Below are positions 1-64,000 of a DNA stretch of 64,000 nucleotides, in pieces. The number at the start of each line of letters is the position of its first letter. Position 1 is the first letter of the stretch. Source of the DNA: Rhodospirillales bacterium (GTDB lineage: Bacteria; Pseudomonadota; Alphaproteobacteria; ATCC43930; CGMCC-115725); contig CANJCB010000007.1 in assembly GCA_947473305.1 (NCBI GenBank), positions 62,001 through 126,000 of the forward strand, given 5' to 3'. The notes beneath the pieces are model-generated. The model saw nothing but the letters and a program-made list of their open reading frames with translations, searched no databases and had not been told where the DNA came from. Position numbers and translations under genes: made by a program.

Positions 1-747
1 ACCAAGCGCCATTGCGCCGAACGGGGCATCCACGCGCATCTCCATCTCGCCCAGCATCTGTCCGAATGCGAGACGGTCATGGCCCGTACCGGCAAGAGTC
101 CGGTGCGCTATCTCCACGATATCGGCTTCCTGGGTCCCGATATCATGGCAACCCACGTGACCCATGTGGACGACGCCGATATCGCCCTCCTGGCCGAGAC
201 CGGGACCCATGTGGTCCATTGCTCCTATCGCAAGGCCAAGGAGGGGATCACCAGCCCCTTCTGGGAATTCCTGGAGAAGGGCGTCAATGTCGCCATCGCC
301 ACCGACAGCTTCTCCCACGACCTGATCCTGGACCTGAAGCTCGCCTGCCTCTTGGGCAAGATCCGCAGCGGCTCGGTCGGCCATCCGACGGCGCATCAGG
401 CTCTGGTCTGTGCGACCCATGGGGCGGCGCGCGCGCTCGGCCGGCCCGATCTCGGCTCAATCGAGCCCGGCGCGCGTGGCGATCTCATGGTGGTGGCGCT
501 CGACACGCCTTTTATCGCCCCGGTCTTCGATCCGATCCGGGCCATGGTCTATCACGCGACCGCCCGCGACATCCGCCACACCCTGGTCGACGGGCAGCCC
601 GTGGTGCGCGACGGCAAGGTCGTCGGCATCGACCTCGACGCGCTCCGGCCAAAAGTGCAGGCGGCCTGCAATCGGCTCTGGTCCTTGGCGTCTGACCGCA
701 ATATCCTGCCGGCTGGCGTGACCTATCCCGCAAGCTGTTGTGGTTGA
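1..747 (+). CDS. Amidohydrolase, TrzA/AtzA-like deaminase family (5' end outside window)
   Basis: The reading frame is open from base 1, so the N-terminal part lies to the left; 248 residues are visible. It resembles the metal-dependent amidohydrolases that deaminate or dechlorinate N-heterocycles. Seen: a His-rich strand (HAHLHLAQHLSECE), a second metal-site strand (ATHVTHVDD), the GTHVVHCS turn, and the ATDSFSHD segment that carries the catalytic Asp in this family. The first HxH metal motif would be upstream of the window. It is followed after 9 bases by a small isomerase-like gene and then by bioY, so it probably belongs to a short catabolic or salvage operon. The substrate cannot be told from the sequence. 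Confidence 0.85.
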   Translation, partial: TKRHCAERGIHAHLHLAQHLSECETVMARTGKSPVRYLHDIGFLGPDIMATHVTHVDDADIALLAETGTHVVHCSYRKAKEGITSPFWEFLEKGVNVAIATDSFSHDLILDLKLACLLGKIRSGSVGHPTAHQALVCATHGAARALGRPDLGSIEPGARGDLMVVALDTPFIAPVFDPIRAMVYHATARDIRHTLVDGQPVVRDGKVVGIDLDALRPKVQAACNRLWSLASDRNILPAGVTYPASCCG

Positions 748-756
748 GGAGAAAAG

Positions 757-1074
757 ATGAAGTTCCTCGTCGAGACCGAAGTCTTCGCGGAAGCGCCGGT
801 CGATCGCCTGAAGGATCTCATCACCGCCCAACTCGCGCGGCGCTCCAAGGGCTATGGCGAGAGCCCGGTGAAGGTTGAGGCCGCCTATGGCGTGCTGGGC
901 CGGCGCGGCGCGGTCGCCATCGTCGATGCCCCGGACGCCGACACGCTCCAGGCCATCCTGGTCAACGCCCCTCTTTTCCATTTCGAGCGGATGGTGGTAA
1001 CACCGCTCGTCGATCTGCCTTCGTCGCTGAAGCTCATGGCCGAAGCGGCGGAAAAAGTCTCAAAGCCCCTGTGA
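757..1074 (+). CDS. Muconolactone delta-isomerase-like small protein
   Basis: This is a 105-residue ferredoxin-fold protein related to muconolactone isomerase (CatC), which is about 96 residues long. Seen: an N-terminal strand MKFLVETEVF, and the conserved late segment NAPLFHFERMVVTPL that matches the 'xxPLFxxMxxxVTPL' ending of the family. A strong ribosome site (GAGGAGAAAAG) lies directly before the ATG. CatC acts in the beta-ketoadipate pathway, but no catA or catB is present here, so the true reaction is unknown. Its position between an amidohydrolase and BioY argues for a role in the same pathway. The family call is good; the function is inferred. Confidence 0.7.
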   Translation: MKFLVETEVFAEAPVDRLKDLITAQLARRSKGYGESPVKVEAAYGVLGRRGAVAIVDAPDADTLQAILVNAPLFHFERMVVTPLVDLPSSLKLMAEAAEKVSKPL

Positions 1075-1099
1075 CGCCTCCTTATCGGAAAAGGATCTC

Positions 1100-1678
1100 A
1101 TGACGATTGTAACCGCCGAGCCGACGCTCCTTTCCGCGCTCCATTGGGGACGCGGAGCGCTCCGCACCATCGCCTGCCTGCTGCTGGGAAGCCTGGTCAT
1201 CGCCGCTTCCGCCCAGGTGAGCGTGCCGTTGAAACCTGTGCCCATGACCATGCAGAGCATGACCGTCCTGCTGGTCGGCATGGCCTATGGCTGGCGGCTC
1301 GGCGCCGCGACGGTGCTGACCTATCTTGCGGAGGGCGCCTTGGGGCTTCCCGTCTTCGCCGGCTTCAACGGGGGGCTGCCCTATATGATGGGGCCGACCG
1401 GCGGCTATCTCGGCGGCTTCGTACTGGCCGCGGCGGCTGTGGGCTGGCTCGCGGAATGCGGCTGGAGCCGCAGCCTCCTCACGGCGGCGGTGGCGCTGCT
1501 CGTGGGCCATGCGATCCTGTTCATTCCCGGCCTCGGCTGGCTGGCGCATTTCATCGGTTGGACGCGGGCGATCACCGCCGGCTTCCTGCCATTCCTGCTC
1601 GGCACGGGCATCAAGGTCGCGCTGGGCGCGGTGCTGATGCGGGCCGCCTGGAAAGTCGCCCCGGCGGAGGGGATTTAA
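1100..1678 (+). CDS. bioY: BioY-family biotin transporter S component
   Basis: BioY is an integral membrane protein of about 190 residues that binds and imports biotin, either alone or with the energising BioM/BioN module. This protein is 192 residues long with about six hydrophobic segments. It shows the family landmarks VPLKPVPMTMQS near residues 40-51, a GLPVFAGFNGGLPYMMGPTGGYLGGF stretch near residues 80-105, and a C-terminal GTGIKVALGAVL helix. No bioM or bioN gene is adjacent, so it would be a solitary BioY. It sits 25 bases after the isomerase-like gene and 7 bases before the flavin reductase gene, which suggests co-transcription. Confidence 0.9.
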   Translation: MTIVTAEPTLLSALHWGRGALRTIACLLLGSLVIAASAQVSVPLKPVPMTMQSMTVLLVGMAYGWRLGAATVLTYLAEGALGLPVFAGFNGGLPYMMGPTGGYLGGFVLAAAAVGWLAECGWSRSLLTAAVALLVGHAILFIPGLGWLAHFIGWTRAITAGFLPFLLGTGIKVALGAVLMRAAWKVAPAEGI

Positions 1679-1685
1679 CTCCCGC

Positions 1686-2810
1686 TTGCTCCCCACAGCT
1701 CCCCTTTTCCACCCCTTTTCTCCCGGGAACCTGCAGCTTCCCAATCGGCTTGTGATGGCGCCGATGACCCGGAGCCGCTCTCCGGGCGGCGTTCCGGGAC
1801 CGGATGTCGCCGCCTATTACGCGAGGCGCGCGGCGGGCGGGATCGGGCTCATCATCACCGAGGGCACCTGGATCGACCATCCGGCAGCCGGCAACCGCAC
1901 GGAAGTGCCGCGCTTTTATGGCGAGGACGCGCTGGCGGGCTGGGCCGGCGTCCTCCACGCCGTCCATGAAGCCGGCGGAAAGATCATGCCGCAGCTCTGG
2001 CATATCGGCATGACGCGGCCGCCCGGCACCGGCTTTAATCCGGCCGCGCCCTCGGTCGGCCCCTCGGGCCTCGTCTTCAGCGAGGCCGGCAAGCCCTGCG
2101 TGCAGGCTTCCGAACCTTTGAGCCAGAGCGGGATCGACAAGCTTGTCGAGGCCTATGCCTCCGCCGCGGAGAGCGCGCAACGCCTGGGCTTCGACGGGAT
2201 CGAGATCCATGCCGCCCACGGCTATCTGGTGGATCAATTCCTCTGGTCGGTCACCAACCGGCGCAGCGACGCCTATGGCGGCGACATGAGCGGAAGGGTC
2301 CGCTTCGCCACCGAAATCGTGCGCGAATGCCGCCGCCGGACCGGACCCGGATTTCCGATCTGCTTTCGCTTTTCCCAATGGAAATCCGGCGATTACGATG
2401 CCCAGGTCGTGACCTCCCCGGCAGAACTCGGCCAGATGGTCGAACCGCTGGTGGAAGCCGGCGTCGACCTTTTCCACTGTTCGGTGCGGCGCTATTGGGA
2501 GCCGGGGTTTCCGGGCAGCGACCTCAGCCTCGCCGGTTGGACCCGGAAGCTTTCCGGCAAGCCGGTGATCACCGTGGGCTCGGTCGGCGTCGACCAGATC
2601 TTCATCCGCGCGACCATGGAAGGCGAGGGATATCAGGCCAAGGCGGCCTCCCTCGACCGGCTTCTGGAAATGCTGGAAGCGGGGGAGTTCGACCTCGTCG
2701 CCGTGGGCCGGGCGCTCCTGGCCAATCCCGATTGGGCGATCAAGGTGCGCGACGGCGCGTTTGGCGAACTCGCGCCTTACACGCCGCAGTCGCGCGAGAC
2801 CTTTTACTGA
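1686..2810 (+). CDS. Old Yellow Enzyme family NADH:flavin oxidoreductase
   Basis: This is a 374-residue FMN-dependent TIM-barrel ene-reductase of the OYE/NemA type, which reduces activated C=C bonds or nitro groups with NAD(P)H. Seen: the FMN-binding start PNRLVMAPMTRSRS, the substrate-binding HAAHGYLVDQF segment near residues 175-185, the SGRVRFATEIV helix, and the C-terminal phosphate site VGRALLANPDW. The start is TTG at 1686, because the N-terminus matches family proteins there and no ATG lies upstream. It lies 7 bases after bioY and is probably translationally coupled. The physiological substrate is unknown. Confidence 0.9.
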   Translation: MLPTAPLFHPFSPGNLQLPNRLVMAPMTRSRSPGGVPGPDVAAYYARRAAGGIGLIITEGTWIDHPAAGNRTEVPRFYGEDALAGWAGVLHAVHEAGGKIMPQLWHIGMTRPPGTGFNPAAPSVGPSGLVFSEAGKPCVQASEPLSQSGIDKLVEAYASAAESAQRLGFDGIEIHAAHGYLVDQFLWSVTNRRSDAYGGDMSGRVRFATEIVRECRRRTGPGFPICFRFSQWKSGDYDAQVVTSPAELGQMVEPLVEAGVDLFHCSVRRYWEPGFPGSDLSLAGWTRKLSGKPVITVGSVGVDQIFIRATMEGEGYQAKAASLDRLLEMLEAGEFDLVAVGRALLANPDWAIKVRDGAFGELAPYTPQSRETFY

Positions 2811-2813
2811 CCT

Positions 2814-3656
2814 CTACTGCCTGTCCTTGAGATGCGCGCCGAGACCGCGCCGGGTCAGCGCCTCCCAGATCGCTTCCGGCGTATCGGCGAAATCGAAGAG
2901 CGAAAGGTCGGCCTGGGTCGCCATGCCTTCCTCGACGAAAGCATCGAAATTCAAAAGCCGCCGCCAATAGGCTTCGCGGTAGAGCACCACCGGCACGCGC
3001 CGCGCCTTGTTGGTCTGCTCCAGGGTGAGGATCTCGAAAAGCTCGTCGAAGGTCCCGAAGCCGCCGGGGAAGACCACCAGCGCATTGGCCCGCATGGCGA
3101 GATGCATCTTCCGCATCGCGAAATAGTGGAAGCGGAAGGTGAGTTCGGGCGTCGTATAGGGATTGGGCTGCTGTTCGGTGGGCAGCGTGATGTTGAAGCC
3201 GACGCTGGGGGCGCCGACCTCCCAGGCCCCGCGGTTGGCGGCCTCCATGATGCCGGGGCCGCCGCCGGTGGCGATCACATTGTCCCGCCAGCGTTGCTGC
3301 GGTGCAAAGGCCCCGCCACGCTGGGACGCAATCCGCCCAAACTCGCGTGCGGCCTCGTAATCCGCCATTCGTGTCTTCGATTGCGCCGCAGCCCCGCGCT
3401 GCTCGTCGGTCACCGCCGCGATTTCAGCGGCGGCGACCTGCTCGGGCGAGGGCGTCCGGGCGCTGCCGAAGACGATGATGGTGGAACGGATCCCCCAGTC
3501 GCGCAAAGCGAGATCCGCCTTGCTGTACTCCAGCGCGAAGCGGGTCGCGCGCATTTCGTCGCGCAAGAGAAACTCGGTGTCTTCAACCGGCAGCTTGTAG
3601 CTGCGCGATTGGATCTGCGCCCGGTTATCGGGGCGCGGTCGTGAAAATTCGTCCAT
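2814..3656 (-). CDS. LOG-family (TIGR00730) nucleoside 5'-monophosphate phosphoribohydrolase-like protein
   Basis: This 280-residue protein has the two signature motifs of the 'lysine decarboxylase/LOG' fold: GGGPGIMEAANRGA and PGGFGTFDELFEILT. LOG enzymes release free bases, such as cytokinins, from nucleoside monophosphates; the old lysine decarboxylase label is generally wrong. It has an N-terminal extension of roughly 60-100 residues compared with the shortest LOG proteins, as in many alphaproteobacterial members. It is convergent with the OYE gene (3 bases between stops) and lies 9 bases after the serine hydrolase stop on the same strand. The cellular substrate in this organism is not known. 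Confidence 0.85.
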   Translation of the reverse strand: MDEFSRPRPDNRAQIQSRSYKLPVEDTEFLLRDEMRATRFALEYSKADLALRDWGIRSTIIVFGSARTPSPEQVAAAEIAAVTDEQRGAAAQSKTRMADYEAAREFGRIASQRGGAFAPQQRWRDNVIATGGGPGIMEAANRGAWEVGAPSVGFNITLPTEQQPNPYTTPELTFRFHYFAMRKMHLAMRANALVVFPGGFGTFDELFEILTLEQTNKARRVPVVLYREAYWRRLLNFDAFVEEGMATQADLSLFDFADTPEAIWEALTRRGLGAHLKDRQ

Positions 3657-3665
3657 GGCAGATAT

Positions 3666-4898
3666 CTAGGAGTGCTGGCGCAGCAATGCTATCCAAAGCG
3701 CGATCAATTCGTTGCCCATGGGATCGCCGGAAGGCCTTTTGCGCGCCGCCGTATGCACCAGCACGAATTTCGATTGGGGATCGACGAAGATCACCTGCCC
3801 ATGGATGCCGAGGAAGGCGAAGATCCGCCGCTCGTGCGGCATGAGCCAGACCTGATAGCCGTAGCCGTAGAAGGGGGTCGCTGTCCGGGGCGCCAGGAAA
3901 CTCCCCAGAGCGGCAGGCGTCGTCGCATCGAGCACCCATTGGCGCGGGACCACCTGCACCCCGTTCCAGGCCCCGTCGTTGGCAAGCAGCAGGCCCAGGC
4001 GGCCCCAATCCCGCAGCACGGCGATAAAGCAGCAGGCGGTCATCTCCTGCCCCGTCCGATCGACGCCCCAGGACGCATCGGCCTCCGCGCCGATCTTCTG
4101 CCAGATCCGGCTTTCGGCATAGGCGGCGACCGACATCTTGACGGCGCGGGACAGCACCAGACCCAGGGTCTCGCTGTTGAGGCCGGCGTAATGCCAGACC
4201 TTATCCGGCGGAGCCGTGCGGTTGTTGAACTGGGCGACGACGGCCGCCGCTCCGGGGCTGAGCCGACTGACCAGTTCCCGATTCATCTTGGCGGCATCGT
4301 CCTTGCCGTCATAGACCTCGGTGAATTCGATGCCCGAGGCCATGTGAAGAAGCGCACGGATCGGCGTCTTGCCGATTTCCGAGCCGGCAAGTTCCGGAAC
4401 ATAGGCCGAGGCGGGATCGTCGACGGAACGGATCGCCCCTTCCGAGATCGCGATCCCGATCAGCATGCCGGTGATCGTCTTCGCCATTGAGTGCGATGTG
4501 AAGCGATCCGTGTCCCGTCGTGCGTATTGATAATGCTCGAAGAGAATCGTATCGCCGCGCAGGATCAACAGGCCCGTCGTGGGATGGCGCTTCAGATAAT
4601 CGGCCAGATTCCGGGGACTGTCCTGATAGCTATAGCTGACGCCCATCTCGCTGGAGGCACGTTTCAGCGGAAAAGGCTGAGCCGGCCGACGGACCGCATG
4701 GGTGGGATTAAGCTCACCAAAATGGCTGAAAGCGCCGACCAGGAATTGCTGGAGGCGGTTCGGTCCGATCTGGGAGACCGGATATCCGGGCGCGCCATAG
4801 GCCTCGGCCTCGGGACCCGTGTCGGAAAAGACCGGAGCCGCCTCGGCCCAGGCGAGCGAGGGAAAGAGCAGCAGGAAGGCAACGATACGGATCAACAT
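3666..4898 (-). CDS. Exported serine hydrolase of the beta-lactamase (class C/penicillin-binding) family
   Basis: The start at 4898 gives a clear signal peptide (MLIRIVAFLLLFPSLAWAEA); an upstream ATG at 4964 would hide it. The mature protein has the active-site SxxK as SMAK (Ser137-Lys140), a YxN-like HYAGLN motif and a C-terminal HGQ motif in place of KTG. Family members are periplasmic or membrane-attached esterases, peptidases or 6-aminohexanoate-dimer hydrolases rather than true beta-lactamases. The protein is 410 residues long. The pckA stop lies 82 bases upstream, with a hairpin between the two genes. The substrate is not inferable from the sequence. Confidence 0.82.
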   Translation of the reverse strand: MLIRIVAFLLLFPSLAWAEAAPVFSDTGPEAEAYGAPGYPVSQIGPNRLQQFLVGAFSHFGELNPTHAVRRPAQPFPLKRASSEMGVSYSYQDSPRNLADYLKRHPTTGLLILRGDTILFEHYQYARRDTDRFTSHSMAKTITGMLIGIAISEGAIRSVDDPASAYVPELAGSEIGKTPIRALLHMASGIEFTEVYDGKDDAAKMNRELVSRLSPGAAAVVAQFNNRTAPPDKVWHYAGLNSETLGLVLSRAVKMSVAAYAESRIWQKIGAEADASWGVDRTGQEMTACCFIAVLRDWGRLGLLLANDGAWNGVQVVPRQWVLDATTPAALGSFLAPRTATPFYGYGYQVWLMPHERRIFAFLGIHGQVIFVDPQSKFVLVHTAARKRPSGDPMGNELIALWIALLRQHS

Positions 4899-4931
4899 CC
4901 GGCCATCATACGCGACGAGGCCCGAAACGCA

Positions 4932-4955
4932 GAGAGGCGTCCGAAGACGCCCCTC
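4932..4955 (-). terminator. Hairpin after pckA, candidate terminator
   Basis: On the minus strand a 10-bp stem (GAGGGGCGTC / GACGCCTCTC, one G-T wobble) closes on a TTCG tetraloop. It lies 25 bases after the pckA stop and before the serine hydrolase start. The following bases are only weakly T-rich (TGCGTTTCGGG), so termination may be partial. Confidence 0.5.
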
Positions 4956-4980
4956 TTGTTCCAAAGCCGATGGCTGAAGA

Positions 4981-6600
4981 TCAGGCGGCCTTGATCGCCG
5001 CCGCCTTCACTTCGTTGCCGACATAGGGCTCGTATTGCTTGAAGTTGGCCTCGAAACGCTTGGTCAGATCGCGGGCCGTCTCGTCGTAGGCGGCCTTGTC
5101 GGACCAGGTGTTGCGGGCGTTCAGGACTTCCGCCGGGACACCGGGGCAGCTTTGCGGGACCAACAGGCCGAAGAAGGGATCCTTGACCGTCGGGACATCC
5201 TTGAGGCTGCCGTCGAGCGCCGCGCGCAGAAGAGCGCGGGTATAGGCGATCTTCATCCGGCTGCCGGTGCCATAGGCGCCACCCGACCAGCCCGTGTTCA
5301 CGAGCCAGACCTGGGAGCCATGCTGCGCGATCCGCTCGCCCAGCATCTTCGCATAGACCGAAGGATGCCGCGGCATGAAGGGCGCGCCGAAGCAGGTGGA
5401 GAAGGTCGCCTGGGGCGAATTGCCCATGCCCTTCTCCGTGCCGGCGACACGCGCCGTATAACCGGAGAGGAAATGGTACATCGCCTGTTCGGGCGTCAGC
5501 TTGGCGATCGGGGGCAGCACACCGAAGGCATCGGCAGTCAGCATGATCACGTTCTTGGGGTGCCCCGTCATGCCGCCCGTGCTGAAGTTCGGCATGAAGC
5601 TCAAGGGATAGCAGGCCCGCGTGTTCTCGGTCAGGCTCGCATCGTCCAGATCGCCGATCCGGGTCTCCGGATCGAGCACGACGTTTTCGAGAACCGTGCC
5701 GAAGCGGTGGGTCGTCGAATAGATCTCAGGCTCAGCTTCGGCCGAGAGGTTGATGACCTTGGCGTAGCAGCCACCCTCGAAATTGAAGATGCCGTTGCTG
5801 CTCCAGCCGTGCTCGTCGTCGCCGATCAGCGTGCGCGCACCGTCCGCCGAAAGCGTGGTCTTGCCCGTGCCCGAAAGGCCGAAGAAGATCGCGCTGTCGC
5901 CATTGGGACCCACATTGGCCGAGCAATGCATCGGCAGCACGTCGCGCCCCGGCAACAGGTAGTTGAGGATGCCGAAGACCGACTTCTTCACTTCGCCCGC
6001 ATAGCTCGTCCCGCCGATGAGAACGGTGCGCTTGGCGAAGCTCACGAAGATGAAGACCTCGGAATTGATGCCGTCACGCTCCGGGATCGCGTTGAAATGC
6101 GGCGCATGGAGGATCGTGAATTGCGGCTCGAAACTGGCGTATTCCTCGCGCTTCGGCGGGATGAACATGTTCTGGACGAACATGCTGTACCAGGCATGGG
6201 TCGTGACCAGGCGCACCGGCAGGCGGAACTGCGGATCGGCGCCGGCATAGACGTCCTGAACGAAGAGTTCCTTTTGCTGGAGATGCGAGAGAACGCGCTG
6301 ATGGAGGCTGTCGAAAGTCGCCTCGCTGATCGGCTGGTTCACGGCACCCCAGTTGATATCGCCCTCGGAAGCGGCTTCCTTGGCGATATACTTGTCCTTC
6401 GGCGTGCGGCCGGTATGAGCACCGGTCCGCGCCACGAAGGCGCCGCCAGCCCCGATCTGCCCCTCGTTTCGCCGGATCGCATGCTCGTAGAGCATCGGGA
6501 CGGACGTGTTCCAATGCACAGTCCCGAGATTGCGCAGGCCGAGCTTGTCGAGCCCGTAGCTGCTTGCCGGACCGGTCTGTTTAAACGTGGTATTGCTCAT
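4981..6600 (-). CDS. pckA: Phosphoenolpyruvate carboxykinase (ATP)
   Basis: PckA converts oxaloacetate and ATP to PEP and CO2, the first step of gluconeogenesis from C4 acids. The protein is 539 residues, typical for the family. Seen: the arginine-containing N-terminal GRTPKDKYI, the kinase-1 motif [14 protein letters not shown], the metal-binding DDEHGW, and the C-terminal [17 protein letters not shown] stretch. GGAGG lies 11 bases before the ATG. In rhizobia pckA is divergently adjacent to chvI; here three genes (HugZ-like, MFS, AraC) lie between pckA and chvI. Confidence 0.97.
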
Positions 6601-6751
6601 TTAAGGGCTGTCCTCCAACTCGCGTCTTCTATGATCGTCCGTTCAGGACGGTTGGGCGGTAAATCGTAGACATAGGCTGATTGGATCCATATGCCCCAGG
6701 TTTTCAGGCGGGGCAACCGTTCTCACGGGGCCGCCGAATTTGTCGCGGGAC

Positions 6752-7486
6752 TCACCGCCGCCGGGCCTCGCCCGCCAGACGCACGAGTTCCGACCGCGCC
6801 GCCATGGCGTCCTTTACGGGCTCGGCGAAATCGACTCGCGCCACGGAACCCCCGCGCCGGAGATCCAGGCCCTCGGGATCGACGCCGGTCATGATCCAGC
6901 CACCGCCGTCGAGGCCAAGGAGCTTGGTCGCATAAAGCTCGACGGCCTCGCCGTGGTCCTCGTTCATATGGGCGATGATTTCAGCCTCGGCTTCCGCCAG
7001 GGCCTGGGTCTCGCCGGTCGGGGTGAGGAGCGCCGCCGCGCCGACCCAGTCGATCTTGCCGAAACCCGCCACCAGATGGGCGCGCTCCACGACGAGGCGA
7101 TAGAGATTGAAATCCCGGAACCCCGCATAGAATTGCGCCGAGGGGTGGCGCGCGCAGAAACGCGCCAGCAGCGCCTTGTCGTCAACAGGCTCGATGCGCC
7201 CCACCACCGTCGCCCGCGCGCCGGTCAGCGGGTCGTCGCGGCCCGCCGTGCCGTCGAAGAGCAGGGAGGCGCGGGAATCGGCCTTGAGATTCTTCGTATG
7301 TTCGGCAAGGTCCGAGAGCAGCAGCAGCGGATGCGCCGCATGGTCCAGCGCCGTCAGCACCAGCGATGCATAGGGCCAACCCTCCAGCGACGTTGCCAGA
7401 GTCGCGCGGTCGAGACCGCGCATGAGGCGGCGCGCGCCGACGGCTGGGCTTTCGGAAGCGGCTTTGTCCAAGGGCGTTCCCGTCAA
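6752..7486 (-). CDS. HugZ-like protein (pyridoxamine-phosphate-oxidase fold plus DUF2470)
   Basis: This 244-residue protein has an N-terminal split-barrel flavin/haem-binding domain (roughly residues 15-155, including TLATSLEGWPYASLV and NLKADSRASLLF) and a C-terminal DUF2470 domain opening with AHMNEDHGEAVELYA near residue 175. This architecture is that of HugZ/HutZ-type haem utilisation or haem-oxygenase-like proteins. The MNEDH motif includes the His that acts near haem in HugZ. No haem uptake genes are adjacent, so a haem role is inferred from the family only; general flavin- or FMN-binding function is possible. Confidence 0.8.
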   Translation of the reverse strand: MTGTPLDKAASESPAVGARRLMRGLDRATLATSLEGWPYASLVLTALDHAAHPLLLLSDLAEHTKNLKADSRASLLFDGTAGRDDPLTGARATVVGRIEPVDDKALLARFCARHPSAQFYAGFRDFNLYRLVVERAHLVAGFGKIDWVGAAALLTPTGETQALAEAEAEIIAHMNEDHGEAVELYATKLLGLDGGGWIMTGVDPEGLDLRRGGSVARVDFAEPVKDAMAARSELVRLAGEARRR

Positions 7487-7543
7487 AGGTTGCGCCCATC
7501 TAGCCCCGCCCCGCAGGCCGGGGCAATCCTTTTCGGTACACCC

Positions 7544-8728
7544 TCAGGCGGGCTGGGCCGCGACCTCGTTCCGGGGTGCGGGGAAGAGCAAGGCCGCCGC
7601 GAGGCTCCCCACTGCCAATACGCCCAAGACGGCGAAGACGCCCGCGAAACCGCCATCCGCGCGATGGAGCCCGCCGATCATCGGCACCGCCAGGCTGCTG
7701 CCGGTGAAGGACATGACGTAGCGCACCGCATAGATCCTGGACCGCCAGGCATCGGCGACATAACGGGCGACGATGGCGTCGTTGATCGGGATCAGGCCGA
7801 AGACCACGAACATCATCGCGAAAGCGGCCGCCAGCATCCCCCAGCCCTCGGCGAACATCCCGATCAGGATCAGGGGAACCTGCACCGCCGCGAAGGGCAG
7901 GAAAACCGAGCGCAGCGGCCGCCCGTCGATCAGCCGGCCGACACAGAGCTGCGCCACCGCCGCGAGCACGAAGACGCAGCAGACCAGGGCTCCCACGCCG
8001 AAGGTCGTATGGACCATGACCGACAAGCGCTCCTCGAAGAGTTTCGGCATGGCGATGGTCGTGGCGTTGAAGATGATCCCGCCGCAGATCGTCACCGCCA
8101 CCAGCGAGATGAAGACCCGCTTCATCACCCCCGGCGAATAGGTCACCTGCGCCTTCTTTCCAGCAGGCGCGCCGAGCGTCACCGCCGGCACGAAATAGAT
8201 GAAGGCCAGTCCCGTCAGGACGCAGAGCACGCCCGGAACGATGAAGGCCCAGCGCCAGCCGAACCATTCCGCGAGCCCGCCCGCGCTCAAGGCGGCAAAG
8301 GCCACGCCCAGGTTGCCCCAGACTCCATTGACGCCTAGCACCTGCCCCACCCGCGCCTGCTGCCCTCGCACCAGCATGGCAAGGCCCACCGGATGATAGA
8401 TCGAGGCACAAAGCCCCACGAAGGTCAGCGCGACCGCGATCTGGATCGGACCCTGGGCGAAGCCGGTCGCGATGGTCGCCGTGCCGAGCCCCAGGAAGAA
8501 GAGGATCATCATTCCCCGCCGGTCCCAGTGGTCGCCGAGCCAGCCCGCCGGCAGCGAGCCAGCCCCAAAGGCGATGAAGCCCCCGATTGAAAGCTGAAGC
8601 AGCCCCGCGTAATCGAGCCCGAATTCCCCCGTCATCGCCAGCACGACGGTCGGGAAGATCAGCATCGCCAGGTGATCCCAGGTGTGCCCGATGTTGAGGA
8701 AGAGAAGGGTCTTGTCGTTACTGGTCAT
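7544..8728 (-). CDS. MFS transporter, fosmidomycin-resistance-type exporter family
   Basis: This 394-residue protein has about 12 hydrophobic segments. It opens with NIGHTWDHLAMLIFPTVVL, a feature of the Fsr-like MFS subgroup, and has the loop 2-3 signature [19 protein letters not shown] exporters of this type expel small drugs or metabolites using the proton gradient. It is divergent from an AraC-family regulator with a spacing of about 95 bases, the usual layout for a locally controlled efflux pump. The substrate is unknown. Confidence 0.85.
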   Translation of the reverse strand: MTSNDKTLLFLNIGHTWDHLAMLIFPTVVLAMTGEFGLDYAGLLQLSIGGFIAFGAGSLPAGWLGDHWDRRGMMILFFLGLGTATIATGFAQGPIQIAVALTFVGLCASIYHPVGLAMLVRGQQARVGQVLGVNGVWGNLGVAFAALSAGGLAEWFGWRWAFIVPGVLCVLTGLAFIYFVPAVTLGAPAGKKAQVTYSPGVMKRVFISLVAVTICGGIIFNATTIAMPKLFEERLSVMVHTTFGVGALVCCVFVLAAVAQLCVGRLIDGRPLRSVFLPFAAVQVPLILIGMFAEGWGMLAAAFAMMFVVFGLIPINDAIVARYVADAWRSRIYAVRYVMSFTGSSLAVPMIGGLHRADGGFAGVFAVLGVLAVGSLAAALLFPAPRNEVAAQPA

Positions 8729-8823
8729 GGTTTCACGGCCCGGCTGTCGGAATGCGGTCAGGATAGGCTGGCGGAGGGAGTCCGGCTTCCGCTATTCTGA
8801 CAATCTCTATCGTGAAACGGACA

Positions 8824-9600
8824 ATGTTCGGGAAAAGCACCAGAGGCGACGACTATCAGGATCTGGACCGCCCGGTCGGCGCCATGGCCAAGGACTTCGT
8901 CTCCGGTTTCCATCTCCTGCCCCATCGCCACGCGCGGGCGCAGCTGCTTCATGCGGTGAAGGGCGTGATGGCGGTCCGAACGCCCGACGGGGCCTGGGCC
9001 GTCCCGCCGCGCGGCGCGGTCTGGATCCCGCCGGGCACTGTCCATGAGATCCGCATGTGGGGCGAGGTCGCCATGCGGACGCTCTACCTCGACCCGGGAA
9101 CCGTCACGGAGATGCCCACACGCTGCAGGGTCGTTTCCATATCGAGCCTGTTGCGGGAACTGATCCTCCAGGCGGTCGAACTGCCGATGCTCTACGACGA
9201 AGGGGGCAGGGCGGGGCGGATCATGAGCCTCATCCTCGACGAGATCAGGACATTGCCCGTCCTGCCCCTGGACCTGCCCTTGCCCCGCGATCCGAAACTC
9301 TTCCGCATTTGCGAGGCCTTGCAGCGCGAACCAGGCCTTACCCGCACCCTCCAGTCCTGGGGCGAGGAAGTCGGGGCCAGCGCCCGTACCCTGGCCCGGC
9401 TTTTCCAGAAGGAGACCGGTCTCACCTTCGGCCGCTGGCGCCAGCAGGCGCGGCTTCTGGAAGCCCTGGGGCGACTTGCGTTGGGACAATCGGTGACGAC
9501 CGTCGCGCTCGATCTCGGCTACGACAGCCCCAGCGCCTTTACCAGCATGTTCCGCCGCGCCTTGGGCACCACGCCGTCCCGATATGTCAGCAATGCCTGA
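8824..9600 (+). CDS. AraC-family transcriptional regulator with N-terminal cupin
   Basis: The protein has an N-terminal cupin-like sensor domain ([28 protein letters not shown]) and a C-terminal double helix-turn-helix ([21 protein letters not shown] and [25 protein letters not shown]). It is about 258 residues with ATG at 8824; a GTG at 8812 would add four residues, and neither start has a strong ribosome site. It is divergent from the MFS gene and probably controls it. Regulators of this layout often sense small aromatic or toxic compounds, but the ligand here is not known. Confidence 0.88.
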
Positions 9601-9689
9601 AAGCTGCCACTTTTCACTGCATCCGCGCCTTAAAGCGGCCATACTGCGCAACGAGCATGATAGTCATGCTCGCACATCCGGGGGTTCTC

Positions 9690-10388
9690 GTGGCCCAAAC
9701 CATCGCGCTGGTCGATGACGACCGCAACATATTGACCTCTGTCTCGATGGCGCTCGAGGCGGAAGGCTTCACCGTGAAGACCTATACCGACGGGACGGAG
9801 GCGCTTCGGGGAATCGGATCGAGCCCGACCGATCTCGTCGTGCTCGACATCAAGATGCCGCGCATGGACGGGATGGAGCTTCTCGGCCATCTGCGCAAGA
9901 GCCACCGCATGCCGGTGATCTTCCTGACCTCCAAGGACGATGAGGTCGACGAGGTCCTGGGCCTCCGCATGGGCGCCGACGATTACATCAAGAAGCCCTT
10001 CTCCCAGCGCCTGCTCATCGAGCGTATCCGGGCGCTGCTGCGCCGCGGGGAACAGTCGCTGACCGCGGCCGAAGGCGAAAACGAGCCGGCGATCCAGCGC
10101 GGCGACCTGATCCTCGATCCCGGCCGCCACCAATGCACCTGGAAGGGCGATGTGGTCGACCTCACGGTGACCGAATTCCTGCTGCTGAAGGCGCTGGCGC
10201 TGCGGCCCGGCCATGTGAAGAGCCGCGACCAGCTGATGGACGGCGCCTATGGCGAGCACATCTATGTGGATGACCGGACCATCGACAGCCACATCAAGCG
10301 GCTGCGCAAGAAGTTCAAGGTGATCGACGAGGAATTCGCGCAGATCGAGACCCTCTATGGTGTCGGATACCGTTATCGCGACCGCTGA
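9690..10388 (+). CDS. chvI: ChvI-type two-component response regulator
   Basis: This is an OmpR/PhoB-class regulator of about 232 residues. Seen: the receiver start [16 protein letters not shown], the phosphoacceptor Asp53 in [11 protein letters not shown], the conserved Lys in IKKPFSQ, and a winged-helix C-terminus with [16 protein letters not shown]. The N-terminus matches ChvI of rhizobia from [10 protein letters not shown] on, so I choose GTG at 9690, which has GGGGG five bases upstream; ATG at 9657 would add 11 residues without family support. The chvG gene overlaps its 3' end by 32 bases. ChvI controls envelope and acid-stress genes in rhizobia and Agrobacterium. Confidence 0.92.
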
Positions 10389-12072
10389 GCCGCAAGACGG
10401 CTCCGCGCCCTCCGAAACCAAGGCAACACCGAGCCCCTCGGCCGCTTACCTAGGTATGCGACGCTATCGGCGCGGGCGGCTTTCGCCGCTGACGTTGCGC
10501 ATCCTCGCGGTCAACGTCTTGGCGCTGGGGCTCCTCGGCCTGGGGCTTCTCTATCTCGGCGAATACGAAGCGAGCCTCATCGATACCGAACTCAACGCCC
10601 TGAAGACGCAGAGCGAGATCTTCGCCGCCGCCCTGGGCGAAGGCGCCGTCATCGATAGCTTCAGCGAAGGCGAATTGCTGGCGCCCGAACTCGGCCGCCA
10701 GATGATGCGCCGGCTCGTCGAGCCGACCCGCACCCGCGCGCGGCTCTTCGCGGCGGACGGCACGCTCGTGGCCGATACGCGGATGCTGCGGGGTCCAGGC
10801 GGCGTGGTGCAGATCAAGGAGCTTCCCCCTTTGGGGAGCGAGAACTTCATCCAGCGGTGGTCGCGCGCCGTCTATGGCTGGACGAGGGACCTTCTGTCGA
10901 TCACCGAGCGCTATCGGCCCTATAGCGAGCGCCCGGTCCAGAAGGCCGACGATTATCCCGAGGTTCGCCAGGCCCTGGCCGGCGAAAGCGCGCGCTCCGT
11001 GCGCGGCGACCCCGAGGAGAACGGCGCGGTCCTCAGCGTCGCCGTACCGCTGCAGCGCTACCGCCAGGTCCTGGGCGCCGTGATGCTGTCGGTCGACAGC
11101 GACGACATCGAGAAGGCGGTGCGTTCCGTCCGCTTCGAGATCGTCAAGGTCTTCCTGATCGTGCTGGCGATCACGGTGCTGCTGTCGATCTATCTGGCGG
11201 GCACCATCGCCCGACCGATCCGCCGCCTCGCCCGCGCCGCCGACCGGGTGCGCAGCGGCCAGGCGCGGAAGGCGCAGATCCCCGACCTCACCGCCCGACG
11301 CGACGAGATCGGCGATCTTTCCGGCGCGATGCGGGAGATGACCAATGCGCTCTGGCAACGGATGGACGCCATCGAGCGCTTCGCCGCCGACGTGGCCCAT
11401 GAGATCAAGAACCCGCTGACCTCGTTGCGCAGCGCGGTCGAAACCGCCGTCCGCGTCGACGATCCCACAAAACAGCGCCGGCTTCTCGCCGTGGTGCTGG
11501 AGGATGTGCAGCGGCTCGACCGGCTCATCACCGACATCTCCGACGCCTCCCGCCTCGATTCCGAGATGAGTCGCATCGAGCCCGAGCCCGTCATGATCGG
11601 GCGGATGCTCGACGCCTTGACCGACCTCCATTCCGAGACCGCCAAGGAGGGCGCGCCGACTTTAACCCTTCAGCTTCCAGCGGCGCTCGGCACGCCCGAG
11701 GGGGATCTTGTCGTCGTCGGCGTGGAAGACCGGCTCGTCCAGGTTTTCCGCAACCTTATCGCCAATGCCATCTCCTTCAGCCCACCGGGCGGTTCCATCC
11801 GGATCGCGGGCCGCCGGGACGGGGAGGATATCGTCGTCACCATCGAGGACGACGGACCCGGCATTCCTAAAGGAAAACTCCAGGCGATCTTCGACCGATT
11901 CTATACGGAACGGCCCGTGGGCGAAAAGTTCGGGACCCATTCGGGGCTTGGCCTGTCGATCTCCAAGCAGATCGTCGAGGCCCACCGCGGCGCCATCCGA
12001 GCCGAAAACCTGATCGGCGCGGGCGGCAGCGTCACCGGCGCGCGATTCATCGTGCGCTTACCCATCGGCTGA
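10357..12072 (+). CDS. chvG: ChvG/ExoS-type sensor histidine kinase
   Basis: This 571-residue inner-membrane kinase partners ChvI. Seen: transmembrane helix 1 ([19 protein letters not shown], around residues 48-66), a periplasmic loop of about 200 residues, a second helix ([19 protein letters not shown]), a HAMP linker with [15 protein letters not shown], and the H-box [16 protein letters not shown] with phosphoacceptor His348. The ATPase domain has N-box [17 protein letters not shown] and [10 protein letters not shown]. In rhizobia ChvG is held inactive by the periplasmic protein ExoR; no exoR is in this window. The gene is translationally coupled to chvI. Confidence 0.93.
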
Positions 12073-12222
12073 CGACCCTGCCGCAGCGCAAAATCCCCGA
12101 TCTCAAGCCAAAAGCTTGATTTCATATGGTTATTTTCTCGGTAACGGTTTGCAACGCAACACGTGACCAGGCGCCGATTCCGCGATAGGCTAGCCGTCTT
12201 TGAAACGGCGCGTCGACCACGC

Positions 12223-12669
12223 ATGATCTGCGTTCACGGGACCACGGTCTCGATCGATGGTATCGGAGTGCTCCTGCGCGGGCCCTCGGGAAGCGGCAAG
12301 TCGGATCTGGCTTTGCGGCTGATCGACGGCGGAGCCCGCCTTGTCGCCGACGACCAGACGGAAGTGAGATGCATCGACGGCGGCTTGCGGGCGAGCGCCC
12401 CCCGAACCATCGCCGGCCTCCTCGAAGTACGCGGCATCGGCATCCTTTCCGTCCCCAGCCTGCATTCGGCCCCCCTCGGCCTGGTGGTGGATCTTGTGGC
12501 CAGCGAAGCGGTGGAACGCCTGCCGGAGCCCCGCTTCTGCGAGTTCCTCGACCATCGCCTGCCGCTTCTGGCGCTGGCCCCCTTCGAGGTGTCCACTCCG
12601 GCGAAACTGAGGCTCGCGGTTCCTGCGTTGGCGGCGGATCGTCGGGGCTCTATAATGACCGCGCCATGA
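12223..12669 (+). CDS. hprK: HPr kinase/phosphorylase, short alphaproteobacterial form
   Basis: HprK phosphorylates HPr on its regulatory serine and removes the phosphate again. Alphaproteobacterial forms keep only the C-terminal catalytic domain, and this protein of about 148 residues fits that. Seen: Walker A GPSGSGKS (residues 20-27), the acidic motif LVADDQTEV (residues 40-48), and the signature LEVRGIGIL. I choose ATG at 12223 because homologues start just before the HGTTV strand; an in-frame GTG at 12163 lacks a ribosome site. It overlaps rapZ by four bases (ATGA), the first of a coupled PTS gene set. Confidence 0.92.
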   Translation: MICVHGTTVSIDGIGVLLRGPSGSGKSDLALRLIDGGARLVADDQTEVRCIDGGLRASAPRTIAGLLEVRGIGILSVPSLHSAPLGLVVDLVASEAVERLPEPRFCEFLDHRLPLLALAPFEVSTPAKLRLAVPALAADRRGSIMTAP

Positions 12670-13610
12670 CCGAAACGGCTCCACAGCCGATGCCTCACGG
12701 AAAGCCCGGGACCGACTGGTCGTCGACCGCCGGGCGCGGCCGTGTTCTGCTCGTGACCGGCATGTCCGGCGCGGGACGGTCGAGCGCCCTAAAAGCCCTG
12801 GAAGACATGGGTTACGAGGCGGTGGACAACCTGCCGCTCTCGCTGCTGTCGCTCCTCGCCGAACAGAAGGTGGCGCAATCCCCGCTGGCCGTCGGGATCG
12901 ACGTCAGGACCCGCGACTTCAGCGTCGATGCCTTCCTGGAGGCAATCGACGGGCTGGTGAGCCAGCCGTCCGTGGACATCAAGGTCCTGTTCCTGGACTG
13001 CGAGGACGACCGCCTGACCCGCCGCTATACGGAAACCCGCCGCCGCCACCCGCTGGCCGGCGACCGGCCGGTGATCGACGGGATCCGGCTGGAGCGGGAG
13101 CGTGTTTGGCCCTTGCGCGACCGCGCCGATCTGGTTATCGATACGACCGCCCTCCTTCCCGGCGACTTGAAGCGCGTGCTCCATGGCCATTTTGCGCTCG
13201 ACGCCCATCCCGGCCTTTCACTCTTCGTGACATCCTTCTCCTATCGCTACGGTCTTCCCCGCGACGCCGACTTGGTGGTCGATGCGCGCTTCCTGCGCAA
13301 TCCGCACTATGTGACTGCGCTGCGCCCCCTCACCGGAAGGGATCAGGCGATCGGCGACTACATCCAGGACGACAGCGATTTCCCGGCTTTCTTCGACCGC
13401 CTCTGCGGCTGGCTCGAACCCCTGCTGCCGCGCTACCAGCAGGAGGGGAAGAGCTACCTGACCATCGCCGTCGGCTGTACCGGCGGGCGACACCGCTCGG
13501 TCTATGTGGCTGAACGGCTTGCCGCCGAGGTCAAACGCCTCGGCTGGCCCGTAAATCTCCAGCATCGCGACGTGGACCGCCCCGTCGCCCTAGCGGGGGA
13601 TCCGGCATGA
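12666..13610 (+). CDS. rapZ: RapZ/YvcJ-family nucleotide- and RNA-binding protein
   Basis: RapZ proteins couple cell-envelope precursor sensing to small-RNA control in enterobacteria and are linked to PTS genes in most Proteobacteria. This protein is 314 residues. Seen: a P-loop GMSGAGRSS near residues 32-40, ALKALEDMGYEAVDNLPL just after it, and the C-terminal signature TIAVGCTGGRHRSVYVAE. The P-loop Lys is Arg here, which may alter nucleotide use or may simply be the normal form in this lineage. It overlaps hprK and the EIIA gene by four bases on each side. Confidence 0.93.
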   Translation: MTETAPQPMPHGKPGTDWSSTAGRGRVLLVTGMSGAGRSSALKALEDMGYEAVDNLPLSLLSLLAEQKVAQSPLAVGIDVRTRDFSVDAFLEAIDGLVSQPSVDIKVLFLDCEDDRLTRRYTETRRRHPLAGDRPVIDGIRLERERVWPLRDRADLVIDTTALLPGDLKRVLHGHFALDAHPGLSLFVTSFSYRYGLPRDADLVVDARFLRNPHYVTALRPLTGRDQAIGDYIQDDSDFPAFFDRLCGWLEPLLPRYQQEGKSYLTIAVGCTGGRHRSVYVAERLAAEVKRLGWPVNLQHRDVDRPVALAGDPA

Positions 13611-14014
13611 TCGGAATGCTGCTCGTCACGCATGGAAGGCTCGCCGCGGAATTCATCGCCGCGCTGGAACATGTGGTCGGAACCCAGCGCAATATCGCCG
13701 CCGTCTGCATCGGGCCGGAAGACGATATGGAGCAGCGCCGCCAGGACATCCTGCGCTGCGTCGGCGAGGTGGAAACCGGCAATGGCGTCGTTATCCTGAC
13801 CGACATGTTCGGCGGCACCCCGTCCAACCTCGCCATCTCGGTCATGGATCGCGGCAAGATCGAGGTGATCGCCGGCATCAACCTTCCCATGCTCATCAAG
13901 CTCGCCAGCCTGCGCCAGACCCAGCCTCTGGCCGAGGCGGTACGGGGCGCCCAGGAAGCCGGACGCAAATATATCAATGTCGCCTCGCAACTCCTGGCCG
14001 ATGCCAAGGGATAA
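13607..14014 (+). CDS. PTS EIIA component, mannose family (regulatory)
   Basis: This is a 135-residue EIIA(Man) domain. Seen: the phosphoacceptor His9 in MLLVTHGRLA, and the family signature VVILTDMFGGTPSNLA near residues 62-77. In alphaproteobacteria such stand-alone EIIA proteins end a phosphorelay from EI and HPr and have no EIIB or EIIC partner. None is present here, so the role is likely regulatory, not sugar transport. The gene starts four bases before the rapZ stop and ends 3 bases before the HPr gene. Confidence 0.93.
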   Translation: MIGMLLVTHGRLAAEFIAALEHVVGTQRNIAAVCIGPEDDMEQRRQDILRCVGEVETGNGVVILTDMFGGTPSNLAISVMDRGKIEVIAGINLPMLIKLASLRQTQPLAEAVRGAQEAGRKYINVASQLLADAKG

Positions 14015-14017
14015 GCA

Positions 14018-14317
14018 GTGAACGCGGATGGACAGGCAGGCGGGAGCGGGCTCATCAGCCGCACCGTGACGATCTGCAACAAGCGGGGGCTCCATGCCCG
14101 CGCCGCCGCGAAATTCGTCAAGCTCGCGGGCCAGTTCGAAGCCGATGTGACCGTGGTGAAGCACGACAACGAGGTCTCCGGCCGCTCGATCATGGGGCTG
14201 ATGATGCTCGCCGCCGGCCCCGGCATGTCGATCGAATTGAGGGCGACCGGCTCGGATGCCCAACAGGCGATGACCGCGCTCGCCGACCTCGTGACCAGCG
14301 GCTTCGATGAGGAGTGA
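14018..14317 (+). CDS. ptsH: Phosphocarrier protein HPr
   Basis: HPr carries phosphate from EI to EIIA. The 99-residue protein has the active His26 in NKRGLHARAAAKF and a regulatory Ser57 in SGRSIMGLMMLAA, the residue that HprK phosphorylates. The start is GTG at 14018. Its last 11 bases overlap the EI gene. Presence of both phosphorylation sites beside hprK shows a full switch: phosphate flow at His and kinase control at Ser. Confidence 0.95.
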   Translation: MNADGQAGGSGLISRTVTICNKRGLHARAAAKFVKLAGQFEADVTVVKHDNEVSGRSIMGLMMLAAGPGMSIELRATGSDAQQAMTALADLVTSGFDEE

Positions 14318-16094
14318 CGGCAGCCCAGAAGCCACCGCCTCGCGGGGTGAGAAGGTCTTGCGCGGCCTCGGCGTTTCGCCGGGGGTCTCGATCGGACCTG
14401 CCCAGGTTTCGGACGCCGGCGAGATCGCCGTCCCGGACTATCGGCTGGAACCCGAAGGCATAGCCGCCGAGACGGAGCGTTTCGACGCCGCCGTGGCCCT
14501 CTCGCTGAAGCAGCTGAGGAAGCTCAAGGGAAAGGCCGGCACGTTGCCCAATGCGGCAGCGGAGGAGGTCGGCTATCTCCTCGACGCCCATCTCGCCATG
14601 CTGTCGAATTCCCGCCTCGTGCGCGGCGTCCGCCGCCGCATCACCGAGGAGCGGATGAATGCCGAGCGCGGGGTCCAGCTCGAGATCGCCCAGATCGGTG
14701 AAAGCTTCGCCGCCATGGCGGACGCCTATCTCCGGGCCCGGATCGACGATATCCGCGTGGTCGGCGCGCGTCTGCTGCGCAACCTCACCAAGACGCCCTA
14801 TAGCGCCCTGGCGCAGATGCCGGAAGGCAGCATCATCCTCGCGGAAGAGCTGAGCCCGGCGGATACGGCCCTGATGGACCCCCGCCGGATCGCGGGCTTC
14901 GCCACGGTTCTGGGGGGCGCCGACAGCCATACCGCGATCATGGCCCGCGCCTTGAACCTGCCCGCCGTGTTGGGCGTCGCGGGCCTGCTCGGCGGGCTGA
15001 AACCCGATGCGACCGTCATCATCGACGGGTCGGCAGGGGTGGTGGTGATCGACCCCGCGCCCGCCACCGTCGCCCGATACGAAGCCCGCCGCGACGTGAT
15101 CGCCGAGGAACGTCGCCAGCTCGGCCGGCTGCGTCGCCTTCCCGCGGTGACCCGCGACGGGACGGAAGTGCTCCTCCAGGCCAATCTCGAACTGCCCCGC
15201 GAGGTGCAGCAGGCAATCAATGCGGGCGCCCAGGGGCTGGGCCTGGTGCGAACCGAATTCCTCTATATGAACCGCCCCGACCTCCCCGACGAAGACGAGC
15301 AATACGAGACCTATCGGCAGCTCATCCGGGGGATGGAGGGCAAGCCCATCACGATCCGCACCCTCGATATCGGCGGCGACAAGCTCGCCGGCCCCTTCGC
15401 CGCCCATTTCGAGAACGAGGGCGGCAATCCGGCCTTGGGCTTGCGCGCGATCCGGCTGGTCTTGAAGGAACGGCGGCTCCTCGACGCCCAACTCGCCGCC
15501 ATTCTGCGCGCCGGGGTCGAAGGGCCGGTCCGCATCCTGCTCCCCATGATATCGAGCCTCAGCGAGCTGCGCCTGGTGCGCGATGCCATGCTCCAGACCG
15601 TGCGGCGCCTGAAGCGACGGGGCGTCGCCATCGCCGACCCTCTGCCGCCTCTCGGCGTGATGATCGAAGTGCCGGGCGCCGCCCTTGCCGCGGACGCGCT
15701 GGCGGGCGAGGCGGATTTCTTCTCGATCGGCACCAACGACCTCATTCAATACACGCTCGCCATCGACCGCGGCGACGAGCAGGTGGCTCATCTCTATAAT
15801 CCGCTGCACCCGGCCGTGCTCCGGCTCATCCAATTCGCCATCGAGGCGGCGTTGCGCGCCCGCATTCCCGTGGGCATCTGCGGCGAGATGGCCGGCGATC
15901 CCCGCTTCACGGCCCTGCTCCTCGGCCTCGGCATCCGCGACCTCTCGATGGCGCCGGGCAATATCGCGCGCGTGAAGCAGCGGATCCGCTCGCTCGACAT
16001 CATCGCCGCGTCCCAGCGCGCCCGCGCCGTCATGGACCAGGTCGACGAGGGCCGGATCGCGAGCCTCGTCGACGACTTCAACGACGTCGCCTGA
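14307..16094 (+). CDS. ptsI: PTS enzyme I (phosphoenolpyruvate-protein phosphotransferase)
   Basis: EI takes phosphate from PEP and passes it to HPr. It is 595 residues long without the N-terminal GAF domain that marks EI(Ntr)/PtsP. Seen: the swivelling-domain phosphoacceptor His208 in GGADSHTAIMARAL, the PEP-binding barrel with GLVRTEFLYMNR, and the catalytic Cys in IPVGICGEMAGDP. It overlaps ptsH by 11 bases, so synthesis is coupled. Having EI inside the hprK-EIIA-HPr cluster makes a self-contained relay. Confidence 0.95.
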   Translation: MRSDGSPEATASRGEKVLRGLGVSPGVSIGPAQVSDAGEIAVPDYRLEPEGIAAETERFDAAVALSLKQLRKLKGKAGTLPNAAAEEVGYLLDAHLAMLSNSRLVRGVRRRITEERMNAERGVQLEIAQIGESFAAMADAYLRARIDDIRVVGARLLRNLTKTPYSALAQMPEGSIILAEELSPADTALMDPRRIAGFATVLGGADSHTAIMARALNLPAVLGVAGLLGGLKPDATVIIDGSAGVVVIDPAPATVARYEARRDVIAEERRQLGRLRRLPAVTRDGTEVLLQANLELPREVQQAINAGAQGLGLVRTEFLYMNRPDLPDEDEQYETYRQLIRGMEGKPITIRTLDIGGDKLAGPFAAHFENEGGNPALGLRAIRLVLKERRLLDAQLAAILRAGVEGPVRILLPMISSLSELRLVRDAMLQTVRRLKRRGVAIADPLPPLGVMIEVPGAALAADALAGEADFFSIGTNDLIQYTLAIDRGDEQVAHLYNPLHPAVLRLIQFAIEAALRARIPVGICGEMAGDPRFTALLLGLGIRDLSMAPGNIARVKQRIRSLDIIAASQRARAVMDQVDEGRIASLVDDFNDVA

Positions 16095-16113
16095 GCGCCT
16101 CCGCCGCTCTTGC

Positions 16114-16141
16114 TTGCCGCTTCGCCCGCCCGCTGCTATAT
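16114..16141 (+). promoter_or_regulatory. Candidate sigma-70-type promoter of ahcY
   Basis: TTGCCG (16114-16119) and CTATAT (16136-16141) are 16 bases apart, with a start expected near 16148 and the ahcY ATG at 16183. The 35-base leader is too short for a known SAH riboswitch. It is based on motif match only. Confidence 0.4.
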
Positions 16142-16182
16142 GCGCCTTCTGCGCTAGATAGCCCGATTACCAGGAGAACAGG

Positions 16183-17478
16183 ATGCCCGCCGCTGCCGAC
16201 TATAAGGTCAAGGACCTCTCGCTCGCCGATTGGGGCCGTCGCGAGATCAATATCGCCGAGACCGAGATGCCGGGCCTCATGGCGCTGCGCGCTGAATACG
16301 GCAAGTCGAAGCCGCTGACGGGCGCGCGGATCGTCGGCTGTCTCCATATGACGATCCAGACGGCCGTGCTGATGGAAACGCTGACGGCGCTCGGCGCGAC
16401 GGTGCGGTGGAGCTCCTGCAACATCTTCTCGACCCAGGACCAGGCCGCCGCCGCCATGGCCGCGGCCGGCATCCCGACCTTCGCCTGGAAGGGCGAGACG
16501 GAAGAGGAATTCTGGTGGTGCATCGAGCAGACCCTGCGCGGGCCTGACGGCTGGACGCCCAACATGGTGCTGGACGACGGCGGCGACGCCACCCAGATCC
16601 TGCACGAGAAGTACCCTGAGCTTCTGAAGGACATTCGCGGCATCTCGGAAGAGACCACCACGGGCGTCCATCGCCTCTATGAGATGATGAAGGCCGGTAA
16701 GCTCTCAGTGCCGGCGATCAACGTCAACGACAGCGTCACCAAGTCGAAGTTCGACAATCTTTACGGCTGCCGCGAGAGCCTGGTCGACGGGATCAAGCGC
16801 GCCACCGACGTGATGATGGCCGGCAAGGTCGGAGTCGTCTGCGGCTTCGGCGACGTGGGCAAGGGCTCCGCCGCCAGCCTGCGCAGCCAGGGCGCCCGCG
16901 TCATGGTGACCGAGGTCGATCCGATCTGCGCGCTCCAGGCGGCGATGGAAGGCTATCAGGTCGTGACCATGGAAGAAGCCGCCCCCCAGGGCGACATCTT
17001 CGTCACCGCGACCGGCAATGTGGACGTGATCACGCTTGACCACATGCGGGTCATGAAGGACCGCGCCATCGTCTGCAACATCGGCCACTTCGACAGCGAG
17101 ATCCAGATCGCGGCGTTGCGCAATTACAAGTGGGAAGAGGTGAAGCCGCAGGTCGACGAGGTCGTCTTCCCCGACGGCAAACGGCTGATCGTGCTGGCCC
17201 AGGGCCGGCTCGTGAACCTCGGCTGCGGCACGGGCCATCCGAGCTTCGTGATGTCCTCGTCCTTCACCAACCAGGTGCTGGCGCAGCTGGAGCTTTGGAC
17301 CAATACCAAGAACTACGAGAACAAGGTCTATGTGCTGCCCAAGCACCTCGACGAGAAGGTAGCCCAGCTCCATCTCGCCAAGCTCGGCGCGAAGCTGACG
17401 ACTCTGTCCACGAAGCAGGCCGAATACCTCGGCATCAGCCAGGCCGGTCCCTTCAAGCCCGACCACTACCGGTATTAA
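16183..17478 (+). CDS. ahcY: Adenosylhomocysteinase
   Basis: AhcY hydrolyses S-adenosylhomocysteine to adenosine and homocysteine, removing the product inhibitor of methyltransferases. The protein is 431 residues. Seen: [21 protein letters not shown], the NAD-binding [28 protein letters not shown] region near residue 224, and the C-terminal KPDHYRY ending that is a hallmark of the family. AGGAGAACAGG precedes the ATG. In many alphaproteobacteria it lies next to the chvIG-hprK-PTS genes, as here. Confidence 0.98.
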
Positions 17479-17504
17479 GGCTTTATTTTCACGTCCCTCC
17501 CCAC

Positions 17505-17532
17505 CCTATGCGGAAGCGCGCTTCCGCATAGG
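17505..17532. repeat. Perfect 28-bp palindrome between ahcY and the DivL-like gene
   Basis: The arm CCTATGCGGAAGCG (17505-17518) is followed at once by its exact reverse complement (17519-17532), with no loop base. It starts 26 bases after the ahcY stop and ends 43 bases before the next start codon. No T-run follows on the plus strand, so a simple Rho-independent terminator is not favoured. An operator or a transcript-end structure is possible. Confidence 0.7.
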
Positions 17533-17575
17533 AAGACGTTGCGCGAATATCTTTGGCTTTAGGGGGAGCTCAAGA

Positions 17576-20005
17576 TTGCGCGCGCAAGCCGGATTGATCA
17601 CCGTCCTAAGTCTGATGCTGTGGCCCAGCGCGGCAGAGGCGTTCGACGGCGGTACGGCGCTCGCGGTCTCCCCCCTTGTCCTCCTCGCCATCGCGCTGGG
17701 GCTGGGTTTTGCGCTTTATGACCGCGCCCGGCGGCGGATCGCCGCCACCCTTTCCGAATGCGCCGAGGCCAGGGCCGAGCTTGCCGACGCCAAGGCGCTG
17801 CTGCCGACCGCTCCCGTGGCGCTCTATCGCCGCGAACTCGATGGCGTCGAGAGTTTTTCGACCGGCGGCATCGAGGCGCTACAGAACGCAAAGATCACCG
17901 CGCTTTCAAGCCTTCAATCCCGGCTCGCCGCCACCGACGCTGCCGCATTTTCGGCGGCACTCCAGGATCTCCACCGCAGCGGCAAGGACTTCAGCCTCAC
18001 CCTGACCTTCGCCGATGGCAGCGCCGTGCTCGATGCGGCGGGCTCCCGCCTTTCGGTCGAGGGTCAAGCCCGCGCCGATCTCGTCTGGTTCGTGGATGCG
18101 ACCCAGCGCTCCATCGCCCTTGCCGAGAACCGCATCAATTTCCGCGAGCGCGAACGGCTGCGCGAGGTGATCGATGCCCTCCCCATCCCAGCCTGGAGAC
18201 GTGTCGGGGCCGACCTCTCGCTCGCCGATTGCAACCAGGCCTATGCCGCCGCCATCGACGCGCCGCGCGAGGCCGTCCTGGCTTCGCGGCGCGAGATCGC
18301 CGCCACCGTGATCCCAGAGAACGGTCGCGCCCTGGCCTCCCGCGCCCGCGGCACCGGCGTCGCCCAGTCCGAAAGCCGGCATCTCGTGATCGGCGGCTCG
18401 CGCCGGCTGCTGGAATTCACGGAAGCGCCGCTGCCTTCCGGCGATCTGGTAGGTTACGCGCGGGATTTCACCGATCTCGAAAACATCCAGGCCGAGCTTG
18501 CCCGCCATATCGCGGCCCATGCCGAAGTGCTGGAAAACGTCGCCGTGGCGGTTGCGATCTACGGGCCGGACACAAGGCTTACCTTCTTCAACACAGCCTT
18601 TTCCACCCTCTGGCGGCTCGAAGAGGACTGGCTCCTCACCGAGCCCACCCTCGACGAGATCCTGGAGCGCCTGCGCGAACGCCGCCGAATTCCCGAACAT
18701 GCGGACTTCCGTGCCTTCAAGCGGCAGCAGGCGGGGATGTTCACCTCGCTGATCTCGCCCCAGGAAGAGCTGCTCCATCTCCCCGACGACCGCACCCTGC
18801 GGCTCGTGATCTCGCCCCATCCCTTCGGCGGCTTGACCTTCGTCTATGAGGATGTGACCGACAAGCTGGCCTTGGAACGCTCCTACAACACCATGATCGA
18901 GGTGCAGCGCGAGACCCTCGACAACCTCTATGAGGCGGTCGCGGTCTTCGGCAGCGACGGGCGGCTGAAGCTTTGGAACCCGGCCTATGCCCAGATCTGG
19001 CGCCTCACGCCGGAGGATCTCACGGGCGAGCCTCATCTCACCGAGATCGTCGAGAAGAGCCGCTCCTTCTTCGAGACCGACGAGCCCTGGGAAGACATGA
19101 AGCCCCGCATCATCGCGCGGGTGACGTCCTATACCGCCTCCAGCATGCGGCTGGTGCGCGGCGACGGTTCGATCCTCGACGCCGCGACGGTGCCGCTGCC
19201 CGATGGCAACGTGCTTTTGAGCTATGTGGACGTCACCGACTCGACCCGCGTCGAGAACGCGCTGCGCGAGCGCAACGAGGCCCTGGAGATGGCCGGCCGG
19301 CTCAAGAGCGAGTTCATCGCCAATGTCTCCTATGAGCTCCGCACGCCGTTGAACGCGATCATCGGCTTTGCGGAGATCCTGACGAACCAGTATTTCGGCG
19401 AGCTCAACCCGCGCCAGCTCGACTACAGCCGGGGCATCCTCGACAGCTCCCACCGGCTGCTGTCGCTGATCAACGACATTCTGGATCTCGCCACCATCGA
19501 GGCGGGCTATATGCAGCTCGAAACCGAAACGGTGGATATCCACGCCATGATGTCCGGGGTCCTGGCGCTTACGCGGGAACGGGCGCGCAAGCAGAACCTG
19601 GCGCTGGAGTTCCACTGCCCGGTGGGCATCGGCACCCTGGTGGGCGACGAGCGGCGGTTGAAGCAGGCGCTTTTCAGCCTCATTTCCAATGCGCTGAAGT
19701 TCACGCCCCCCGGCGGCATCATCACGCTTTCCGCCCGCCGTATCGGCGAGGAAATCGCGCTGACCGTCGCCGATACCGGCGTCGGCGTGCCGAGCGAGGA
19801 CCAGGTCCGCATTTTCGAAAAATTCGAGCGGGGCAATACCAATGCCCGGAACTCCGGCCCCGGCCTTGGGCTCTCCCTGGTCAAGAGCTTCGTGGAACTG
19901 CATGGCGGCTCCGTGGAGCTGGAATCCCATCCCGGGACAGGCACCACGGTGACCTGCCGTCTCTCCGCGGCCGGCCCGCCGCCAGCCGTGGAAAGCCCCG
20001 ACTAG
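17576..20005 (+). CDS. divL: DivL-like PAS sensor pseudo-kinase with Tyr at the phosphoacceptor site
   Basis: This 809-residue protein starts at TTG (GGGGGAG lies 7 bases upstream). It has an N-terminal signal-like/transmembrane region (hydrophobic around residues 5-20 and 34-48), several PAS regions (about 190-290, 310-420 and 440-560), a dimerisation domain and an ATPase domain (N-box NALKFTPPGG, DTGVGVP, GLGLSLVKSF). The H-box reads ANVSYELRTPLNAIIG: Tyr586 replaces His. That substitution is the defining trait of Caulobacter DivL, which controls CckA and hence CtrA in cell-cycle regulation. The DivL identity is inferred from this trait plus PAS architecture; the function here is not proven. 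Confidence 0.8.
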   Translation: MRAQAGLITVLSLMLWPSAAEAFDGGTALAVSPLVLLAIALGLGFALYDRARRRIAATLSECAEARAELADAKALLPTAPVALYRRELDGVESFSTGGIEALQNAKITALSSLQSRLAATDAAAFSAALQDLHRSGKDFSLTLTFADGSAVLDAAGSRLSVEGQARADLVWFVDATQRSIALAENRINFRERERLREVIDALPIPAWRRVGADLSLADCNQAYAAAIDAPREAVLASRREIAATVIPENGRALASRARGTGVAQSESRHLVIGGSRRLLEFTEAPLPSGDLVGYARDFTDLENIQAELARHIAAHAEVLENVAVAVAIYGPDTRLTFFNTAFSTLWRLEEDWLLTEPTLDEILERLRERRRIPEHADFRAFKRQQAGMFTSLISPQEELLHLPDDRTLRLVISPHPFGGLTFVYEDVTDKLALERSYNTMIEVQRETLDNLYEAVAVFGSDGRLKLWNPAYAQIWRLTPEDLTGEPHLTEIVEKSRSFFETDEPWEDMKPRIIARVTSYTASSMRLVRGDGSILDAATVPLPDGNVLLSYVDVTDSTRVENALRERNEALEMAGRLKSEFIANVSYELRTPLNAIIGFAEILTNQYFGELNPRQLDYSRGILDSSHRLLSLINDILDLATIEAGYMQLETETVDIHAMMSGVLALTRERARKQNLALEFHCPVGIGTLVGDERRLKQALFSLISNALKFTPPGGIITLSARRIGEEIALTVADTGVGVPSEDQVRIFEKFERGNTNARNSGPGLGLSLVKSFVELHGGSVELESHPGTGTTVTCRLSAAGPPPAVESPD

Positions 20006-21018
20006 CTTCCGGGCAGGCCCTTCGTCGTCGAATATTCGAAATGCAGCGCTTCTCCGGGATGGACCAGGGGATGGATGGCATGCGCCGCCATCGCCGCTTC
20101 CGAAAAGCCCGAGAGGATCAGCTTGAGCTTGCCCGGATAGCGGGCGATATCCCCGATGGCGAAGATGCCGGGTATCGACGACGCGCAACTCGCGGGTTCG
20201 ACCAGGATATGGTTCTGATCGAGGTTCAGCCCCCATTGGGCGATCGGCCCGAGGTTCATCGACAGGCCGAAGAACGGCAGCAGCACATCCGCTTCAAGGG
20301 ATTTCAGCCGGTCGTCGAGGTCGGCCACCACCACCCGCTCGAGTTTCCCGCCGGATCCGTCGAGCGAATGAAGCTGGTAGGGAATGACCATCTCGACCTT
20401 GCCCGCCTCGACCAGGCGTTGAAGACGGTCGGTCGATTCCGGCGCGGCACGGAACTTCGGGCGGCGATGGACCACCATGATCCGATCCGCCACCTCGGCC
20501 AAGGAGATCGCCCAGTCCACCGCCGAGTCGCCACCGCCCGCTATGACCACCCGCTTGCCCCGAAAATCCTCGCGGCGCTTCACCAGGTAGAAGACGCTCT
20601 TGCCCTCGTAGTCCTCGATAGCCGGCAAGGGCGGACGGTTCGGCCCGAAGGCGCCCACTCCGGCAGCGATAATCACTGCCCGTGCCGAGATGCGGACCCC
20701 GGCGGAGGTCGCGATGACGAAGCCCCCGTCCACGGCTTCCAGTCGCTCGACCTGCTGGCCCAAATGGAAAACGGGATCGAAGGGGGCGGCCTGCTCCGAC
20801 AGTTTTTCTATGAGTTCCGCGGCGCCCACCGAGGGATAGCCCGGGATGTCGTAGATCGGCTTTTCGGGGTAAAGGGCGACGCATTGCCCGCCGGCTGCGT
20901 CGAGCGTGTCGATCACATGGCAACGCATCTTCAGCATGCCGCATTCGAAGATCGCAAAGAGCCCCACCGGCCCTGCGCCGATGATCGCTACGTCGGTCTC
21001 GAACGCCTGCTCCGCCAT
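20002..21018 (-). CDS. Ferredoxin/flavodoxin-NADP+ reductase, thioredoxin-reductase-like type
   Basis: This 338-residue flavoprotein resembles the YumC/FNR2 class. Seen: the FAD-binding VAIIGAGPVGLFAIFECGM at the start, CVALYPEKPIYDIPGYP near residue 50, the NADPH-binding VVIAGGGDSAVDWA, and the FAD motif GIFAIGDIARYPGKLKLIL. It has no CxxC redox motif, which separates it from thioredoxin reductase. The start at 21018 is chosen because the Rossmann motif follows about 10 residues later. It is convergent with the DivL-like gene, and the two stop codons share the palindrome CTAG at 20002-20005. Confidence 0.88.
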   Translation of the reverse strand: MAEQAFETDVAIIGAGPVGLFAIFECGMLKMRCHVIDTLDAAGGQCVALYPEKPIYDIPGYPSVGAAELIEKLSEQAAPFDPVFHLGQQVERLEAVDGGFVIATSAGVRISARAVIIAAGVGAFGPNRPPLPAIEDYEGKSVFYLVKRREDFRGKRVVIAGGGDSAVDWAISLAEVADRIMVVHRRPKFRAAPESTDRLQRLVEAGKVEMVIPYQLHSLDGSGGKLERVVVADLDDRLKSLEADVLLPFFGLSMNLGPIAQWGLNLDQNHILVEPASCASSIPGIFAIGDIARYPGKLKLILSGFSEAAMAAHAIHPLVHPGEALHFEYSTTKGLPGS

Positions 21019-21116
21019 GATGAACCCTGTCCTTTGCGCGGCGCCTAAAATGGCCGCGCGCTTGTCCGAGCGCAACCCTTGAACGGAGGGTCCTGGGGGT
21101 TGCGGCTCGCGGCAGG

Positions 21117-21617
21117 ATGGGACTACAAGGGCGAGTGTCCATCCGAGCCGATCTCGCACCTGCCCTGGTTATCGATCTCGTGGATGAGGCGGCCACCGCG
21201 CGCCTCGCCGCGGCCTTGGCGCCGCTTGCGCGCGGCCGCGACGTGATCGCGCTTTGGGGCGATCTCGGCGCGGGCAAGACGAGCTTCGCCCGCGCCTTCA
21301 TCCGCGCCCTGACCGAGGCGGACCAGGAAGTACCGAGCCCGACCTTCTCGCTGGTTCAGACATACGATACGGCCCAGGGCGTAGCGCTTTGGCATTTCGA
21401 TCTCTATCGCCTCGCCGGGAGCGAGGAAGCCCTGGAACTCGGGATCGAAGAGGCCTTCGCGGAGGGGATCACCCTTATCGAATGGCCGGAACGCCTGGGC
21501 GATTTCCTGCCGGAGAAACGGCTCGACCTGGCCCTGGAACCGGGACCTGAGCCCACGAGCCGCCAGGCTTCGCTCTATGGTTGGACGGACCGGCTCGCGG
21601 ATTGGCCGGCGCCATGA
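21117..21617 (+). CDS. tsaE: TsaE, ATPase for tRNA t6A modification
   Basis: TsaE works with TsaB and TsaD to make N6-threonylcarbamoyladenosine in tRNAs that read ANN codons. The 166-residue protein has the P-loop ALWGDLGAGKTSFARAF, the switch motif VPSPTFSLVQTY, the WHFDLYRL strand and the IEWPERLGDFLP motif. A GTG at 21135 is an alternative start. It begins a coupled run of tsaE, amgK, murU, addB and addA; the amgK start overlaps its stop (ATGA). Confidence 0.94.
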   Translation: MGLQGRVSIRADLAPALVIDLVDEAATARLAAALAPLARGRDVIALWGDLGAGKTSFARAFIRALTEADQEVPSPTFSLVQTYDTAQGVALWHFDLYRLAGSEEALELGIEEAFAEGITLIEWPERLGDFLPEKRLDLALEPGPEPTSRQASLYGWTDRLADWPAP

Positions 21618-22624
21618 CGGGCCGTAAAGACCAGATCGCCCGCTTTCTCGAAGCGGCGGGATGGGACCCGGCCCTGCGGCGGCCACTGGCAGGCGACGCC
21701 TCTTTCCGACGCTATGACCGCCTGACGCGGGAAGGGGGCCGCGTCGTTCTGATGGACGCGCCGCCGCCCCAGGAAGACGTGCGGCCCTTTCTCCACATCG
21801 CCCGCCTACTGGCGAAACTGGGCCTGAGCGCCCCGGCCCTTCTCGCCGAGGATATCGAAGCCGGCCTCCTGCTCCTGGAGGATTTCGGCGACAGCACCTA
21901 TACGCGGCTCCTCAACGAAGGCGCTCCATCGGAAGAGACGCTCTATGCGCTCGCCATCGACCTCCTGATCGACCTCCACCGGAAATTCGATCCCAAGGGC
22001 TCCGCCGTTCCGCCCTATGACGACGAGCGCCTCCTCATCGAAGCCTCCTTGCTCGTCGATTGGTACTATCCCGCCATCGAAGGTCGGCCGTTGCCGCCCG
22101 ATCTGCGGGAGGAATATCTCGCGCTTTGGCGCGCTCTCCTCCCCATCGCCCGGCAGATGCCCGCCACGCTCGTGCTGCGCGACTACCACGTGGATAATCT
22201 CATGCTGCTAGGGGATCGCACCGGCGTCGCGGCCTGCGGCCTGTTGGATTTCCAGGATGCGGTGATCGGGCCATCGACCTACGATCTCGTCTCGCTCCTG
22301 GAAGACGCCCGGCGCGATGTTCCGCCCCGTCTCGCAAGCGCCATGATCGAGCGTTATCTTGCCGCCTTCCCGGCCCTTGACCCTCAGGCTTTCGCCGCTT
22401 CCTACGCCGTGATGGGAGCCCAGCGGAACGCCAAGATCGTCGGCATCTTCACCCGGCTCTGCCGCCGCGACGGCAAGCCCCATTATCTCCGCCACATCCC
22501 TCGGGTCTGGCGGCTTCTGGAGCAGGATTTGCAGCATCCCGCCTTGACCTCGATCCGCGCCTGGATCGACCGCCATCTCCCGCCCGAACGCCGCCTCGTC
22601 CCGGCCGAGAGGGCCGAGGCATGA
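21614..22624 (+). CDS. amgK: N-acetylmuramate/N-acetylglucosamine kinase (AmgK-like phosphotransferase)
   Basis: AmgK phosphorylates free MurNAc and GlcNAc at the anomeric carbon in the cell-wall recycling route that bypasses de novo synthesis. This 336-residue protein of the aminoglycoside phosphotransferase superfamily shows the catalytic LRDYHVDNLMLL and the metal-binding LLDFQDAVIGPSTYDL. The assignment to AmgK instead of a generic APH comes from its neighbour, a MurU-like nucleotidyltransferase that overlaps its stop (ATGA) and catalyses the next step. Confidence 0.88.
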   Translation: MTGRKDQIARFLEAAGWDPALRRPLAGDASFRRYDRLTREGGRVVLMDAPPPQEDVRPFLHIARLLAKLGLSAPALLAEDIEAGLLLLEDFGDSTYTRLLNEGAPSEETLYALAIDLLIDLHRKFDPKGSAVPPYDDERLLIEASLLVDWYYPAIEGRPLPPDLREEYLALWRALLPIARQMPATLVLRDYHVDNLMLLGDRTGVAACGLLDFQDAVIGPSTYDLVSLLEDARRDVPPRLASAMIERYLAAFPALDPQAFAASYAVMGAQRNAKIVGIFTRLCRRDGKPHYLRHIPRVWRLLEQDLQHPALTSIRAWIDRHLPPERRLVPAERAEA

Positions 22625-23340
22625 CCGCCCCATCGAGCGGCATGGTGCTCGCAGCCGGTCTGGGGCTCAGGCTCAGGCCGATCACCGACCGCATCCCCAA
22701 GCCCTTGGTGGAGGTCGGCGGCCGGACGCTTCTCGATCATGCCATCGACCGCTTCGAGGCCGCGGGTGTGGAGACCGTGGTCGTCAACGCCCACTACAAG
22801 GCGGAGATGATCGAAGCCCATCTCGCCCAGCGCAAAAGCCCCCGAATCGTGCTCTCGAAAGAAAGCGAGCTTCTCGAAACCGGCGGCGGTCTGGTCAAGG
22901 CGCTGCCCCATCTCGACGACTGCTTCTATGTAACGAACAGCGACGTCTTCTGGCTCAACGGCAAGATCCCGGCGCTGGAGCGCTTGGCCCGAGCCTGGGA
23001 TCCGGAGAAACTCGACGCGCTCCTGCTTTTGCAACGCACGACGACGGCCATAGGCTACGACGGGATGGGGGACTTCATCCTGTCGCCCGATGGCGTCATC
23101 CGCCGCCGCAGGGAGCGGGAGGTCGCTCCCCACCTTTATGCCGGCGTCCAGATCATGCATCGGCGTCTGCTGGCGGGACGCAAGGTCGAGAAATTCTCGC
23201 TCAATGCCTGCTGGGACCAGGCCATCGAGGCCGAGCGGATCAGCGCCATCGTCCACGACGGGGAATGGTTCCATATCGGGACCCCGGAGGGTCTCGCCAC
23301 TACCCAGGACCGGCTCAACACCATGCGTACCGAGCGGTAG
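22621..23340 (+). CDS. murU: N-acetylmuramate-1-phosphate uridylyltransferase (MurU-like)
   Basis: MurU turns MurNAc-1-phosphate into UDP-MurNAc, closing the recycling bypass that AmgK opens. The 239-residue protein has the nucleotidyltransferase start MVLAAGLGLRLRPITDRIPKP, the metal Asp in FYVTNSDVFW, and the ETGGGLVKALPHL segment. Annotations as mannose-1-phosphate guanylyltransferase are common for this family; the AmgK neighbour favours MurU. It is followed 9 bases later by addB. Confidence 0.88.
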   Translation: MTAPSSGMVLAAGLGLRLRPITDRIPKPLVEVGGRTLLDHAIDRFEAAGVETVVVNAHYKAEMIEAHLAQRKSPRIVLSKESELLETGGGLVKALPHLDDCFYVTNSDVFWLNGKIPALERLARAWDPEKLDALLLLQRTTTAIGYDGMGDFILSPDGVIRRRREREVAPHLYAGVQIMHRRLLAGRKVEKFSLNACWDQAIEAERISAIVHDGEWFHIGTPEGLATTQDRLNTMRTER

Positions 23341-23349
23341 CCGCGTCCC

Positions 23350-26319
23350 ATGAGGCCCAATGTCTTCGCCATTCCCGCGAACCTGCCGTTCTTGGACGCC
23401 CTGGTTGCTGGGATCTTGGCGCAGGCGGGCCCCGATCCCCTGGCGCTCGCGAGCTATACGATCCTGCTGCCGACCCGCCGCGCCTGCAGGTCCCTGCGGG
23501 AGGCATTCCTGCGCGCCAACCAGGGCAAGGCCCAGCTCCTGCCGCGAATGAGTCCGGTGGGCGACGTCGATGCCGAGGAACTGACCTTCACCGTCGAAGA
23601 TCCCGCGCTTGAAGGCGGCGGCCTCGACATTCCTCCCGCTTTGCCCAATCTCCGCCGCCGCCTCCTGCTGACGCGGCTGGTGCTCGCCTGGGCCAAAAAA
23701 CGCTCGGCCGGTTCGCTGGCCCCGGGCCAGGCCGCGCCGCTCGCGGCCGAATTGGCCCGCTTCCTCGACGAGGTGCAGACGGAGGGTTGCGATCTTGGCG
23801 GTCTTGGCGGATTGGTCCCCGAAGATTACGCCGCCCATTGGCAGCAGACACTGCAGTTCCTGACGATCCTGACGGAATACTGGCCCGGCGTCCTGGAGGA
23901 GGCGGAAGCCGTCGATCCCGCGACCCGGCGCAACCGCCTCCTCGCCGCTCAGGCCGAGGCCTGGCGCCGCTCGCCCCCGACCCGGCCGGTCATCGCCGCA
24001 GGGATCGGCGGCGGCGTTCCCGCCGTCGACGATCTCGTCGCGACGGTCGCCTCCCTGCCCAACGGTTCCGTCGTGCTCGCCGGGCTCGACCGCGAGGCCG
24101 ACGAGACAAGCTGGGAAGCGATCCGGGCCGATCCTACCCATCCGCAGCATCTCCTGGGGGGATTACTTCTGAAACTCGGCATCGAACCTGGGGAGGTCGA
24201 TCCCTGGCCCACGCCGGGCCTCGATGCGGCGCCGCAGGCCCGGCAGAACCTCTTGCGGGAAGTCCTGCGCCCGGCGGCCGAGAGCGATCGCTGGCGCGCC
24301 ATCGACACTCTCGGCAAGGATGCTCTCGACGGCATCCAGCGCCTCGACTGCCCAGGCCCCCAGGAGGAAGCGGGCGTCATCGCCCTGCTGCTGCGCAAAC
24401 AGCTCGTCGATCCCGGCAAGACGGCCGCGCTGGTGACGCCCGACCGCTCCCTGGCGCGGCGGGTCGCGGCGGAACTGCGCCGCTGGGACATCGAGATCGA
24501 CGATTCGGCCGGCGCGCCGCTCAACAAGACGCCGCCCGGGGCGTTTTTGCGGCTCGTGCTGGAATTGGCTGCCGAGGAAGCGGCGCCCGTGCCTCTCCTT
24601 GCCGCTTTAAAACATCCGATTGCGGCGGGTGGCCGGGCGCCGGAAATCTTCCGCGCCCTCGTCCGCCGCCTGGAGGAAAAGGTGCTGCGCGGCCCCAGAC
24701 CCGCGCCGGGATTTGAAGGACTCCGCGCGGCGCTCGACAAGGACGAGGCGGGGCTTCTCCCTTTCATTGCCGATCTCGAAAAGATCCTCGCCCCTCTGCT
24801 GGAAGCGCTCGCCCAGCCGGAAATCGGCCTCGCGGAGATCGCCGCGATCCACATCGGCGTCGCGGAAGCCCTCGCCGCGAGCGATGCGGAAGCCGGCCCG
24901 GCCCGGCTGTGGCGGGAGGAAGCAGGAGAGATCGCCGCCGAATTCCTCAACGAGCTTCTCACCGGCGCAAGCGGCTTTCCGGCTTTGCGGGGGCGCGACT
25001 ACCCGCCTCTTTTCGAAGCCCTGCTTTCGGGCTCGGTGGTGCGTCCGCGATTCGGACGCCACCCGAGGCTCGCGATCTGGGGCTTGCTGGAAGCCCGTCT
25101 CCAATGCGCGGACCTCATCGTGTTGGGAGGCCTCAACGAGGGCGTATGGCCGCCCCAAACACCGAGCGACCCTTGGCTGTCGCGGCCCATGCGCCGGCAG
25201 CTCGGGATGCCCGCACCGGAGCGGCGGATCGGGCTCGCCGCCCATGATTTCGCCCAGGCCTTCGCCGCGCCCCGGCTTGTCCTGACCCGCGCCACCCGCG
25301 TCGAGGGCACGCCCACCGTTCCCTCCCGCTGGCTCCTGCGGCTCGATACGGTGCTGCGCGCGGCCAAGCTCGACCGGAGCCTCGACGGATCGGAAACCCT
25401 GCTGCGCTGGCAGGAAATGCTGGACCGGCCGACGGAGCGGATCGAGGTCCGCCCGCCCGAGCCCCGGCCTCCGCTGGAAGCCCGGCCCCGAAGGCTTTCC
25501 GTCACCCAGGTGGAGACCTGGATGCGCGACCCCTATGCGATCTATGCGCGCCATATCCTGGGGCTCAAGGCGCTCGACCCGCTCGACGCGGATCCGGGAG
25601 TGGCGGAACGGGGGGAATTCATCCATGACGCCCTGGATATCTTCGTCCGCCGCTTTCCGGACGGCCTGCCCGAAGACGCGATCCCCCAGCTCCTGGCAAT
25701 CGGCCAGGAAGCCTTCGGGGCAGCGCTCTCGCGGCCCGGTGTCAGGGCCTTCTGGTGGCCGCGCTTCGAGCGCATCGCCGACTGGTTCGTCACCCTGGAG
25801 CGGACCCGTCGCCTGCTCCTGGCGGAATGCCGCACGGAGCTCTCGGGGGAATTGACCATCGACGCCCCTGGGGGGGCGTTCAAGATCACCGGCAAGGCGG
25901 ATCGGGTGGACCGCTTGCGGGACGGCGGCCTCGCCATCGTCGATTACAAGACCGGCGGCGTGCCGAGGGCGGAGGAGGTCGCGCTCGGCTATTCCCCTCA
26001 ATTGCCGCTCGAAGCCGCGATTGCCGAAAAGGGCGGCTTCCCTGGAATACCCGCCGGTGAAGTGGCCGAACTGGACTATTGGCGGCTCACCGGTGGCGAT
26101 CCGGCGGGAGAGGTCAGGAGCGCCTTGTCCCGGAATGGCTCGCTCCGGGATCTCATCGACGGCGCCCTGAACGGTCTCACGGCGCTCGTCGAGAAATTCG
26201 ACGACCCGGCCACGCCCTATCTGGCGCAGCCCTGGCCGGACAAGGCGCCGCGCTATACGGACTACGCCCATCTCGCCCGCATCAAGGAATGGCTCACCCT
26301 GGCGGAGGGCGGCGAATGA
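23350..26319 (+). CDS. addB: AddB, nuclease subunit of the AddAB recombination complex (alphaproteobacterial type)
   Basis: AddAB processes double-strand ends for RecA loading. The 989-residue AddB begins with an inactive helicase-like region (LLPTRRACRSLREAFL replaces a P-loop), continues through VLGGLNEGVWPPQTPSDPWLSR in the middle, and ends in a PD-(D/E)XK nuclease with KADRVDRLRDG and AIVDYKTGG near residue 860. Lack of Walker A is expected for the alphaproteobacterial form. The addA start overlaps its stop (ATGA at 26316-26319). Confidence 0.95.
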   Translation: MRPNVFAIPANLPFLDALVAGILAQAGPDPLALASYTILLPTRRACRSLREAFLRANQGKAQLLPRMSPVGDVDAEELTFTVEDPALEGGGLDIPPALPNLRRRLLLTRLVLAWAKKRSAGSLAPGQAAPLAAELARFLDEVQTEGCDLGGLGGLVPEDYAAHWQQTLQFLTILTEYWPGVLEEAEAVDPATRRNRLLAAQAEAWRRSPPTRPVIAAGIGGGVPAVDDLVATVASLPNGSVVLAGLDREADETSWEAIRADPTHPQHLLGGLLLKLGIEPGEVDPWPTPGLDAAPQARQNLLREVLRPAAESDRWRAIDTLGKDALDGIQRLDCPGPQEEAGVIALLLRKQLVDPGKTAALVTPDRSLARRVAAELRRWDIEIDDSAGAPLNKTPPGAFLRLVLELAAEEAAPVPLLAALKHPIAAGGRAPEIFRALVRRLEEKVLRGPRPAPGFEGLRAALDKDEAGLLPFIADLEKILAPLLEALAQPEIGLAEIAAIHIGVAEALAASDAEAGPARLWREEAGEIAAEFLNELLTGASGFPALRGRDYPPLFEALLSGSVVRPRFGRHPRLAIWGLLEARLQCADLIVLGGLNEGVWPPQTPSDPWLSRPMRRQLGMPAPERRIGLAAHDFAQAFAAPRLVLTRATRVEGTPTVPSRWLLRLDTVLRAAKLDRSLDGSETLLRWQEMLDRPTERIEVRPPEPRPPLEARPRRLSVTQVETWMRDPYAIYARHILGLKALDPLDADPGVAERGEFIHDALDIFVRRFPDGLPEDAIPQLLAIGQEAFGAALSRPGVRAFWWPRFERIADWFVTLERTRRLLLAECRTELSGELTIDAPGGAFKITGKADRVDRLRDGGLAIVDYKTGGVPRAEEVALGYSPQLPLEAAIAEKGGFPGIPAGEVAELDYWRLTGGDPAGEVRSALSRNGSLRDLIDGALNGLTALVEKFDDPATPYLAQPWPDKAPRYTDYAHLARIKEWLTLAEGGE

Positions 26320-29300
26320 CCCTGCCCGATCCCAATATCGCCCAACGGCAGGCGGCGGACGGTTCCGCCTCCGTCTGGGTCGCCGCTTCGGCCGGCACCG
26401 GCAAGACCAAGGTCCTGACCGACCGGGTCGTGGCCCTCATGCTGGGCGGCAGCGCGCCCTCGCGCATCCTCTGCCTCACCTTCACAAAAGCGGCCGCCGC
26501 CGAGATGGCGAACCGCATCAACGACCGTCTCAGCCGCTGGACCATCGCCGGGAAGGGCGAACTCACCCAGGAGATCCAGGCGCTGACCGGCCAGATGCCG
26601 GACGACGACAAGATCGCCGATGCCCGCCGGCTTTTTGCCCGGGTGCTCGACGCGCCGGGCGGCATGAAGATCATGACGATCCATGCCTTCTGCCAATCGC
26701 TGCTGCGGCGCTTCCCCATCGAAGCGGGCGTCCCGCCCCATTTCGAGGTGATGGACGAACGCAGCGCCGACGAAGCCCTGGCCGTCGCCCGCGAAGAGGT
26801 TCTGGCGAAGGCGCATGCGGGCAGGGACCCCGCCTTGTCGGCTGCTCTCACAAGGGTCACCGACCGCGCCAGCGAACAAAGCTTCCTCGGCCTTCTTGGC
26901 GAATTGCAACTTGAGCGAGCGCGACTTGCCCGCGCCATCGGGACCGGCACGCCTGAAAGCTTTAGGCGCCGCCTCGCGGATCGTCTCGACGTTTCACCCG
27001 AGGCGACACCTGAGAGCGTGGTGGCAGCGGCCTGCGCCGAGGGCGTTTGCGACGAGGGTGGCCTGCGCCTCGCCGCCGGAATCCTGGCGGAGGGCAAGGG
27101 GACGGATGTCGTGCGCGGCGAAATCCTCGCGGCCTGGCTTGCCGATCCGAGGCGGAGGATCGCGAGCTTCGACGACTACCTGCAGGCCTTTTTCACCAAG
27201 GAGCTGAGCCCCCGCGCGAGCCTCATCACCAAGGCGCTTGCGGAGAGCAGTCCCGGCGCAGCGGCCGCCCTCGCGGCGGAGGCCGAGCGGCTGAGCCGCG
27301 TCCTCGACCGCCGGACGTCGGCGGCGCTCCTCCAGGAAACCGCGGCGCTTGCCCGGCTCGGGCAGGCCCTGCTCGACGCCTACGAGCGGCAGAAGGCGGC
27401 GCGGGCCTTGCTCGACTACGAAGATCTCGTATTAAAAAGCGCCGAGCTTCTCCAGCGGCCGGGCGTGGCCCCCTGGGTTCTCTTCAAGCTCGACGGCGGG
27501 CTCGATCACATCCTGATCGACGAGGCCCAGGACACCAACCCAGAGCAATGGCTCGTGGTGCGGCATCTCGCCGAGGAATTCTTCGTGGGCGAGGGCGCGC
27601 GCCAGGAACGGCGGACCATTTTCGCGGTGGGCGACGCCAAGCAGTCGATCTACAGCTTCCAGCGCGCCAATCCCCGCGACTTCCTGGCCATGCGCGAGCA
27701 TTTCGCCCAGCGCGTGAAGGAAGCGGAGCAGCAGTGGCGGGTCGTCGATCTCGCCACCTCTTTCCGCTCCACCGACGTGGTGCTCCAGGCGGTCGACCAG
27801 GTTTTCGCCCAGCCCGAGGCCAAGGGAGGCGTGGCGCTCGACGGCGCCGAGATCGCCCATGCCGCCTTCCGCCAGGGTCACGCCGGCCAGGTGGAACTCT
27901 GGCCCGCAGTCGAGCCCGACGAGCCCCAGGCGGCCACCCCCTGGGAACCGCCGGTGGTCCAGCGCCGCACCTCCGAGCCCCGCGCGCGGCTGGCCCAGGC
28001 CATCGCCGGGCGGATCGCCGCCTGGATCGGCCCCGAGGGCGAGCGCCTGCAGTCCCGCGACCGTAAAGTCTCCCCCGGCGACATCATGGTCCTGCTGCGC
28101 CGGCGCGGGCCTTTCGTGACCGACCTTGTCCGGGCGCTGAAGCAGGCCGATGTGCCGGTGGCCGGCGTCGATCGGATGCTGCTCACGGACCAGCTCGCCG
28201 TTCAGGACATGGTGGCCCTTGGCCATTTCCTGCTGCTGCCCGAGGACGACCTGACCCTGGCGACGATCCTCAAGGGACCGCTCTTCGGGATCGACGAGGA
28301 AGCCCTCTTCCATCTGGCCTATAAGCGGCAGGGAACGCTCTGGGGCGAATTGCGCCGCCGCGCGGGCGACCATCCCGCCCTTGGCCGCGCCTTCGCCGAA
28401 TTGTCGGAACTCATGGGACGTGCCGACTTCGCCCCGCCCTATGAACTTTTCGCCGAGGTATTGGGCGCCAGGCGCGGGCGCTTCGCCATGTTGGGGCGGC
28501 TGGGCGCGGAGGCCGCCGATCCCATCGAGGAATTCCTCTCCATTGCCCTCGCCTATGAGCAGGGCCATGTTCCCTCGCTCGAGGGATTTCTTCATTGGCT
28601 CGAAACCGGCGAGGCGGAGGTCAAGCGCGACCTCGACCAGCGCGGCCGCGACGAGGTCCGCATCCTGACGGTGCATGGCTCCAAAGGCCTCCAGGCCCCC
28701 ATCGTCTTCCTGCCCGATACGATGCAGACGCCGATCCAGATGCCCCGCCTCTTCTGGACCGAGGATGGGATGCCGCTCTGGCATAGCGGCGGGGACCGCC
28801 TCGCGCCGGCCCTTGGCCAGGCACGGGCGGCGATCTCCACCCGGCGCGACGAGGAATATCGCCGCCTCCTCTATGTGGCGCTGACCCGCGCCGAGGACCG
28901 GCTCTATGTCTGCGGCTGGCGCGGAAGGAAAGCCGCCCCCGCCGGCTGCTGGTACAATCTGGTGGCGGGCGGCCTCGCGCCCATCGCCGAAAAGATCACC
29001 TTCGATCTCGGCGAGGGCGCCGACGGCTGGCGCGGGGAAGGCTTTCGCCTCTCCTCCACCCAGGCCGCGAAACCGAAGCTCGACGACCGGGCGGCCAGGA
29101 TCACGGAAGAGGAAATCCCCCTGCCGGCCTGGGCGACGAGCCCGCCCGGCAGCGAGCCCGCCCCACCCCGGCCCTTGGCCCCCTCCCGCCCCACGACAGC
29201 GGAACCGGCGGCCCGCTCTCCCCTGGGCGCCGACCAGGGACAAGGCTTCCGCCGCGGCCTCCTTGTCCACCGGCTGCTCCAGAGCCTGCCGGAATTGCCG

Positions 29301-29735
29301 CAACCGCTCCGGGCGGAGGCGGCCCGGCGTTTCCTGGCCCGCCCGATCCACGAACTCGAAGAAGAGGAACAGGCCGATCTTCTGCGGGAAACCCTCGCGG
29401 TCCTGGAGCATCCGGAGTTTTCGACGATTTTCGGGCCGCAGTCCCGGGCGGAGGTTCCCGTCGTGGGGCTCGTCGGCGCCCATGCGATCTCCGGCCAGAT
29501 CGACCGGCTGGTGGTGACCGACCGCTCAATCCTGATCGTCGATTACAAGACGCTCCGGCCCCCGCCGCTGACCGAAGAGGAAGTGCCGGCCGCCTATCTG
29601 ACCCAGCTTTCGGCCTATCGCGCGGCTCTCGCGCAGATTTACCCGGACCACGAGGTTCGCTGCGCGCTGCTCTGGACGGACGGCCCCCGCCTGATGCCGA
29701 TCAGCCCTGCACGGCTCGCGGGCGTCTCACCTTGA
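26316..29735 (+). CDS. addA: AddA, helicase-nuclease subunit of AddAB (alphaproteobacterial type)
   Basis: This 1139-residue UvrD-like helicase provides the motor and the second nuclease of AddAB. Seen: Walker A ASAGTGKTKVLTDR (residues 24-37), motif II ILIDEAQDTNPEQW, motif III VGDAKQSIYSFQRA, motif V VRILTVHGSKGLQAP, motif VI YVALTRAEDRLYVCGW, and the C-terminal nuclease motif LIVDYKTLRPPP. Its stop TGA overlaps the -35 box of the trxA promoter. Confidence 0.96.
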   Translation: MTLPDPNIAQRQAADGSASVWVAASAGTGKTKVLTDRVVALMLGGSAPSRILCLTFTKAAAAEMANRINDRLSRWTIAGKGELTQEIQALTGQMPDDDKIADARRLFARVLDAPGGMKIMTIHAFCQSLLRRFPIEAGVPPHFEVMDERSADEALAVAREEVLAKAHAGRDPALSAALTRVTDRASEQSFLGLLGELQLERARLARAIGTGTPESFRRRLADRLDVSPEATPESVVAAACAEGVCDEGGLRLAAGILAEGKGTDVVRGEILAAWLADPRRRIASFDDYLQAFFTKELSPRASLITKALAESSPGAAAALAAEAERLSRVLDRRTSAALLQETAALARLGQALLDAYERQKAARALLDYEDLVLKSAELLQRPGVAPWVLFKLDGGLDHILIDEAQDTNPEQWLVVRHLAEEFFVGEGARQERRTIFAVGDAKQSIYSFQRANPRDFLAMREHFAQRVKEAEQQWRVVDLATSFRSTDVVLQAVDQVFAQPEAKGGVALDGAEIAHAAFRQGHAGQVELWPAVEPDEPQAATPWEPPVVQRRTSEPRARLAQAIAGRIAAWIGPEGERLQSRDRKVSPGDIMVLLRRRGPFVTDLVRALKQADVPVAGVDRMLLTDQLAVQDMVALGHFLLLPEDDLTLATILKGPLFGIDEEALFHLAYKRQGTLWGELRRRAGDHPALGRAFAELSELMGRADFAPPYELFAEVLGARRGRFAMLGRLGAEAADPIEEFLSIALAYEQGHVPSLEGFLHWLETGEAEVKRDLDQRGRDEVRILTVHGSKGLQAPIVFLPDTMQTPIQMPRLFWTEDGMPLWHSGGDRLAPALGQARAAISTRRDEEYRRLLYVALTRAEDRLYVCGWRGRKAAPAGCWYNLVAGGLAPIAEKITFDLGEGADGWRGEGFRLSSTQAAKPKLDDRAARITEEEIPLPAWATSPPGSEPAPPRPLAPSRPTTAEPAARSPLGADQGQGFRRGLLVHRLLQSLPELPQPLRAEAARRFLARPIHELEEEEQADLLRETLAVLEHPEFSTIFGPQSRAEVPVVGLVGAHAISGQIDRLVVTDRSILIVDYKTLRPPPLTEEEVPAAYLTQLSAYRAALAQIYPDHEVRCALLWTDGPRLMPISPARLAGVSP

Positions 29736-29761
29736 CGTTCGTTTCGGGCGTCACCTAATGT
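29732..29761 (+). promoter_or_regulatory. Candidate sigma-70 promoter of trxA
   Basis: TTGACG (29732-29737) and TAATGT (29756-29761) are separated by 18 bases, close to consensus. Transcription would start near 29768, about 20 bases before the trxA ATG. The site would separate trxA from the addA transcript. Confidence 0.6.
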
Positions 29762-29788
29762 CTAGCCAGATTTAACGGAGGCAGTTTC

Positions 29789-30106
29789 ATGACGACAAAG
29801 GTCACCGATAGCTCGTTCGACAAGGATGTGCTGAGCGCGCCGGGGCCGGTGCTGGTCGATTTCTGGGCGGAATGGTGCGGCCCCTGCAAGATGATCGCGC
29901 CGTTCCTCGACGAGATCGCGACGGAGATGCAAGGCAAGATCACCATCGCCAAGCTCAATATCGACGAAAACCAGGTGACGCCCTCCAAATACGGCGTCCG
30001 CGGCATACCGACGCTCATGATTTTCAAGGGCGGCCAGGTGGCTTCCATGAAGATCGGCGCGCTGCCGAAGAGCCAGCTCGCGCAGTGGGTTTCCTCGGTC
30101 CTCTAG
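29789..30106 (+). CDS. trxA: Thioredoxin 1
   Basis: This is a 105-residue cytoplasmic dithiol-disulfide carrier. Seen: the active site WAEWCGPCK (Cys30, Cys33), the cis-proline loop [11 protein letters not shown] and the conserved Asp in [15 protein letters not shown] lies before the ATG. It follows addA, an order often found in alphaproteobacteria. Confidence 0.97.
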
Positions 30107-30208
30107 CCTCCTCGGAAGCGGGGTTCCCCACCCCGCCCAGCGAATTCGTTCATAAAAATTTAAACTTATTCGACCTAGAGTTGCATAGGCGGACGGGGGC
30201 CGCCCAGC

Positions 30209-31564
30209 ATGGCTAAAGGCGGCGGCATCATCACCCGTGTGAGACGCAGCCTCGCCGACATGCTGCGACCGCCGGAGGATGCCGCCGAGGTTCCACGGCG
30301 ACGGTCGAACTTCTGGCAGCTCGCCGACAACGATCACTTCATCCCGGAAAACGAATTCGCCCGCAAGCTTCAAGCCATCATGGCGAAGTCCGGCTCCGCG
30401 CTGGCCGGCAGGGTCAATCTCATCGGACTTGGCAAGCTCAAGGAACGGCTGGGCACGGCGGCCTGGGAGCGGGTCGCCGACCGCGCCGATCGGATCGCGC
30501 GCAATGCCATAGAACGACGCCTGTTGCCGGGCGACATCTATCAGCCCTGGCACGCGGGCACCTATGTCATCGTTTTCGCCACGCTTGGCCGCGAACAGGC
30601 CCAGGCGAAATGCGCGCTCATCGCGGATGACATCGCCAAAGCCCTGCTCGGTGAGGAAGGCACCAATTATCTCGAGGTGAAGACCGCCGTGATGCAGGTC
30701 GACGGCAGCCTCGATTTCGTGGATACCCCCGCGATCGAGCATCTCCTCTCCCCGCCCGAGGTGGAGGATCCGCCGCCTGCGCCCGCCGCATCGGACACTC
30801 CGCCCAGCGGTCTGCAACTCGGCAAGCTGGCAAATACGCGATTCGCCTACCGTCCCATGTGGGATCCGTCGCGCAGCGTGATCTCGGCCTATATCTGCCA
30901 GCCTGTAGTGCCTTCGCCGGCGGGCGGCGATCCCATTCCCGCCGAGATGGTGATCGCCGGCGATCCCGATGCCCGGATCCTGCTCGACTGGCTGGTGCTG
31001 GCGCGCTGCAAGCACGATCTCAAGGAGATGGTGGCGAAGCAGCGCCGGCTGCTGCTGGTCCTCAGCGTGCATTTCGACACGCTCGCCTCCGCTTCGCGGC
31101 GCCGGCACTACATCACGGAACTGGAGGACCTGTCGCCGGAGGAGCGCAAGCTTCTGCTCATCGAGGTGGTCGGCGCGCCCCAGGGCGTCCTTCATGCCCG
31201 GCTCATCGAGTTGGTCCTGCCTTTGAAGCCCCATTGCCGTGCGGTGATGCTGCAATTGCGTATCGAGACGCTGGATTTCGCCCAGACGAGAGGATGCGGG
31301 GTACTGGCGGTCGGTGCCGATCTCACGGGCCATCCCGGACCCGAATTGACGATCATGCAGCAGATGGGACGCTTCCAGCGCGGCGCGGAAAAGGCGGAAT
31401 TGGTAGCCTATGCCCATGGCGTTCGCAGCGTGAGCCTTGCCGCGGCGGCGCTCGGCGCCGGTTATTTCAGCATCGACGGCGATGCGATCTCGAAATTGAT
31501 CGACCGGCCAGAGGGCATCCTCGAATTCAAGCTGCTCGATATCTACCGGCCGATGGTGGAGTGA
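30209..31564 (+). CDS. Unknown protein with degenerate GGDEF- and EAL-like regions
   Basis: I do not recognise a named family for this 451-residue soluble protein. The first half (about residues 65-185) looks like a worn GGDEF domain: LIGLGKLKERLG, then ADRADRIARNAIERRL followed by GDIYQPWHAGTYVIVFATL, but the GGDEF loop itself is absent. The second half (about 215-440) runs like an EAL domain: FAYRPMWDPSRSVISAY resembles the 'yQPI' start, LLLIEVVGAPQ resembles the E-helix, and YAHGVRSVSLAAAALGAGY resembles the final barrel strand. The catalytic ELL and DDFG motifs are missing. If so, it may bind a nucleotide or protein partner rather than make or break c-di-GMP. The fold is inferred by eye only. 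Confidence 0.65.
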   Translation: MAKGGGIITRVRRSLADMLRPPEDAAEVPRRRSNFWQLADNDHFIPENEFARKLQAIMAKSGSALAGRVNLIGLGKLKERLGTAAWERVADRADRIARNAIERRLLPGDIYQPWHAGTYVIVFATLGREQAQAKCALIADDIAKALLGEEGTNYLEVKTAVMQVDGSLDFVDTPAIEHLLSPPEVEDPPPAPAASDTPPSGLQLGKLANTRFAYRPMWDPSRSVISAYICQPVVPSPAGGDPIPAEMVIAGDPDARILLDWLVLARCKHDLKEMVAKQRRLLLVLSVHFDTLASASRRRHYITELEDLSPEERKLLLIEVVGAPQGVLHARLIELVLPLKPHCRAVMLQLRIETLDFAQTRGCGVLAVGADLTGHPGPELTIMQQMGRFQRGAEKAELVAYAHGVRSVSLAAAALGAGYFSIDGDAISKLIDRPEGILEFKLLDIYRPMVE

Positions 31565-31573
31565 GCCCCCCGC

Positions 31574-32854
31574 TCAGCCGTTTTCCGCCAGCACCCGACC
31601 CGCCAGATAGAGCGACCCGCAGATCAGGATGCGGCCGGGCTTTTTCTCGGTGAGGATGGCCGCCTCGGCGGCCACTGTTGACGGAAAGGATACGGCCTTT
31701 TCGATCCCGACCTTCCGCGCCGCATCGACGATGGCTTCAGGCGAATGGATGTTGGGTTCGTCAGGGATCGCAATCCCTCCCAAGCTCGCCACAGAGGGGG
31801 CGATGGCGCGGAGAAAGGTTGCGAGGTCGTGGCTTTCCTTCATGCCCACGACGAGATGAAGGGGGCGGTCGCCCCAGCTTTCCGCGACCTGCGCCAAGGC
31901 CTCGCCGCCCGCCTGGTTATGAGCGCCGTCGAGCCACAATTCCCAGCCTTTGGGCAGAAGCTCGGCCAGCGGACCTTTCCTCAACCGCTGGAGCCGCCCG
32001 GGCCATTCGATCTGGTAAAGACCCTGGGCAAGGGTCTCCATGCGGAAATGGAATTGCGGCAGCATTTCAAGGCAAGCGAGCGCCGTGCCCGCGTTGTCGA
32101 TCTGATGCCGGCCGAAAAGCGAGGGCGGCGGCAGGTCCAGCCGCCAGCGAGCGCCTTCGAAATAGAGGCCGGTTCCCTTGGGCTCGACGGTCCATTCCCG
32201 GCCGAAGCGGTGGAGCGGGGCGCCGACTTCCTGTGCGCGGGCCTCGATGACGGCGAGCCCCTCCGGCTGCTGCGGTCCGACGATGGCGGGGCTACCGCAT
32301 TTCAGGATGCCCGCCTTCTCGAAAGCGATGGCCGCGACCGTGTCGCCCAGGAAATGCTGGTGGTCGAGCGAAACGGGCGTGATCACGGTGGCCGCCGGCC
32401 GGGTCAGCACATTGGTCGCATCGAAGCGCCCGCCGAGACCCACCTCCACCAGGGCGACATCCGCCGGCACCCGGGCAAACGCCAGGAAGGCGGCGGCCTG
32501 GGTGATCTCGAAGAAGGTGATGGGCTCGCCGGCATTGGCGCTTTCGCATTCCTCCAGGACCTCGACCAGGGCTTCCTCGCCGATCAAGTCTCCGGCCAGC
32601 CGGATCCTTTCGTTGAAGCGGACGAGATGAGGCGAGGTCGTGGTGTGGACGCGGCAGCCCGCCGCTTCGAAACAGGCCCGCAGCGTCGCGATGGTCGAGC
32701 CCTTGCCGTTGGTCCCGGCCACATGAATCACGGGCGGCAGGCTGTCCTGCGGATCGCCCAGCGACTTCAACAGCCTCCGCATCCGGTCGAGCGAGAGGTC
32801 GATGAGTTTCGGATGGAGCCTCGTCAGACGGTCGAGGACTTGATCGCTCTTCAG
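31574..32854 (-). CDS. folC: Bifunctional folylpolyglutamate/dihydrofolate synthase, probable CTG start
   Basis: FolC adds glutamate to folates. Seen: the P-loop VIHVAGTNGKGSTIATL, the TTTSPHLVRFNERI loop, and GLGGRFDATNVL. The first ATG (32782) would cut off the conserved N-terminal helix. Reading in the same frame from CTG at 32854 gives [20 protein letters not shown], which fits FolC N-termini, and GGAGG lies 7 bases upstream. No ATG, GTG or TTG occurs in that stretch. This gives 426 residues, the normal length. The CTG overlaps the accD stop (CTGA), as in other coupled gene pairs here. Confidence 0.9.
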   Translation of the reverse strand: MKSDQVLDRLTRLHPKLIDLSLDRMRRLLKSLGDPQDSLPPVIHVAGTNGKGSTIATLRACFEAAGCRVHTTTSPHLVRFNERIRLAGDLIGEEALVEVLEECESANAGEPITFFEITQAAAFLAFARVPADVALVEVGLGGRFDATNVLTRPAATVITPVSLDHQHFLGDTVAAIAFEKAGILKCGSPAIVGPQQPEGLAVIEARAQEVGAPLHRFGREWTVEPKGTGLYFEGARWRLDLPPPSLFGRHQIDNAGTALACLEMLPQFHFRMETLAQGLYQIEWPGRLQRLRKGPLAELLPKGWELWLDGAHNQAGGEALAQVAESWGDRPLHLVVGMKESHDLATFLRAIAPSVASLGGIAIPDEPNIHSPEAIVDAARKVGIEKAVSFPSTVAAEAAILTEKKPGRILICGSLYLAGRVLAENG

Positions 32855-33768
32855 GAGCGTTCCTCCGCCTTGGCCTCGCTCCGGCTCGGCAGCGGCACCA
32901 CTTCGGCGGGCGGCATCCGGCGGCGCAGCATGCCGATGATCCGCGCCAGGGTGTCGTGGAGATCGCCGCGCGCCACCACCTTGTCCACCATGCCGTGGTC
33001 GAGGAGGTATTCCGCGCGCTGGAAGCCCTCTGGCAGCTTCTCGCGGATGGTCTCCTCGATGACCCGCGCGCCCGCGAAACCGATCACGGCACCGGGTTCC
33101 GAAAGCGTGATGTCGCCGAGCATCGCGAAAGAAGCGGAGACGCCGCCCGTGGTCGGATCGGCCAGTACGACGATATAGGGCAGGCCCGCGTCCTTCACCT
33201 CTTCCACCGCGATGGTCGTGCGCGGCATCTGCATGAGCGACAGGATGCCTTCCTGCATCCGCGCGCCACCGGAGGAGGGCACCACGATCATGGCGGCTTC
33301 CTGGAGCACCGCAAGCCGCGCCGCCGCGAGCAGGCCGTCGCCGACCGCCATGCCCATGGAACCGCCCATAAATTCGAATTCGAAGACCGCGACCACAGCC
33401 GCCGATCCACCGATGGTGCCATGGGCCACCGCAAGCGCATCGCTGTTGGGGCCGCGCTTGGCCTGGGTCTCCTTCAGACGATCCACATATTTTTTGCGGT
33501 CGCGGAATTTCAGTGGATCGACCAGGGGTTTCGGCAGCTCGATCCGGGTGAATTTCCCGTCGTCGAACATCAGCTTCAGCCGGCGCTCCGCATCGATCCG
33601 CATATGGTGCCCGCAGGCCCGGCAGACATAGAGGTTCGCTTCAAGCTCGCGATGGAACAGCATCTGCCCGCAGTTGGGACATTTGTCCCAGAGGTTGTCG
33701 GGCACCTCCTTGCTGGGGGCAACGACCGCCCGGATCTTCGGCAGAACGAAGTTGGTGAGCCAATTCAT
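32851..33768 (-). CDS. accD: Acetyl-CoA carboxylase carboxyltransferase subunit beta
   Basis: AccD, with AccA, moves carboxyl from biotin to acetyl-CoA to make malonyl-CoA. The 305-residue protein has the N-terminal zinc ribbon (CPNCG and CRACG), the [15 protein letters not shown] strand, the oxyanion region [17 protein letters not shown], and [15 protein letters not shown]. It overlaps trpA by four bases (ATGA) and is followed by folC, a conserved order in Proteobacteria. The C-terminus is rich in charged residues. Confidence 0.97.
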
Positions 33769-34598
33769 GCTGAAACCTTCCTCGCTGTCCTGACGCCGGC
33801 CGCCAGCGCTCTCACGTCGCCGAGCACCGAATCGAAAAGGCCGGGCTTCGCACGATCCTTGTCGTCGAGTTCGCTCGCCAGCTTCTGGACGAGCGCGGAT
33901 CCGACGACGGCCGCATCGGCGATCCGGGCGACTTCAGCCGCCTGCTCGGGCGTCCTGATGCCGAAACCCACCGCTATCGGCAGCGATGTATGATGCCGGA
34001 TGCGTTCGACCGCTGAAGCGATGGCCGTTCCAGCCGCCGACTTCGTGCCCGTGATCCCGGCAATCGAAACGTAATAGACGAAGCCCGAGGCACGGGCCAC
34101 CACGGTCGGCAGCCGCCGGTCGTCGCTGGTCGGGGTGGTGAGGCGGATGAAATCGACGCCGGCGGCGAGAGACGGCAGGCAAAGCTCGCCATCTTCCTCG
34201 GGCGGCAGATCGACGATGATCAGGCCATCGACCCCCGACCGCTTCGCTTCTTCGAGGAAGCGCGGCACGCCATAGCGATAGATCGGATTGTAGTAGCCCA
34301 TCAGCACGACGGGCGTCGCATCGTTCGTCTCGCGGAAGCGCCGCACGATGGCCAACGTCTTGGCCAAGGTCATTCCCGCCTTGAGAGCCCGGAGACCGGC
34401 AGCCTGGATCGCGGGACCGTCCGCCATCGGATCTGAGAAAGGCATGCCGATCTCGATGAAATCGGCGCCGGCAGCGGGCAAGGCCGCGAGTAGTTTCTCG
34501 AAGGTCGCCCCATCGGGATCGCCACAGGTGAAATAGACGACGAGTCCCGCCCGGTCTTCCGATTTCAGCGCCGCAAAGCGCGTCTCGATCCGGCTCAC
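33765..34598 (-). CDS. trpA: Tryptophan synthase alpha subunit
   Basis: TrpA cleaves indole-3-glycerol phosphate to indole, which passes to TrpB. The 277-residue protein has [16 protein letters not shown], the catalytic Glu in [18 protein letters not shown], the Asp in [11 protein letters not shown], and the phosphate site [12 protein letters not shown]. The start is GTG at 34598, overlapping the trpB stop (GTGA). It is coupled on the other side to accD. Confidence 0.97.
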
Positions 34599-35806
34599 AG
34601 CGTGACCCCGAGATGCTCGGCGACGGCGAAGATGTCCTTGTCGCCCCGGCCGCAGAGATTGACCACCAGGAGATGATCCTTGGGGAGATCTGGCGCGATC
34701 TTGGCCACATGGGCAAGCGCATGGCTCGGCTCCAGGGCGGGGATGATCCCTTCGAGCTTGGAGCAAAGCTGGAAGGCCTCCAGCGCCTCGGCGTCGGTGA
34801 TCGCGACGTAATCGACCCGGCCGGTATCATGGAGCCAGGAATGCTCCGGCCCGATGCCAGGATAGTCGAGGCCCGCCGAGATCGAATGGGCGTCCTTGAT
34901 CTGCCCGTCTTCGGTCTGGAGAAGATAGGTGCGGTTGCCGTGCAGCACGCCAGGCTCGCCGCCGGTCAGAGAGGCCGCGTGAAGCCCGCTGTCGATGCCC
35001 TTCCCCGCCGCCTCGACGCCGATCATCTTGACCGAAGAGTCGTCGAGGAAGGGGTGAAAGAGCCCGATGGCGTTGGATCCGCCGCCGATGCAGGCGCAGA
35101 GCGTATCGGGCAGGCGACCTTCCGCCTTCTCCATCTGCCAGCGAACGTCGTTGCCGATGACCGATTGAAAGTCGCGGACCATGGCGGGATAGGGGTGGGG
35201 ACCCGCCGCCGTGCCGATGATGTAGAAGGTGTCCTCCACATTGGCGACCCAGTCGCGGAGCGCCTCGTTCATGGCGTCCTTCAGCGTCGCGGTGCCGGAA
35301 TGGACAGGCTTCACCTCGGCGCCGAGAAGCCGCATCCGGAAGACATTAGGCTTCTGCCGCTCGATATCGGCGGCGCCCATATAGACCGTGCAGGGCAAAT
35401 CGAAGAGCGCGCAGACCGTGGCGACCGCCACCCCATGCTGCCCCGCACCCGTCTCGGCGATGATCCGGCCCTTGCCCATGCGGCGGGCGAGCAGGATCTG
35501 GCCCATGGAATTGTTGATCTTGTGGGAGCCCGTGTGGTTGAGCTCCTCGCGCTTGAAATAGATCTTCGCGCCGCCGAAGTGCTTCGTCATTCGGTCCGCG
35601 TAGTAAAGCGGGCTCGGCCGGCCGACGTAATGCTCGGCGTAATAGGCGATATCGGCGGCGAAGGCGGGATCCTTCTTGGCCGCCTCATAGGCCTTTTCGA
35701 CCTCCAGGATCAGCGGCATCAGCGTCTCGGCGACGTAACGCCCGCCGAAAATGCCGAAATGCCCCTGCTCGTCGGGGCCGCCGCGAAAGGTATTGGGTGA
35801 GGTCAT
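34595..35806 (-). CDS. trpB: Tryptophan synthase beta subunit
   Basis: TrpB condenses indole with serine using PLP. The 403-residue protein has [15 protein letters not shown] at the start, the PLP lysine in [11 protein letters not shown], the ammonium path residue in [11 protein letters not shown], and the phosphate-binding [15 protein letters not shown]. The start at 35806 (MTSPNTF) is chosen, since an upstream ATG at 35866 adds 20 residues unlike the family. The gap to trpF is 93 bases with no attenuator-like leader that I can see. Confidence 0.97.
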
Positions 35807-35899
35807 CGGATCGCGCCAGGGCCAGGGAAAGAGGAGCCGTCTTTTACCCCAAAGGCGGCGGGACACAAAGGCTGGTGTGCAGGTGCGAAGACAGACGGA

Positions 35900-36547
35900 T
35901 TATCCAACCCGCTGAGCCGCCGCGAGAAATGCCGCGATCTTGGTCACATCCTTCACGCCGGGACGGCTCTCGATGCCCGATGAGACATCGACCACCGTCG
36001 CACCGGTGGCAATGACCGCTTCTTCGAGGTTTTCGGCGGTGAGCCCACCCGACAGCATCCAGTGGAAAGGCCATGACCTGCCGCCCAGGATCGACCAATC
36101 GAAAGCAAGCCCATTGCCCCCCGGCAAGGCAGTGGCGGTCTTGGGTGGCTTCGCGTCGAAAAGGATCCAGTCGGCCACGTCCTTGTAGCCCTCGACCGCG
36201 GCGAGATCTTCCGCAACCGCGACATGAACGGCCTTCATGACCGGTCGGCCGAAACGCCGCTTCACATCCGCGACCCGTTCCGGGCTTTCCTTGCCGTGGA
36301 ATTGCAGGAGGTCGAGCGGCACCCGGTTCAGGACCTGGGCGAGCAGCAGATCGTCCGCATCGACGAAGAGCCCGACCTTGGCCACGCCCTTGGGAACCGC
36401 GCGGCAAAGCTCGGCCGCCCGCTCCGCCGTCACCGAGCGGGGCGACGGCGGATAGAAGACGAAGCCCAGATATTTCGCCCCGCCCGCGACGGCGGCCGCG
36501 ACGGCCTCCTCGGTGGAAAGCCCGCAGGTCTTGACCGCGACGCTCAC
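35900..36547 (-). CDS. trpF: Phosphoribosylanthranilate isomerase
   Basis: TrpF performs the Amadori rearrangement in tryptophan synthesis. The 215-residue TIM barrel has the N-terminal catalytic Cys in VKTCGLSTEEA, FVFYPPSPRSVT, VGLFVDADD, LLQFHGKESPE, and the phosphate site MLSGGLTAENL followed by the catalytic Asp in VDVSSGIESRPG. The usual KICG reads KTCG here. It overlaps pyrF by four bases. Confidence 0.95.
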   Translation of the reverse strand: MSVAVKTCGLSTEEAVAAAVAGGAKYLGFVFYPPSPRSVTAERAAELCRAVPKGVAKVGLFVDADDLLLAQVLNRVPLDLLQFHGKESPERVADVKRRFGRPVMKAVHVAVAEDLAAVEGYKDVADWILFDAKPPKTATALPGGNGLAFDWSILGGRSWPFHWMLSGGLTAENLEEAVIATGATVVDVSSGIESRPGVKDVTKIAAFLAAAQRVG

Positions 36548-37248
36548 GGCAGTTCGGCCCGGATGGCCCGGGCGGCGGCGGCGGGATCCTGGGCCTCGGT
36601 GATCGGCCGGCCGATGACGAGGTAATCGGCGCCGGCGTCAATCGCCTCGCGCGGGGTCATCACGCGCTTCTGGTCGCCGACCGCCGAGCCCGCCGGCCGG
36701 ATGCCTGGCACCACCAGGAGAAAATCCCTGCCGCAATCGGCTCTCAATTTCGCCACTTCCATGGGCGAGCAGATGACGCCGTCGAGCCCGCTTTTCTGGG
36801 CAAGTCCGGCCAGACGCCGGACATGATCCTCGACGGGTCCCCGCTGGCCGACAGCCTCCAGGTCCGATCCGTCGAGGCTCGTCAGGACGGTGACGCCCAT
36901 CAGCTTCATGCGCCGCCGGCCCTGGGCCGCTTCGGTCGCAGCCTCGGCGGCGGCGCGCATCATGGCCGGGCCCCCTGAGGTATGGATCGTGAGCAGCATC
37001 GGCTCCAGCGAAGCCACCGACCGCACCGCCCCCGCCACCGTATTCGGGATGTCGTGAAGCTTCAAATCCAGGAAGATCGAACTCTCGCCCGCCGCCGCCA
37101 GCCGGACGCCCTGGGGACCGTTCGCACCGAAGAACTCGAGCCCGAGCTTGATCCCGCCGACCTCTCCCTGCACCGCGCGGACGAGCTTGCCCGCCGCCCC
37201 CGGATCGGGGGTGTCGATGGCGCAGAGGATCGGGTTGGTCACGGTCAT
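36544..37248 (-). CDS. pyrF: Orotidine 5'-phosphate decarboxylase
   Basis: PyrF makes UMP from OMP. The 234-residue barrel has the catalytic charge network in FLDLKLHDIPNTV, the phosphate-binding GIRPAGSAVGDQKRVMTP, and the final GADYLVIGRPIT. The ATG follows directly after the TGA of the upstream cyclodeaminase-like gene and overlaps trpF downstream. pyrF beside trpF is common in alphaproteobacteria. Confidence 0.96.
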   Translation of the reverse strand: MTVTNPILCAIDTPDPGAAGKLVRAVQGEVGGIKLGLEFFGANGPQGVRLAAAGESSIFLDLKLHDIPNTVAGAVRSVASLEPMLLTIHTSGGPAMMRAAAEAATEAAQGRRRMKLMGVTVLTSLDGSDLEAVGQRGPVEDHVRRLAGLAQKSGLDGVICSPMEVAKLRADCGRDFLLVVPGIRPAGSAVGDQKRVMTPREAIDAGADYLVIGRPITEAQDPAAAARAIRAELP

Positions 37249-38190
37249 TCAGGTCCCTCCATGTTCGAGCGCGAGCTGCGCCGCCGCCAGATCTTCGAGC
37301 GCGGTGCCGACCGACTTGAAGAAAGTGATCTCTTCCGGGGATCTGCGCCCAGGCCGGGCATCCCGTGCAAGATCGAATAAATCGCCGCCCAGATCCTCGG
37401 CGCGGAGGATGCCCGCCTCCATCGGCCGCAGGATGTCGCCCGCCTCCTTGAGCGCCCCGGCGCGCGTATCGACGAAGACGCGGGAACGGCGCACCGCCGC
37501 GTCGTCCGCCTCGCGCATCTGCGGCGTGAAGCCGCCGACGAGATCGAGATGCGTGCCCGCCCGCAGCCAGTCGCCCTGGATCAACGGCTCCCGCGCGAGG
37601 GTCGCGCAACTGACGATATCGGCGTCGCGAGCCGCCTGTGCAAGGTCGGTCGCCGCCGTGACCCGCAGATCGGGTCGATCCAGCCGCCCGGCGAGCGCCA
37701 AAGCCTTCTCGGGGTTACGGCCCCAGATCACGACCTCTTGGATCGGCCGGACCGAAGCATGGGCCTCGACGAGATGCGGGGCGAGCGCGCCGGTCCCGAC
37801 CATCAGAAGCCGCCGGCTGTCGGGCCGGGCAAGATAACCGGCCGCAAGCGCCGAGGCCGCCGCCGTGCGCCGGAGCGTCAGCATCGGCCCGTCGAGCATC
37901 GCCAGCGGCTGCCCGGTCGTTCCGTCGAGCAGCATGTAGCTCCCCAGAACCGAGGGCAGGCTGCGCGCGCCATTGTCAGGGAAAATGGTCACGACCTTGA
38001 TGCCGAGGTTACGGCCGGTCTGCCAGGCGGGCATCAGGAGAAGCGTGCCATCCGACCCGCCCGGAACCGTCACGGTATGATGATGCCGGGTCGGCAACTC
38101 GCAGCCGCTGCGGAACATCTGCCGCAGCGCCTCGACGAGCGCGCCGAATGGCAGCGCCGCCTGAACTTCCGAGGAGCTTAAAATCCGCAT
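37249..38190 (-). CDS. Ornithine cyclodeaminase/mu-crystallin family protein
   Basis: This 313-residue NAD(P)-binding protein belongs to the family of ornithine cyclodeaminase, alanine dehydrogenase (archaeal) and ketimine reductase. Seen: the N-terminal LPFGALVEALRQMF, the substrate-site LGIKVVTIFPDN, LTLRRTAAASALAAGYLA, the Rossmann motif LLMVGTGALAPHLVEAH, and GTHLDLVGGFTPQMREAD. It is fused tightly into the pyrF transcript (stop directly abutting the pyrF ATG). The substrate is uncertain, because family members differ widely. Confidence 0.85.
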   Translation of the reverse strand: MRILSSSEVQAALPFGALVEALRQMFRSGCELPTRHHHTVTVPGGSDGTLLLMPAWQTGRNLGIKVVTIFPDNGARSLPSVLGSYMLLDGTTGQPLAMLDGPMLTLRRTAAASALAAGYLARPDSRRLLMVGTGALAPHLVEAHASVRPIQEVVIWGRNPEKALALAGRLDRPDLRVTAATDLAQAARDADIVSCATLAREPLIQGDWLRAGTHLDLVGGFTPQMREADDAAVRRSRVFVDTRAGALKEAGDILRPMEAGILRAEDLGGDLFDLARDARPGRRSPEEITFFKSVGTALEDLAAAQLALEHGGT

Positions 38191-38238
38191 GAGCGGGAAC
38201 TACGCCAAGCCCGCCGCTCCGTCAATCTCGGGGCGGGT

Positions 38239-38577
38239 TCAGAACGAGTTGACGAGCGTGGGTGCCTTGGCCGGCGTCAGGGCCATGTTGTCCGCCGCAA
38301 GCTTGGCCTGGGTCGCGCCCAGTTCCCGCTCCAGCGCATCCACCCGCCGCCGCAGCCGCCGCGTCTCGCGCCGCCAGCGTCCGGCGGATATCCAGGCCGC
38401 GACAGCGCCCAGCAGGATCCCGATCAGCAGAATCAGCAGGATCGCGAGATAGAGCGGCATCGAGCCTTCGACCGGCAAAGGCCAAAGCTCAATCGTCACG
38501 ACCTCGCGATTGGAGACCGCGAAGAGCATCAGCACGAGGGCGACGACGCCCGCCAACACCCAATAAAGAACCTTCAA
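38239..38577 (-). CDS. LapA-domain (DUF1049) inner membrane protein
   Basis: This 112-residue protein has two transmembrane helices (about residues 3-20 and 43-65), the first followed by FAVSNREVVTIELWP, which is the typical LapA-domain sentence. A basic coiled coil (WRRETRRLRRRVDALERELG) follows. In enterobacteria LapA/LapB act in LPS control at the inner membrane. It follows ihfB by 21 bases, the usual ihfB-lapA order; no lapB follows. Confidence 0.88.
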   Translation of the reverse strand: MKVLYWVLAGVVALVLMLFAVSNREVVTIELWPLPVEGSMPLYLAILLILLIGILLGAVAAWISAGRWRRETRRLRRRVDALERELGATQAKLAADNMALTPAKAPTLVNSF

Positions 38578-38598
38578 GAAATAATCCTTTGGCCGCGA

Positions 38599-38883
38599 TC
38601 AGCCGTCGGTATTGAGACGCTCGCGCAGCTGCTTTCCGGTCTTGAAAAAGGGAATGTGCTTCTCATCCACCCGGACGCTGTCGCCGGTGCGCGGATTGCG
38701 CCCCAGCCGCGCATCCCGGCGTTTGACCGAGAAGGCGCCGAAGCCGCGCAATTCGACCCGATCCCCACGGGCGAGCGCCGAGGTGATCTCGTCGAAGATC
38801 GCGGTCACGATCCGCTCGACATCCCGCTGGTAGAGATGTGGATTCATTTCCGCCAAGCGCTCGATCAGTTCGAATTTGGTCAT
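38599..38883 (-). CDS. ihfB: Integration host factor subunit beta
   Basis: IHF bends DNA at promoters and recombination sites as an alpha/beta dimer. The 94-residue protein has [39 protein letters not shown] (the DNA-binding arm) and the end VPFFK-like [15 protein letters not shown]. The start at 38883 (MTKFEL) fits the family; an upstream frame extension to 38958 does not. It follows rpsA, the classic rpsA-ihfB arrangement. Confidence 0.96.
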
Positions 38884-38971
38884 AGAGCGCACTCCCCGTT
38901 CGCCCGGTTCCTTCCGGGTCAATCCTTCCACCCTGCCAAAGCCACCCTCGACCGTCAAGGTTATCGGCTAA

Positions 38972-38989
38972 AACTTAGGCAACTAAGTT
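38972..38989. repeat. Short inverted repeat upstream of ihfB
   Basis: AACTTAG (38972-38978) and CTAAGTT (38983-38989) flank GCAA in an AT-rich patch about 90 bases before the ihfB start. It may belong to the ihfB promoter or an operator. There is no further support. Confidence 0.35.
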
Positions 38990-39005
38990 ACAGATCTCAA
39001 AACAA

Positions 39006-39031
39006 AAGGGACGGGCCAAAGCCCGTCCCTT
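39006..39031 (-). terminator. Rho-independent terminator of rpsA
   Basis: The stem AAGGGACGGGC / GCCCGTCCCTT is a perfect 11-bp hairpin with a four-base loop. On the minus strand it lies about 27 bases after the rpsA stop and is followed by TTGTTTTG, the expected U-rich tail. ihfB would then need its own promoter downstream. Confidence 0.8.
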
Positions 39032-39057
39032 GCTGAAGTTTCAGCCTTTTCAGGCGA

Positions 39058-40770
39058 TCAGCTCGACTTCTCTTCCTTTTCCTTCGCGCGGTTGATCGCC
39101 GCGCCCAGGATGTCGCCGAGGCTCGCGCCCGAATCGGACGACCCGTAATCGGCCATCGCCTTCTTCTCTTCCTCGACTTCGCGGGACTTGATCGAGAGGG
39201 TGAGCTTGCGGGTGGCGCGATCGATCGCGGTCACCTTGGCATCCACCTTCTCGCCAACGGCGAAGCGGTCGGCACGCTGCTCGCTTCGGTCGCGGGACAG
39301 CTCGGCCTTGCGGATGAAGCCCGGCATGCCGTCGAGCACCGTCACTTCGATGCCGCCGTCGGTGATCTGGGTCACCGTGCAGGTTACGACATCGCCCTTC
39401 TTGATCTGAGACATGCTGGTCTCATAGGGGTCGGCCGCAAGCTGCTTCACACCGAGGCTGATACGCTCCTTCTCGACGTCGACATCGAGGACGCGCACCT
39501 TGACCATGTCGCCCTTGTTGTAGTCGGCGATCGCCTCCTCGCCGGACTTCGCCCAGTCGAGGTCGGAGAGATGGACCATCCCGTCGATCTCGCCGGGCAG
39601 GCCGACAAAGAGACCGAATTCGGTGATGTTCTTGACCTCGCCTTCGAGCTCGGTACCCACCGGGTGCTGAGAGACGAAAGCATCCCAGGGATTGTCCATG
39701 CATTGCTTGAGGCCAAGGCTGATCCGGCGCTTCTGCGGATCGACGTCCAGCACCATGACTTCGACTTCCTGGCTGGTCGAAACGATCTTGCCAGGATGCA
39801 CGTTCTTCTTGGTCCAGCTCATCTCGGAGACATGGACAAGGCCTTCGACACCGGGCTCCAACTCGACGAACGCGCCGTAGTCGGTGATGTTGGTCACGCG
39901 GCCCTTGAAGCGGGCAGACGCCGGATACTTGAGCTCGACGCCTTCCCAGGGATCGGCTTCAAGCTGCTTCATGCCGAGCGAGATACGCTGGGTCTCGGGG
40001 TTGAAGCGGATGACCTGCACCTTGACCGACTGGCCGATGTGCAAGGCTTCCGACGGATGATTGATGCGACGCCAGGCAATGTCGGTGACATGCAGCAAGC
40101 CATCGACGCCGCCGAGGTCCACGAACGCGCCATAGTCGGTGATGTTCTTGACCACGCCGTTGAGGATCTGGCCTTCCTTGAGGCTCGCCACCAGCTCGGA
40201 GCGGGCTTCCGCACGGCTCTCTTCGAGCACGGCGCGGCGTGAGACCACGATATTGCCGCGGGCGCGATCCATCTTGAGGATCTGGAAAGGCTGCGGGGTG
40301 CCCAGGAGTGGGGCAATGTCGCGCACGGGGCGGATATCGACCTGACTGCCCGGCAGGAAGGCGACGGCGCCGGAAAGATCGACCGTGAAGCCGCCCTTGA
40401 CGCGACCGAAGATCGTGCCGGTGACGCGCTCGGCCGCCTGGAAATTCTTTTCCAAGAGGGTCCAGGCCTCTTCGCGGCGAGCCTTCTCGCGCGAAAGCTG
40501 GGCCTCGCCGTTCTTGTCTTCCATCCGCTCCAGATAGACCTCGACGGTGTCGCCGGCCTTGAGCTCGGTCTCCTGACCGGGGGTCTGGAATTCCTTGAGG
40601 GCCACGCGCCCTTCGGATTTGAGGCCCACATCGATGAGGACCATGTCGTTCTCGACGGCGATCACGCGACCCTTGATCACGGTGCCTTCGAGGCCCGCAG
40701 AGCTCCCAAGGGACTCATCGAGAAGCGCCGCGAAGCTTTCCTTCGCGGGGGTTTCGGTTGCTACGGCCAT
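39058..40770 (-). CDS. rpsA: 30S ribosomal protein S1
   Basis: S1 brings mRNA to the 30S subunit. The 570-residue protein has repeated S1 domains, visible as GTVIKGRVIAVENDMVLIDVG, GVVKNITDYGAFVDLGGVDG, GRVTNITDYGAFVELEPGVEG, GEVKNITEFGLFVGLPGEIDG and further diverged copies, six in total as in E. coli. The C-terminal end is charged. It lies between cmk and ihfB, a widely conserved order. Confidence 0.98.
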   Translation of the reverse strand: MAVATETPAKESFAALLDESLGSSAGLEGTVIKGRVIAVENDMVLIDVGLKSEGRVALKEFQTPGQETELKAGDTVEVYLERMEDKNGEAQLSREKARREEAWTLLEKNFQAAERVTGTIFGRVKGGFTVDLSGAVAFLPGSQVDIRPVRDIAPLLGTPQPFQILKMDRARGNIVVSRRAVLEESRAEARSELVASLKEGQILNGVVKNITDYGAFVDLGGVDGLLHVTDIAWRRINHPSEALHIGQSVKVQVIRFNPETQRISLGMKQLEADPWEGVELKYPASARFKGRVTNITDYGAFVELEPGVEGLVHVSEMSWTKKNVHPGKIVSTSQEVEVMVLDVDPQKRRISLGLKQCMDNPWDAFVSQHPVGTELEGEVKNITEFGLFVGLPGEIDGMVHLSDLDWAKSGEEAIADYNKGDMVKVRVLDVDVEKERISLGVKQLAADPYETSMSQIKKGDVVTCTVTQITDGGIEVTVLDGMPGFIRKAELSRDRSEQRADRFAVGEKVDAKVTAIDRATRKLTLSIKSREVEEEKKAMADYGSSDSGASLGDILGAAINRAKEKEEKSS

Positions 40771-40921
40771 AGAATCTCCAGCATCCCCTGGCTTTCTTCA
40801 GTCCAGGCGAGCCGGGGAAAGAGGCATCGCGGGACCGGCCGTCGACTGGATCGGGTGCGGCGGCATTGACCCGTCGTCCTGCGTTACAAGGAAAGAGGCT
40901 TCAAAAGCAGGCGGGACACCC

Positions 40922-41560
40922 TCAAAGGGCGACCTTCCGGCCGACAATGTCGCAAGCCATCTTGAAGACGGCATCGGCATCGAGCGCTGTCGTATCGAGC
41001 ACAACCGCATCAGGGGCCGGCGCCAGGGGCGCCGCCTGACGCTGGCTGTCGCGCGCGTCACGATCCTTCATGTCCTGCAGGACGCGCAGGTATATAGCCC
41101 CAGGGTCCTGTTCCTGCAACTCTTTGAATCGCCGGAGCGCGCGGGCTTCCGCCGATGCCGTGACGAAAAGCTTCACGTCAGCCAGGGGACAAACGACAGT
41201 TCCGATGTCGCGTCCGTCCAGCACGGCTCCCCTGCTGCCCGCCGGAGGATGGCTGGCGAAATCGCGCTGAAAGGCCAGCAGAGCCGCCCGGACGCCGGGA
41301 ATCGCCGCCACCACGGAGGCCGCCTTGCCCACCGCTTCGTCGCGAAGCTTCGGATCGGCCAGTTGCTCCGCCCGGACGCGCTTGGCCGCCGCTTCCGCCG
41401 CAACCGGATCCGCAGGGTCGTCGCCTGCCGCCACAGCCTGAAAGGCCGCCGCTCGGTAAATTGCCCCCGTATCGAGATAGGCGAGTTGAAAATGCGCGGC
41501 GATCCGGCGGGCAAGGGTTCCCTTTCCCGCCGCCGCCGGGCCGTCGATCGCGACGATCAC
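40922..41560 (-). CDS. cmk: Cytidylate kinase
   Basis: Cmk phosphorylates CMP and dCMP. The 212-residue protein has the P-loop [20 protein letters not shown], the CMP-binding LDTGAIYRA, the [12 protein letters not shown] loop and a LID region RRFKELQ. It overlaps aroA by four bases (ATGA), and rpsA follows after about 150 bases. Confidence 0.97.
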
Positions 41561-42888
41561 GCCTTTTCCACCGCGATCCGGGCGCCGAGCCCGTTCATCA
41601 ACTCGACAAAGCCTGGGAAGCTGGTGTTGATCGTCTCGCCATCGTCGATCTTGGTCCCGGCCTTCGCCGCCAGCCCCAGGATCAGGAACGACATGGCGAT
41701 GCGATGATCGAGCTTCGCGGCGATGAGCCCTCCGCCGGCCGGCGGCTTGCCCTTGCCCTCCACGGTCAGGATGTCGCCTTCGATCGAAAAATCGACGCCG
41801 CAGGCTTTCAACCCTTCGGCAACGGCGCTCAGGCGGTCGCTCTCCTTGACGCGCAACTCGCCAAGGCCGTGCATCACGGTCGGCCCCCTGGCAAAAGCCG
41901 CAGCCACCGCGAGCACGGGATATTCGTCGATCATGCGCGGGCTGCGCTCTGCCGGCACGGTGACGCCCCTCAGCTCGCTGGCCTTGACGAGGAGGTCCGC
42001 AACGGGCTCGCCGCCTTCGATCCGCTCGTTCCGGAAAGTGATGTCCGCGCCCATCTCCAGCAAGGTATCGTAAAGCCCGGTGCGCAGCTTGTTGGTGCCG
42101 ACGCCGTCGATCGTCAGTTCCGAGCCCGCAACCAGAAGGGCCGCGACCGCCGGAAAGGCGGCGGAGGACGGGTCGGAGGGGACCACGAGATCGGCCGCGC
42201 GCAGTTCCGGCTGCCCTTCGAGCCGAATTTCGCGGGCGCCGTCGCTGAAGTCCTCGACCGCGACGCTCGCCCCGAAGTGCCGCATCATCCGCTCGCTATG
42301 GTCGCGGGTCGGCATGGGCTCGATAACGGAGGTCACGCCCGGCGTGTTGAGCCCCGCCAGCAGCACCGCCGACTTCACCTGAGCCGAGGCGACGGGCAGC
42401 CGGTAGGAGATCGGCACCGGATCGCCGGTCCCAGTGATCGCCAAGGGCATCCGCCCCCCGGCGCGGGAAACGATCCGCGCGCCGATCCGGGAGAGAGGAT
42501 CGCCGACCCGGCCCATCGGGCGCTTCCGCAGCGAGGCGTCGCCGGTGAAGAAAGCCGTCAGGGGATGGGAAGCCACAACACCCATCAGGAGCCGGGCGCC
42601 GGTCCCGGAATTTCCCATGTCGAGCAGCGCTTCGGGCTCGATCAGCCCGCCGATCCCGACGCCGGTCACCGTCCAGATGCCGTCGGCGCCCCGGTCGAGC
42701 CTGGCACCCAGCGCCCGCATGGCGGCGGCGGTGCAGAGCACGTCCTCGCCTTCGAGGAGTCCCGAGACCCGCGTGCATCCTACGGCCAGCGACCCGAGAA
42801 TCAGGGCCCGGTGGGAGATCGACTTGTCGCCGGGGACGCGGACGCGCCCCTTCAAGGGGCCGGCGGTACCGGAAAGGAGCGGGGTCAC
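41557..42888 (-). CDS. aroA: 3-phosphoshikimate 1-carboxyvinyltransferase (EPSP synthase)
   Basis: AroA makes EPSP in the shikimate pathway. The 443-residue protein has [16 protein letters not shown] at the start, [15 protein letters not shown], the [19 protein letters not shown] active-site stretch, and [13 protein letters not shown] near the C-terminus. This NSGTGAR form with Ala is typical of the class II (CP4-like) enzymes, which have low glyphosate affinity; that is inferred from motif type. The start is GTG at 42888, as no suitable ATG gives the family N-terminus. Confidence 0.96.
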
Positions 42889-43097
42889 GTGGCGTCTCTT
42901 AAGTTGAAATCGGAAGCGCCAATCGGCGCGCGCCGCCGTCTCTAGCACATCCCGTTCGCCAGGGGGAGGGTTGGCGGCCTGGGGTCCGACTGCCATTTTG
43001 CTTTGACAGCGCCGGGGTATCGTGGCAATTGCCCCCGTCAATCCAATCGACAGGTCTTGAGCCCACGTCATCAAAGCCTGAATCACGGAGTTCGACC

Positions 43098-43454
43098 TTG
43101 GCCAAGCCGGAATGGGGTACCAAGCGCATCTGCCCGAGCTGCGGCACGCGCTATTACGATCTGCAACGCGACCCGGTGACCTGCCCGAAGTGCGGTGCGG
43201 CCTTCGATCCGGAAGCCTTCCTGAAGACCCGTCGCGCCCGTGTCGCGGCGCCAACCGAGGCCGCGCCCGTACCGGTGCCCGGCGAAGAGGTTGAGGCCGA
43301 TACGGAAGTCGAGACCGAAGACGAGGACGTCATCGCCGTCGAAGGCGACGAGGAGGCCGAAGACGAGTTGATCGAGGACGCTTCCGAACTCGGCGAGGAC
43401 GAGGACGACATGGCCGAGGTCATCGAGAATGTCGACGAGGAGGAAGAGCGCTAG
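43098..43454 (+). CDS. TIGR02300-family protein (zinc ribbon with acidic tail)
   Basis: This 118-residue alphaproteobacterial protein starts at TTG (GGAG nine bases before). The N-terminal [17 protein letters not shown] and [11 protein letters not shown] give a CxxC-CxxC zinc ribbon with the FYDLN-type motif written as YYDL. The last half is very acidic (Glu/Asp repeats). The function is unknown. It is divergent from aroA and upstream of the tRNA gene, its normal place in this lineage. Confidence 0.9.
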
Positions 43455-43473
43455 GATCACTGGCGGGGCCAGT

Positions 43474-43487
43474 AGGGAAATTTCCCT
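43474..43487. repeat. 14-bp palindrome AGGGAAATTTCCCT
   Basis: This perfect palindrome lies 20 bases after the TIGR02300 gene and 80 bases before tRNA-Ala. It may be a terminator arm or a chance match; no T-run follows. Confidence 0.35.
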
Positions 43488-43566
43488 TGCCTCGCCGCCT
43501 CGCCGCTCCTAATTTCTCGCTCCCGCGGCCTTCGGGCGTAAGTGTGCGAGACGCGGCATCCCTTTC

Positions 43567-43642
<76 letters not shown>

Positions 43643-43651
43643 GTTTAAAAT

Positions 43652-43683
43652 CAAGGGCTTAGCGAGAGATCGCTGAGCCCTTG
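43652..43683 (+). terminator. Rho-independent terminator after tRNA-Ala
   Basis: A 14-bp stem (CAAGGGCTTAGCGA / TCGCTGAGCCCTTG, one T-G wobble) closes on GAGA and is followed by TTCTTT. It starts 10 bases after the tRNA 3' end. Confidence 0.85.
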
Positions 43684-43704
43684 TTCTTTGCGGCGGCGGA
43701 GGCC

Positions 43705-43995
43705 TCAAGGGCAGCGGCGGTGAGCCTGCTGGCCGCGTGCCGGAATCGCATGTGATCGGCGCCGGCACTCCAATCTCGCCGGAAACACGATAACTTCAGC
43801 CGAGCCTCCCCGGGCCGGAACCATCAGATGAGGCCGCCGCTCGCCGCCGCGGCAAGCAATTGGGAAGACATTTTCCCGGTCTCGCCCCGGGACCCTGCGG
43901 CAGGTGCCCCGGGACAGGGTGGGGCGCAGAAAGACGATGGCGAAACAGATCGCCATCACGGCGCAGGCGACCTCGCTCAAGGGTGTGATCTGCAT
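43705..43995 (-). CDS. Possible small membrane protein, unknown
   Basis: An open frame of 96 codons starts at ATG 43995 with a good ribosome site (CGGGAGATATCC). It has one hydrophobic helix (SEVACAVMAICFAIVFLRPTL, about residues 7-27) followed by a basic, proline- and arginine-rich tail that looks like noncoding GC-rich sequence. The helix may be real and the tail a read-through or decayed end. No family is recognised. It has a near-perfect 32-bp palindrome about 30 bases upstream. Confidence 0.3.
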   Translation of the reverse strand: MQITPLSEVACAVMAICFAIVFLRPTLSRGTCRRVPGRDRENVFPIACRGGERRPHLMVPARGGSAEVIVFPARLECRRRSHAIPARGQQAHRRCP

Positions 43996-44024
43996 GGATA
44001 TCTCCCGTGAGACCACAATTTGCG

Positions 44025-44056
44025 GGCCGTCCATTATCCCAGGATTATGGACGGCC
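44025..44056. repeat. 32-bp near-perfect palindrome
   Basis: Outer arms GGCCGTCCAT (44025-44034) and ATGGACGGCC (44047-44056) are exact reverse complements. After one T-T mismatch the inner ATCC/GGAT pairs continue to a two-base centre. It lies about 30 bases upstream of the small minus-strand frame starting at 43995. It could be a dimeric repressor site or a cruciform. No T-run follows on either strand. Confidence 0.65.
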
Positions 44057-44254
44057 GTTACGATGACGGCTCCCGCCGCAAGCCCGCATATTCCCTATCT
44101 CACAGGCGATATGTCCCGTCTTCTGGAAAGGCGTCTGCCATAATTTAACCTCTTTTCGCCAGTGTCTAAAAAGAGGCATTGGCCCCGCTCCCATCGCCGC
44201 TCCGATCGGATGCCGCCATATCAGAAAGCCGGAAACGACCCGAGCGGAGCAAGC

Positions 44255-44482
44255 ATGTTCAAGATCGAATGGCTTGAAAAGAAAGCCGTCATTCATAGCG
44301 AGGATTCGGCGAAGCCGACCCTCGAAGCCATCTTGCAGGGCGCGATCGCCCGCGTTGCCGAGATGAAAAGCCGATTTCCCTCCAACCCTCCGGACAGCTT
44401 CCGGATCATTGACGGCCAGGGACTGCTTGTGACCGCCATAGTGCTGGTAAGGACCGGTGACGGAAATCAACGGTTCCGTTGA
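44255..44482 (+). CDS. Small protein of unknown function
   Basis: This 75-residue frame starts at ATG 44255 with GGAG five bases upstream. It is soluble, begins MFKIEWLEKKAVIHSEDS, has a central helix (LEAILQGAIARVAEMKSRFP) and ends with a strand pair RIIDGQGLLVTAIVLVR. This is the look of small cytoplasmic proteins found singly in Rhizobiales and Rhodospirillales, but I cannot assign a family. It lies 65 bases before a lipoprotein gene on the same strand. Confidence 0.55.
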   Translation: MFKIEWLEKKAVIHSEDSAKPTLEAILQGAIARVAEMKSRFPSNPPDSFRIIDGQGLLVTAIVLVRTGDGNQRFR

Positions 44483-44546
44483 CAAAGACGCCCGGAAGGA
44501 GCCTCGATCCTCTCCGCGCGACCGACTTCCCCAGGGTGAGGCAATC

Positions 44547-44816
44547 ATGGCATCGGTTCACTCCCTCAGATCGACGTTCCTGAGCATGCTTGCAATCAGC
44601 CTTTCGCTGGCAGGCTGCGAGATTGCCCCGGGAACGCCCCCGGACGGGCTCATCTCGAGCGGCGCCTTGCCGCCTTCCTCGGAGGGGGCGTTCAGCTGGA
44701 TGCCGCCCCTGCCGCCCGGATGCCTCGAAGCGTTGCGCCAAGGACGGCCCCGCCAATCCAGCGGTCCGCGGCTGGACGCCACCGGGGGCTATACGGCCGA
44801 TTCCAACGCCTGCTGA
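44547..44816 (+). CDS. Small putative lipoprotein
   Basis: The 89-residue product starts at ATG 44547 with GAGG six bases upstream. It has a lipoprotein signal (MASVHSLRSTFLSMLAISLS) ending in the lipobox LAGC, then a proline- and glycine-rich mature part of about 60 residues with three more Cys-poor stretches and a terminal Cys. The function is unknown. Orphan lipoproteins of this kind are often fast-evolving. Confidence 0.5.
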   Translation: MASVHSLRSTFLSMLAISLSLAGCEIAPGTPPDGLISSGALPPSSEGAFSWMPPLPPGCLEALRQGRPRQSSGPRLDATGGYTADSNAC

Positions 44817-45079
44817 GAATTCTCTTCGGCTTTCCCGCAGACAACGTCATCGGTTCGCATCGCACAACCGGAAATAGCAAGTCGCGAGAATTCCGCACCA
44901 AGCGATTAAAAGCTTAGAAAATCATGCCCTTATCCGGCCCGGCGGCAACCTATTCCGCTGGCTGCCACCGAGGTGATTGCCTATGATGGTTCCCTGCAAG
45001 GTTGCATCAAGCAGCCGCTATACAAGGCTTTGCCCCGGCAAAGCCGGGAGAGCACGCCTGGGATCGTCATGGCCTTCAT

Positions 45080-47308
45080 ATGAGCATCTTTGCCCGGCTT
45101 CTTATCCTGACCCTCATAGCGGTGCTGCCGGCGCTCGCGATCCAGGCCAATAACGAACTCGATCTGAGAAAAGCGCGCGAGCAGGAAGTGCGGGAGAGCG
45201 CGCTGAGAAACGCCGCCTTCGCCTCGGGCGAACTCGACCGGATCGTCGAAAGCGGCCACAGCCTGCTCGTCGCGATCGCCACGCTTCCGGCGGTCGTGGA
45301 TCGGGACGCCGACCAATGCTCGGCCTACCTGCGCGGGCTGAAGGCCTCCTTCGACCAATATCTTCTGATCGGGGTGCTCGATCGGGAAGGACGCGCTTTT
45401 TGCACCAGCGTCGGTCCACGGCCGGATGTCTCGATGGCGGAGCGGCCCTTCTTCCGTGTGGCGATAGACACGGGAGAATTCACCGTCGGCCTCTATTCCG
45501 CGGGAGGGGTGGTCGGAACCGACGTTCTCCCCCTGATCCAACCCTTCCGGGATCGGTCCGGCGACGTTGCCGGCATCGTCTATGCCTCGCTCGACCCCGC
45601 ATGGCTCGCGACCCATTTCAAGGACCGGCCCCTGAACGCGGATACGACGCTGGCCATAGCGGACCGTAACGGGAGGATCGTCGTCCGCATCCCGGATAAC
45701 GAGAAATACGCGGGCGCGCTCTTCGCCGACGCCTATCTTCCTTATGTGAAGGCGACCACGCCCGGCACGGACGAGATCCTGGGGATCGACGGCGTGGCGC
45801 GCATCCTGGGTTATGTCCCGGCTGAAGCGGCTCTCTCCCATCTCTACGTCGGTGTGGGGATCGCGAAGGACGCGGCCTTCGCCTCCGTTAACCGGGCCTC
45901 CAATATCGGCTTTGGCCTGATCGCCTCAGGGCTGCTTCTGGCCTTCTTTTCGGCCTGGTTCGGCGGGCGCTATTTCCTGACGAAGCCGGTCGAAAATCTG
46001 GCGGCCAAGGCCACCCAGTGGTCAAAGGGTAAATTCGATGTTCGCGCAGGCCTTGAGAGCGGAACCTCCGAAATCGTCCGGCTGGGCGCGACCTTCGACC
46101 TCATGGCCGAAAAGCTCGAGGCACTGCAACGGGAAAACACGCATCTCGTCGCGACGCTCGAACAGCAGGTCGCCGAGCGCACCGCCGCGCTCAATGCCAG
46201 CGAAGCCCGCATCCGCACCTTCTTCGATTATTCATCGGAAGGGCATTGCGTGATGGTGGAGACGGCGGACGGGCGCTTCCTCTACGAGGAGATCAACCCG
46301 GCGCTCGCCCGTCTCTATAACAAGCTGCGCGATCAGGTGATCGGCCTGAGCACCGTAGAGATCCTCGGCGCGACCCTCGCAGCGCTGGTCGACCGGCACC
46401 TGAGCGAATGCCTGCGTACCGGCCTGCCGACCCGCTATGTCCGCCAGCACGCCAATAGCGTGCTGGAAGTCATCGTTGCCCAGGTCCCCGGCAGCGGGGA
46501 CCGCCTGCGCCGCGTCGTGGTCAGCGCCCGCGACATCACCGTGAGCCGGCACCTGGAGGAGCAACTCCGGCAATCCCAGAAGATGGAGGCCGTCGGCCAG
46601 CTTACCGGCGGCATCGCCCACGATTTCAACAACCTTCTTCAGGTCGTCATCGGCAACCTCGATAATCTGCGGCGGCATAGTCAAAAGACGCAGGCGCCCT
46701 CTCCCGCCGAGACGATCCAGCGCTTCATCGACGCCGCCATGCGGGGAGCCCAGCGCGCGGCCATCCTGACCCAGCAGCTCCTGGCGTTCTCGCGGCGCCA
46801 GCCACTCGATCCCAAGCCCACCGACATTGGCGGGCTGATCACCGGCATCGTCGAGCTTTTGCGCAGCACGCTCGGGGAAAGAATCCATATCGAGACGAAC
46901 CTGCCCGACAACCTCTGGCGCGTGACGGTCGACGCCAATCAGCTCGAAAGCGCGCTGCTCAACCTGGCGGTCAATGCCCGCGACGCCATCCCCGCCGGCG
47001 GCAAGCTGGGGATCGCGGCAAGCAACCTTGACAGTGAGGCGGCCGCTCTCGCCGATCCCGAGTTGGCGGGCGGCGAGTATATCCTCATCGCGGTGAAAGA
47101 TACCGGGGCCGGCATGACAGAGGAGATCGCCTCCCGCGCTTTCGATCCCTTCTTCACGACCAAGGAGGTCGGTCATGGCACCGGGCTGGGGCTGAGCCAG
47201 GTTTATGGTTTCGTCGCCCAATCCGGCGGGCAGGTGAAAATAGTCAGCCGCCCGGGAGCCGGCACGACGGTGAAGCTCTATCTGCCCGTCACACGTAACG
47301 CGCCATGA
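45080..47308 (+). CDS. Sensor histidine kinase with periplasmic Cache domain, HAMP and PAS
   Basis: This 742-residue inner-membrane kinase starts at ATG 45080. Seen: helix 1 ([18 protein letters not shown]), a periplasmic double-Cache region of about 250 residues with [15 protein letters not shown], helix 2 ([21 protein letters not shown]) and HAMP ([19 protein letters not shown]). A coiled coil, a PAS region (about 375-490) and a HisKA-type domain follow, with His514 in [14 protein letters not shown]. The C-terminal ATPase has [20 protein letters not shown] and [12 protein letters not shown]. Its last 20 bases overlap the convergent response regulator gene. Cache domains usually sense small organic ligands. 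Confidence 0.88.
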
Positions 47309-47693
47309 TCGTCGCAAGCTTCGCCTGAAGCATGGCGGGCGAGATCGGCTTCACGAGATAGCCGTTCACCTCGAGACTCTTCGCGGCGATGACGGTCTCC
47401 TCCTGACTGTCCGCCGTCAGGAAGATGATCGGGGTGCGAGCCTGCCCGTTGCCAAGCGACCGGACCTCGGTCAGGAAGGCAAGTCCATCCACCGGCTCCA
47501 TATGCACATCGCAAAGCACGAGATCCGGCGAGGTGCGTCGGAATTCGAGCATGCCGGCCGCCCCATCCGCCGCTTCCTCGATCTGACGGAAGCCCAATTG
47601 GCGCAGCAGGCCGCAGATGAGCTTTCTGGTATAGGCCTCGTCTTCGATTACCAATACGCGCAGGCTGGCATAGGCGAAGGGCTTTGGATTCAT
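47289..47693 (-). CDS. Single-domain response regulator (CheY-like)
   Basis: This 134-residue protein is a receiver domain with no output domain. Seen: the acidic pair in VLVIEDEAYTRKLI, the phosphoacceptor Asp62 in LVLCDVHMEPVDG, the Thr in IIFLTADSQ and the Lys in YLVKPISP. It starts 4 bases after the stop of the large hybrid kinase gene and overlaps the convergent kinase gene by 20 bases. It may be the diffusible phosphate carrier that links the two kinases. Confidence 0.9.
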   Translation of the reverse strand: MNPKPFAYASLRVLVIEDEAYTRKLICGLLRQLGFRQIEEAADGAAGMLEFRRTSPDLVLCDVHMEPVDGLAFLTEVRSLGNGQARTPIIFLTADSQEETVIAAKSLEVNGYLVKPISPAMLQAKLATIMARYV

Positions 47694-47697
47694 GGCT

Positions 47698-50586
47698 TCA
47701 GCTTTGTTCCTCGGTCGCAAGGCCGGCTGGGAACTTCGCCAGTTCCATCCTGAGTTCGACCAGCCGCGGCATGATTTCCGCGACGGCGGTGTAAGCCCGC
47801 CCCTCGTCGTTGGCGTCGCAGGCATCCTGAAGGTCGGAAGCCGCATCCCCGAGACGCGAGGCTCCGATCGATCGCGCGCCGCCTTTGAGGCTGTGGGCTA
47901 TCTTCCGGCAGCCGGGGAAATCGCCCTCCGCGATCAGTTCGGACATCTGCTCCTGCCAGATCTCGGCGTCGGCGACGAAGGCCTGGAGAAGCTCCCTGGC
48001 ATTGGTGTCGAAAGACCCGAAGGAAGCCGTCAGCGGTCCCCTGTCCAGGATCGGCGATCCATCCGCCGAACCGGGCCGGTGCCGCAGCCGCCCGGATTCG
48101 CTCTCCCGCCGCTTACGCCGGAGCGGCAGCGCTTGCGGCAGGTAGCGCGCGAGCAGGCCGCTCAAGCGCTCGCTGTCGATGGGTTTCGTCAGATATTCGT
48201 CCATGCCGGCGTCGAGGCATTGCTGGGCCACTCCCGAGAGGGCATCCGCGGTCAAGGCCACGATGGGAAGGCGCGGACGGCCCGACAGGATCTCCAGCGC
48301 GCGGATGCGGCCGGTCAGCTCGAAACCGTTCATCACCGGCATGTGGAAATCGGTCAGCAGGATTCCGAAGGGCCGGTTTTCATAGAGCGTCAGGGCCGCC
48401 CGGCCGTCCTCGGCGATCTCGCAGGCGAAACCCATGCGGGCGAGAAGCTGGCGGATGACCACTTGGTTGGTGGCGTTGTCCTCCGCGACGAGGACGACGG
48501 CATTCTCCCGATGCGCGCGCTCCAGATCTGGCGCCTCGAAGCCCAGGTCCTCGCGAAAGCCGCTGATCGTGCCGCGCGGTTCGGTGAGCCCCATCCCCAC
48601 GGCCACCGCCTGCCAAAGCCCGTAGCGGCTGAGCGGATAGGTCAAAGTCACCCCGAAGCGAGACCGCGCCGCGGCATCCAGGGTCGAGACCAGCGCGCGG
48701 GGCGCCAAGAGGACATAGGCGGTGGAAAGCCCCAGATCGGCTGGCACCGTGAGCGCCATGTGATCGGGGCAGCGGGCGTCGACGATCACCACGTCCCAAG
48801 GCTTCTCGCCCCTCCAGGATCTGGCGTCGGCGAAGGTATCCGCGATCGCCACTTCGACGATGCCGCCGGCCTGAAGATAAGTATCCGCGATCATGGCCTG
48901 TTCGGCGGGCAATCCCACGAGCAGGACGCGGGCGGAAGCGATCGCATGCTCGGGCTTAGGCATGGTCCGATCCTCGGCCGGCAAAGGCAGGTCGACCCAG
49001 AAGGTGGATCCTTCGCCGAAGGTGCTGACGGCACCGATCTCTCCGCCCATTAGCTCGGCGAGACGCCGGCAGATCGAGAGGCCGAGGCCCGTCCCGCCAT
49101 AGCGCCGCGCGGTCGAGGTATCGGCCTGGACGAAAGGCTCGAAGAGCTTCCCCTGCTGGGCTTCGGTGAGCCCGATGCCGGTGTCCTCCACCTCGAAGCG
49201 GACCCAGTTGCTTCCGCGACCCGGCCGCACCCGGAGGGTGACGCCGCCATGCTCGGTGAATTTGATCGCGTTACCGCCGAGGTTGAGCAGGATCTGGCGC
49301 ATCCGGGTGGGATCGCCCAACCGATGTTCTGATAGCGCGGGGTCGATATCGACCACCAGTTCCAGCCCATGCTCTTCGGCGCGGGAAACCAGAAGCTCGC
49401 CGACATCGTCCACGAGGTCGCCAAGCGCGAAAGGGATGGTCTCGATGCTAAGCTTGCCGGCCTCGATCTTGGAAAAATCGAGGATGTCGTTGACGATGGT
49501 CAAGAGCGACCGGGCCGAACTGCGGATCACCCGCGTCATGCGCTGCTGATCCCCGTCGAGCGAGGTCAGGTCGAGCATCTCCGCCATGGACATGATGCCG
49601 CCCATGGGTGTGCGGATTTCATGGCTCATATTCGCGAGAAACTCGGACTTCATCCGGGTCGCATCCTCGGCGAGGCGCTTGGCCGCCTGCTCGCTCGCAT
49701 TGGCCACCACGAGACGGGCATAGAGCGCCGCGTTCTCCAGCAGCAGCACGAGGAGGACGAAGCTCGCCGCCAGGAAGCCATAGACCCGGCCGGCGTAGAA
49801 CCCCAGGTCGAACCGCGCGCCGTTGAGCACTGCGGCCAGCGCCACGTCGAAAAGCCAGGCGCAGAGTGTCACCATGAGCCAGAGGTCGACCAATGTCCGG
49901 TTCGGCTTGCGCCACAGCAGGAACAGCGCGGCGAAGCTCAAGGCCCAGGTGCCGGCGGCGACGATCAGCTTGGTCGGCGCATCGGCGTTGCCTTGCATGA
50001 TGACCGGCATCGCGTCGTGACCGACCGTCGTCACCAGCACGATCGCGCCCACGATCACCACGCAGGCGAGCGCCGCGACCGCCGCCGCACCGGCCGCCAA
50101 CATGGGAGTTCCGACGGACTTGTTACTCGCCTCGGGCGACTGCTCGCGCCCCTGGATCATCACATAGGCCATGACGATGAGGGGGAAGCCCCCATGCCAG
50201 ATGAAATAGAGCCAGGCCGTGGTCTGCGGCCCCCCTCCCAGCACGCCGGCCGGCCCGAAGAGGCCCGGAAAGCTCAGGGCATGGGCGATCGCCATCAACG
50301 CGCTGAAGAGATAAGCGCCCGCGAGAACCGCGGGAGCGGACGACCGAAGGATGCCCGATTGGCCGAAGAGCAGGACCGCCGTGACCAGATCGCAAACGAT
50401 AAGGCCGGTCTGGTAAATCGGAATGAAGGCCGGGACGGCCGCCAAAGGAATCTTGGCGAAAGGCGCCGCGATCAAGAAGATCGCGATCGAAACCATGACC
50501 ACGATCCCCGCGAGCCGCCGCGCGTTTCGATCCGCCGGCAGCGTCGAGAGCATCATTGGCGTCTGGCTCGTGGGCGCATCCGCCAT
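47698..50586 (-). CDS. Hybrid sensor histidine kinase with membrane sensor, REC and HPt domains
   Basis: This is a 962-residue protein. Residues 1-290 hold about eight hydrophobic helices of a MASE-type integral membrane sensor ([36 protein letters not shown]). The kinase core has His322 in [13 protein letters not shown] and an ATPase with [16 protein letters not shown] degenerate receiver follows, then a full receiver with [13 protein letters not shown] and [15 protein letters not shown]. The C-terminal HPt domain has [13 protein letters not shown]. This is the full internal relay of a tripartite kinase such as BarA. The single receiver gene downstream is likely its partner. Confidence 0.9.
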
Positions 50587-50941
50587 GATCTCGCCTCCCC
50601 GTTTCGGGCGAGGCCTTCCCCTGAATAGCCGCCTCGTCCCGCAGGAAAAATTCTAGACGAGTACGATCAAGGGATGATTAACAAATGGCTAATGAAACTA
50701 ACCCCAAAGGGGTAGACGCCCGACCGACCCCTCTTCGGTTCATCCCGAATCATTTTCCTGTCGAACTTTTAAGCAGCTCCCCGGTTTACGCGAATGAGAG
50801 CGACCGCATCCCTTCGGGGATGCTTCCGGGGCCCGGCGGATTGCCGGCGTCGCCGATGGTCAGAGGTCGATGCGCTATGTCCGCATTATCCCCTCGTCCC
50901 GATGGACGGGACGCGCTCCCCGCGTTGGAGGAGCAAGATCG
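50587..50941. other. Gene-poor 355-base divergent region with a TTCG hairpin
   Basis: Between the hybrid kinase gene (minus) and the secreted protein gene (plus) I see no convincing gene. It holds the promoters of both. One structure stands out: GCATCCC-TTCG-GGGATGC at 50806-50823, a perfect 7-bp stem with a stable tetraloop. An open frame at 50685-50945 lacks coding character. Confidence 0.5.
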
Positions 50942-51310
50942 ATGAGAAGATTGGAGACAGCACTCAAGCTGGCGTGTCTCGCGCTGCCGCTGGCCGTCAC
51001 GGCAACCGCCCTTGCACGCGCTCCCACCGACCGCCCCCTCGACCCCTTCATCTCGTCCTGGTTCAAGGGCCTGAAAAACCCCAATCTCCTCTTCTATGGC
51101 GGCTATTGCTGCGACCAGTCGGACGGTCGCGTGCTGGCCGAGGACGAGTGGCGGACAACCGCCGAGGGATACGAGGTGCAGGTGGAAGGCGATTGGAAAC
51201 CGGTGCCGCCGAACGCGATCCTGTCCCAGACCGAAAATCCGACCGGCGGCGCCGTGGTCTTCTTCTATCGCAACCAGATTCTCTGTTTCGTGCGGCCCAG
51301 CGAGACCTAA
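50942..51310 (+). CDS. Small secreted protein with paired cysteines, unknown function
   Basis: This 122-residue protein starts at ATG 50942 (GGAGG nine bases upstream) with a signal peptide of about 26 residues ending at ALARA. The mature part has GGYCCDQSDGR, then EVQVEGDWKPVPPNAIL and QILCFVRPSE. This pattern of a CCD motif, a short 'valued' strand, a VPP strand and a late Cys occurs in many secreted proteins of Bradyrhizobium and relatives whose role is unknown. Its stop overlaps that of the convergent SRPBCC gene. Confidence 0.75.
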   Translation: MRRLETALKLACLALPLAVTATALARAPTDRPLDPFISSWFKGLKNPNLLFYGGYCCDQSDGRVLAEDEWRTTAEGYEVQVEGDWKPVPPNAILSQTENPTGGAVVFFYRNQILCFVRPSET

Positions 51311-51777
51311 AGCGTCGCCGCCAGCGCCGCGAGCTGGTCGGCGCATTGGCCCCAGCCCACATGGAAACCCATCTTCTCGTGGGCTTCCTTGGCTTCCACG
51401 CTCCAATGACGGACGCGGGCGGTGTAGCGGGTCTTGCCGCCCTCATCCGCGAAAGTGATGATCCCCAGCATGAAGGGTGCCGTCGCCCCTGGTTCCCAGG
51501 CGCTCGTGAAGGCGTCGGTAAAGACGATCTTCTCATTGGGCACGACCTCGAGATAGGTCCCGCTGCCCGGGGATTCGGATCCATCGGGGCCGCGCATGAC
51601 GATCCGGCTGCTGCCCCCGGTCCGCACGTCGAGTTCGACGATGGGCGTCTCCCAGGGCTTAGGCGCGAACCACTGCTTCACCAGATGCGGCTCGGTCCAG
51701 CAGCGATAGAGATTGGCCCGGGGCGCGTCGATGAGACGGGTCAGGACCAGTTCACGGTCGGCGGGAAAGTCGGTCAT
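51307..51777 (-). CDS. SRPBCC/AHSA1-domain protein
   Basis: This 156-residue protein has the Aha1-C/START-like ligand-binding fold. Seen: the start LVLTRLIDAPRANLYRCWTEP, the KQWFAPKPWETPIVELDVRTGG stretch, and the end EKMGFHVGWGQCADQLAAL, all typical of the AHSA1-type SRPBCC proteins that travel with ECF sigma factors. It is third in the VOC-DoxX-SRPBCC unit. The ligand is unknown. Confidence 0.88.
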   Translation of the reverse strand: MTDFPADRELVLTRLIDAPRANLYRCWTEPHLVKQWFAPKPWETPIVELDVRTGGSSRIVMRGPDGSESPGSGTYLEVVPNEKIVFTDAFTSAWEPGATAPFMLGIITFADEGGKTRYTARVRHWSVEAKEAHEKMGFHVGWGQCADQLAALAATL

Positions 51778-51798
51778 ATTGAATATCTCCCTTTGAAT

Positions 51799-52185
51799 TC
51801 AGTCTCGCCGCAGCGGAAAAAGCGGGCGCAGCCGGGCGTCGCGCAGCCAGAGCCCGCCCCAGGCGAAAAGCCCCAGATAGACGCCGAAGAGCACATGGCT
51901 GAGGAGTGGCGAGCCGATCCTGATATGGCTCGCCATCGCGCCCCCGAATACGCCGGTGAAGAGCACCGCCCCCAGGATCGAGGTGCGGGGGATGAGATAG
52001 AGGACGAGGGCGATCCCTTCCAGCACGCCGATGGGAAAGCCCAGGCCGGGGGGATAGCCCAGCTGCGCCATCGTCTCCTCGACGATTGGGACGCCCAAGA
52101 GCTTGATCGCCACGTCGAAGATCATGAAGAGCGCGAAGACGCCGGTTAAGACCCAGCCGATTCTGATCGCAGCCTTGGACGGCAT
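51799..52185 (-). CDS. DoxX-like four-helix membrane protein
   Basis: The 128-residue protein has four hydrophobic helices (such as GWVLTGVFALFMIFDVAIKLL and GVLEGIALVLYLI). It belongs to the DoxX-like family found often beside SRPBCC proteins and ECF sigma factors. The function is not established; some DoxX-type proteins take part in redox or membrane stress. The start at 52185 leaves an 8-base gap after the VOC gene; the longer upstream frame is not coding. Confidence 0.8.
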   Translation of the reverse strand: MPSKAAIRIGWVLTGVFALFMIFDVAIKLLGVPIVEETMAQLGYPPGLGFPIGVLEGIALVLYLIPRTSILGAVLFTGVFGGAMASHIRIGSPLLSHVLFGVYLGLFAWGGLWLRDARLRPLFPLRRD

Positions 52186-52193
52186 GGCTTCCC

Positions 52194-52601
52194 CTATTTC
52201 TTCGGCTGGTTGAGGGCCCAGACCACCCCGAAGGGATCGCGGAGTTGGCCATAGTAGTCGCCCCAGAACATCTCCGCGACCGGCATGACGACTTCCAAGC
52301 CCGCCTCGGTCGCCCGCGTCCACCAGGCCTCGATATCCTCGACGCAGAGCGTCAGATTGTAGCCTTGCGGCTTCTGCAGCGGATGGCCCCATTCGGGATA
52401 AGCGTCGCCCAGCATCAGCGAGCTGCCGTTGACATAGAGATGGACATGCATGGTCCTCCCCTTCTCGTCCGGCGGGTGGGACACCGCGATCTCCGCCCCG
52501 AAGGCACGCTTATAGAAGTCCGCGGCCTTGATCGCGCCATCGACCTGAAGATAGGGAACGAGCCCGCCTTTGACCGGGGCCGTTGCAACCTTGTCGCTCA
52601 T
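52194..52601 (-). CDS. VOC-superfamily (glyoxalase/PhnB-like) protein
   Basis: This 135-residue protein has the PhnB-like start GGLVPYLQVDGAIKAADFYKRAFGAE, the metal-site strand MHVHLYVNGSSLMLGD and the end WGDYYGQLRDPFGVVWAL. PhnB-like VOC proteins lack known substrates and often lie in ECF sigma regulons. The ATG is preceded by GGAGGAAAGA. It is first in an operon with DoxX and SRPBCC and has an ECF-type promoter signature 51 bases upstream. Confidence 0.88.
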   Translation of the reverse strand: MSDKVATAPVKGGLVPYLQVDGAIKAADFYKRAFGAEIAVSHPPDEKGRTMHVHLYVNGSSLMLGDAYPEWGHPLQKPQGYNLTLCVEDIEAWWTRATEAGLEVVMPVAEMFWGDYYGQLRDPFGVVWALNQPKK

Positions 52602-52630
52602 TCTTTCCTCCAATTTTTTTACTGCCCCAG

Positions 52631-52657
52631 GACGGCCGGGCACCGGGCAAGCCGACA
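52631..52657 (-). promoter_or_regulatory. Candidate ECF sigma promoter of the VOC-DoxX-SRPBCC operon
   Basis: On the minus strand TGTCGG (52657-52652) and CGTC (52634-52631) are 17 bases apart. The VOC ATG is 30 bases downstream. The same pair with the same spacing precedes the DGPF/sigma genes and the 83-residue membrane protein gene. Confidence 0.55.
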
Positions 52658-52678
52658 GCCTTTCCGAAATTTTTTAGC

Positions 52679-53914
52679 TCAAGCCTCCGTCAACCGATCG
52701 AGATAACGGCGGATATGAGCCGCCTCGGCCGGGTTTCTCGCCAGCGAGATGGCCCGGTCGAAAGCGCTGCGCGCCTCTTCTTTCCGGCCCAATTGCAGGA
52801 GAAACGCGCCCTTCGCCCCGAAGAAATGGAAATAGCCGGAAAGCCGATCCGCCAGCGGTTCGATGAGTTGGAGCGCCGCCTCCGCGCCCGCGACCTTCCC
52901 CACCGCAACGGCGCGGTTGAGGGTCACGACCGGGGAGGGCTGCATCCGCTCCAGCGTCTGGTAGAGCGCGTCGATCCCCGCCCAGTCGGTTTCGGCGGGC
53001 GTCGCCGCCCGGGAGTGGAGCGCCGCGATAGCCGACTGGACCTGATAGGGTCCAGGTCGGCGATGCCGCAGCGCCTTGTCGATCAAGGCTAATCCCTCGG
53101 CGATCAGCTTGCCGTCCCAGAGAGCGCGATCCTGTTCCTCCAGCAGAACGATCTCCCCCTCCCCGTCGAAGCGGGCGCGGCTGCGGGAATGCTGGAGCAG
53201 CATGAGGGCGGTGAGCCCCATAATCTCGGGCTCGGCAGGAAAAAGCCGCAGCAGAAGCCGGGCGAGCCGGATCGCCTCACCGCACAGCGCGGCCCGGGCA
53301 GCCTCTTCTCCGCCCGAATAGCCCTCGTTGAAAACGAGATAGATCATCGCCGCGACGGCCGCGAGCCGTTCCGCCCGCTCCACGGCTCCGGGTGTCTCGA
53401 AGGGCAGGCCGGCCTTGCCGACCTTGGCCTTGGCGCGGGTGATGCGCTGCTCCATCGCCACTTCGCTCACCAGGAAGGCGCGTGCGATCTGCGTGACGCT
53501 CAAGCCTGAGACGATGCGCAGCGCCAGCGCGATCTGCTGGGTCGCGGGCAGATCTGGATGGCAGCACATGAAGAGCAACCGGAGCACGTCATCCCGGTAC
53601 TGCGACCCGTCGAGGCGGTCGGCGAGGCTCGCCTCCTCGTCCTCGAGATCCGAAAGCGCTTCTTCTTCCGGCAAGGGGGCTTCGCGGCTGCGGCGGCGGA
53701 CGCCGTCCAGGCCTGCGTTCCGACCTACCAGGATCAGCCAGGCCTGGGGATCGCGCGGCGGGCCGTTCTGCGGCCAGGTCTTCAGCGCCCGCAGGCAAGC
53801 CTCCTGGAAGGCTTCCTCGGCCATGTCGAGATCGCGGAAATAGCGCAGCAGCGCTCCCACCGCCTGGGGCCGGGCGGCGACCATCACCGCCTCGATCCAG
53901 GCGAGGTCGGTCAT
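52679..53914 (-). CDS. ECF sigma factor of the ECF42 type with long C-terminal extension
   Basis: The 411-residue protein is twice the length of a usual ECF sigma factor. Regions sigma2 (RYFRDLDMAEEAFQEACLRAL, PQAWLILVGRNAGLDGVRRR) and sigma4 (SVTQIARAFLVSEVAMEQRI) occupy residues 1-180. The rest is a helical TPR-like domain (FNEGYSGGEEAARAALCGEAIRL, SAIAALHSRAATPAETDW, LNRAVAVGKVAGAEAAL). ECF42 proteins have exactly this extension, no anti-sigma factor, and a DGPF-domain neighbour. Here the DGPF/YCII gene lies 1 base upstream, so the two are co-transcribed. The extension is thought to control activity in the group. Confidence 0.9.
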   Translation of the reverse strand: MTDLAWIEAVMVAARPQAVGALLRYFRDLDMAEEAFQEACLRALKTWPQNGPPRDPQAWLILVGRNAGLDGVRRRSREAPLPEEEALSDLEDEEASLADRLDGSQYRDDVLRLLFMCCHPDLPATQQIALALRIVSGLSVTQIARAFLVSEVAMEQRITRAKAKVGKAGLPFETPGAVERAERLAAVAAMIYLVFNEGYSGGEEAARAALCGEAIRLARLLLRLFPAEPEIMGLTALMLLQHSRSRARFDGEGEIVLLEEQDRALWDGKLIAEGLALIDKALRHRRPGPYQVQSAIAALHSRAATPAETDWAGIDALYQTLERMQPSPVVTLNRAVAVGKVAGAEAALQLIEPLADRLSGYFHFFGAKGAFLLQLGRKEEARSAFDRAISLARNPAEAAHIRRYLDRLTEA

Positions 53915-53915
53915 T

Positions 53916-54293
53916 TCAGGAAGCCTTGTCCCGCCGGTCGGGATTGAAGAGCGCGATGGGGCGAATCTCATAGGACCCGCCAGGATTGACCGCGCCGAGG
54001 TCGCGGGCGATCTCCAGAGCCTCTTCCAGGTCCTTCACGTCGATCACATAGAAGCCGAGCAATTGCTCCTTGGTCTCGGCGAAAGGTCCGTCGATGACGA
54101 GAGGCGGGTCCTGGTCCTTGCGCAGAGTGGTCGCCGCCGTCGTCGGCAGCAGGCGCAGGGACGGGCCCATCTTGCCCGCCTTGACCAGCCGCTCCTGGAC
54201 CGCGCCAAGCTTCGCCATGACTGCCGCATCCTCCTCCTTGCTCCAGGACCAGACAGCGTCTTCATCGTTGTAGCAGAGGATGGCATAGAGCAT
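53916..54293 (-). CDS. YCII/DGPF-domain protein paired with the ECF sigma factor
   Basis: This 125-residue ferredoxin-like fold protein has the DGPF signature in VIDGPFAETKEQLLGFYVID and the end YEIRPIALFN. DGPF proteins are the standard partners of ECF42 sigma factors; whether they sense, are targets of, or help the sigma factor is not settled. The start at 54293 (MLYAIL) is chosen over an upstream ATG at 54317. A promoter-like pair lies 26-52 bases upstream. Confidence 0.9.
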   Translation of the reverse strand: MLYAILCYNDEDAVWSWSKEEDAAVMAKLGAVQERLVKAGKMGPSLRLLPTTAATTLRKDQDPPLVIDGPFAETKEQLLGFYVIDVKDLEEALEIARDLGAVNPGGSYEIRPIALFNPDRRDKAS

Positions 54294-54318
54294 CGGGCGC
54301 GTTCTCCTTCCCCCCAAG

Positions 54319-54345
54319 GACGCGCGAGGATGCGCCGATCCGACA
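54319..54345 (-). promoter_or_regulatory. Candidate ECF sigma promoter of the DGPF-sigma operon
   Basis: On the minus strand TGTCGG (54345-54340) and CGTC (54322-54319) are 17 bases apart, with the DGPF gene ATG 26 bases downstream. The elements resemble the TGTCGA / CGTC-type promoters described for ECF42 sigma factors, so the sigma factor would control its own gene. Confidence 0.6.
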
Positions 54346-54391
54346 AGAGGCCCGGCGAAAAATGCGCAAGACCGCTGAGGCCGGTCAAGCT

Positions 54392-54418
54392 TGTCCCCAC
54401 GAGGAATCGCACCACGTC
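54392..54418 (+). promoter_or_regulatory. Candidate ECF sigma promoter of the 83-residue membrane protein gene
   Basis: TGTCCC (54392-54397) and CGTC (54415-54418) are 17 bases apart on the plus strand, 41 bases before the ATG at 54460. The third copy of the signature in this cluster, it is divergent to the DGPF promoter 47 bases away. Confidence 0.5.
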
Positions 54419-54459
54419 CTTATCATCCGAGCGTTAGCCTCGGGCGAGAGGAGCACATC

Positions 54460-54711
54460 ATGCCGTGGTTCAAGGCGCGCGATTATGGCTGGGGCTGGGT
54501 CCCGGTCACCCTGGAAGGCTGGGTCGCGGTCGGCCTCTTCGTTGTGGCCGTGACCTCGACGATTATCTATTTCATGTATCGGGTCCGCACCGGCCTCGAC
54601 GGACGACGGGCGACCTTCTACGGCGCGATCTGGATCGTCGTCTGGATCGCACTGCTGGTCGCCGTCGCTTGGATGACGGGCGAGCCGCCCCGCTGGCGCT
54701 GGGGCGGCTGA
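54460..54711 (+). CDS. Small membrane protein with two helices, unknown
   Basis: This 83-residue protein starts at ATG 54460 with GAGAGGAG seven bases upstream. After an aromatic N-terminus (MPWFKARDYGWGWVP) there are two transmembrane helices (about residues 19-38 and 52-71) joined by a short basic loop, and the end is MTGEPPRWRWGG. I know of similar short proteins but no assigned function. It is divergent from the DGPF-sigma operon and has the same promoter-like signature, so it may be a target of that sigma factor. Confidence 0.7.
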   Translation: MPWFKARDYGWGWVPVTLEGWVAVGLFVVAVTSTIIYFMYRVRTGLDGRRATFYGAIWIVVWIALLVAVAWMTGEPPRWRWGG

Positions 54712-54720
54712 GCCCTGAGC

Positions 54721-54981
54721 CTATTCCCGCCAGAAGCCCTTGGTGCATTCCCGCCAGACGTCCAGCGAGTTGAGCCCGATGTCCCTGAGCTGAAGCTCGG
54801 TCAGTTCGGCCAGGACCCAGCGATCCCGTTTCCGCCGCAGCCACAGGAGCGGGAGCGCGAGGAAGCGACCCACGACGCCCAGACGTTTATCGACCGACGC
54901 CGCGTTCCGAAACTGACGAGAGGCGAAGTCCTCGGCCCCGTTCTGGATTTCAGCAATGGCGGCGGTAATCTGGCGTGTCAT
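54721..54981 (-). CDS. DUF1127-domain protein
   Basis: The 86-residue protein ends in a DUF1127 domain (about residues 40-75: LPLLWLRRKRDRWVLAELTELQLRDIGL), an arginine-rich helix pair common in alphaproteobacteria. Some small DUF1127 proteins affect phosphate or RNA metabolism and colony traits. It faces the MocR regulator across 120 bases that hold two inverted repeats with CCGAG/CTCGG arms. Confidence 0.85.
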   Translation of the reverse strand: MTRQITAAIAEIQNGAEDFASRQFRNAASVDKRLGVVGRFLALPLLWLRRKRDRWVLAELTELQLRDIGLNSLDVWRECTKGFWRE

Positions 54982-55001
54982 GATCGTCTCTCCTCGAATG
55001 A

Positions 55002-55027
55002 ACCGAGACGCCCTTTCCTGTCTCGGT
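55002..55027. promoter_or_regulatory. Inverted repeat ACCGAGAC-N10-GTCTCGGT
   Basis: Two exact 8-base arms flank a 10-base spacer, 20 bases before the DUF1127 start and 75 bases before the MocR gene. The arms share CCGAG/CTCGG with the second repeat at 55069-55095. It is a likely binding site for a dimeric regulator. Confidence 0.5.
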
Positions 55028-55068
55028 GCAATTTGCTTGCGACCCGAATTTTAATGCCCCATATTGTA

Positions 55069-55095
55069 CCGAGTCAATCGCAACATTGATCTCGG
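55069..55095. promoter_or_regulatory. Inverted repeat at the MocR gene start
   Basis: CCGAGTCAAT (55069-55078) and ATTGATCTCGG (55085-55095) pair with one unpaired base across a 6-base spacer. It ends 6 bases before the regulator ATG, so binding would block expression. Autoregulation is inferred. Confidence 0.5.
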
Positions 55096-55101
55096 AGCAA
55101 T

Positions 55102-56463
55102 ATGATCACACCGGATTACGCGAAGCTCGCCGATGCTCTTGCGGCCGATATCGCCGCGGGCCGCCTGAAACCCGGCGATCGCCTGCCGCCCCAGCGCAGC
55201 TTCGCCTATGAGCGCGGCATCGCCGTCTCCACCGCGAGCCGCGTCTATGGCGAACTTTATCGGCGCGGTCTGGTGGTCGGAGAGGTGGGGCGCGGCACCT
55301 TCATCGCGGGCAACGCGCTTCTGGCGGAAACACGCCGTCCGGATCCGCCATCGCTCTCTTCAGAACCCGCGGGCCGCATCGACCTCGAAGTCAATTTCCC
55401 CATGCTCGCGGATCAGGGCGAGGCGATTGCCCGGAGCCTTCAGCCCCTCATGACCGGCGAGGGCCTCACCGACGCTCTCCGCGCCGCGCCCTTCGCGGGA
55501 ACGGCCGCCGTCCGCGCAGCCGCATCCCGGGGCCTCTCGCGCGGCGGCTGGACACCCTCCCCCGACAGCTTTCTTTTCACGGGCGCCGGGCGGCAGGCCA
55601 TCGGAGCCGCCCTGAGCGCGCTCGTGCCCATCGGCGGCCGGATCGGCGTCGAGGCCGTCACCTATCCCCAGATCAAGAGCCTGGCGGTGCGGCTCGGGGC
55701 CACGCTGGTCCCGCTCGCCATGGACGAGGAAGGCGTGCGGCCGGACGCCATCGCGAAGGCCCATCGCGACAGTCCGCTCCAGGCACTCTACATCCAGCCA
55801 GCCCTGCATAATCCGCTGGGAACGACCTTCTCCCCGGCCCGCCGGGAAGCGATCGCCGAGCTTGCGGAGCGGCTCGACCTCACGCTCATCGAGGATTGGA
55901 TCTATGGCTTCCTCTGCGACGACCCACCGCTGGCGGCGCTCATCCCCCATCGCTCCATCGTGGTGGACAGCCTCTCCAAGAGGATCGCGCCGGGCCTGGG
56001 CCTCGGCTTCCTCAATGCCCCAGCCCACCTCCACGAAGCGCTGAAAGCGGGCATTCGGGCGGGGGGCTGGTCTGCCACCGGTTTGGGACTGGCTGCCGGA
56101 CAACGGCTCTTCGAAGACGGCACCGCCGCCGCCCTCGCCCTCCGGAAACGCGAAGATGCGGTCCGCCGCCAAAGCCTCGCCGCGCGCTGCTTCAAGAGCT
56201 TCGATCTTGCCGCCGATCCCCGCGCCTATCATCTCTGGCTGACCCTGCCGGATCGCTGGCGCTCCGAGGCCTTCGCCGCCGCCGCAAGCCGCCAGGGGAT
56301 CGCATTGAGCCCATCCAGCGCCTTCACTGTCGGCCAAGGCCACGCGCCCAATGCGGTGCGGCTGGCGCTCGCCTCGCCCTCGCTCCCTCAACTCGAACGG
56401 GCCTTGGAGACGCTGGCCGGGCTTCTGAGATCGGAGCCCGAGGCTTTCCAGGTGACGGAGTAA
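55102..56463 (+). CDS. MocR/PdxR-type regulator (GntR helix-turn-helix fused to aminotransferase domain)
   Basis: This 453-residue protein has an N-terminal winged helix (LADALAADIAAGRLKPGDRLPPQRSFAYERGIAVSTASRVYGEL, about residues 5-65) and a fold-type I aminotransferase domain. The PLP lysine lies in VVDSLSKRIAPGLGLGF, and the upstream EDWIYGFLCDDPP matches the Asp/Tyr region of the family. MocR regulators bind PLP and control vitamin B6, GABA, taurine or amino acid genes. No such gene is adjacent; nearby targets may be the DUF1127 gene and itself. Confidence 0.92.
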   Translation: MITPDYAKLADALAADIAAGRLKPGDRLPPQRSFAYERGIAVSTASRVYGELYRRGLVVGEVGRGTFIAGNALLAETRRPDPPSLSSEPAGRIDLEVNFPMLADQGEAIARSLQPLMTGEGLTDALRAAPFAGTAAVRAAASRGLSRGGWTPSPDSFLFTGAGRQAIGAALSALVPIGGRIGVEAVTYPQIKSLAVRLGATLVPLAMDEEGVRPDAIAKAHRDSPLQALYIQPALHNPLGTTFSPARREAIAELAERLDLTLIEDWIYGFLCDDPPLAALIPHRSIVVDSLSKRIAPGLGLGFLNAPAHLHEALKAGIRAGGWSATGLGLAAGQRLFEDGTAAALALRKREDAVRRQSLAARCFKSFDLAADPRAYHLWLTLPDRWRSEAFAAAASRQGIALSPSSAFTVGQGHAPNAVRLALASPSLPQLERALETLAGLLRSEPEAFQVTE

Positions 56464-56475
56464 AGTCCTCGAACC

Positions 56476-57363
56476 CTAGGCGTGCTGCCGGAAATAGTGC
56501 TGAAACATCCGGGCGAAGGCCGCCGGCTGTTCGCGGAAAACGAAATGGCCGGCGCGGTTGAAGAGCCGGAACTCGGACTGGCGCTGCTTCCGCATCAGCA
56601 TTTCGAGCAGGAATTTTCCGTTGTCGAGATCGGCGGTCGGATCGTTCAGGCCCCAGACGAGAAGGGTCGGGCAAGGCATGCCGCGATCCAGGATCCAGCG
56701 TCGCGTCTCCCCGCGCTGGCGGCCGAGTTGCGGCGTGAACTGGCTGCGCTCAAGCCCCTCCTCCTGCATCTTCCGGACGGCCAGTTTATGTCCTTCCGTC
56801 TTGGCTGCGGCGACCCCGTCGTCGAGCCAGGGCTCGTCCACGATCTTCGGATCGAAGGAATAGCGCTCCAACGCCCAACGCTGGCTCTCCCGCGAGAAGA
56901 GCGGCAGGGGCAGGTTCCTAAGGACGATATGATTGCGCCCGATCCCCGGCGCGAGGGTCCCGCTGCTGATGATCGTGCAGGTCCGCGCCAACTCCGGATA
57001 TTCCAGCGCCAGTCGCGCCGCCACATAGCCGCCGCGCGAATGCCCGACCAGATGATAGGGGCCTTTTCCAAGGCTTTTCAGCAGGGCCGCGGTGTGCTGG
57101 ACCGATGCGTCCATCGTATAATCGGCGTCGCGCAGCGGCTGGCCGGTGAAGCCCTGACCCAGCCGGTCGGGTGCCACGACATCGAAGCCCTCCGCCAACC
57201 GTCCGAAGACAGGCGCCCAATCCCAGGCCGTGCAGACCGCGTCCCGCGCCCCGAAAGACCCTCCGTGCAAGAGAACGACAGGCGTCCCGGCGCCTTCCCG
57301 GAAATAGCGGGTGCGGACTCCGGCGACATCGGCCCAACGGGCCTCTCCCATGCTAGTCGCCAT
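56476..57363 (-). CDS. Alpha/beta hydrolase (tandem copy 2)
   Basis: The 295-residue protein resembles C-C bond hydrolases and esterases of the MhpC/BphD group. Seen: the oxyanion loop VVLLHGGSFG, the nucleophile Ser in VGHSRGGYVAARLAL, the acid in LLVWGLNDPTADLD, and the His in AGHFVFREQP. It is clearly paralogous to the next gene upstream, with the same landmarks in the same spacing. It overlaps that gene by 11 bases. The substrate is unknown. Confidence 0.88.
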   Translation of the reverse strand: MATSMGEARWADVAGVRTRYFREGAGTPVVLLHGGSFGARDAVCTAWDWAPVFGRLAEGFDVVAPDRLGQGFTGQPLRDADYTMDASVQHTAALLKSLGKGPYHLVGHSRGGYVAARLALEYPELARTCTIISSGTLAPGIGRNHIVLRNLPLPLFSRESQRWALERYSFDPKIVDEPWLDDGVAAAKTEGHKLAVRKMQEEGLERSQFTPQLGRQRGETRRWILDRGMPCPTLLVWGLNDPTADLDNGKFLLEMLMRKQRQSEFRLFNRAGHFVFREQPAAFARMFQHYFRQHA

Positions 57364-58252
57364 GGGCCACCCCCTCGAAGAATTCGATCAGCGTCCGATT
57401 GAATTCCGCTGGTCGCTCGCGGAAGGAATGATGACCGGCCTCATTGAGGATATGGAGGTGGCTGCGCGGCTGCCGGCGGGAAATGAGTTCATGGAGCCGA
57501 TATCCGAGATCGACCGGCGCGGTCGGATCGTTGAAGCCCCAGACCAGGAGTGTCGGCCGCAACAGCCCCTCGCGGTCCAGCCGCTCGAACATTTCCTCCC
57601 GGTCGATGCGCAGGCTCGGCTGGAAGACGGTCTCGAAAAGCCCTTCGCCGCTCATGCGCCGGACGGCCTCGCGGTTCTTGTCGGTCTCGACGATCTTCTG
57701 CTTGAGCTCGATCCAGTCGGAGGTCACATGGTCGGTGCGATAGGCATAGCCGTTATAGGTGAAGATCGCCGCCTCGCGCGTCCCCGCCGGATGCGGGATA
57801 TGCGCGAAGACGATCTCGTTGCGCCCGACGCCCGGCGCGCCGGTATTGCTGTCGACGATGACGCAGGACCGCACCAGTTCCGGATGGTCGAGCGTCACCC
57901 GGCAGGAGACATAGCCGCCCCGCGAATGGCCGACCAGATGGCAAGGCCCGACGCCGATTGCGCGCAGGAAAGCCGCCGCATGGGCGACCTGACCCCGCAT
58001 GCTCCAATCTTCCAGCCGCTGGGGGTTGTCCGTATAACCCTGGCCGAGTTTGTCGATCGAGAAGCAGCGGAACCCCGCCTCGACCAGCGCCGGGAAATTG
58101 AACTCCCAATCCTCGGCATTCGCTCCGCCCGAGGCATCCCCGATGGTCCCGCCATGCATGAAGACAACGGGCGGCCCGTCGCCGGCCTCGAAATAGCGGG
58201 TCCTGGCGCCGTCGGCGTCGATCCACTTCTCAGGATATTGCTGCAGCGACAA
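57353..58252 (-). CDS. Alpha/beta hydrolase (tandem copy 1)
   Basis: The 299-residue protein has VVFMHGGTIG, the nucleophile Ser in VGHSRGGYVSCRVTL, LLVWGFNDPTAPVD and the His in AGHHSFRERP. It is similar along its length to the adjacent copy, for example both have GARTRYF/GVRTRYF and LGQGYT/LGQGFT, so the pair arose by duplication. A few genes downstream in such pairs often degrade aromatic ring-cleavage products; none is present here. Substrate unknown. Confidence 0.88.
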   Translation of the reverse strand: MSLQQYPEKWIDADGARTRYFEAGDGPPVVFMHGGTIGDASGGANAEDWEFNFPALVEAGFRCFSIDKLGQGYTDNPQRLEDWSMRGQVAHAAAFLRAIGVGPCHLVGHSRGGYVSCRVTLDHPELVRSCVIVDSNTGAPGVGRNEIVFAHIPHPAGTREAAIFTYNGYAYRTDHVTSDWIELKQKIVETDKNREAVRRMSGEGLFETVFQPSLRIDREEMFERLDREGLLRPTLLVWGFNDPTAPVDLGYRLHELISRRQPRSHLHILNEAGHHSFRERPAEFNRTLIEFFEGVAHGD

Positions 58253-58433
58253 GGGCGCTCTCCCTCAAGCCTTTGCGCTACTTAAACATGAGCCGGAGGG
58301 CCACGCCAGCTTAAGGCGGCTTGCCGAACGCCCCCTTTTGCGGATAGGGTTCCCTCCAGGGGGTTCATCGCGATTACCCCGTGAGGCGGCAGCCCAAAGA
58401 TCGCGTCCATTGTCCCACGAAGGGATGGACGCC

Positions 58434-59243
58434 ATGCCGTCGAACACCGAAATAAATGTCTCCCAACTCTCCCGTCTCGTCGGGCTTCCGACCTCGCCTG
58501 TCGTTATCGACGTGCGGATATCCGAAGATTTCGAGGTAGATCCCCGCCTCCTTCCCGGATCGAGACGCCGCGATCACCGGACTGTCGAAACCTGGGGTCC
58601 CGCATTGGCGGGGCGAGATGTGGTGGTGGTCTGCCAGAAGGGCCTTAAATTGAGCCAGGGCGTCACCGCCTGGCTGCGTCATCTGGGCGTCCGGGCCGAA
58701 AGCCTGGACGGAGGTTTCGAGGCGTGGCGCGATGCGTCGGGCCTCCTGGCCGTCACCGACCACCTTCCCAACACCGAGAGATCGCTTTGGGTGACCCGGG
58801 CCCGGCCCAAGATCGACCGGATTGCCTGCCCCTGGCTCATCCGGCGCTTCGTCGATCCCGACGCGGTTTTCCTCTACGTCGGCGCCAGCGAGGTCTCAAG
58901 TGTCGCGGACCGCTTCGGAGCCATCGCCTTCGATATCGAAGGCGCCTTTTGGAGCCATTCCGAGGACCGCTGCACCTTCGACCGGATGATCGAGCTTTTC
59001 GGCCTCGCCTCGCCCGCGCTCGGACGTCTTGCGACCATCATCCGCGCAGCCGACACCGCGCGCCTCGATCTGGCGCCCCAGGCCGCGGGACTATTGGCGG
59101 CCTCCCTCGGGTTTTCGCGGATCTATCGCGACGACCTCGAACAACTCGCCGCCAGCTTGCCGCTTTACGACGCCTTCTATCGCTGGTGCCGGGATGCGGC
59201 GGACGAAACCCACGATTGGCCGCCGGCAGGGAGGGCCGCATGA
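58434..59243 (+). CDS. chrB: Rhodanese-ChrB fusion, chromate resistance protein
   Basis: This 269-residue protein joins an N-terminal rhodanese domain (about residues 8-105, with Cys67 in VVVVCQKGLKLSQG and the wall motif DGGFEAWRDA) to a ChrB C-terminal domain (about 120-260, with ARPKIDRIACPWLIRRFVDP). ChrB proteins regulate or assist the chromate exporter ChrA. ATG 58434 is chosen because AAGGGATGG lies 3-11 bases before it. The chrA start overlaps its stop (ATGA). Confidence 0.9.
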   Translation: MPSNTEINVSQLSRLVGLPTSPVVIDVRISEDFEVDPRLLPGSRRRDHRTVETWGPALAGRDVVVVCQKGLKLSQGVTAWLRHLGVRAESLDGGFEAWRDASGLLAVTDHLPNTERSLWVTRARPKIDRIACPWLIRRFVDPDAVFLYVGASEVSSVADRFGAIAFDIEGAFWSHSEDRCTFDRMIELFGLASPALGRLATIIRAADTARLDLAPQAAGLLAASLGFSRIYRDDLEQLAASLPLYDAFYRWCRDAADETHDWPPAGRAA

Positions 59244-60631
59244 GGGGCGACCCCGCGGCTTCGGTTCCCCCGGAGCCGCCCCGTTTCGGCGAGGCGCTCC
59301 GGGTCTGGGCGAAGATCGGGCTCCTGAGCTTCGGTGGACCCGCCGGCCAGATCGCTCTCATGCATAAGGAATTGGTCGAGGAGCGGCGCTGGATCGGTGA
59401 GCAGCGTTTTCTCCACGCGCTCAATTACTGCATGCTCCTGCCGGGACCGGAGGCCCAGCAGCTCGCCGTTTATATCGGCTGGCTCCTCCACCGGACGGCG
59501 GGCGGGCTCGTCGCGGGCATCCTCTTCGTGGTCCCCGGCGCCGTGGTCATGCTCTGCCTGAGCCTGCTCTACGCGCTTTATCGCGCCGTTCCCCTGGTGG
59601 ATGCGGTCTTTTTCGGGATAAAGGCCGCCGTCCTCGCCGTCGTGGTGGAAGCGCTTCTCCGTATCGCCCGGCGCGCGTTGCGCAACCGCGTCATGATCGC
59701 GATCGCGGCCGGATCCTTCCTGGGCATCTATGTCCTGCATGCGCCCTTCCCGGTGATCATCCTGCTCGCGGGGATCGCCGGTTGGATCGGCCACCGCTGC
59801 GCGCCCGAGCTTTTCCCGGCAGCGGGTCACGGCCCGGGCGGCGCGGCCGATTCCAAGGGGGCTGTCGATCTCATGTTCGAACGGGGCGAGCTTGGCCATG
59901 CCGCGCCCTCCCGACGCCAGGCCCTCCGAGTGCTCGCGATCTGGATGCCGCTTTGGCTGGGTCCGGTGATACTGCTCTGGGCACTGACCGGGTCTGCAAG
60001 CGTATGGACCCAGCTCGGCGGCTTCTTCAGCACCATGGCGGTGGTGACTTTCGGCGGAGCCTACGCGGTTCTGGCCTATGTGGCGCAAGCTGCGGTCAGC
60101 ACCTTCGGCTGGCTTGCACCCGGCGAGATGGTGGACGGGCTGGGCCTTGCGGAGACCACGCCGGGTCCGCTGATCCTCGTTCTCCAGTTCGTGGGCTTCC
60201 TGGCCGCTTTCCGTGCGCCAGGGGTTCTTCCACCGATCCTCGCAGGAACCCTTGGCGCGGCGCTCACGACCTGGGTCACTTTTGCGCCCTGCTTTCTCTG
60301 GATCTTCCTCGGCGGCCCCTATGTGGAAGCACTGCGCGGCAACAAGGCGATTTCAGCGGCCTTGACGGCGATTACCGCGGCGGTCGTCGGTGTGATCCTG
60401 AACCTCGCCCTTTGGTTCGGGCTCCACGTTCTTTTTCACGAGGTGCGCGTCTGGGAGATTGCAGGTGTCGGACCGGATCTTCCGGTTCTCGCGTCGATCG
60501 ACTGGCGCGCCGCTCTGCTTTCGGCAGCGGCGATGATCGCGATGCTGCGCTTCAAGGCCGGCATGATTCCAACTTTGGCCGCCTGCGCAATCGCCGGCGC
60601 CACCCTGCGGTTTCTGGCGCCCAGCTTGTGA
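59240..60631 (+). CDS. chrA: Chromate efflux transporter ChrA, long form
   Basis: The 463-residue membrane protein has two homologous CHR halves. Half 1 begins LLSFGGPAGQIALMHKELVEERRW with LLPGPEAQQLAVYIG; half 2 has VTFGGAYAVLAYVAQ and LAETTPGPLILVLQFVGF. These FGG and PGP motifs mark the CHR superfamily, which exports chromate (and possibly sulfate) using the proton gradient. It is coupled to chrB. Confidence 0.95.
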   Translation: MRGDPAASVPPEPPRFGEALRVWAKIGLLSFGGPAGQIALMHKELVEERRWIGEQRFLHALNYCMLLPGPEAQQLAVYIGWLLHRTAGGLVAGILFVVPGAVVMLCLSLLYALYRAVPLVDAVFFGIKAAVLAVVVEALLRIARRALRNRVMIAIAAGSFLGIYVLHAPFPVIILLAGIAGWIGHRCAPELFPAAGHGPGGAADSKGAVDLMFERGELGHAAPSRRQALRVLAIWMPLWLGPVILLWALTGSASVWTQLGGFFSTMAVVTFGGAYAVLAYVAQAAVSTFGWLAPGEMVDGLGLAETTPGPLILVLQFVGFLAAFRAPGVLPPILAGTLGAALTTWVTFAPCFLWIFLGGPYVEALRGNKAISAALTAITAAVVGVILNLALWFGLHVLFHEVRVWEIAGVGPDLPVLASIDWRAALLSAAAMIAMLRFKAGMIPTLAACAIAGATLRFLAPSL

Positions 60632-60645
60632 CCGTACGTAAGTAA

Positions 60646-60672
60646 AACGGCGCGCCATGGAAGCGCGCCGTT
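60646..60672 (-). terminator. Terminator of the 82-residue protein gene
   Basis: A perfect 10-bp stem (AACGGCGCGC / GCGCGCCGTT) with a 7-base loop is followed on the minus strand by TTTTACTT. It lies between the stops of chrA and the small minus-strand gene, and may also slow chrA transcripts, although the plus side lacks a T-run. Confidence 0.75.
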
Positions 60673-60697
60673 CGGGGGTTAAAGCCGGTGCGATAGA

Positions 60698-60946
60698 TCA
60701 GCTCGGCTTTTTGTTCAGGAGCCGGTCTTCTTCCTTGGCATGGGCCTTGCCGACCTTCTCGGCCTTGCGCAGGTCCTCGCCTTCCGGCCCATCGATCGCT
60801 TCCAGGGCGTCTTTGGCCTTCTGCTCGACCTGGCCCGATTTCGCGAAGCGCTGCTGCGCCTCGTCGAATTGGCGGGCGGCCGTGTAATTGCCTTCGCCCT
60901 CGTTCCGCTGGCCGTTGCCGCTTCCGGGGTTTCGTTGATCTGCCAT
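60698..60946 (-). CDS. Small hydrophilic protein, unknown
   Basis: This 82-residue charged protein has no Cys and no hydrophobic helix. It opens MADQRNPGSGNGQRNEGEGNYTAARQFDEAQQ and ends in a Lys/Glu-rich helical tail. The look is that of small stress-induced or desiccation-type proteins, but this is inference. It ends at a clear terminator and is 83 bases from the universal stress protein gene, both on the minus strand. Confidence 0.75.
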   Translation of the reverse strand: MADQRNPGSGNGQRNEGEGNYTAARQFDEAQQRFAKSGQVEQKAKDALEAIDGPEGEDLRKAEKVGKAHAKEEDRLLNKKPS

Positions 60947-61029
60947 AATGCACCTCCTGTTGGTCTTATCGGATCAACCGGAGGCGCAGGTATAAGGTTC
61001 CTGGCGGAGTACCCCTTTGGTGGGGAGGT

Positions 61030-61875
61030 TTAATGAGCCAGCAGCACGGGCATGTCGGCTTCCATGATGATATGGCGGGTGGCCCCGCCAAAGATCATCT
61101 GGCGCAGACGGCTCTGGGTATAGGCGCCCTTGACCAGCAAATCGGCCCCGACCGCCCGGGCTTCGGCGACAAAAACCTCGCCTGGCGTCTTGTCCCGGCT
61201 CACCACGTGGCGCGCCCTGACGGGCAGACCATGGAGCGAAAGGGAGCGCGCCAGCTCCGCGCCGGTGCTGTCGGAAGCGATGCCGCTGCCCTCGACGCTC
61301 ACCACCTGCACTTCCTTGGCCGCCTTCAGGATCGGCATGGCGGCGCAGACCGTGCGCGCCGTCTCGGTGCTGTTGTTCCAGGCGATGACGATCCGCTCGC
61401 CGAAACTCTGAAGCGGGCTCGGCGGGGCCATCAGCACCGGCCGTCCGCTTTCGAAGAGGGCGTCCTCGAGTGTCGCCTCGGCCAGCGATGCAAGTTTCGA
61501 CGGACGTTCCACGATGATCAGATCGTACATCCGGCCCAAGGCCCCGACGATCGCGTTCTGCCGGCCGGCTTCCTCGCGCCATTCCCCGCTCGGGCCGCCG
61601 TCCACCACGCTGCCGACCGGAACGCCCCGGTCGCGCATGAAGGTACTGAAGAGTTCCCGCGCGCTCTCGCGCCGCTCCTGCCCCTCGTGCTCCAGGGCGC
61701 GATCCACCTCGGAAGAGACGGAGAACCCCATCTCGCCGCCGAAGACCACCGCATATTCCGTGGTGAGGGTATTAAGCCCCGTGATGTGGCTTCCAAAACG
61801 CCGGGCGACGAGCAACGCCGTTTCAAGGACCGTCGTCGCCGTACCGTCTCCGACCACGCACAAGATACTTTTCAT
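61030..61875 (-). CDS. Universal stress protein with two UspA-like halves
   Basis: The 281-residue protein has an N-terminal UspA-like fold (SILCVVGDGTATTVLETAL) and a C-terminal one beginning ERIVIAWNNSTETARTV. The second half ends with VKGAYTQSRLRQMIFGGATRHIIMEADMPVLL, close to the ATP-binding G-2x-G-9x-G(S/T) motif, where FGGATR supplies the last glycines. Tandem Usps act in general stress survival. A role beside the small hydrophilic protein gene is plausible. Confidence 0.92.
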   Translation of the reverse strand: MKSILCVVGDGTATTVLETALLVARRFGSHITGLNTLTTEYAVVFGGEMGFSVSSEVDRALEHEGQERRESARELFSTFMRDRGVPVGSVVDGGPSGEWREEAGRQNAIVGALGRMYDLIIVERPSKLASLAEATLEDALFESGRPVLMAPPSPLQSFGERIVIAWNNSTETARTVCAAMPILKAAKEVQVVSVEGSGIASDSTGAELARSLSLHGLPVRARHVVSRDKTPGEVFVAEARAVGADLLVKGAYTQSRLRQMIFGGATRHIIMEADMPVLLAH

Positions 61876-62113
61876 CTCGCCGCTCCCCAGTGGCTAACCG
61901 TCCTGCGTACCGACCGGCAATGATTGCGCCGGCTTCTTATGGAATTATTATAGCTTTCGGCGCGCCTAATCCAAAGGCCTACCGCTCAACTCTTTGGCGG
62001 GGCCGTGTTCGGGGTTTTGCTCGCGTTCCGCGCGGCGCGGCGACAGAAGGTCGGACCCCACGATTGACACCGGCCCTCGCTCCCGGCTTAGCTGCGGCAA
62101 ACGGAGGGTCGCC
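61876..62113. other. Divergent intergenic region (238 bases)
   Basis: It separates the universal stress protein gene from the ABC substrate-binding gene and must hold both promoters. I see one AT-rich patch (GGAATTATTATAGC near 61940) and no gene. Confidence 0.4.
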
Positions 62114-63232
62114 ATGAACCGGCTTCTTGCTCTTGCCGCCGTGCTTTCGGTCGCGGCAGGGTTTCAACATGCCAAGGCACAAGACGTAACGATACCCGTG
62201 CTCGTGCCTTTGACCGGCTTCCTGTCGCTGGAAGGCACCAGCCAGCGGAATGGCGCGGCGCTGGCGCTCGCGGCCCCTCCGGCCGGCGTGAAGGCGCGCG
62301 CCGAGGTCGTCGACGTGGGCGTGGCCCCGGAAGCGGCTGTCAATGCCCTCGAAAAGGCTGCCGGGCAGAAGCCCCTGGCGGTCGTGGCCTCAATGCTCGG
62401 TGCGCAGGTGCTGGCCATGCTGCCGGTGGCGCAGGAACAGAAGCTGCCGCTGCTCACGATCTCCGGCACGGCGCAGGTGACATCGGGCAACCCCTATGTC
62501 TTCCGCTTTTTCCTGAGCGACGACGTGATCAAGATACCGGTCGTCCGCTATCTGACCGCGGATCTCGCCAAGCGACGCCCGGCGATCATCTATCAGACCA
62601 CCTCCTACGGACAGGGCGGGCACGCGTCCCTGGTCGCGAACCTCGCCCGTCGCGGCATCACGCCGGCTTACGAAGAGGGGATCGACGTGGCGGCCAAGGA
62701 TCTGCTGCCCTCGATCACCAAGGCCATGGCCGCGAATCCCGATGTCCTGATCATCCATCTTCATGCCGGACCGACGGCGCTTTTCGTCAAGCAGGCTGCC
62801 CAGGCGAGAATCACCGTCCCGATCATGGCCGGCTCCGCCATGTCGCAACCGGCGACGGCGGCTCTGGTCGAGCCCAGGGACCTGAAAGGTGTCTGCACCG
62901 AAAGCACGGCGCTTCCCGCCCTGGGCGTGAGCCCGGCGATGGACGATTTCGTGAACCGCTACCGCAAGGCCTATGGCGGCGATCCCGATGCCTATGCCCT
63001 GGCGCAATACGACGGCACCATGATGGCGCTCGCCGCCGTCAAGGCCGGCGCCAAGACCGCCGAAGAGATGCGCGCGGCCTTGTCCCGCATGAGCTACGAG
63101 GGCGCCGCCATGACCTATAAGTCCGACGGCAAGGGCAATATGGCTCATTCGGCAGCCATCCTCTGCTATGACGGGACGAGTCGCACGCCGAAGCTCGCCA
63201 AGCGTTTCGACGCGATCGACTCTCCCCCCTAG
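62114..63232 (+). CDS. ABC transporter substrate-binding protein, branched-chain amino acid (LivJ-like) family
   Basis: This 372-residue periplasmic protein has a signal peptide (MNRLLALAAVLSVAAGFQHAKA) and a type 1 binding fold: VLVPLTGFLSLEG, LLTISGTAQVT, YVFRFFLSD, IIYQTTSYGQGG, and AYALAQYDGTMMALAAVK. GGAGGGTCGCC precedes the ATG. Such proteins bind amino acids, urea, or aromatic and short-chain acids. It is followed 13 bases later by the permease gene, so this begins a liv-type operon. Confidence 0.92.
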   Translation: MNRLLALAAVLSVAAGFQHAKAQDVTIPVLVPLTGFLSLEGTSQRNGAALALAAPPAGVKARAEVVDVGVAPEAAVNALEKAAGQKPLAVVASMLGAQVLAMLPVAQEQKLPLLTISGTAQVTSGNPYVFRFFLSDDVIKIPVVRYLTADLAKRRPAIIYQTTSYGQGGHASLVANLARRGITPAYEEGIDVAAKDLLPSITKAMAANPDVLIIHLHAGPTALFVKQAAQARITVPIMAGSAMSQPATAALVEPRDLKGVCTESTALPALGVSPAMDDFVNRYRKAYGGDPDAYALAQYDGTMMALAAVKAGAKTAEEMRAALSRMSYEGAAMTYKSDGKGNMAHSAAILCYDGTSRTPKLAKRFDAIDSPP

Positions 63233-63245
63233 ACCTCTAAAGCGC

Positions 63246-64000
63246 TTGGCCCAGCTCCTTCTCAACGGCTTGGCGCTCGGCGCGGCCTATGCCCTGGTGG
63301 CCCTGGGCTTCGTGCTGGTCCTCAATGCGACGGGAGCGGTCAACTTCGCGCAGGGCGACATGGTGGTGGCCGGAGGTTACGCAGCCGTGGCCTTCGCCGG
63401 CCTTTTGCCGGATATGCCCGGGATTCTGCTGCTGCCCCTGGTGCTGGCGCTCATGGCCGGGCTGGGGCTGCTGTTCTCGGCGCTCGCCTATTTCCCCTTG
63501 AAGCGACGGCCGCCGACCGCCGTTTTCATCAGCACGATCGCGGGCGGGATCATCCTGCAGAACGGGATCACCGCGCTCTTCGGGTCGGCGCCCCGGAGCG
63601 CGCCGCTTCTGCTGGGCGAGGGCGGATTCCAGGGCCAGGGCTTCCTCGCGGATCGCCAGACCCTGGCGATCCTGGGGGTGGCCGCCCTTCTCATCCTGGG
63701 CCAGCATTTCCTGCTGTCCCGCACCCAGCTCGGGCGGCAATTGCGCGCCACCGCCCAGGATCGCGACATGGCGCAAGCCCTGGGCGTTCCGGTCAATCGC
63801 ATGATCGCCCTGACCTTCGCGCTCGGCGCCGCACTCGCCGGAGCGGCGGGCCTTCTCCTCGCCAACCGCTTCTTCGTGACCCCGACCTCGGGCGGCGACC
63901 TCATGCTGAAGGCCTATATCGCCGTCGCGATCGGGGGCTGGGGATCCCTGCCGGGAGCGGTCCTGGGGGCCTTGCTGATCGCGCTTTTCGAGGTGCTCAT
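63246..64000 (+). CDS. ABC transporter permease, LivH-like (3' end outside window)
   Basis: The frame from TTG 63246 runs to the right edge without a stop: about 251 residues so far. It begins LAQLLLNGLALGAAYALVAL and has NATGAVNFAQGDMVV, the LivH signature, plus the EAA-like RATAQDRDMAQALGVPVNRM loop near residue 170 and IAVAIGGWGSLPGAVLGALL. It has about seven hydrophobic helices in view. livM, livG and livF would be expected to follow outside the window. No ATG or GTG start fits better; the ribosome site is weak. Confidence 0.88.
   Translation, partial: MAQLLLNGLALGAAYALVALGFVLVLNATGAVNFAQGDMVVAGGYAAVAFAGLLPDMPGILLLPLVLALMAGLGLLFSALAYFPLKRRPPTAVFISTIAGGIILQNGITALFGSAPRSAPLLLGEGGFQGQGFLADRQTLAILGVAALLILGQHFLLSRTQLGRQLRATAQDRDMAQALGVPVNRMIALTFALGAALAGAAGLLLANRFFVTPTSGGDLMLKAYIAVAIGGWGSLPGAVLGALLIALFEVL

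Follow-up and report, generated by a model that had tools for sequence, protein, structure and literature searches.

A predicted ECF42 regulon covering two neighbouring operons in a Rhodospirillales bacterium

Which of the genes around the sigma factor gene in this DNA are under its control? An earlier note had proposed that three units in the window (the whole stretch of 64,000 nucleotides analysed here) belong to a single ECF42 regulon, namely the YCII (DGPF)–sigma operon, the VOC-DoxX-SRPBCC operon and the gene of an 83-residue membrane protein. The three motif strings on which the proposal was built have exactly the coordinates, strands and 17-base spacing that had been claimed (Table 1). 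The distance from motif end to ATG, put at 26-41 bases, is right for the VOC (29) and membrane protein (41) genes but is 25 for YCII. As argued below, comparative sequence analysis strongly supports a common regulon for the first two units, whereas the third, preceded by TGTCCC and scoring only -5.5, would have to be removed from it.

Table 1. Features of the putative ECF42 locus, in window coordinates
Feature	Position	Strand	Remarks
SRPBCC (AHSA1) protein	51307..51777	-	156 aa; PF08327 E 7.4e-32
DoxX-like membrane protein	51799..52185	-	128 aa; PF13564 E 6.2e-20
VOC (glyoxalase-fold) protein	52194..52601	-	135 aa; PF00903 E 4e-17
Candidate ECF42 promoter core TGTCGG-N17-CGTC, then CTGGG, of VOC-DoxX-SRPBCC operon	52631..52657	-	29 bases to ATG at 52601; matrix score 37.0
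A/T-rich tract 10-18 bases upstream of TGTCGG, VOC promoter	52667..52675	-	begins three bases past sigma stop codon
ECF42 sigma factor gene	52679..53914	-	411 aa; region 2, region 4, DUF6596, TPR-like tail
YCII (DGPF) protein gene	53916..54293	-	125 aa; PF03795 E 6.5e-24
Candidate ECF42 promoter core TGTCGG-N17-CGTC, then CTTGG, of YCII-sigma operon	54319..54345	-	25 bases to ATG at 54293; matrix score 33.3
A/T-rich tract 10-18 bases upstream of TGTCGG, YCII-sigma promoter	54355..54363	-	A/T kept at -18 to -10 in relatives' logos
Claimed third site TGTCCC-N17-CGTC	54392..54418	+	41 bases to ATG at 54460; probably not an ECF42 promoter
83-residue membrane protein gene	54460..54711	+	divergent from YCII-sigma operon; left outside regulon

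The 411-residue protein shows the core of an ECF sigma factor, consisting of region 2 (PF04542, E 8.5e-11) and region 4 (PF08281, E 1.4e-9) only, followed by a TPR-rich C-terminal extension of about 200 residues as is typical of ECF42. DUF6596 matches this extension over its cut-off (E 2.7e-35), while the TPR_8, TPR_1 and TPR_2 models match the tail under their Pfam cut-offs. The AlphaFold model (mean pLDDT 77.9) is helical up to the end, and its top PDB matches are TPR superhelices, albeit weak ones (best E 1.1e-3; none at 0.001 or below), with ECF sigma chains lower down the list. The DGPF gene said to adjoin the sigma gene is indeed directly upstream; a single base separates its stop codon from the ATG of the sigma gene, which makes translational coupling of the two probable. 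A TGTCG(A/G)-N17-CGTC promoter motif precedes this operon, and among the eight neighbours scanned, three of which lack any Pfam family, no anti-sigma family was found. Comparative sequence and a characterised relative (S. meliloti RpoE10, PMC6180224) strongly support the assignment to ECF42, which the earlier note had made. That note had given a TGTCGA/CGTC-like promoter for the group; the CGTC part applies here, but TGTCGA sits at a different ECF42 paralogue of this genome, and the sites of the two operons have TGTCGG.

Because counts alone prove little, the case has to be decided by position, by a longer motif and by conservation. TGTCSS-N16-18-CGTC, the form put forward for checking, shows no enrichment in the window, with 4 occurrences against 2.77 expected (26 of 100 shuffles reach 4). 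With N17 spacing only, there were 3 against 0.86 expected (reached by 4 of 100 shuffles), and for TGTCGG-N17-CGTC, 2 against 0.23 (1 of 100). Extended to the whole genome, as had been suggested, the TGTCSS motif gave 216 matches against 131 for the reversed control, an excess, but it was rejected as too loose for a genome-wide test, and even TGTCGG-N17-CGTC was barely above its control (13 against 9). Of these 13 sites, we judged eight to be internal to long open frames or to lack a convincing start shortly downstream. Exact copies of the longer motif TGTCGG-N17-CGTCCTNGG number four across the genome, and each lies ahead of a YCII, YCII-like or VOC gene; the motif's CTNGG part was taken from the relatives' logos, each of which contains one window site (1/60 and 1/58).

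We regarded a unit as a regulon member when a full promoter stands ahead of its first gene and is kept in relatives. A matrix made without the window gave the VOC site 37.0 and the YCII site 33.3, the highest score elsewhere among 127,890 window positions being -2.2; both sites are thus far above chance, whereas the third site is not. In 87 ECF42 loci, TGTCGG-N17-CGTC occurs 161 times, as against 11, 6, 13 and 14 times with N15, N16, N18 and N19, respectively, these loci being related (many are from Rhizobiaceae), not independent, and inclusive of the window's own and of one same-leader pair (L103/L115). Both members of the pair are inside the 161, while L115, as the same locus as L103, was excluded from logos and spacer counts. 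The motif lies ahead of YCII, VOC, SRPBCC or DoxX genes at 145 sites (74, 36, 32 and 3, respectively; 16 are unassigned), so that 71 of the 161 precede genes of the kinds found in the VOC-DoxX-SRPBCC operon. The comparison of homologous clusters that had been proposed turned out well for these gene types, but yielded no relative of the 83-residue gene in the other ECF42 loci covered. A match to TGTC-N18-20-CG(A/T)C was present in 74 of 86 readable YCII leaders, mostly about 50 bases ahead of the start, and absent from 12 (L098, with a 33-base leader, was excluded from the 86). The A/T tract is placed like an UP element and may act as one; at the window's YCII-sigma promoter, A/T is confined to the first six bases of the tract.

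Occurrence of the longer motif follows that of the sigma factor. In a sample of 240 genomes from the class, TGTCGG-N17-CGTCCTNGG was found in 16 of 17 with this sigma type (type A; the one without is G195) and in 5 of 223 without it, where it occurs once per genome, at about the reversed-control frequency (6 in all). When only sites away from the sigma gene are considered, 10 of the 17 still have it. Some sigma genes may be missed in these counts, because scoring covered no more than seven first-look candidates per genome, and the listing went up to E 1e-30. Thirteen of the 17 have a tree row, and the other four, G181, G188, G226 and G051, were assigned from their identity (77, 76, 73 and 56%), their rows having been dropped as near-copies. 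Outside the window's genome, 11 of 15 far sites were read and 10 scanned; these 10 precede genes matching DUF1428 (two), 3-dmu-9_3-mt, RibD_C, abhydrolase, AHSA1, Polyketide_cyc2, YCII, TfoX_N and DoxX. At the L250 far site the first-choice frame spanned the site, and the second frame, which matches AHSA1, was used.

Neither Pfam nor NCBIfam has a family that matches the 83-residue protein at E 0.001. Relatives are encoded in 2 genomes out of 43 from the order and in 4 out of 385 from the class, its own genome being in both counts, and a search of the other ECF42 loci (110 loci, flanks of 1.5-6 kb) turned up none. No ECF42-type motif is present in the four readable leaders of these relatives (the leader of L155, one of five matches, is unreadable), nor was a convincing promoter of another type found for the gene. 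With relatives so rare, absent from the other ECF42 loci covered and free of the motif in the four leaders read, the protein was rejected as a regulon member or anti-sigma factor, and by sequence it probably belongs outside the ECF42 regulon.

The window and genome counts of the shorter motifs would by themselves be compatible with chance occurrences of common GC-rich words, a reading that is nevertheless hardly credible, being contradicted for two of the three sites by where they lie, by the longer motif and the matrix scores, and by the way the motif co-occurs with the sigma factor. The third site deserves a closer look, since all three units might still be one regulon if the sigma factor used a degenerate promoter, TGTCCC-N17-CGTCCTTAT. 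It has the exact 17-base spacing and CGTCCT downstream, it is divergent from and adjoins the sigma operon, and its core alone is within the best four window positions, itself counted. Its full score of -5.5 is, however, equalled or bettered at 15 of 127,890 positions, and it has no A/T tract upstream. TGTCCC is the -35 element of none of 111 non-redundant comparison sites (TGTCGG of 107), and TGTCCC-N17-CGTC occurs just twice in 1.02 Mb of ECF42 loci, one occurrence presumably being the third site itself. Considering also the relatives of the 83-residue gene, we find such a three-unit regulon very improbable.

Two further alternatives concern how the remaining sites are used. The YCII, sigma, VOC, DoxX and SRPBCC genes are on the same strand, the gap from sigma stop to VOC ATG is 77 bases and no terminator-like site was found in it, so that a single long unit might run from the YCII promoter, with the VOC site as an internal booster. 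This seems rather unlikely; the VOC or SRPBCC unit of a relative frequently lies on the opposite strand or kilobases away, yet the motif is still there, which makes the VOC site look like a promoter in its own right. Doubtful to a slightly greater degree is a reading in which the sigma factor makes little use of the YCII-sigma motif, basal transcription coming from a housekeeping promoter that perhaps overlaps it. For Sinorhizobium meliloti, PMC6180224 describes a mapped start overlapping the motif and a YCII-sigma operon that showed no increase when RpoE10 was overexpressed. Of 60 YCII leaders, 27 have TAnT at spacer positions 15-18 (0 of 58 others), 12 have TTG at -11 to -9 (2 of 58 others) and 7 have both; a simple scan also detected one sigma-70-like site (minus strand, 54482-54509; 0.3 expected) some 190 bases ahead of the YCII start codon. 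Yet TGTCGG and CGTC are kept at most YCII leaders, the same scan of the window found no sigma-70-like site overlapping the ECF42 site, and the spacer here reads CATCCT, with TTG absent. An overlapping housekeeping promoter was rejected on these grounds: TAnT is clearly YCII-specific, but TTG occurs in 12 of 60 leaders only and the window has neither. Autoregulation of the YCII-sigma unit is the less certain half of the proposed regulon.

The reading we prefer remains a two-operon regulon within the window, and as a whole it appears very probable. The TPR-like tail of the sigma factor would receive a signal (its ligand is not known according to ECF reviews), and RNA polymerase carrying this sigma factor would initiate at promoters composed of the A/T tract, TGTCGG, N17 and CGTCCTTGG. 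We infer that in this bacterium the YCII-sigma operon (by autoregulation) and the VOC-DoxX-SRPBCC operon depend on it. Further units are predicted elsewhere in the genome: on C16 one with two VOC-type genes, on C25 one with a YCII-like gene and SRPBCC and, as a probable third, an orphan YCII gene, also on C25. Predicted promoters there include ones at C16:63000 and C25:35467. The output would be small proteins of ligand-binding or detoxification type plus the DoxX membrane protein. In this scheme the 83-residue protein is left out, and a second ECF42 (C32) is treated as separate. In practice, the longer motif, being almost confined to genomes with this sigma type among the 240 sampled, picks out a short list of candidate targets.

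The second ECF42 has the promoter TGTCGA-N17-CGTCAT and probably serves its own YCII-sigma operon only. The sixth -35 base tracks sigma ancestry, with 3 changes among 66 labelled rows; when unlabelled rows are taken as 'not G', the G label costs 7 changes (quick tree). The sigma alignment comprised 152 rows after removal of duplicates, rows with stops and those with fewer than 330 aligned residues; for the tree, three rows near a contig end were dropped and 87 kept under 78% identity, 21 of them label-free. L126 was labelled C from an earlier leader match taken first, and its leader also holds TGTCGA-N17-CGTCAT. Residue 155 is E in 35 of 35 rows of the main TGTCGG clade and A, G, S or T in 28 of 28 TGTCGA rows. 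In two independent TGTCGG rows, L122 and L237, it is I and T, so that Glu155 was dropped as the sole -35 determinant and kept as a lead. The window-free matrix gives the paralogue's TGTCGA site 23.6, just below the 5% point of the training sites (25.1), and was discarded as an insulation test; because it does not separate the two types, sequence by itself does not show insulation, and the argument comes down to the G/A split and placement. Tentatively, this genome and others of the class might contain two insulated ECF42 circuits distinguished mainly by the sixth -35 base (TGTCGG or TGTCGA) and the bases after CGTC (CCTTGG or CAT). The TGTCGG branch, with Glu155 in the recognition helix, would act on scattered, genome-specific VOC, SRPBCC, YCII, DoxX, DUF1428, RibD_C and TfoX genes, and the TGTCGA branch mainly on its own operon. 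With two paralogues of one cell differing in this sixth base, it would be simple to test how region 4 of a sigma factor tells near-identical promoters apart.

Among known systems, ECF42 of Streptomyces venezuelae reportedly uses a TGTCGA-type promoter, with the DGPF gene as its target (a finding said to be that of Liu et al. 2018), and so differs from the TGTCGG of the window. Pseudomonas putida ECF-10 is the subject of Tettmann et al. 2014. The S. venezuelae factors Sven_0747, Sven_7131 and Sven_4377 resemble ours in their TPR-rich tail and conserved YCII-domain neighbour (PMC8999054). A role of YCII in the control of these factors has been suggested (PMC8999054). ECF-10 is an ECF42 with a similar gene context, characterised, as far as the available text goes, through the phenotypes of mutants (antibiotic and oxidative stress, biofilm) without a mapped promoter set (PMC6180224, PMC8999054). 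The closest parallel is S. meliloti RpoE10, also encoded after a YCII gene, with TGTCGG-N17-CGTC at YCII and glyoxalase-like genes and, in S. meliloti, at a hydrophobic-ligand-domain gene too, which we read as SRPBCC-type; all three listed promoters have this form (spacing checked here), and RpoE10 overexpression raises the hydrophobic-ligand-domain and glyoxalase-like genes (PMC6180224). In the same text, unlike here, DoxX goes unmentioned for the RpoE10 regulon, and one ECF42 is listed for S. meliloti as against two in this genome. An ECF42 switch with a TGTCGG-N17-CGTC promoter and similar targets is therefore already known from RpoE10 (PMC6180224); possibly new are the second ECF42 with TGTCGA-N17-CGTCAT and the sixth -35 base that follows sigma ancestry.

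The strings TGTC(G/C)(G/C)-N17-CGTC, which the earlier note took as one signature marking three transcription units as a single regulon of the window's ECF42 sigma factor, were all present as it described. However, the pooled form masks a difference: TGTCGG precedes both sigma-linked operons, whereas the third site reads TGTCCC. Against shuffled window sequence, the loose form (TGTCSS-N16-18-CGTC) was near chance (4 vs 2.77), and the strict form (TGTCGG-N17-CGTC) showed a modest excess (2 vs 0.23; 1 of 100 shuffles).

Genes and motif sites discussed in the text (positions refer to the window unless a contig is named)
Feature	Location	Strand	Remarks
YCII	53916-54293	-	DGPF protein
Sigma factor, 411 residues	52679-53914	-	regions 2 and 4, DUF6596, TPR-like helical tail
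VOC	52194-52601	-	
DoxX	51799-52185	-	
SRPBCC/AHSA1	51307-51777	-	
83-residue membrane protein	54460-54711	+	
Third site, TGTCCC	54392-54418	+	before membrane protein gene
Long-motif exact match 1 (TGTCGG-N17-CGTC core)	52631-52657	-	before VOC
Long-motif exact match 2 (TGTCGG-N17-CGTC core)	54319-54345	-	before YCII
Long-motif exact match 3	C16		before VOC gene, then second VOC-type gene
Long-motif exact match 4	C25		before YCII-like gene, then SRPBCC
Second ECF42 paralogue	C32:33398-34555 (L164)		39% identical to window's sigma

Between the YCII stop and the sigma ATG there is a single base. A 122-aa small protein, encoded at 50942-51310 convergently with the SRPBCC gene, has a start that resembles a signal peptide by eye and matched no Pfam family. 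At 55022-55101, between a minus-strand small gene (54721-54981) and a divergent GntR/aminotransferase (MocR-type) regulator (55102-56463), CTCGG(T/A)(G/A)CAAT occurs three times, two plus and one minus (0.30 expected; at least three in 1 of 100 shuffles), and this triplet is likely an operator of that regulator.

In 80 named ECF42 loci and seven of the family (L111-L117, L111 being the window's own; 1,024,705 bases), which are mutually related, TGTCGG-N17-CGTC occurred 161 times, against 11, 6, 13 and 14 times at spacings of 15, 16, 18 and 19. The N17 variants TGTCGA, TGTCGC, TGTCGT and TGTCCC numbered 4, 3, 1 and 2. Downstream of the 161 sites lay YCII (74), VOC (36), SRPBCC (32) and DoxX (3) genes; among the 16 unassigned sites, some in L094 and L105 lay before SnoaL-like genes and one in L099 before a glutathione-transferase gene. 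The sigma of L105, from a record titled Mycobacterium sp. KBS0706, is 77% identical to the window's; the other relatives are alphaproteobacterial, and the record name may be wrong. Judged by its relatives, the window's organism is alphaproteobacterial too. In the sequence logos, TGTCGG is preceded at a distance of 10-18 bases by an A/T tract, which we infer is placed as an UP element would be, and CGTC is directly followed by CT or TT, with CTTGG strongest at VOC/SRPBCC genes. TAnT occupied spacer positions 15-18 in 27/60 non-redundant YCII-sigma leaders (L031-L117) but in 0/58 VOC/SRPBCC/DoxX leaders, and is possibly an overlapping housekeeping -10.

A 55-position matrix, for which 86 loci supplied 111 non-redundant sites and the window was left out (training scores from 14.6, median 36.7), gave 37.0 for the VOC site and 33.3 for the YCII site; the next-best among 127,890 window positions scored -2.2. 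The third site scored -5.5, a value equalled or beaten at 15 positions (at four, itself counted, for the core only). The membrane protein gene is rare (2/43 genomes of the order and 4/385 of the class, its own counted), a search of other ECF42 loci turned up no relative, and the motif was absent from the four readable leaders of its relatives (a fifth was unreadable). On these grounds we left this gene out of the regulon.

The long motif, TGTCGG-N17-CGTCCTNGG, occurs four times without mismatch in the 4.7 Mb genome. Allowing one mismatch added two, both inside long open frames, against one for the reversed control. The YCII-like gene on C25 matched PF03795 only at E 0.0012, under the cut-off. 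The site C25:27495-27521 (-), upstream of an orphan YCII gene (L163, 3080-3448) beside which no ECF42 gene was found, scored 25.2; it is a probable fifth site, and the gene a probable additional regulon member.

Among 240 genomes sampled from the class, 17 carried a sigma of the window's clade (by our reading, 13 via a tree row and 4 via identity). The long motif was present in 16 of them (the exception being G195) vs 5/223 others; the reversed control matched 6 times over all 240 and never in the 17. Fisher values for this co-occurrence are only indicative because the genomes are phylogenetically non-independent. By our sorting, 17 of the 34 sites in these genomes lay away from the sigma gene, spread over 10 genomes, one (in G051) only ~6 kb away. 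Two are in the window's genome, and 11 of the remaining 15 were read (ten loci, one with two sites). Genes downstream of ten scanned sites were DUF1428 (2), 3-dmu-9_3-mt, RibD_C, abhydrolase, AHSA1, Polyketide_cyc2, YCII, TfoX_N and DoxX; the eleventh (L261) precedes a gene resembling, by eye, an MFS transporter. The A/T tract was not clear at several far sites (L248, L257, L274). One site from the five outsider genomes (L262) lay upstream of an SRPBCC-looking gene, again by eye.

The C32 paralogue's YCII leader reads TGTCGA-N17-CGTCAT. TGTCGA-N17-CGTC occurs five times across the genome, against 6 for the control, and this is the only occurrence close upstream of a gene start. In a quick tree built from 87 ECF42 factors, 66 rows could be labelled by the sixth -35 base (37 G, 28 A, 1 C), which needed three changes. 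One clade of 40 contained 35 rows with G, 5 without a label and none with A; L122 and L237, which pair elsewhere on the tree, also have G. The recognition-helix residue 155 was E in 35/35 of the G clade and 0/28 A rows, but not in that pair, and the matrix, giving the TGTCGA site 23.6, did not separate the types; two insulated ECF42 circuits in one genome are therefore only suggested. No description of the G/A split was found in the accessible literature searched. Leaders from other ECF42 branches (L187, L190, L189, L213, L191) carry TGTCGA or TGTCGT with CGTC or CGAC; additional promoter subtypes seem to exist.

Our regulon assignment is drawn from sequence comparison and one published experiment in another species. 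A review describes the TPR tail of ECF42 factors as indispensable for activity and proposes a role in control for the YCII protein (PMC8999054). According to PMC6180224 (2018), overexpression of the S. meliloti ECF42 factor RpoE10 raised six genes, with SMc01149-SMc01148 and SMb20475-SMb20474 up at least two-fold; the products include one hydrophobic-ligand domain protein and two glyoxalase-like proteins. By the same source, SMc01151 (YCII)-rpoE10 was not raised, and there the mapped start and the motif overlap; autoregulation is therefore the weaker half of the regulon claim. The single three-unit regulon very probably narrows to YCII-sigma and VOC-DoxX-SRPBCC, for which the matrix and the relatives argue, as does RpoE10 apart from its unresponsive YCII-sigma operon. 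The three promoters listed in PMC6180224 for RpoE10 contain TGTCGG-N17-CGTC (spacing checked here), as at the window's VOC and YCII operons, and given that published regulon, the window's belongs to an already known type.
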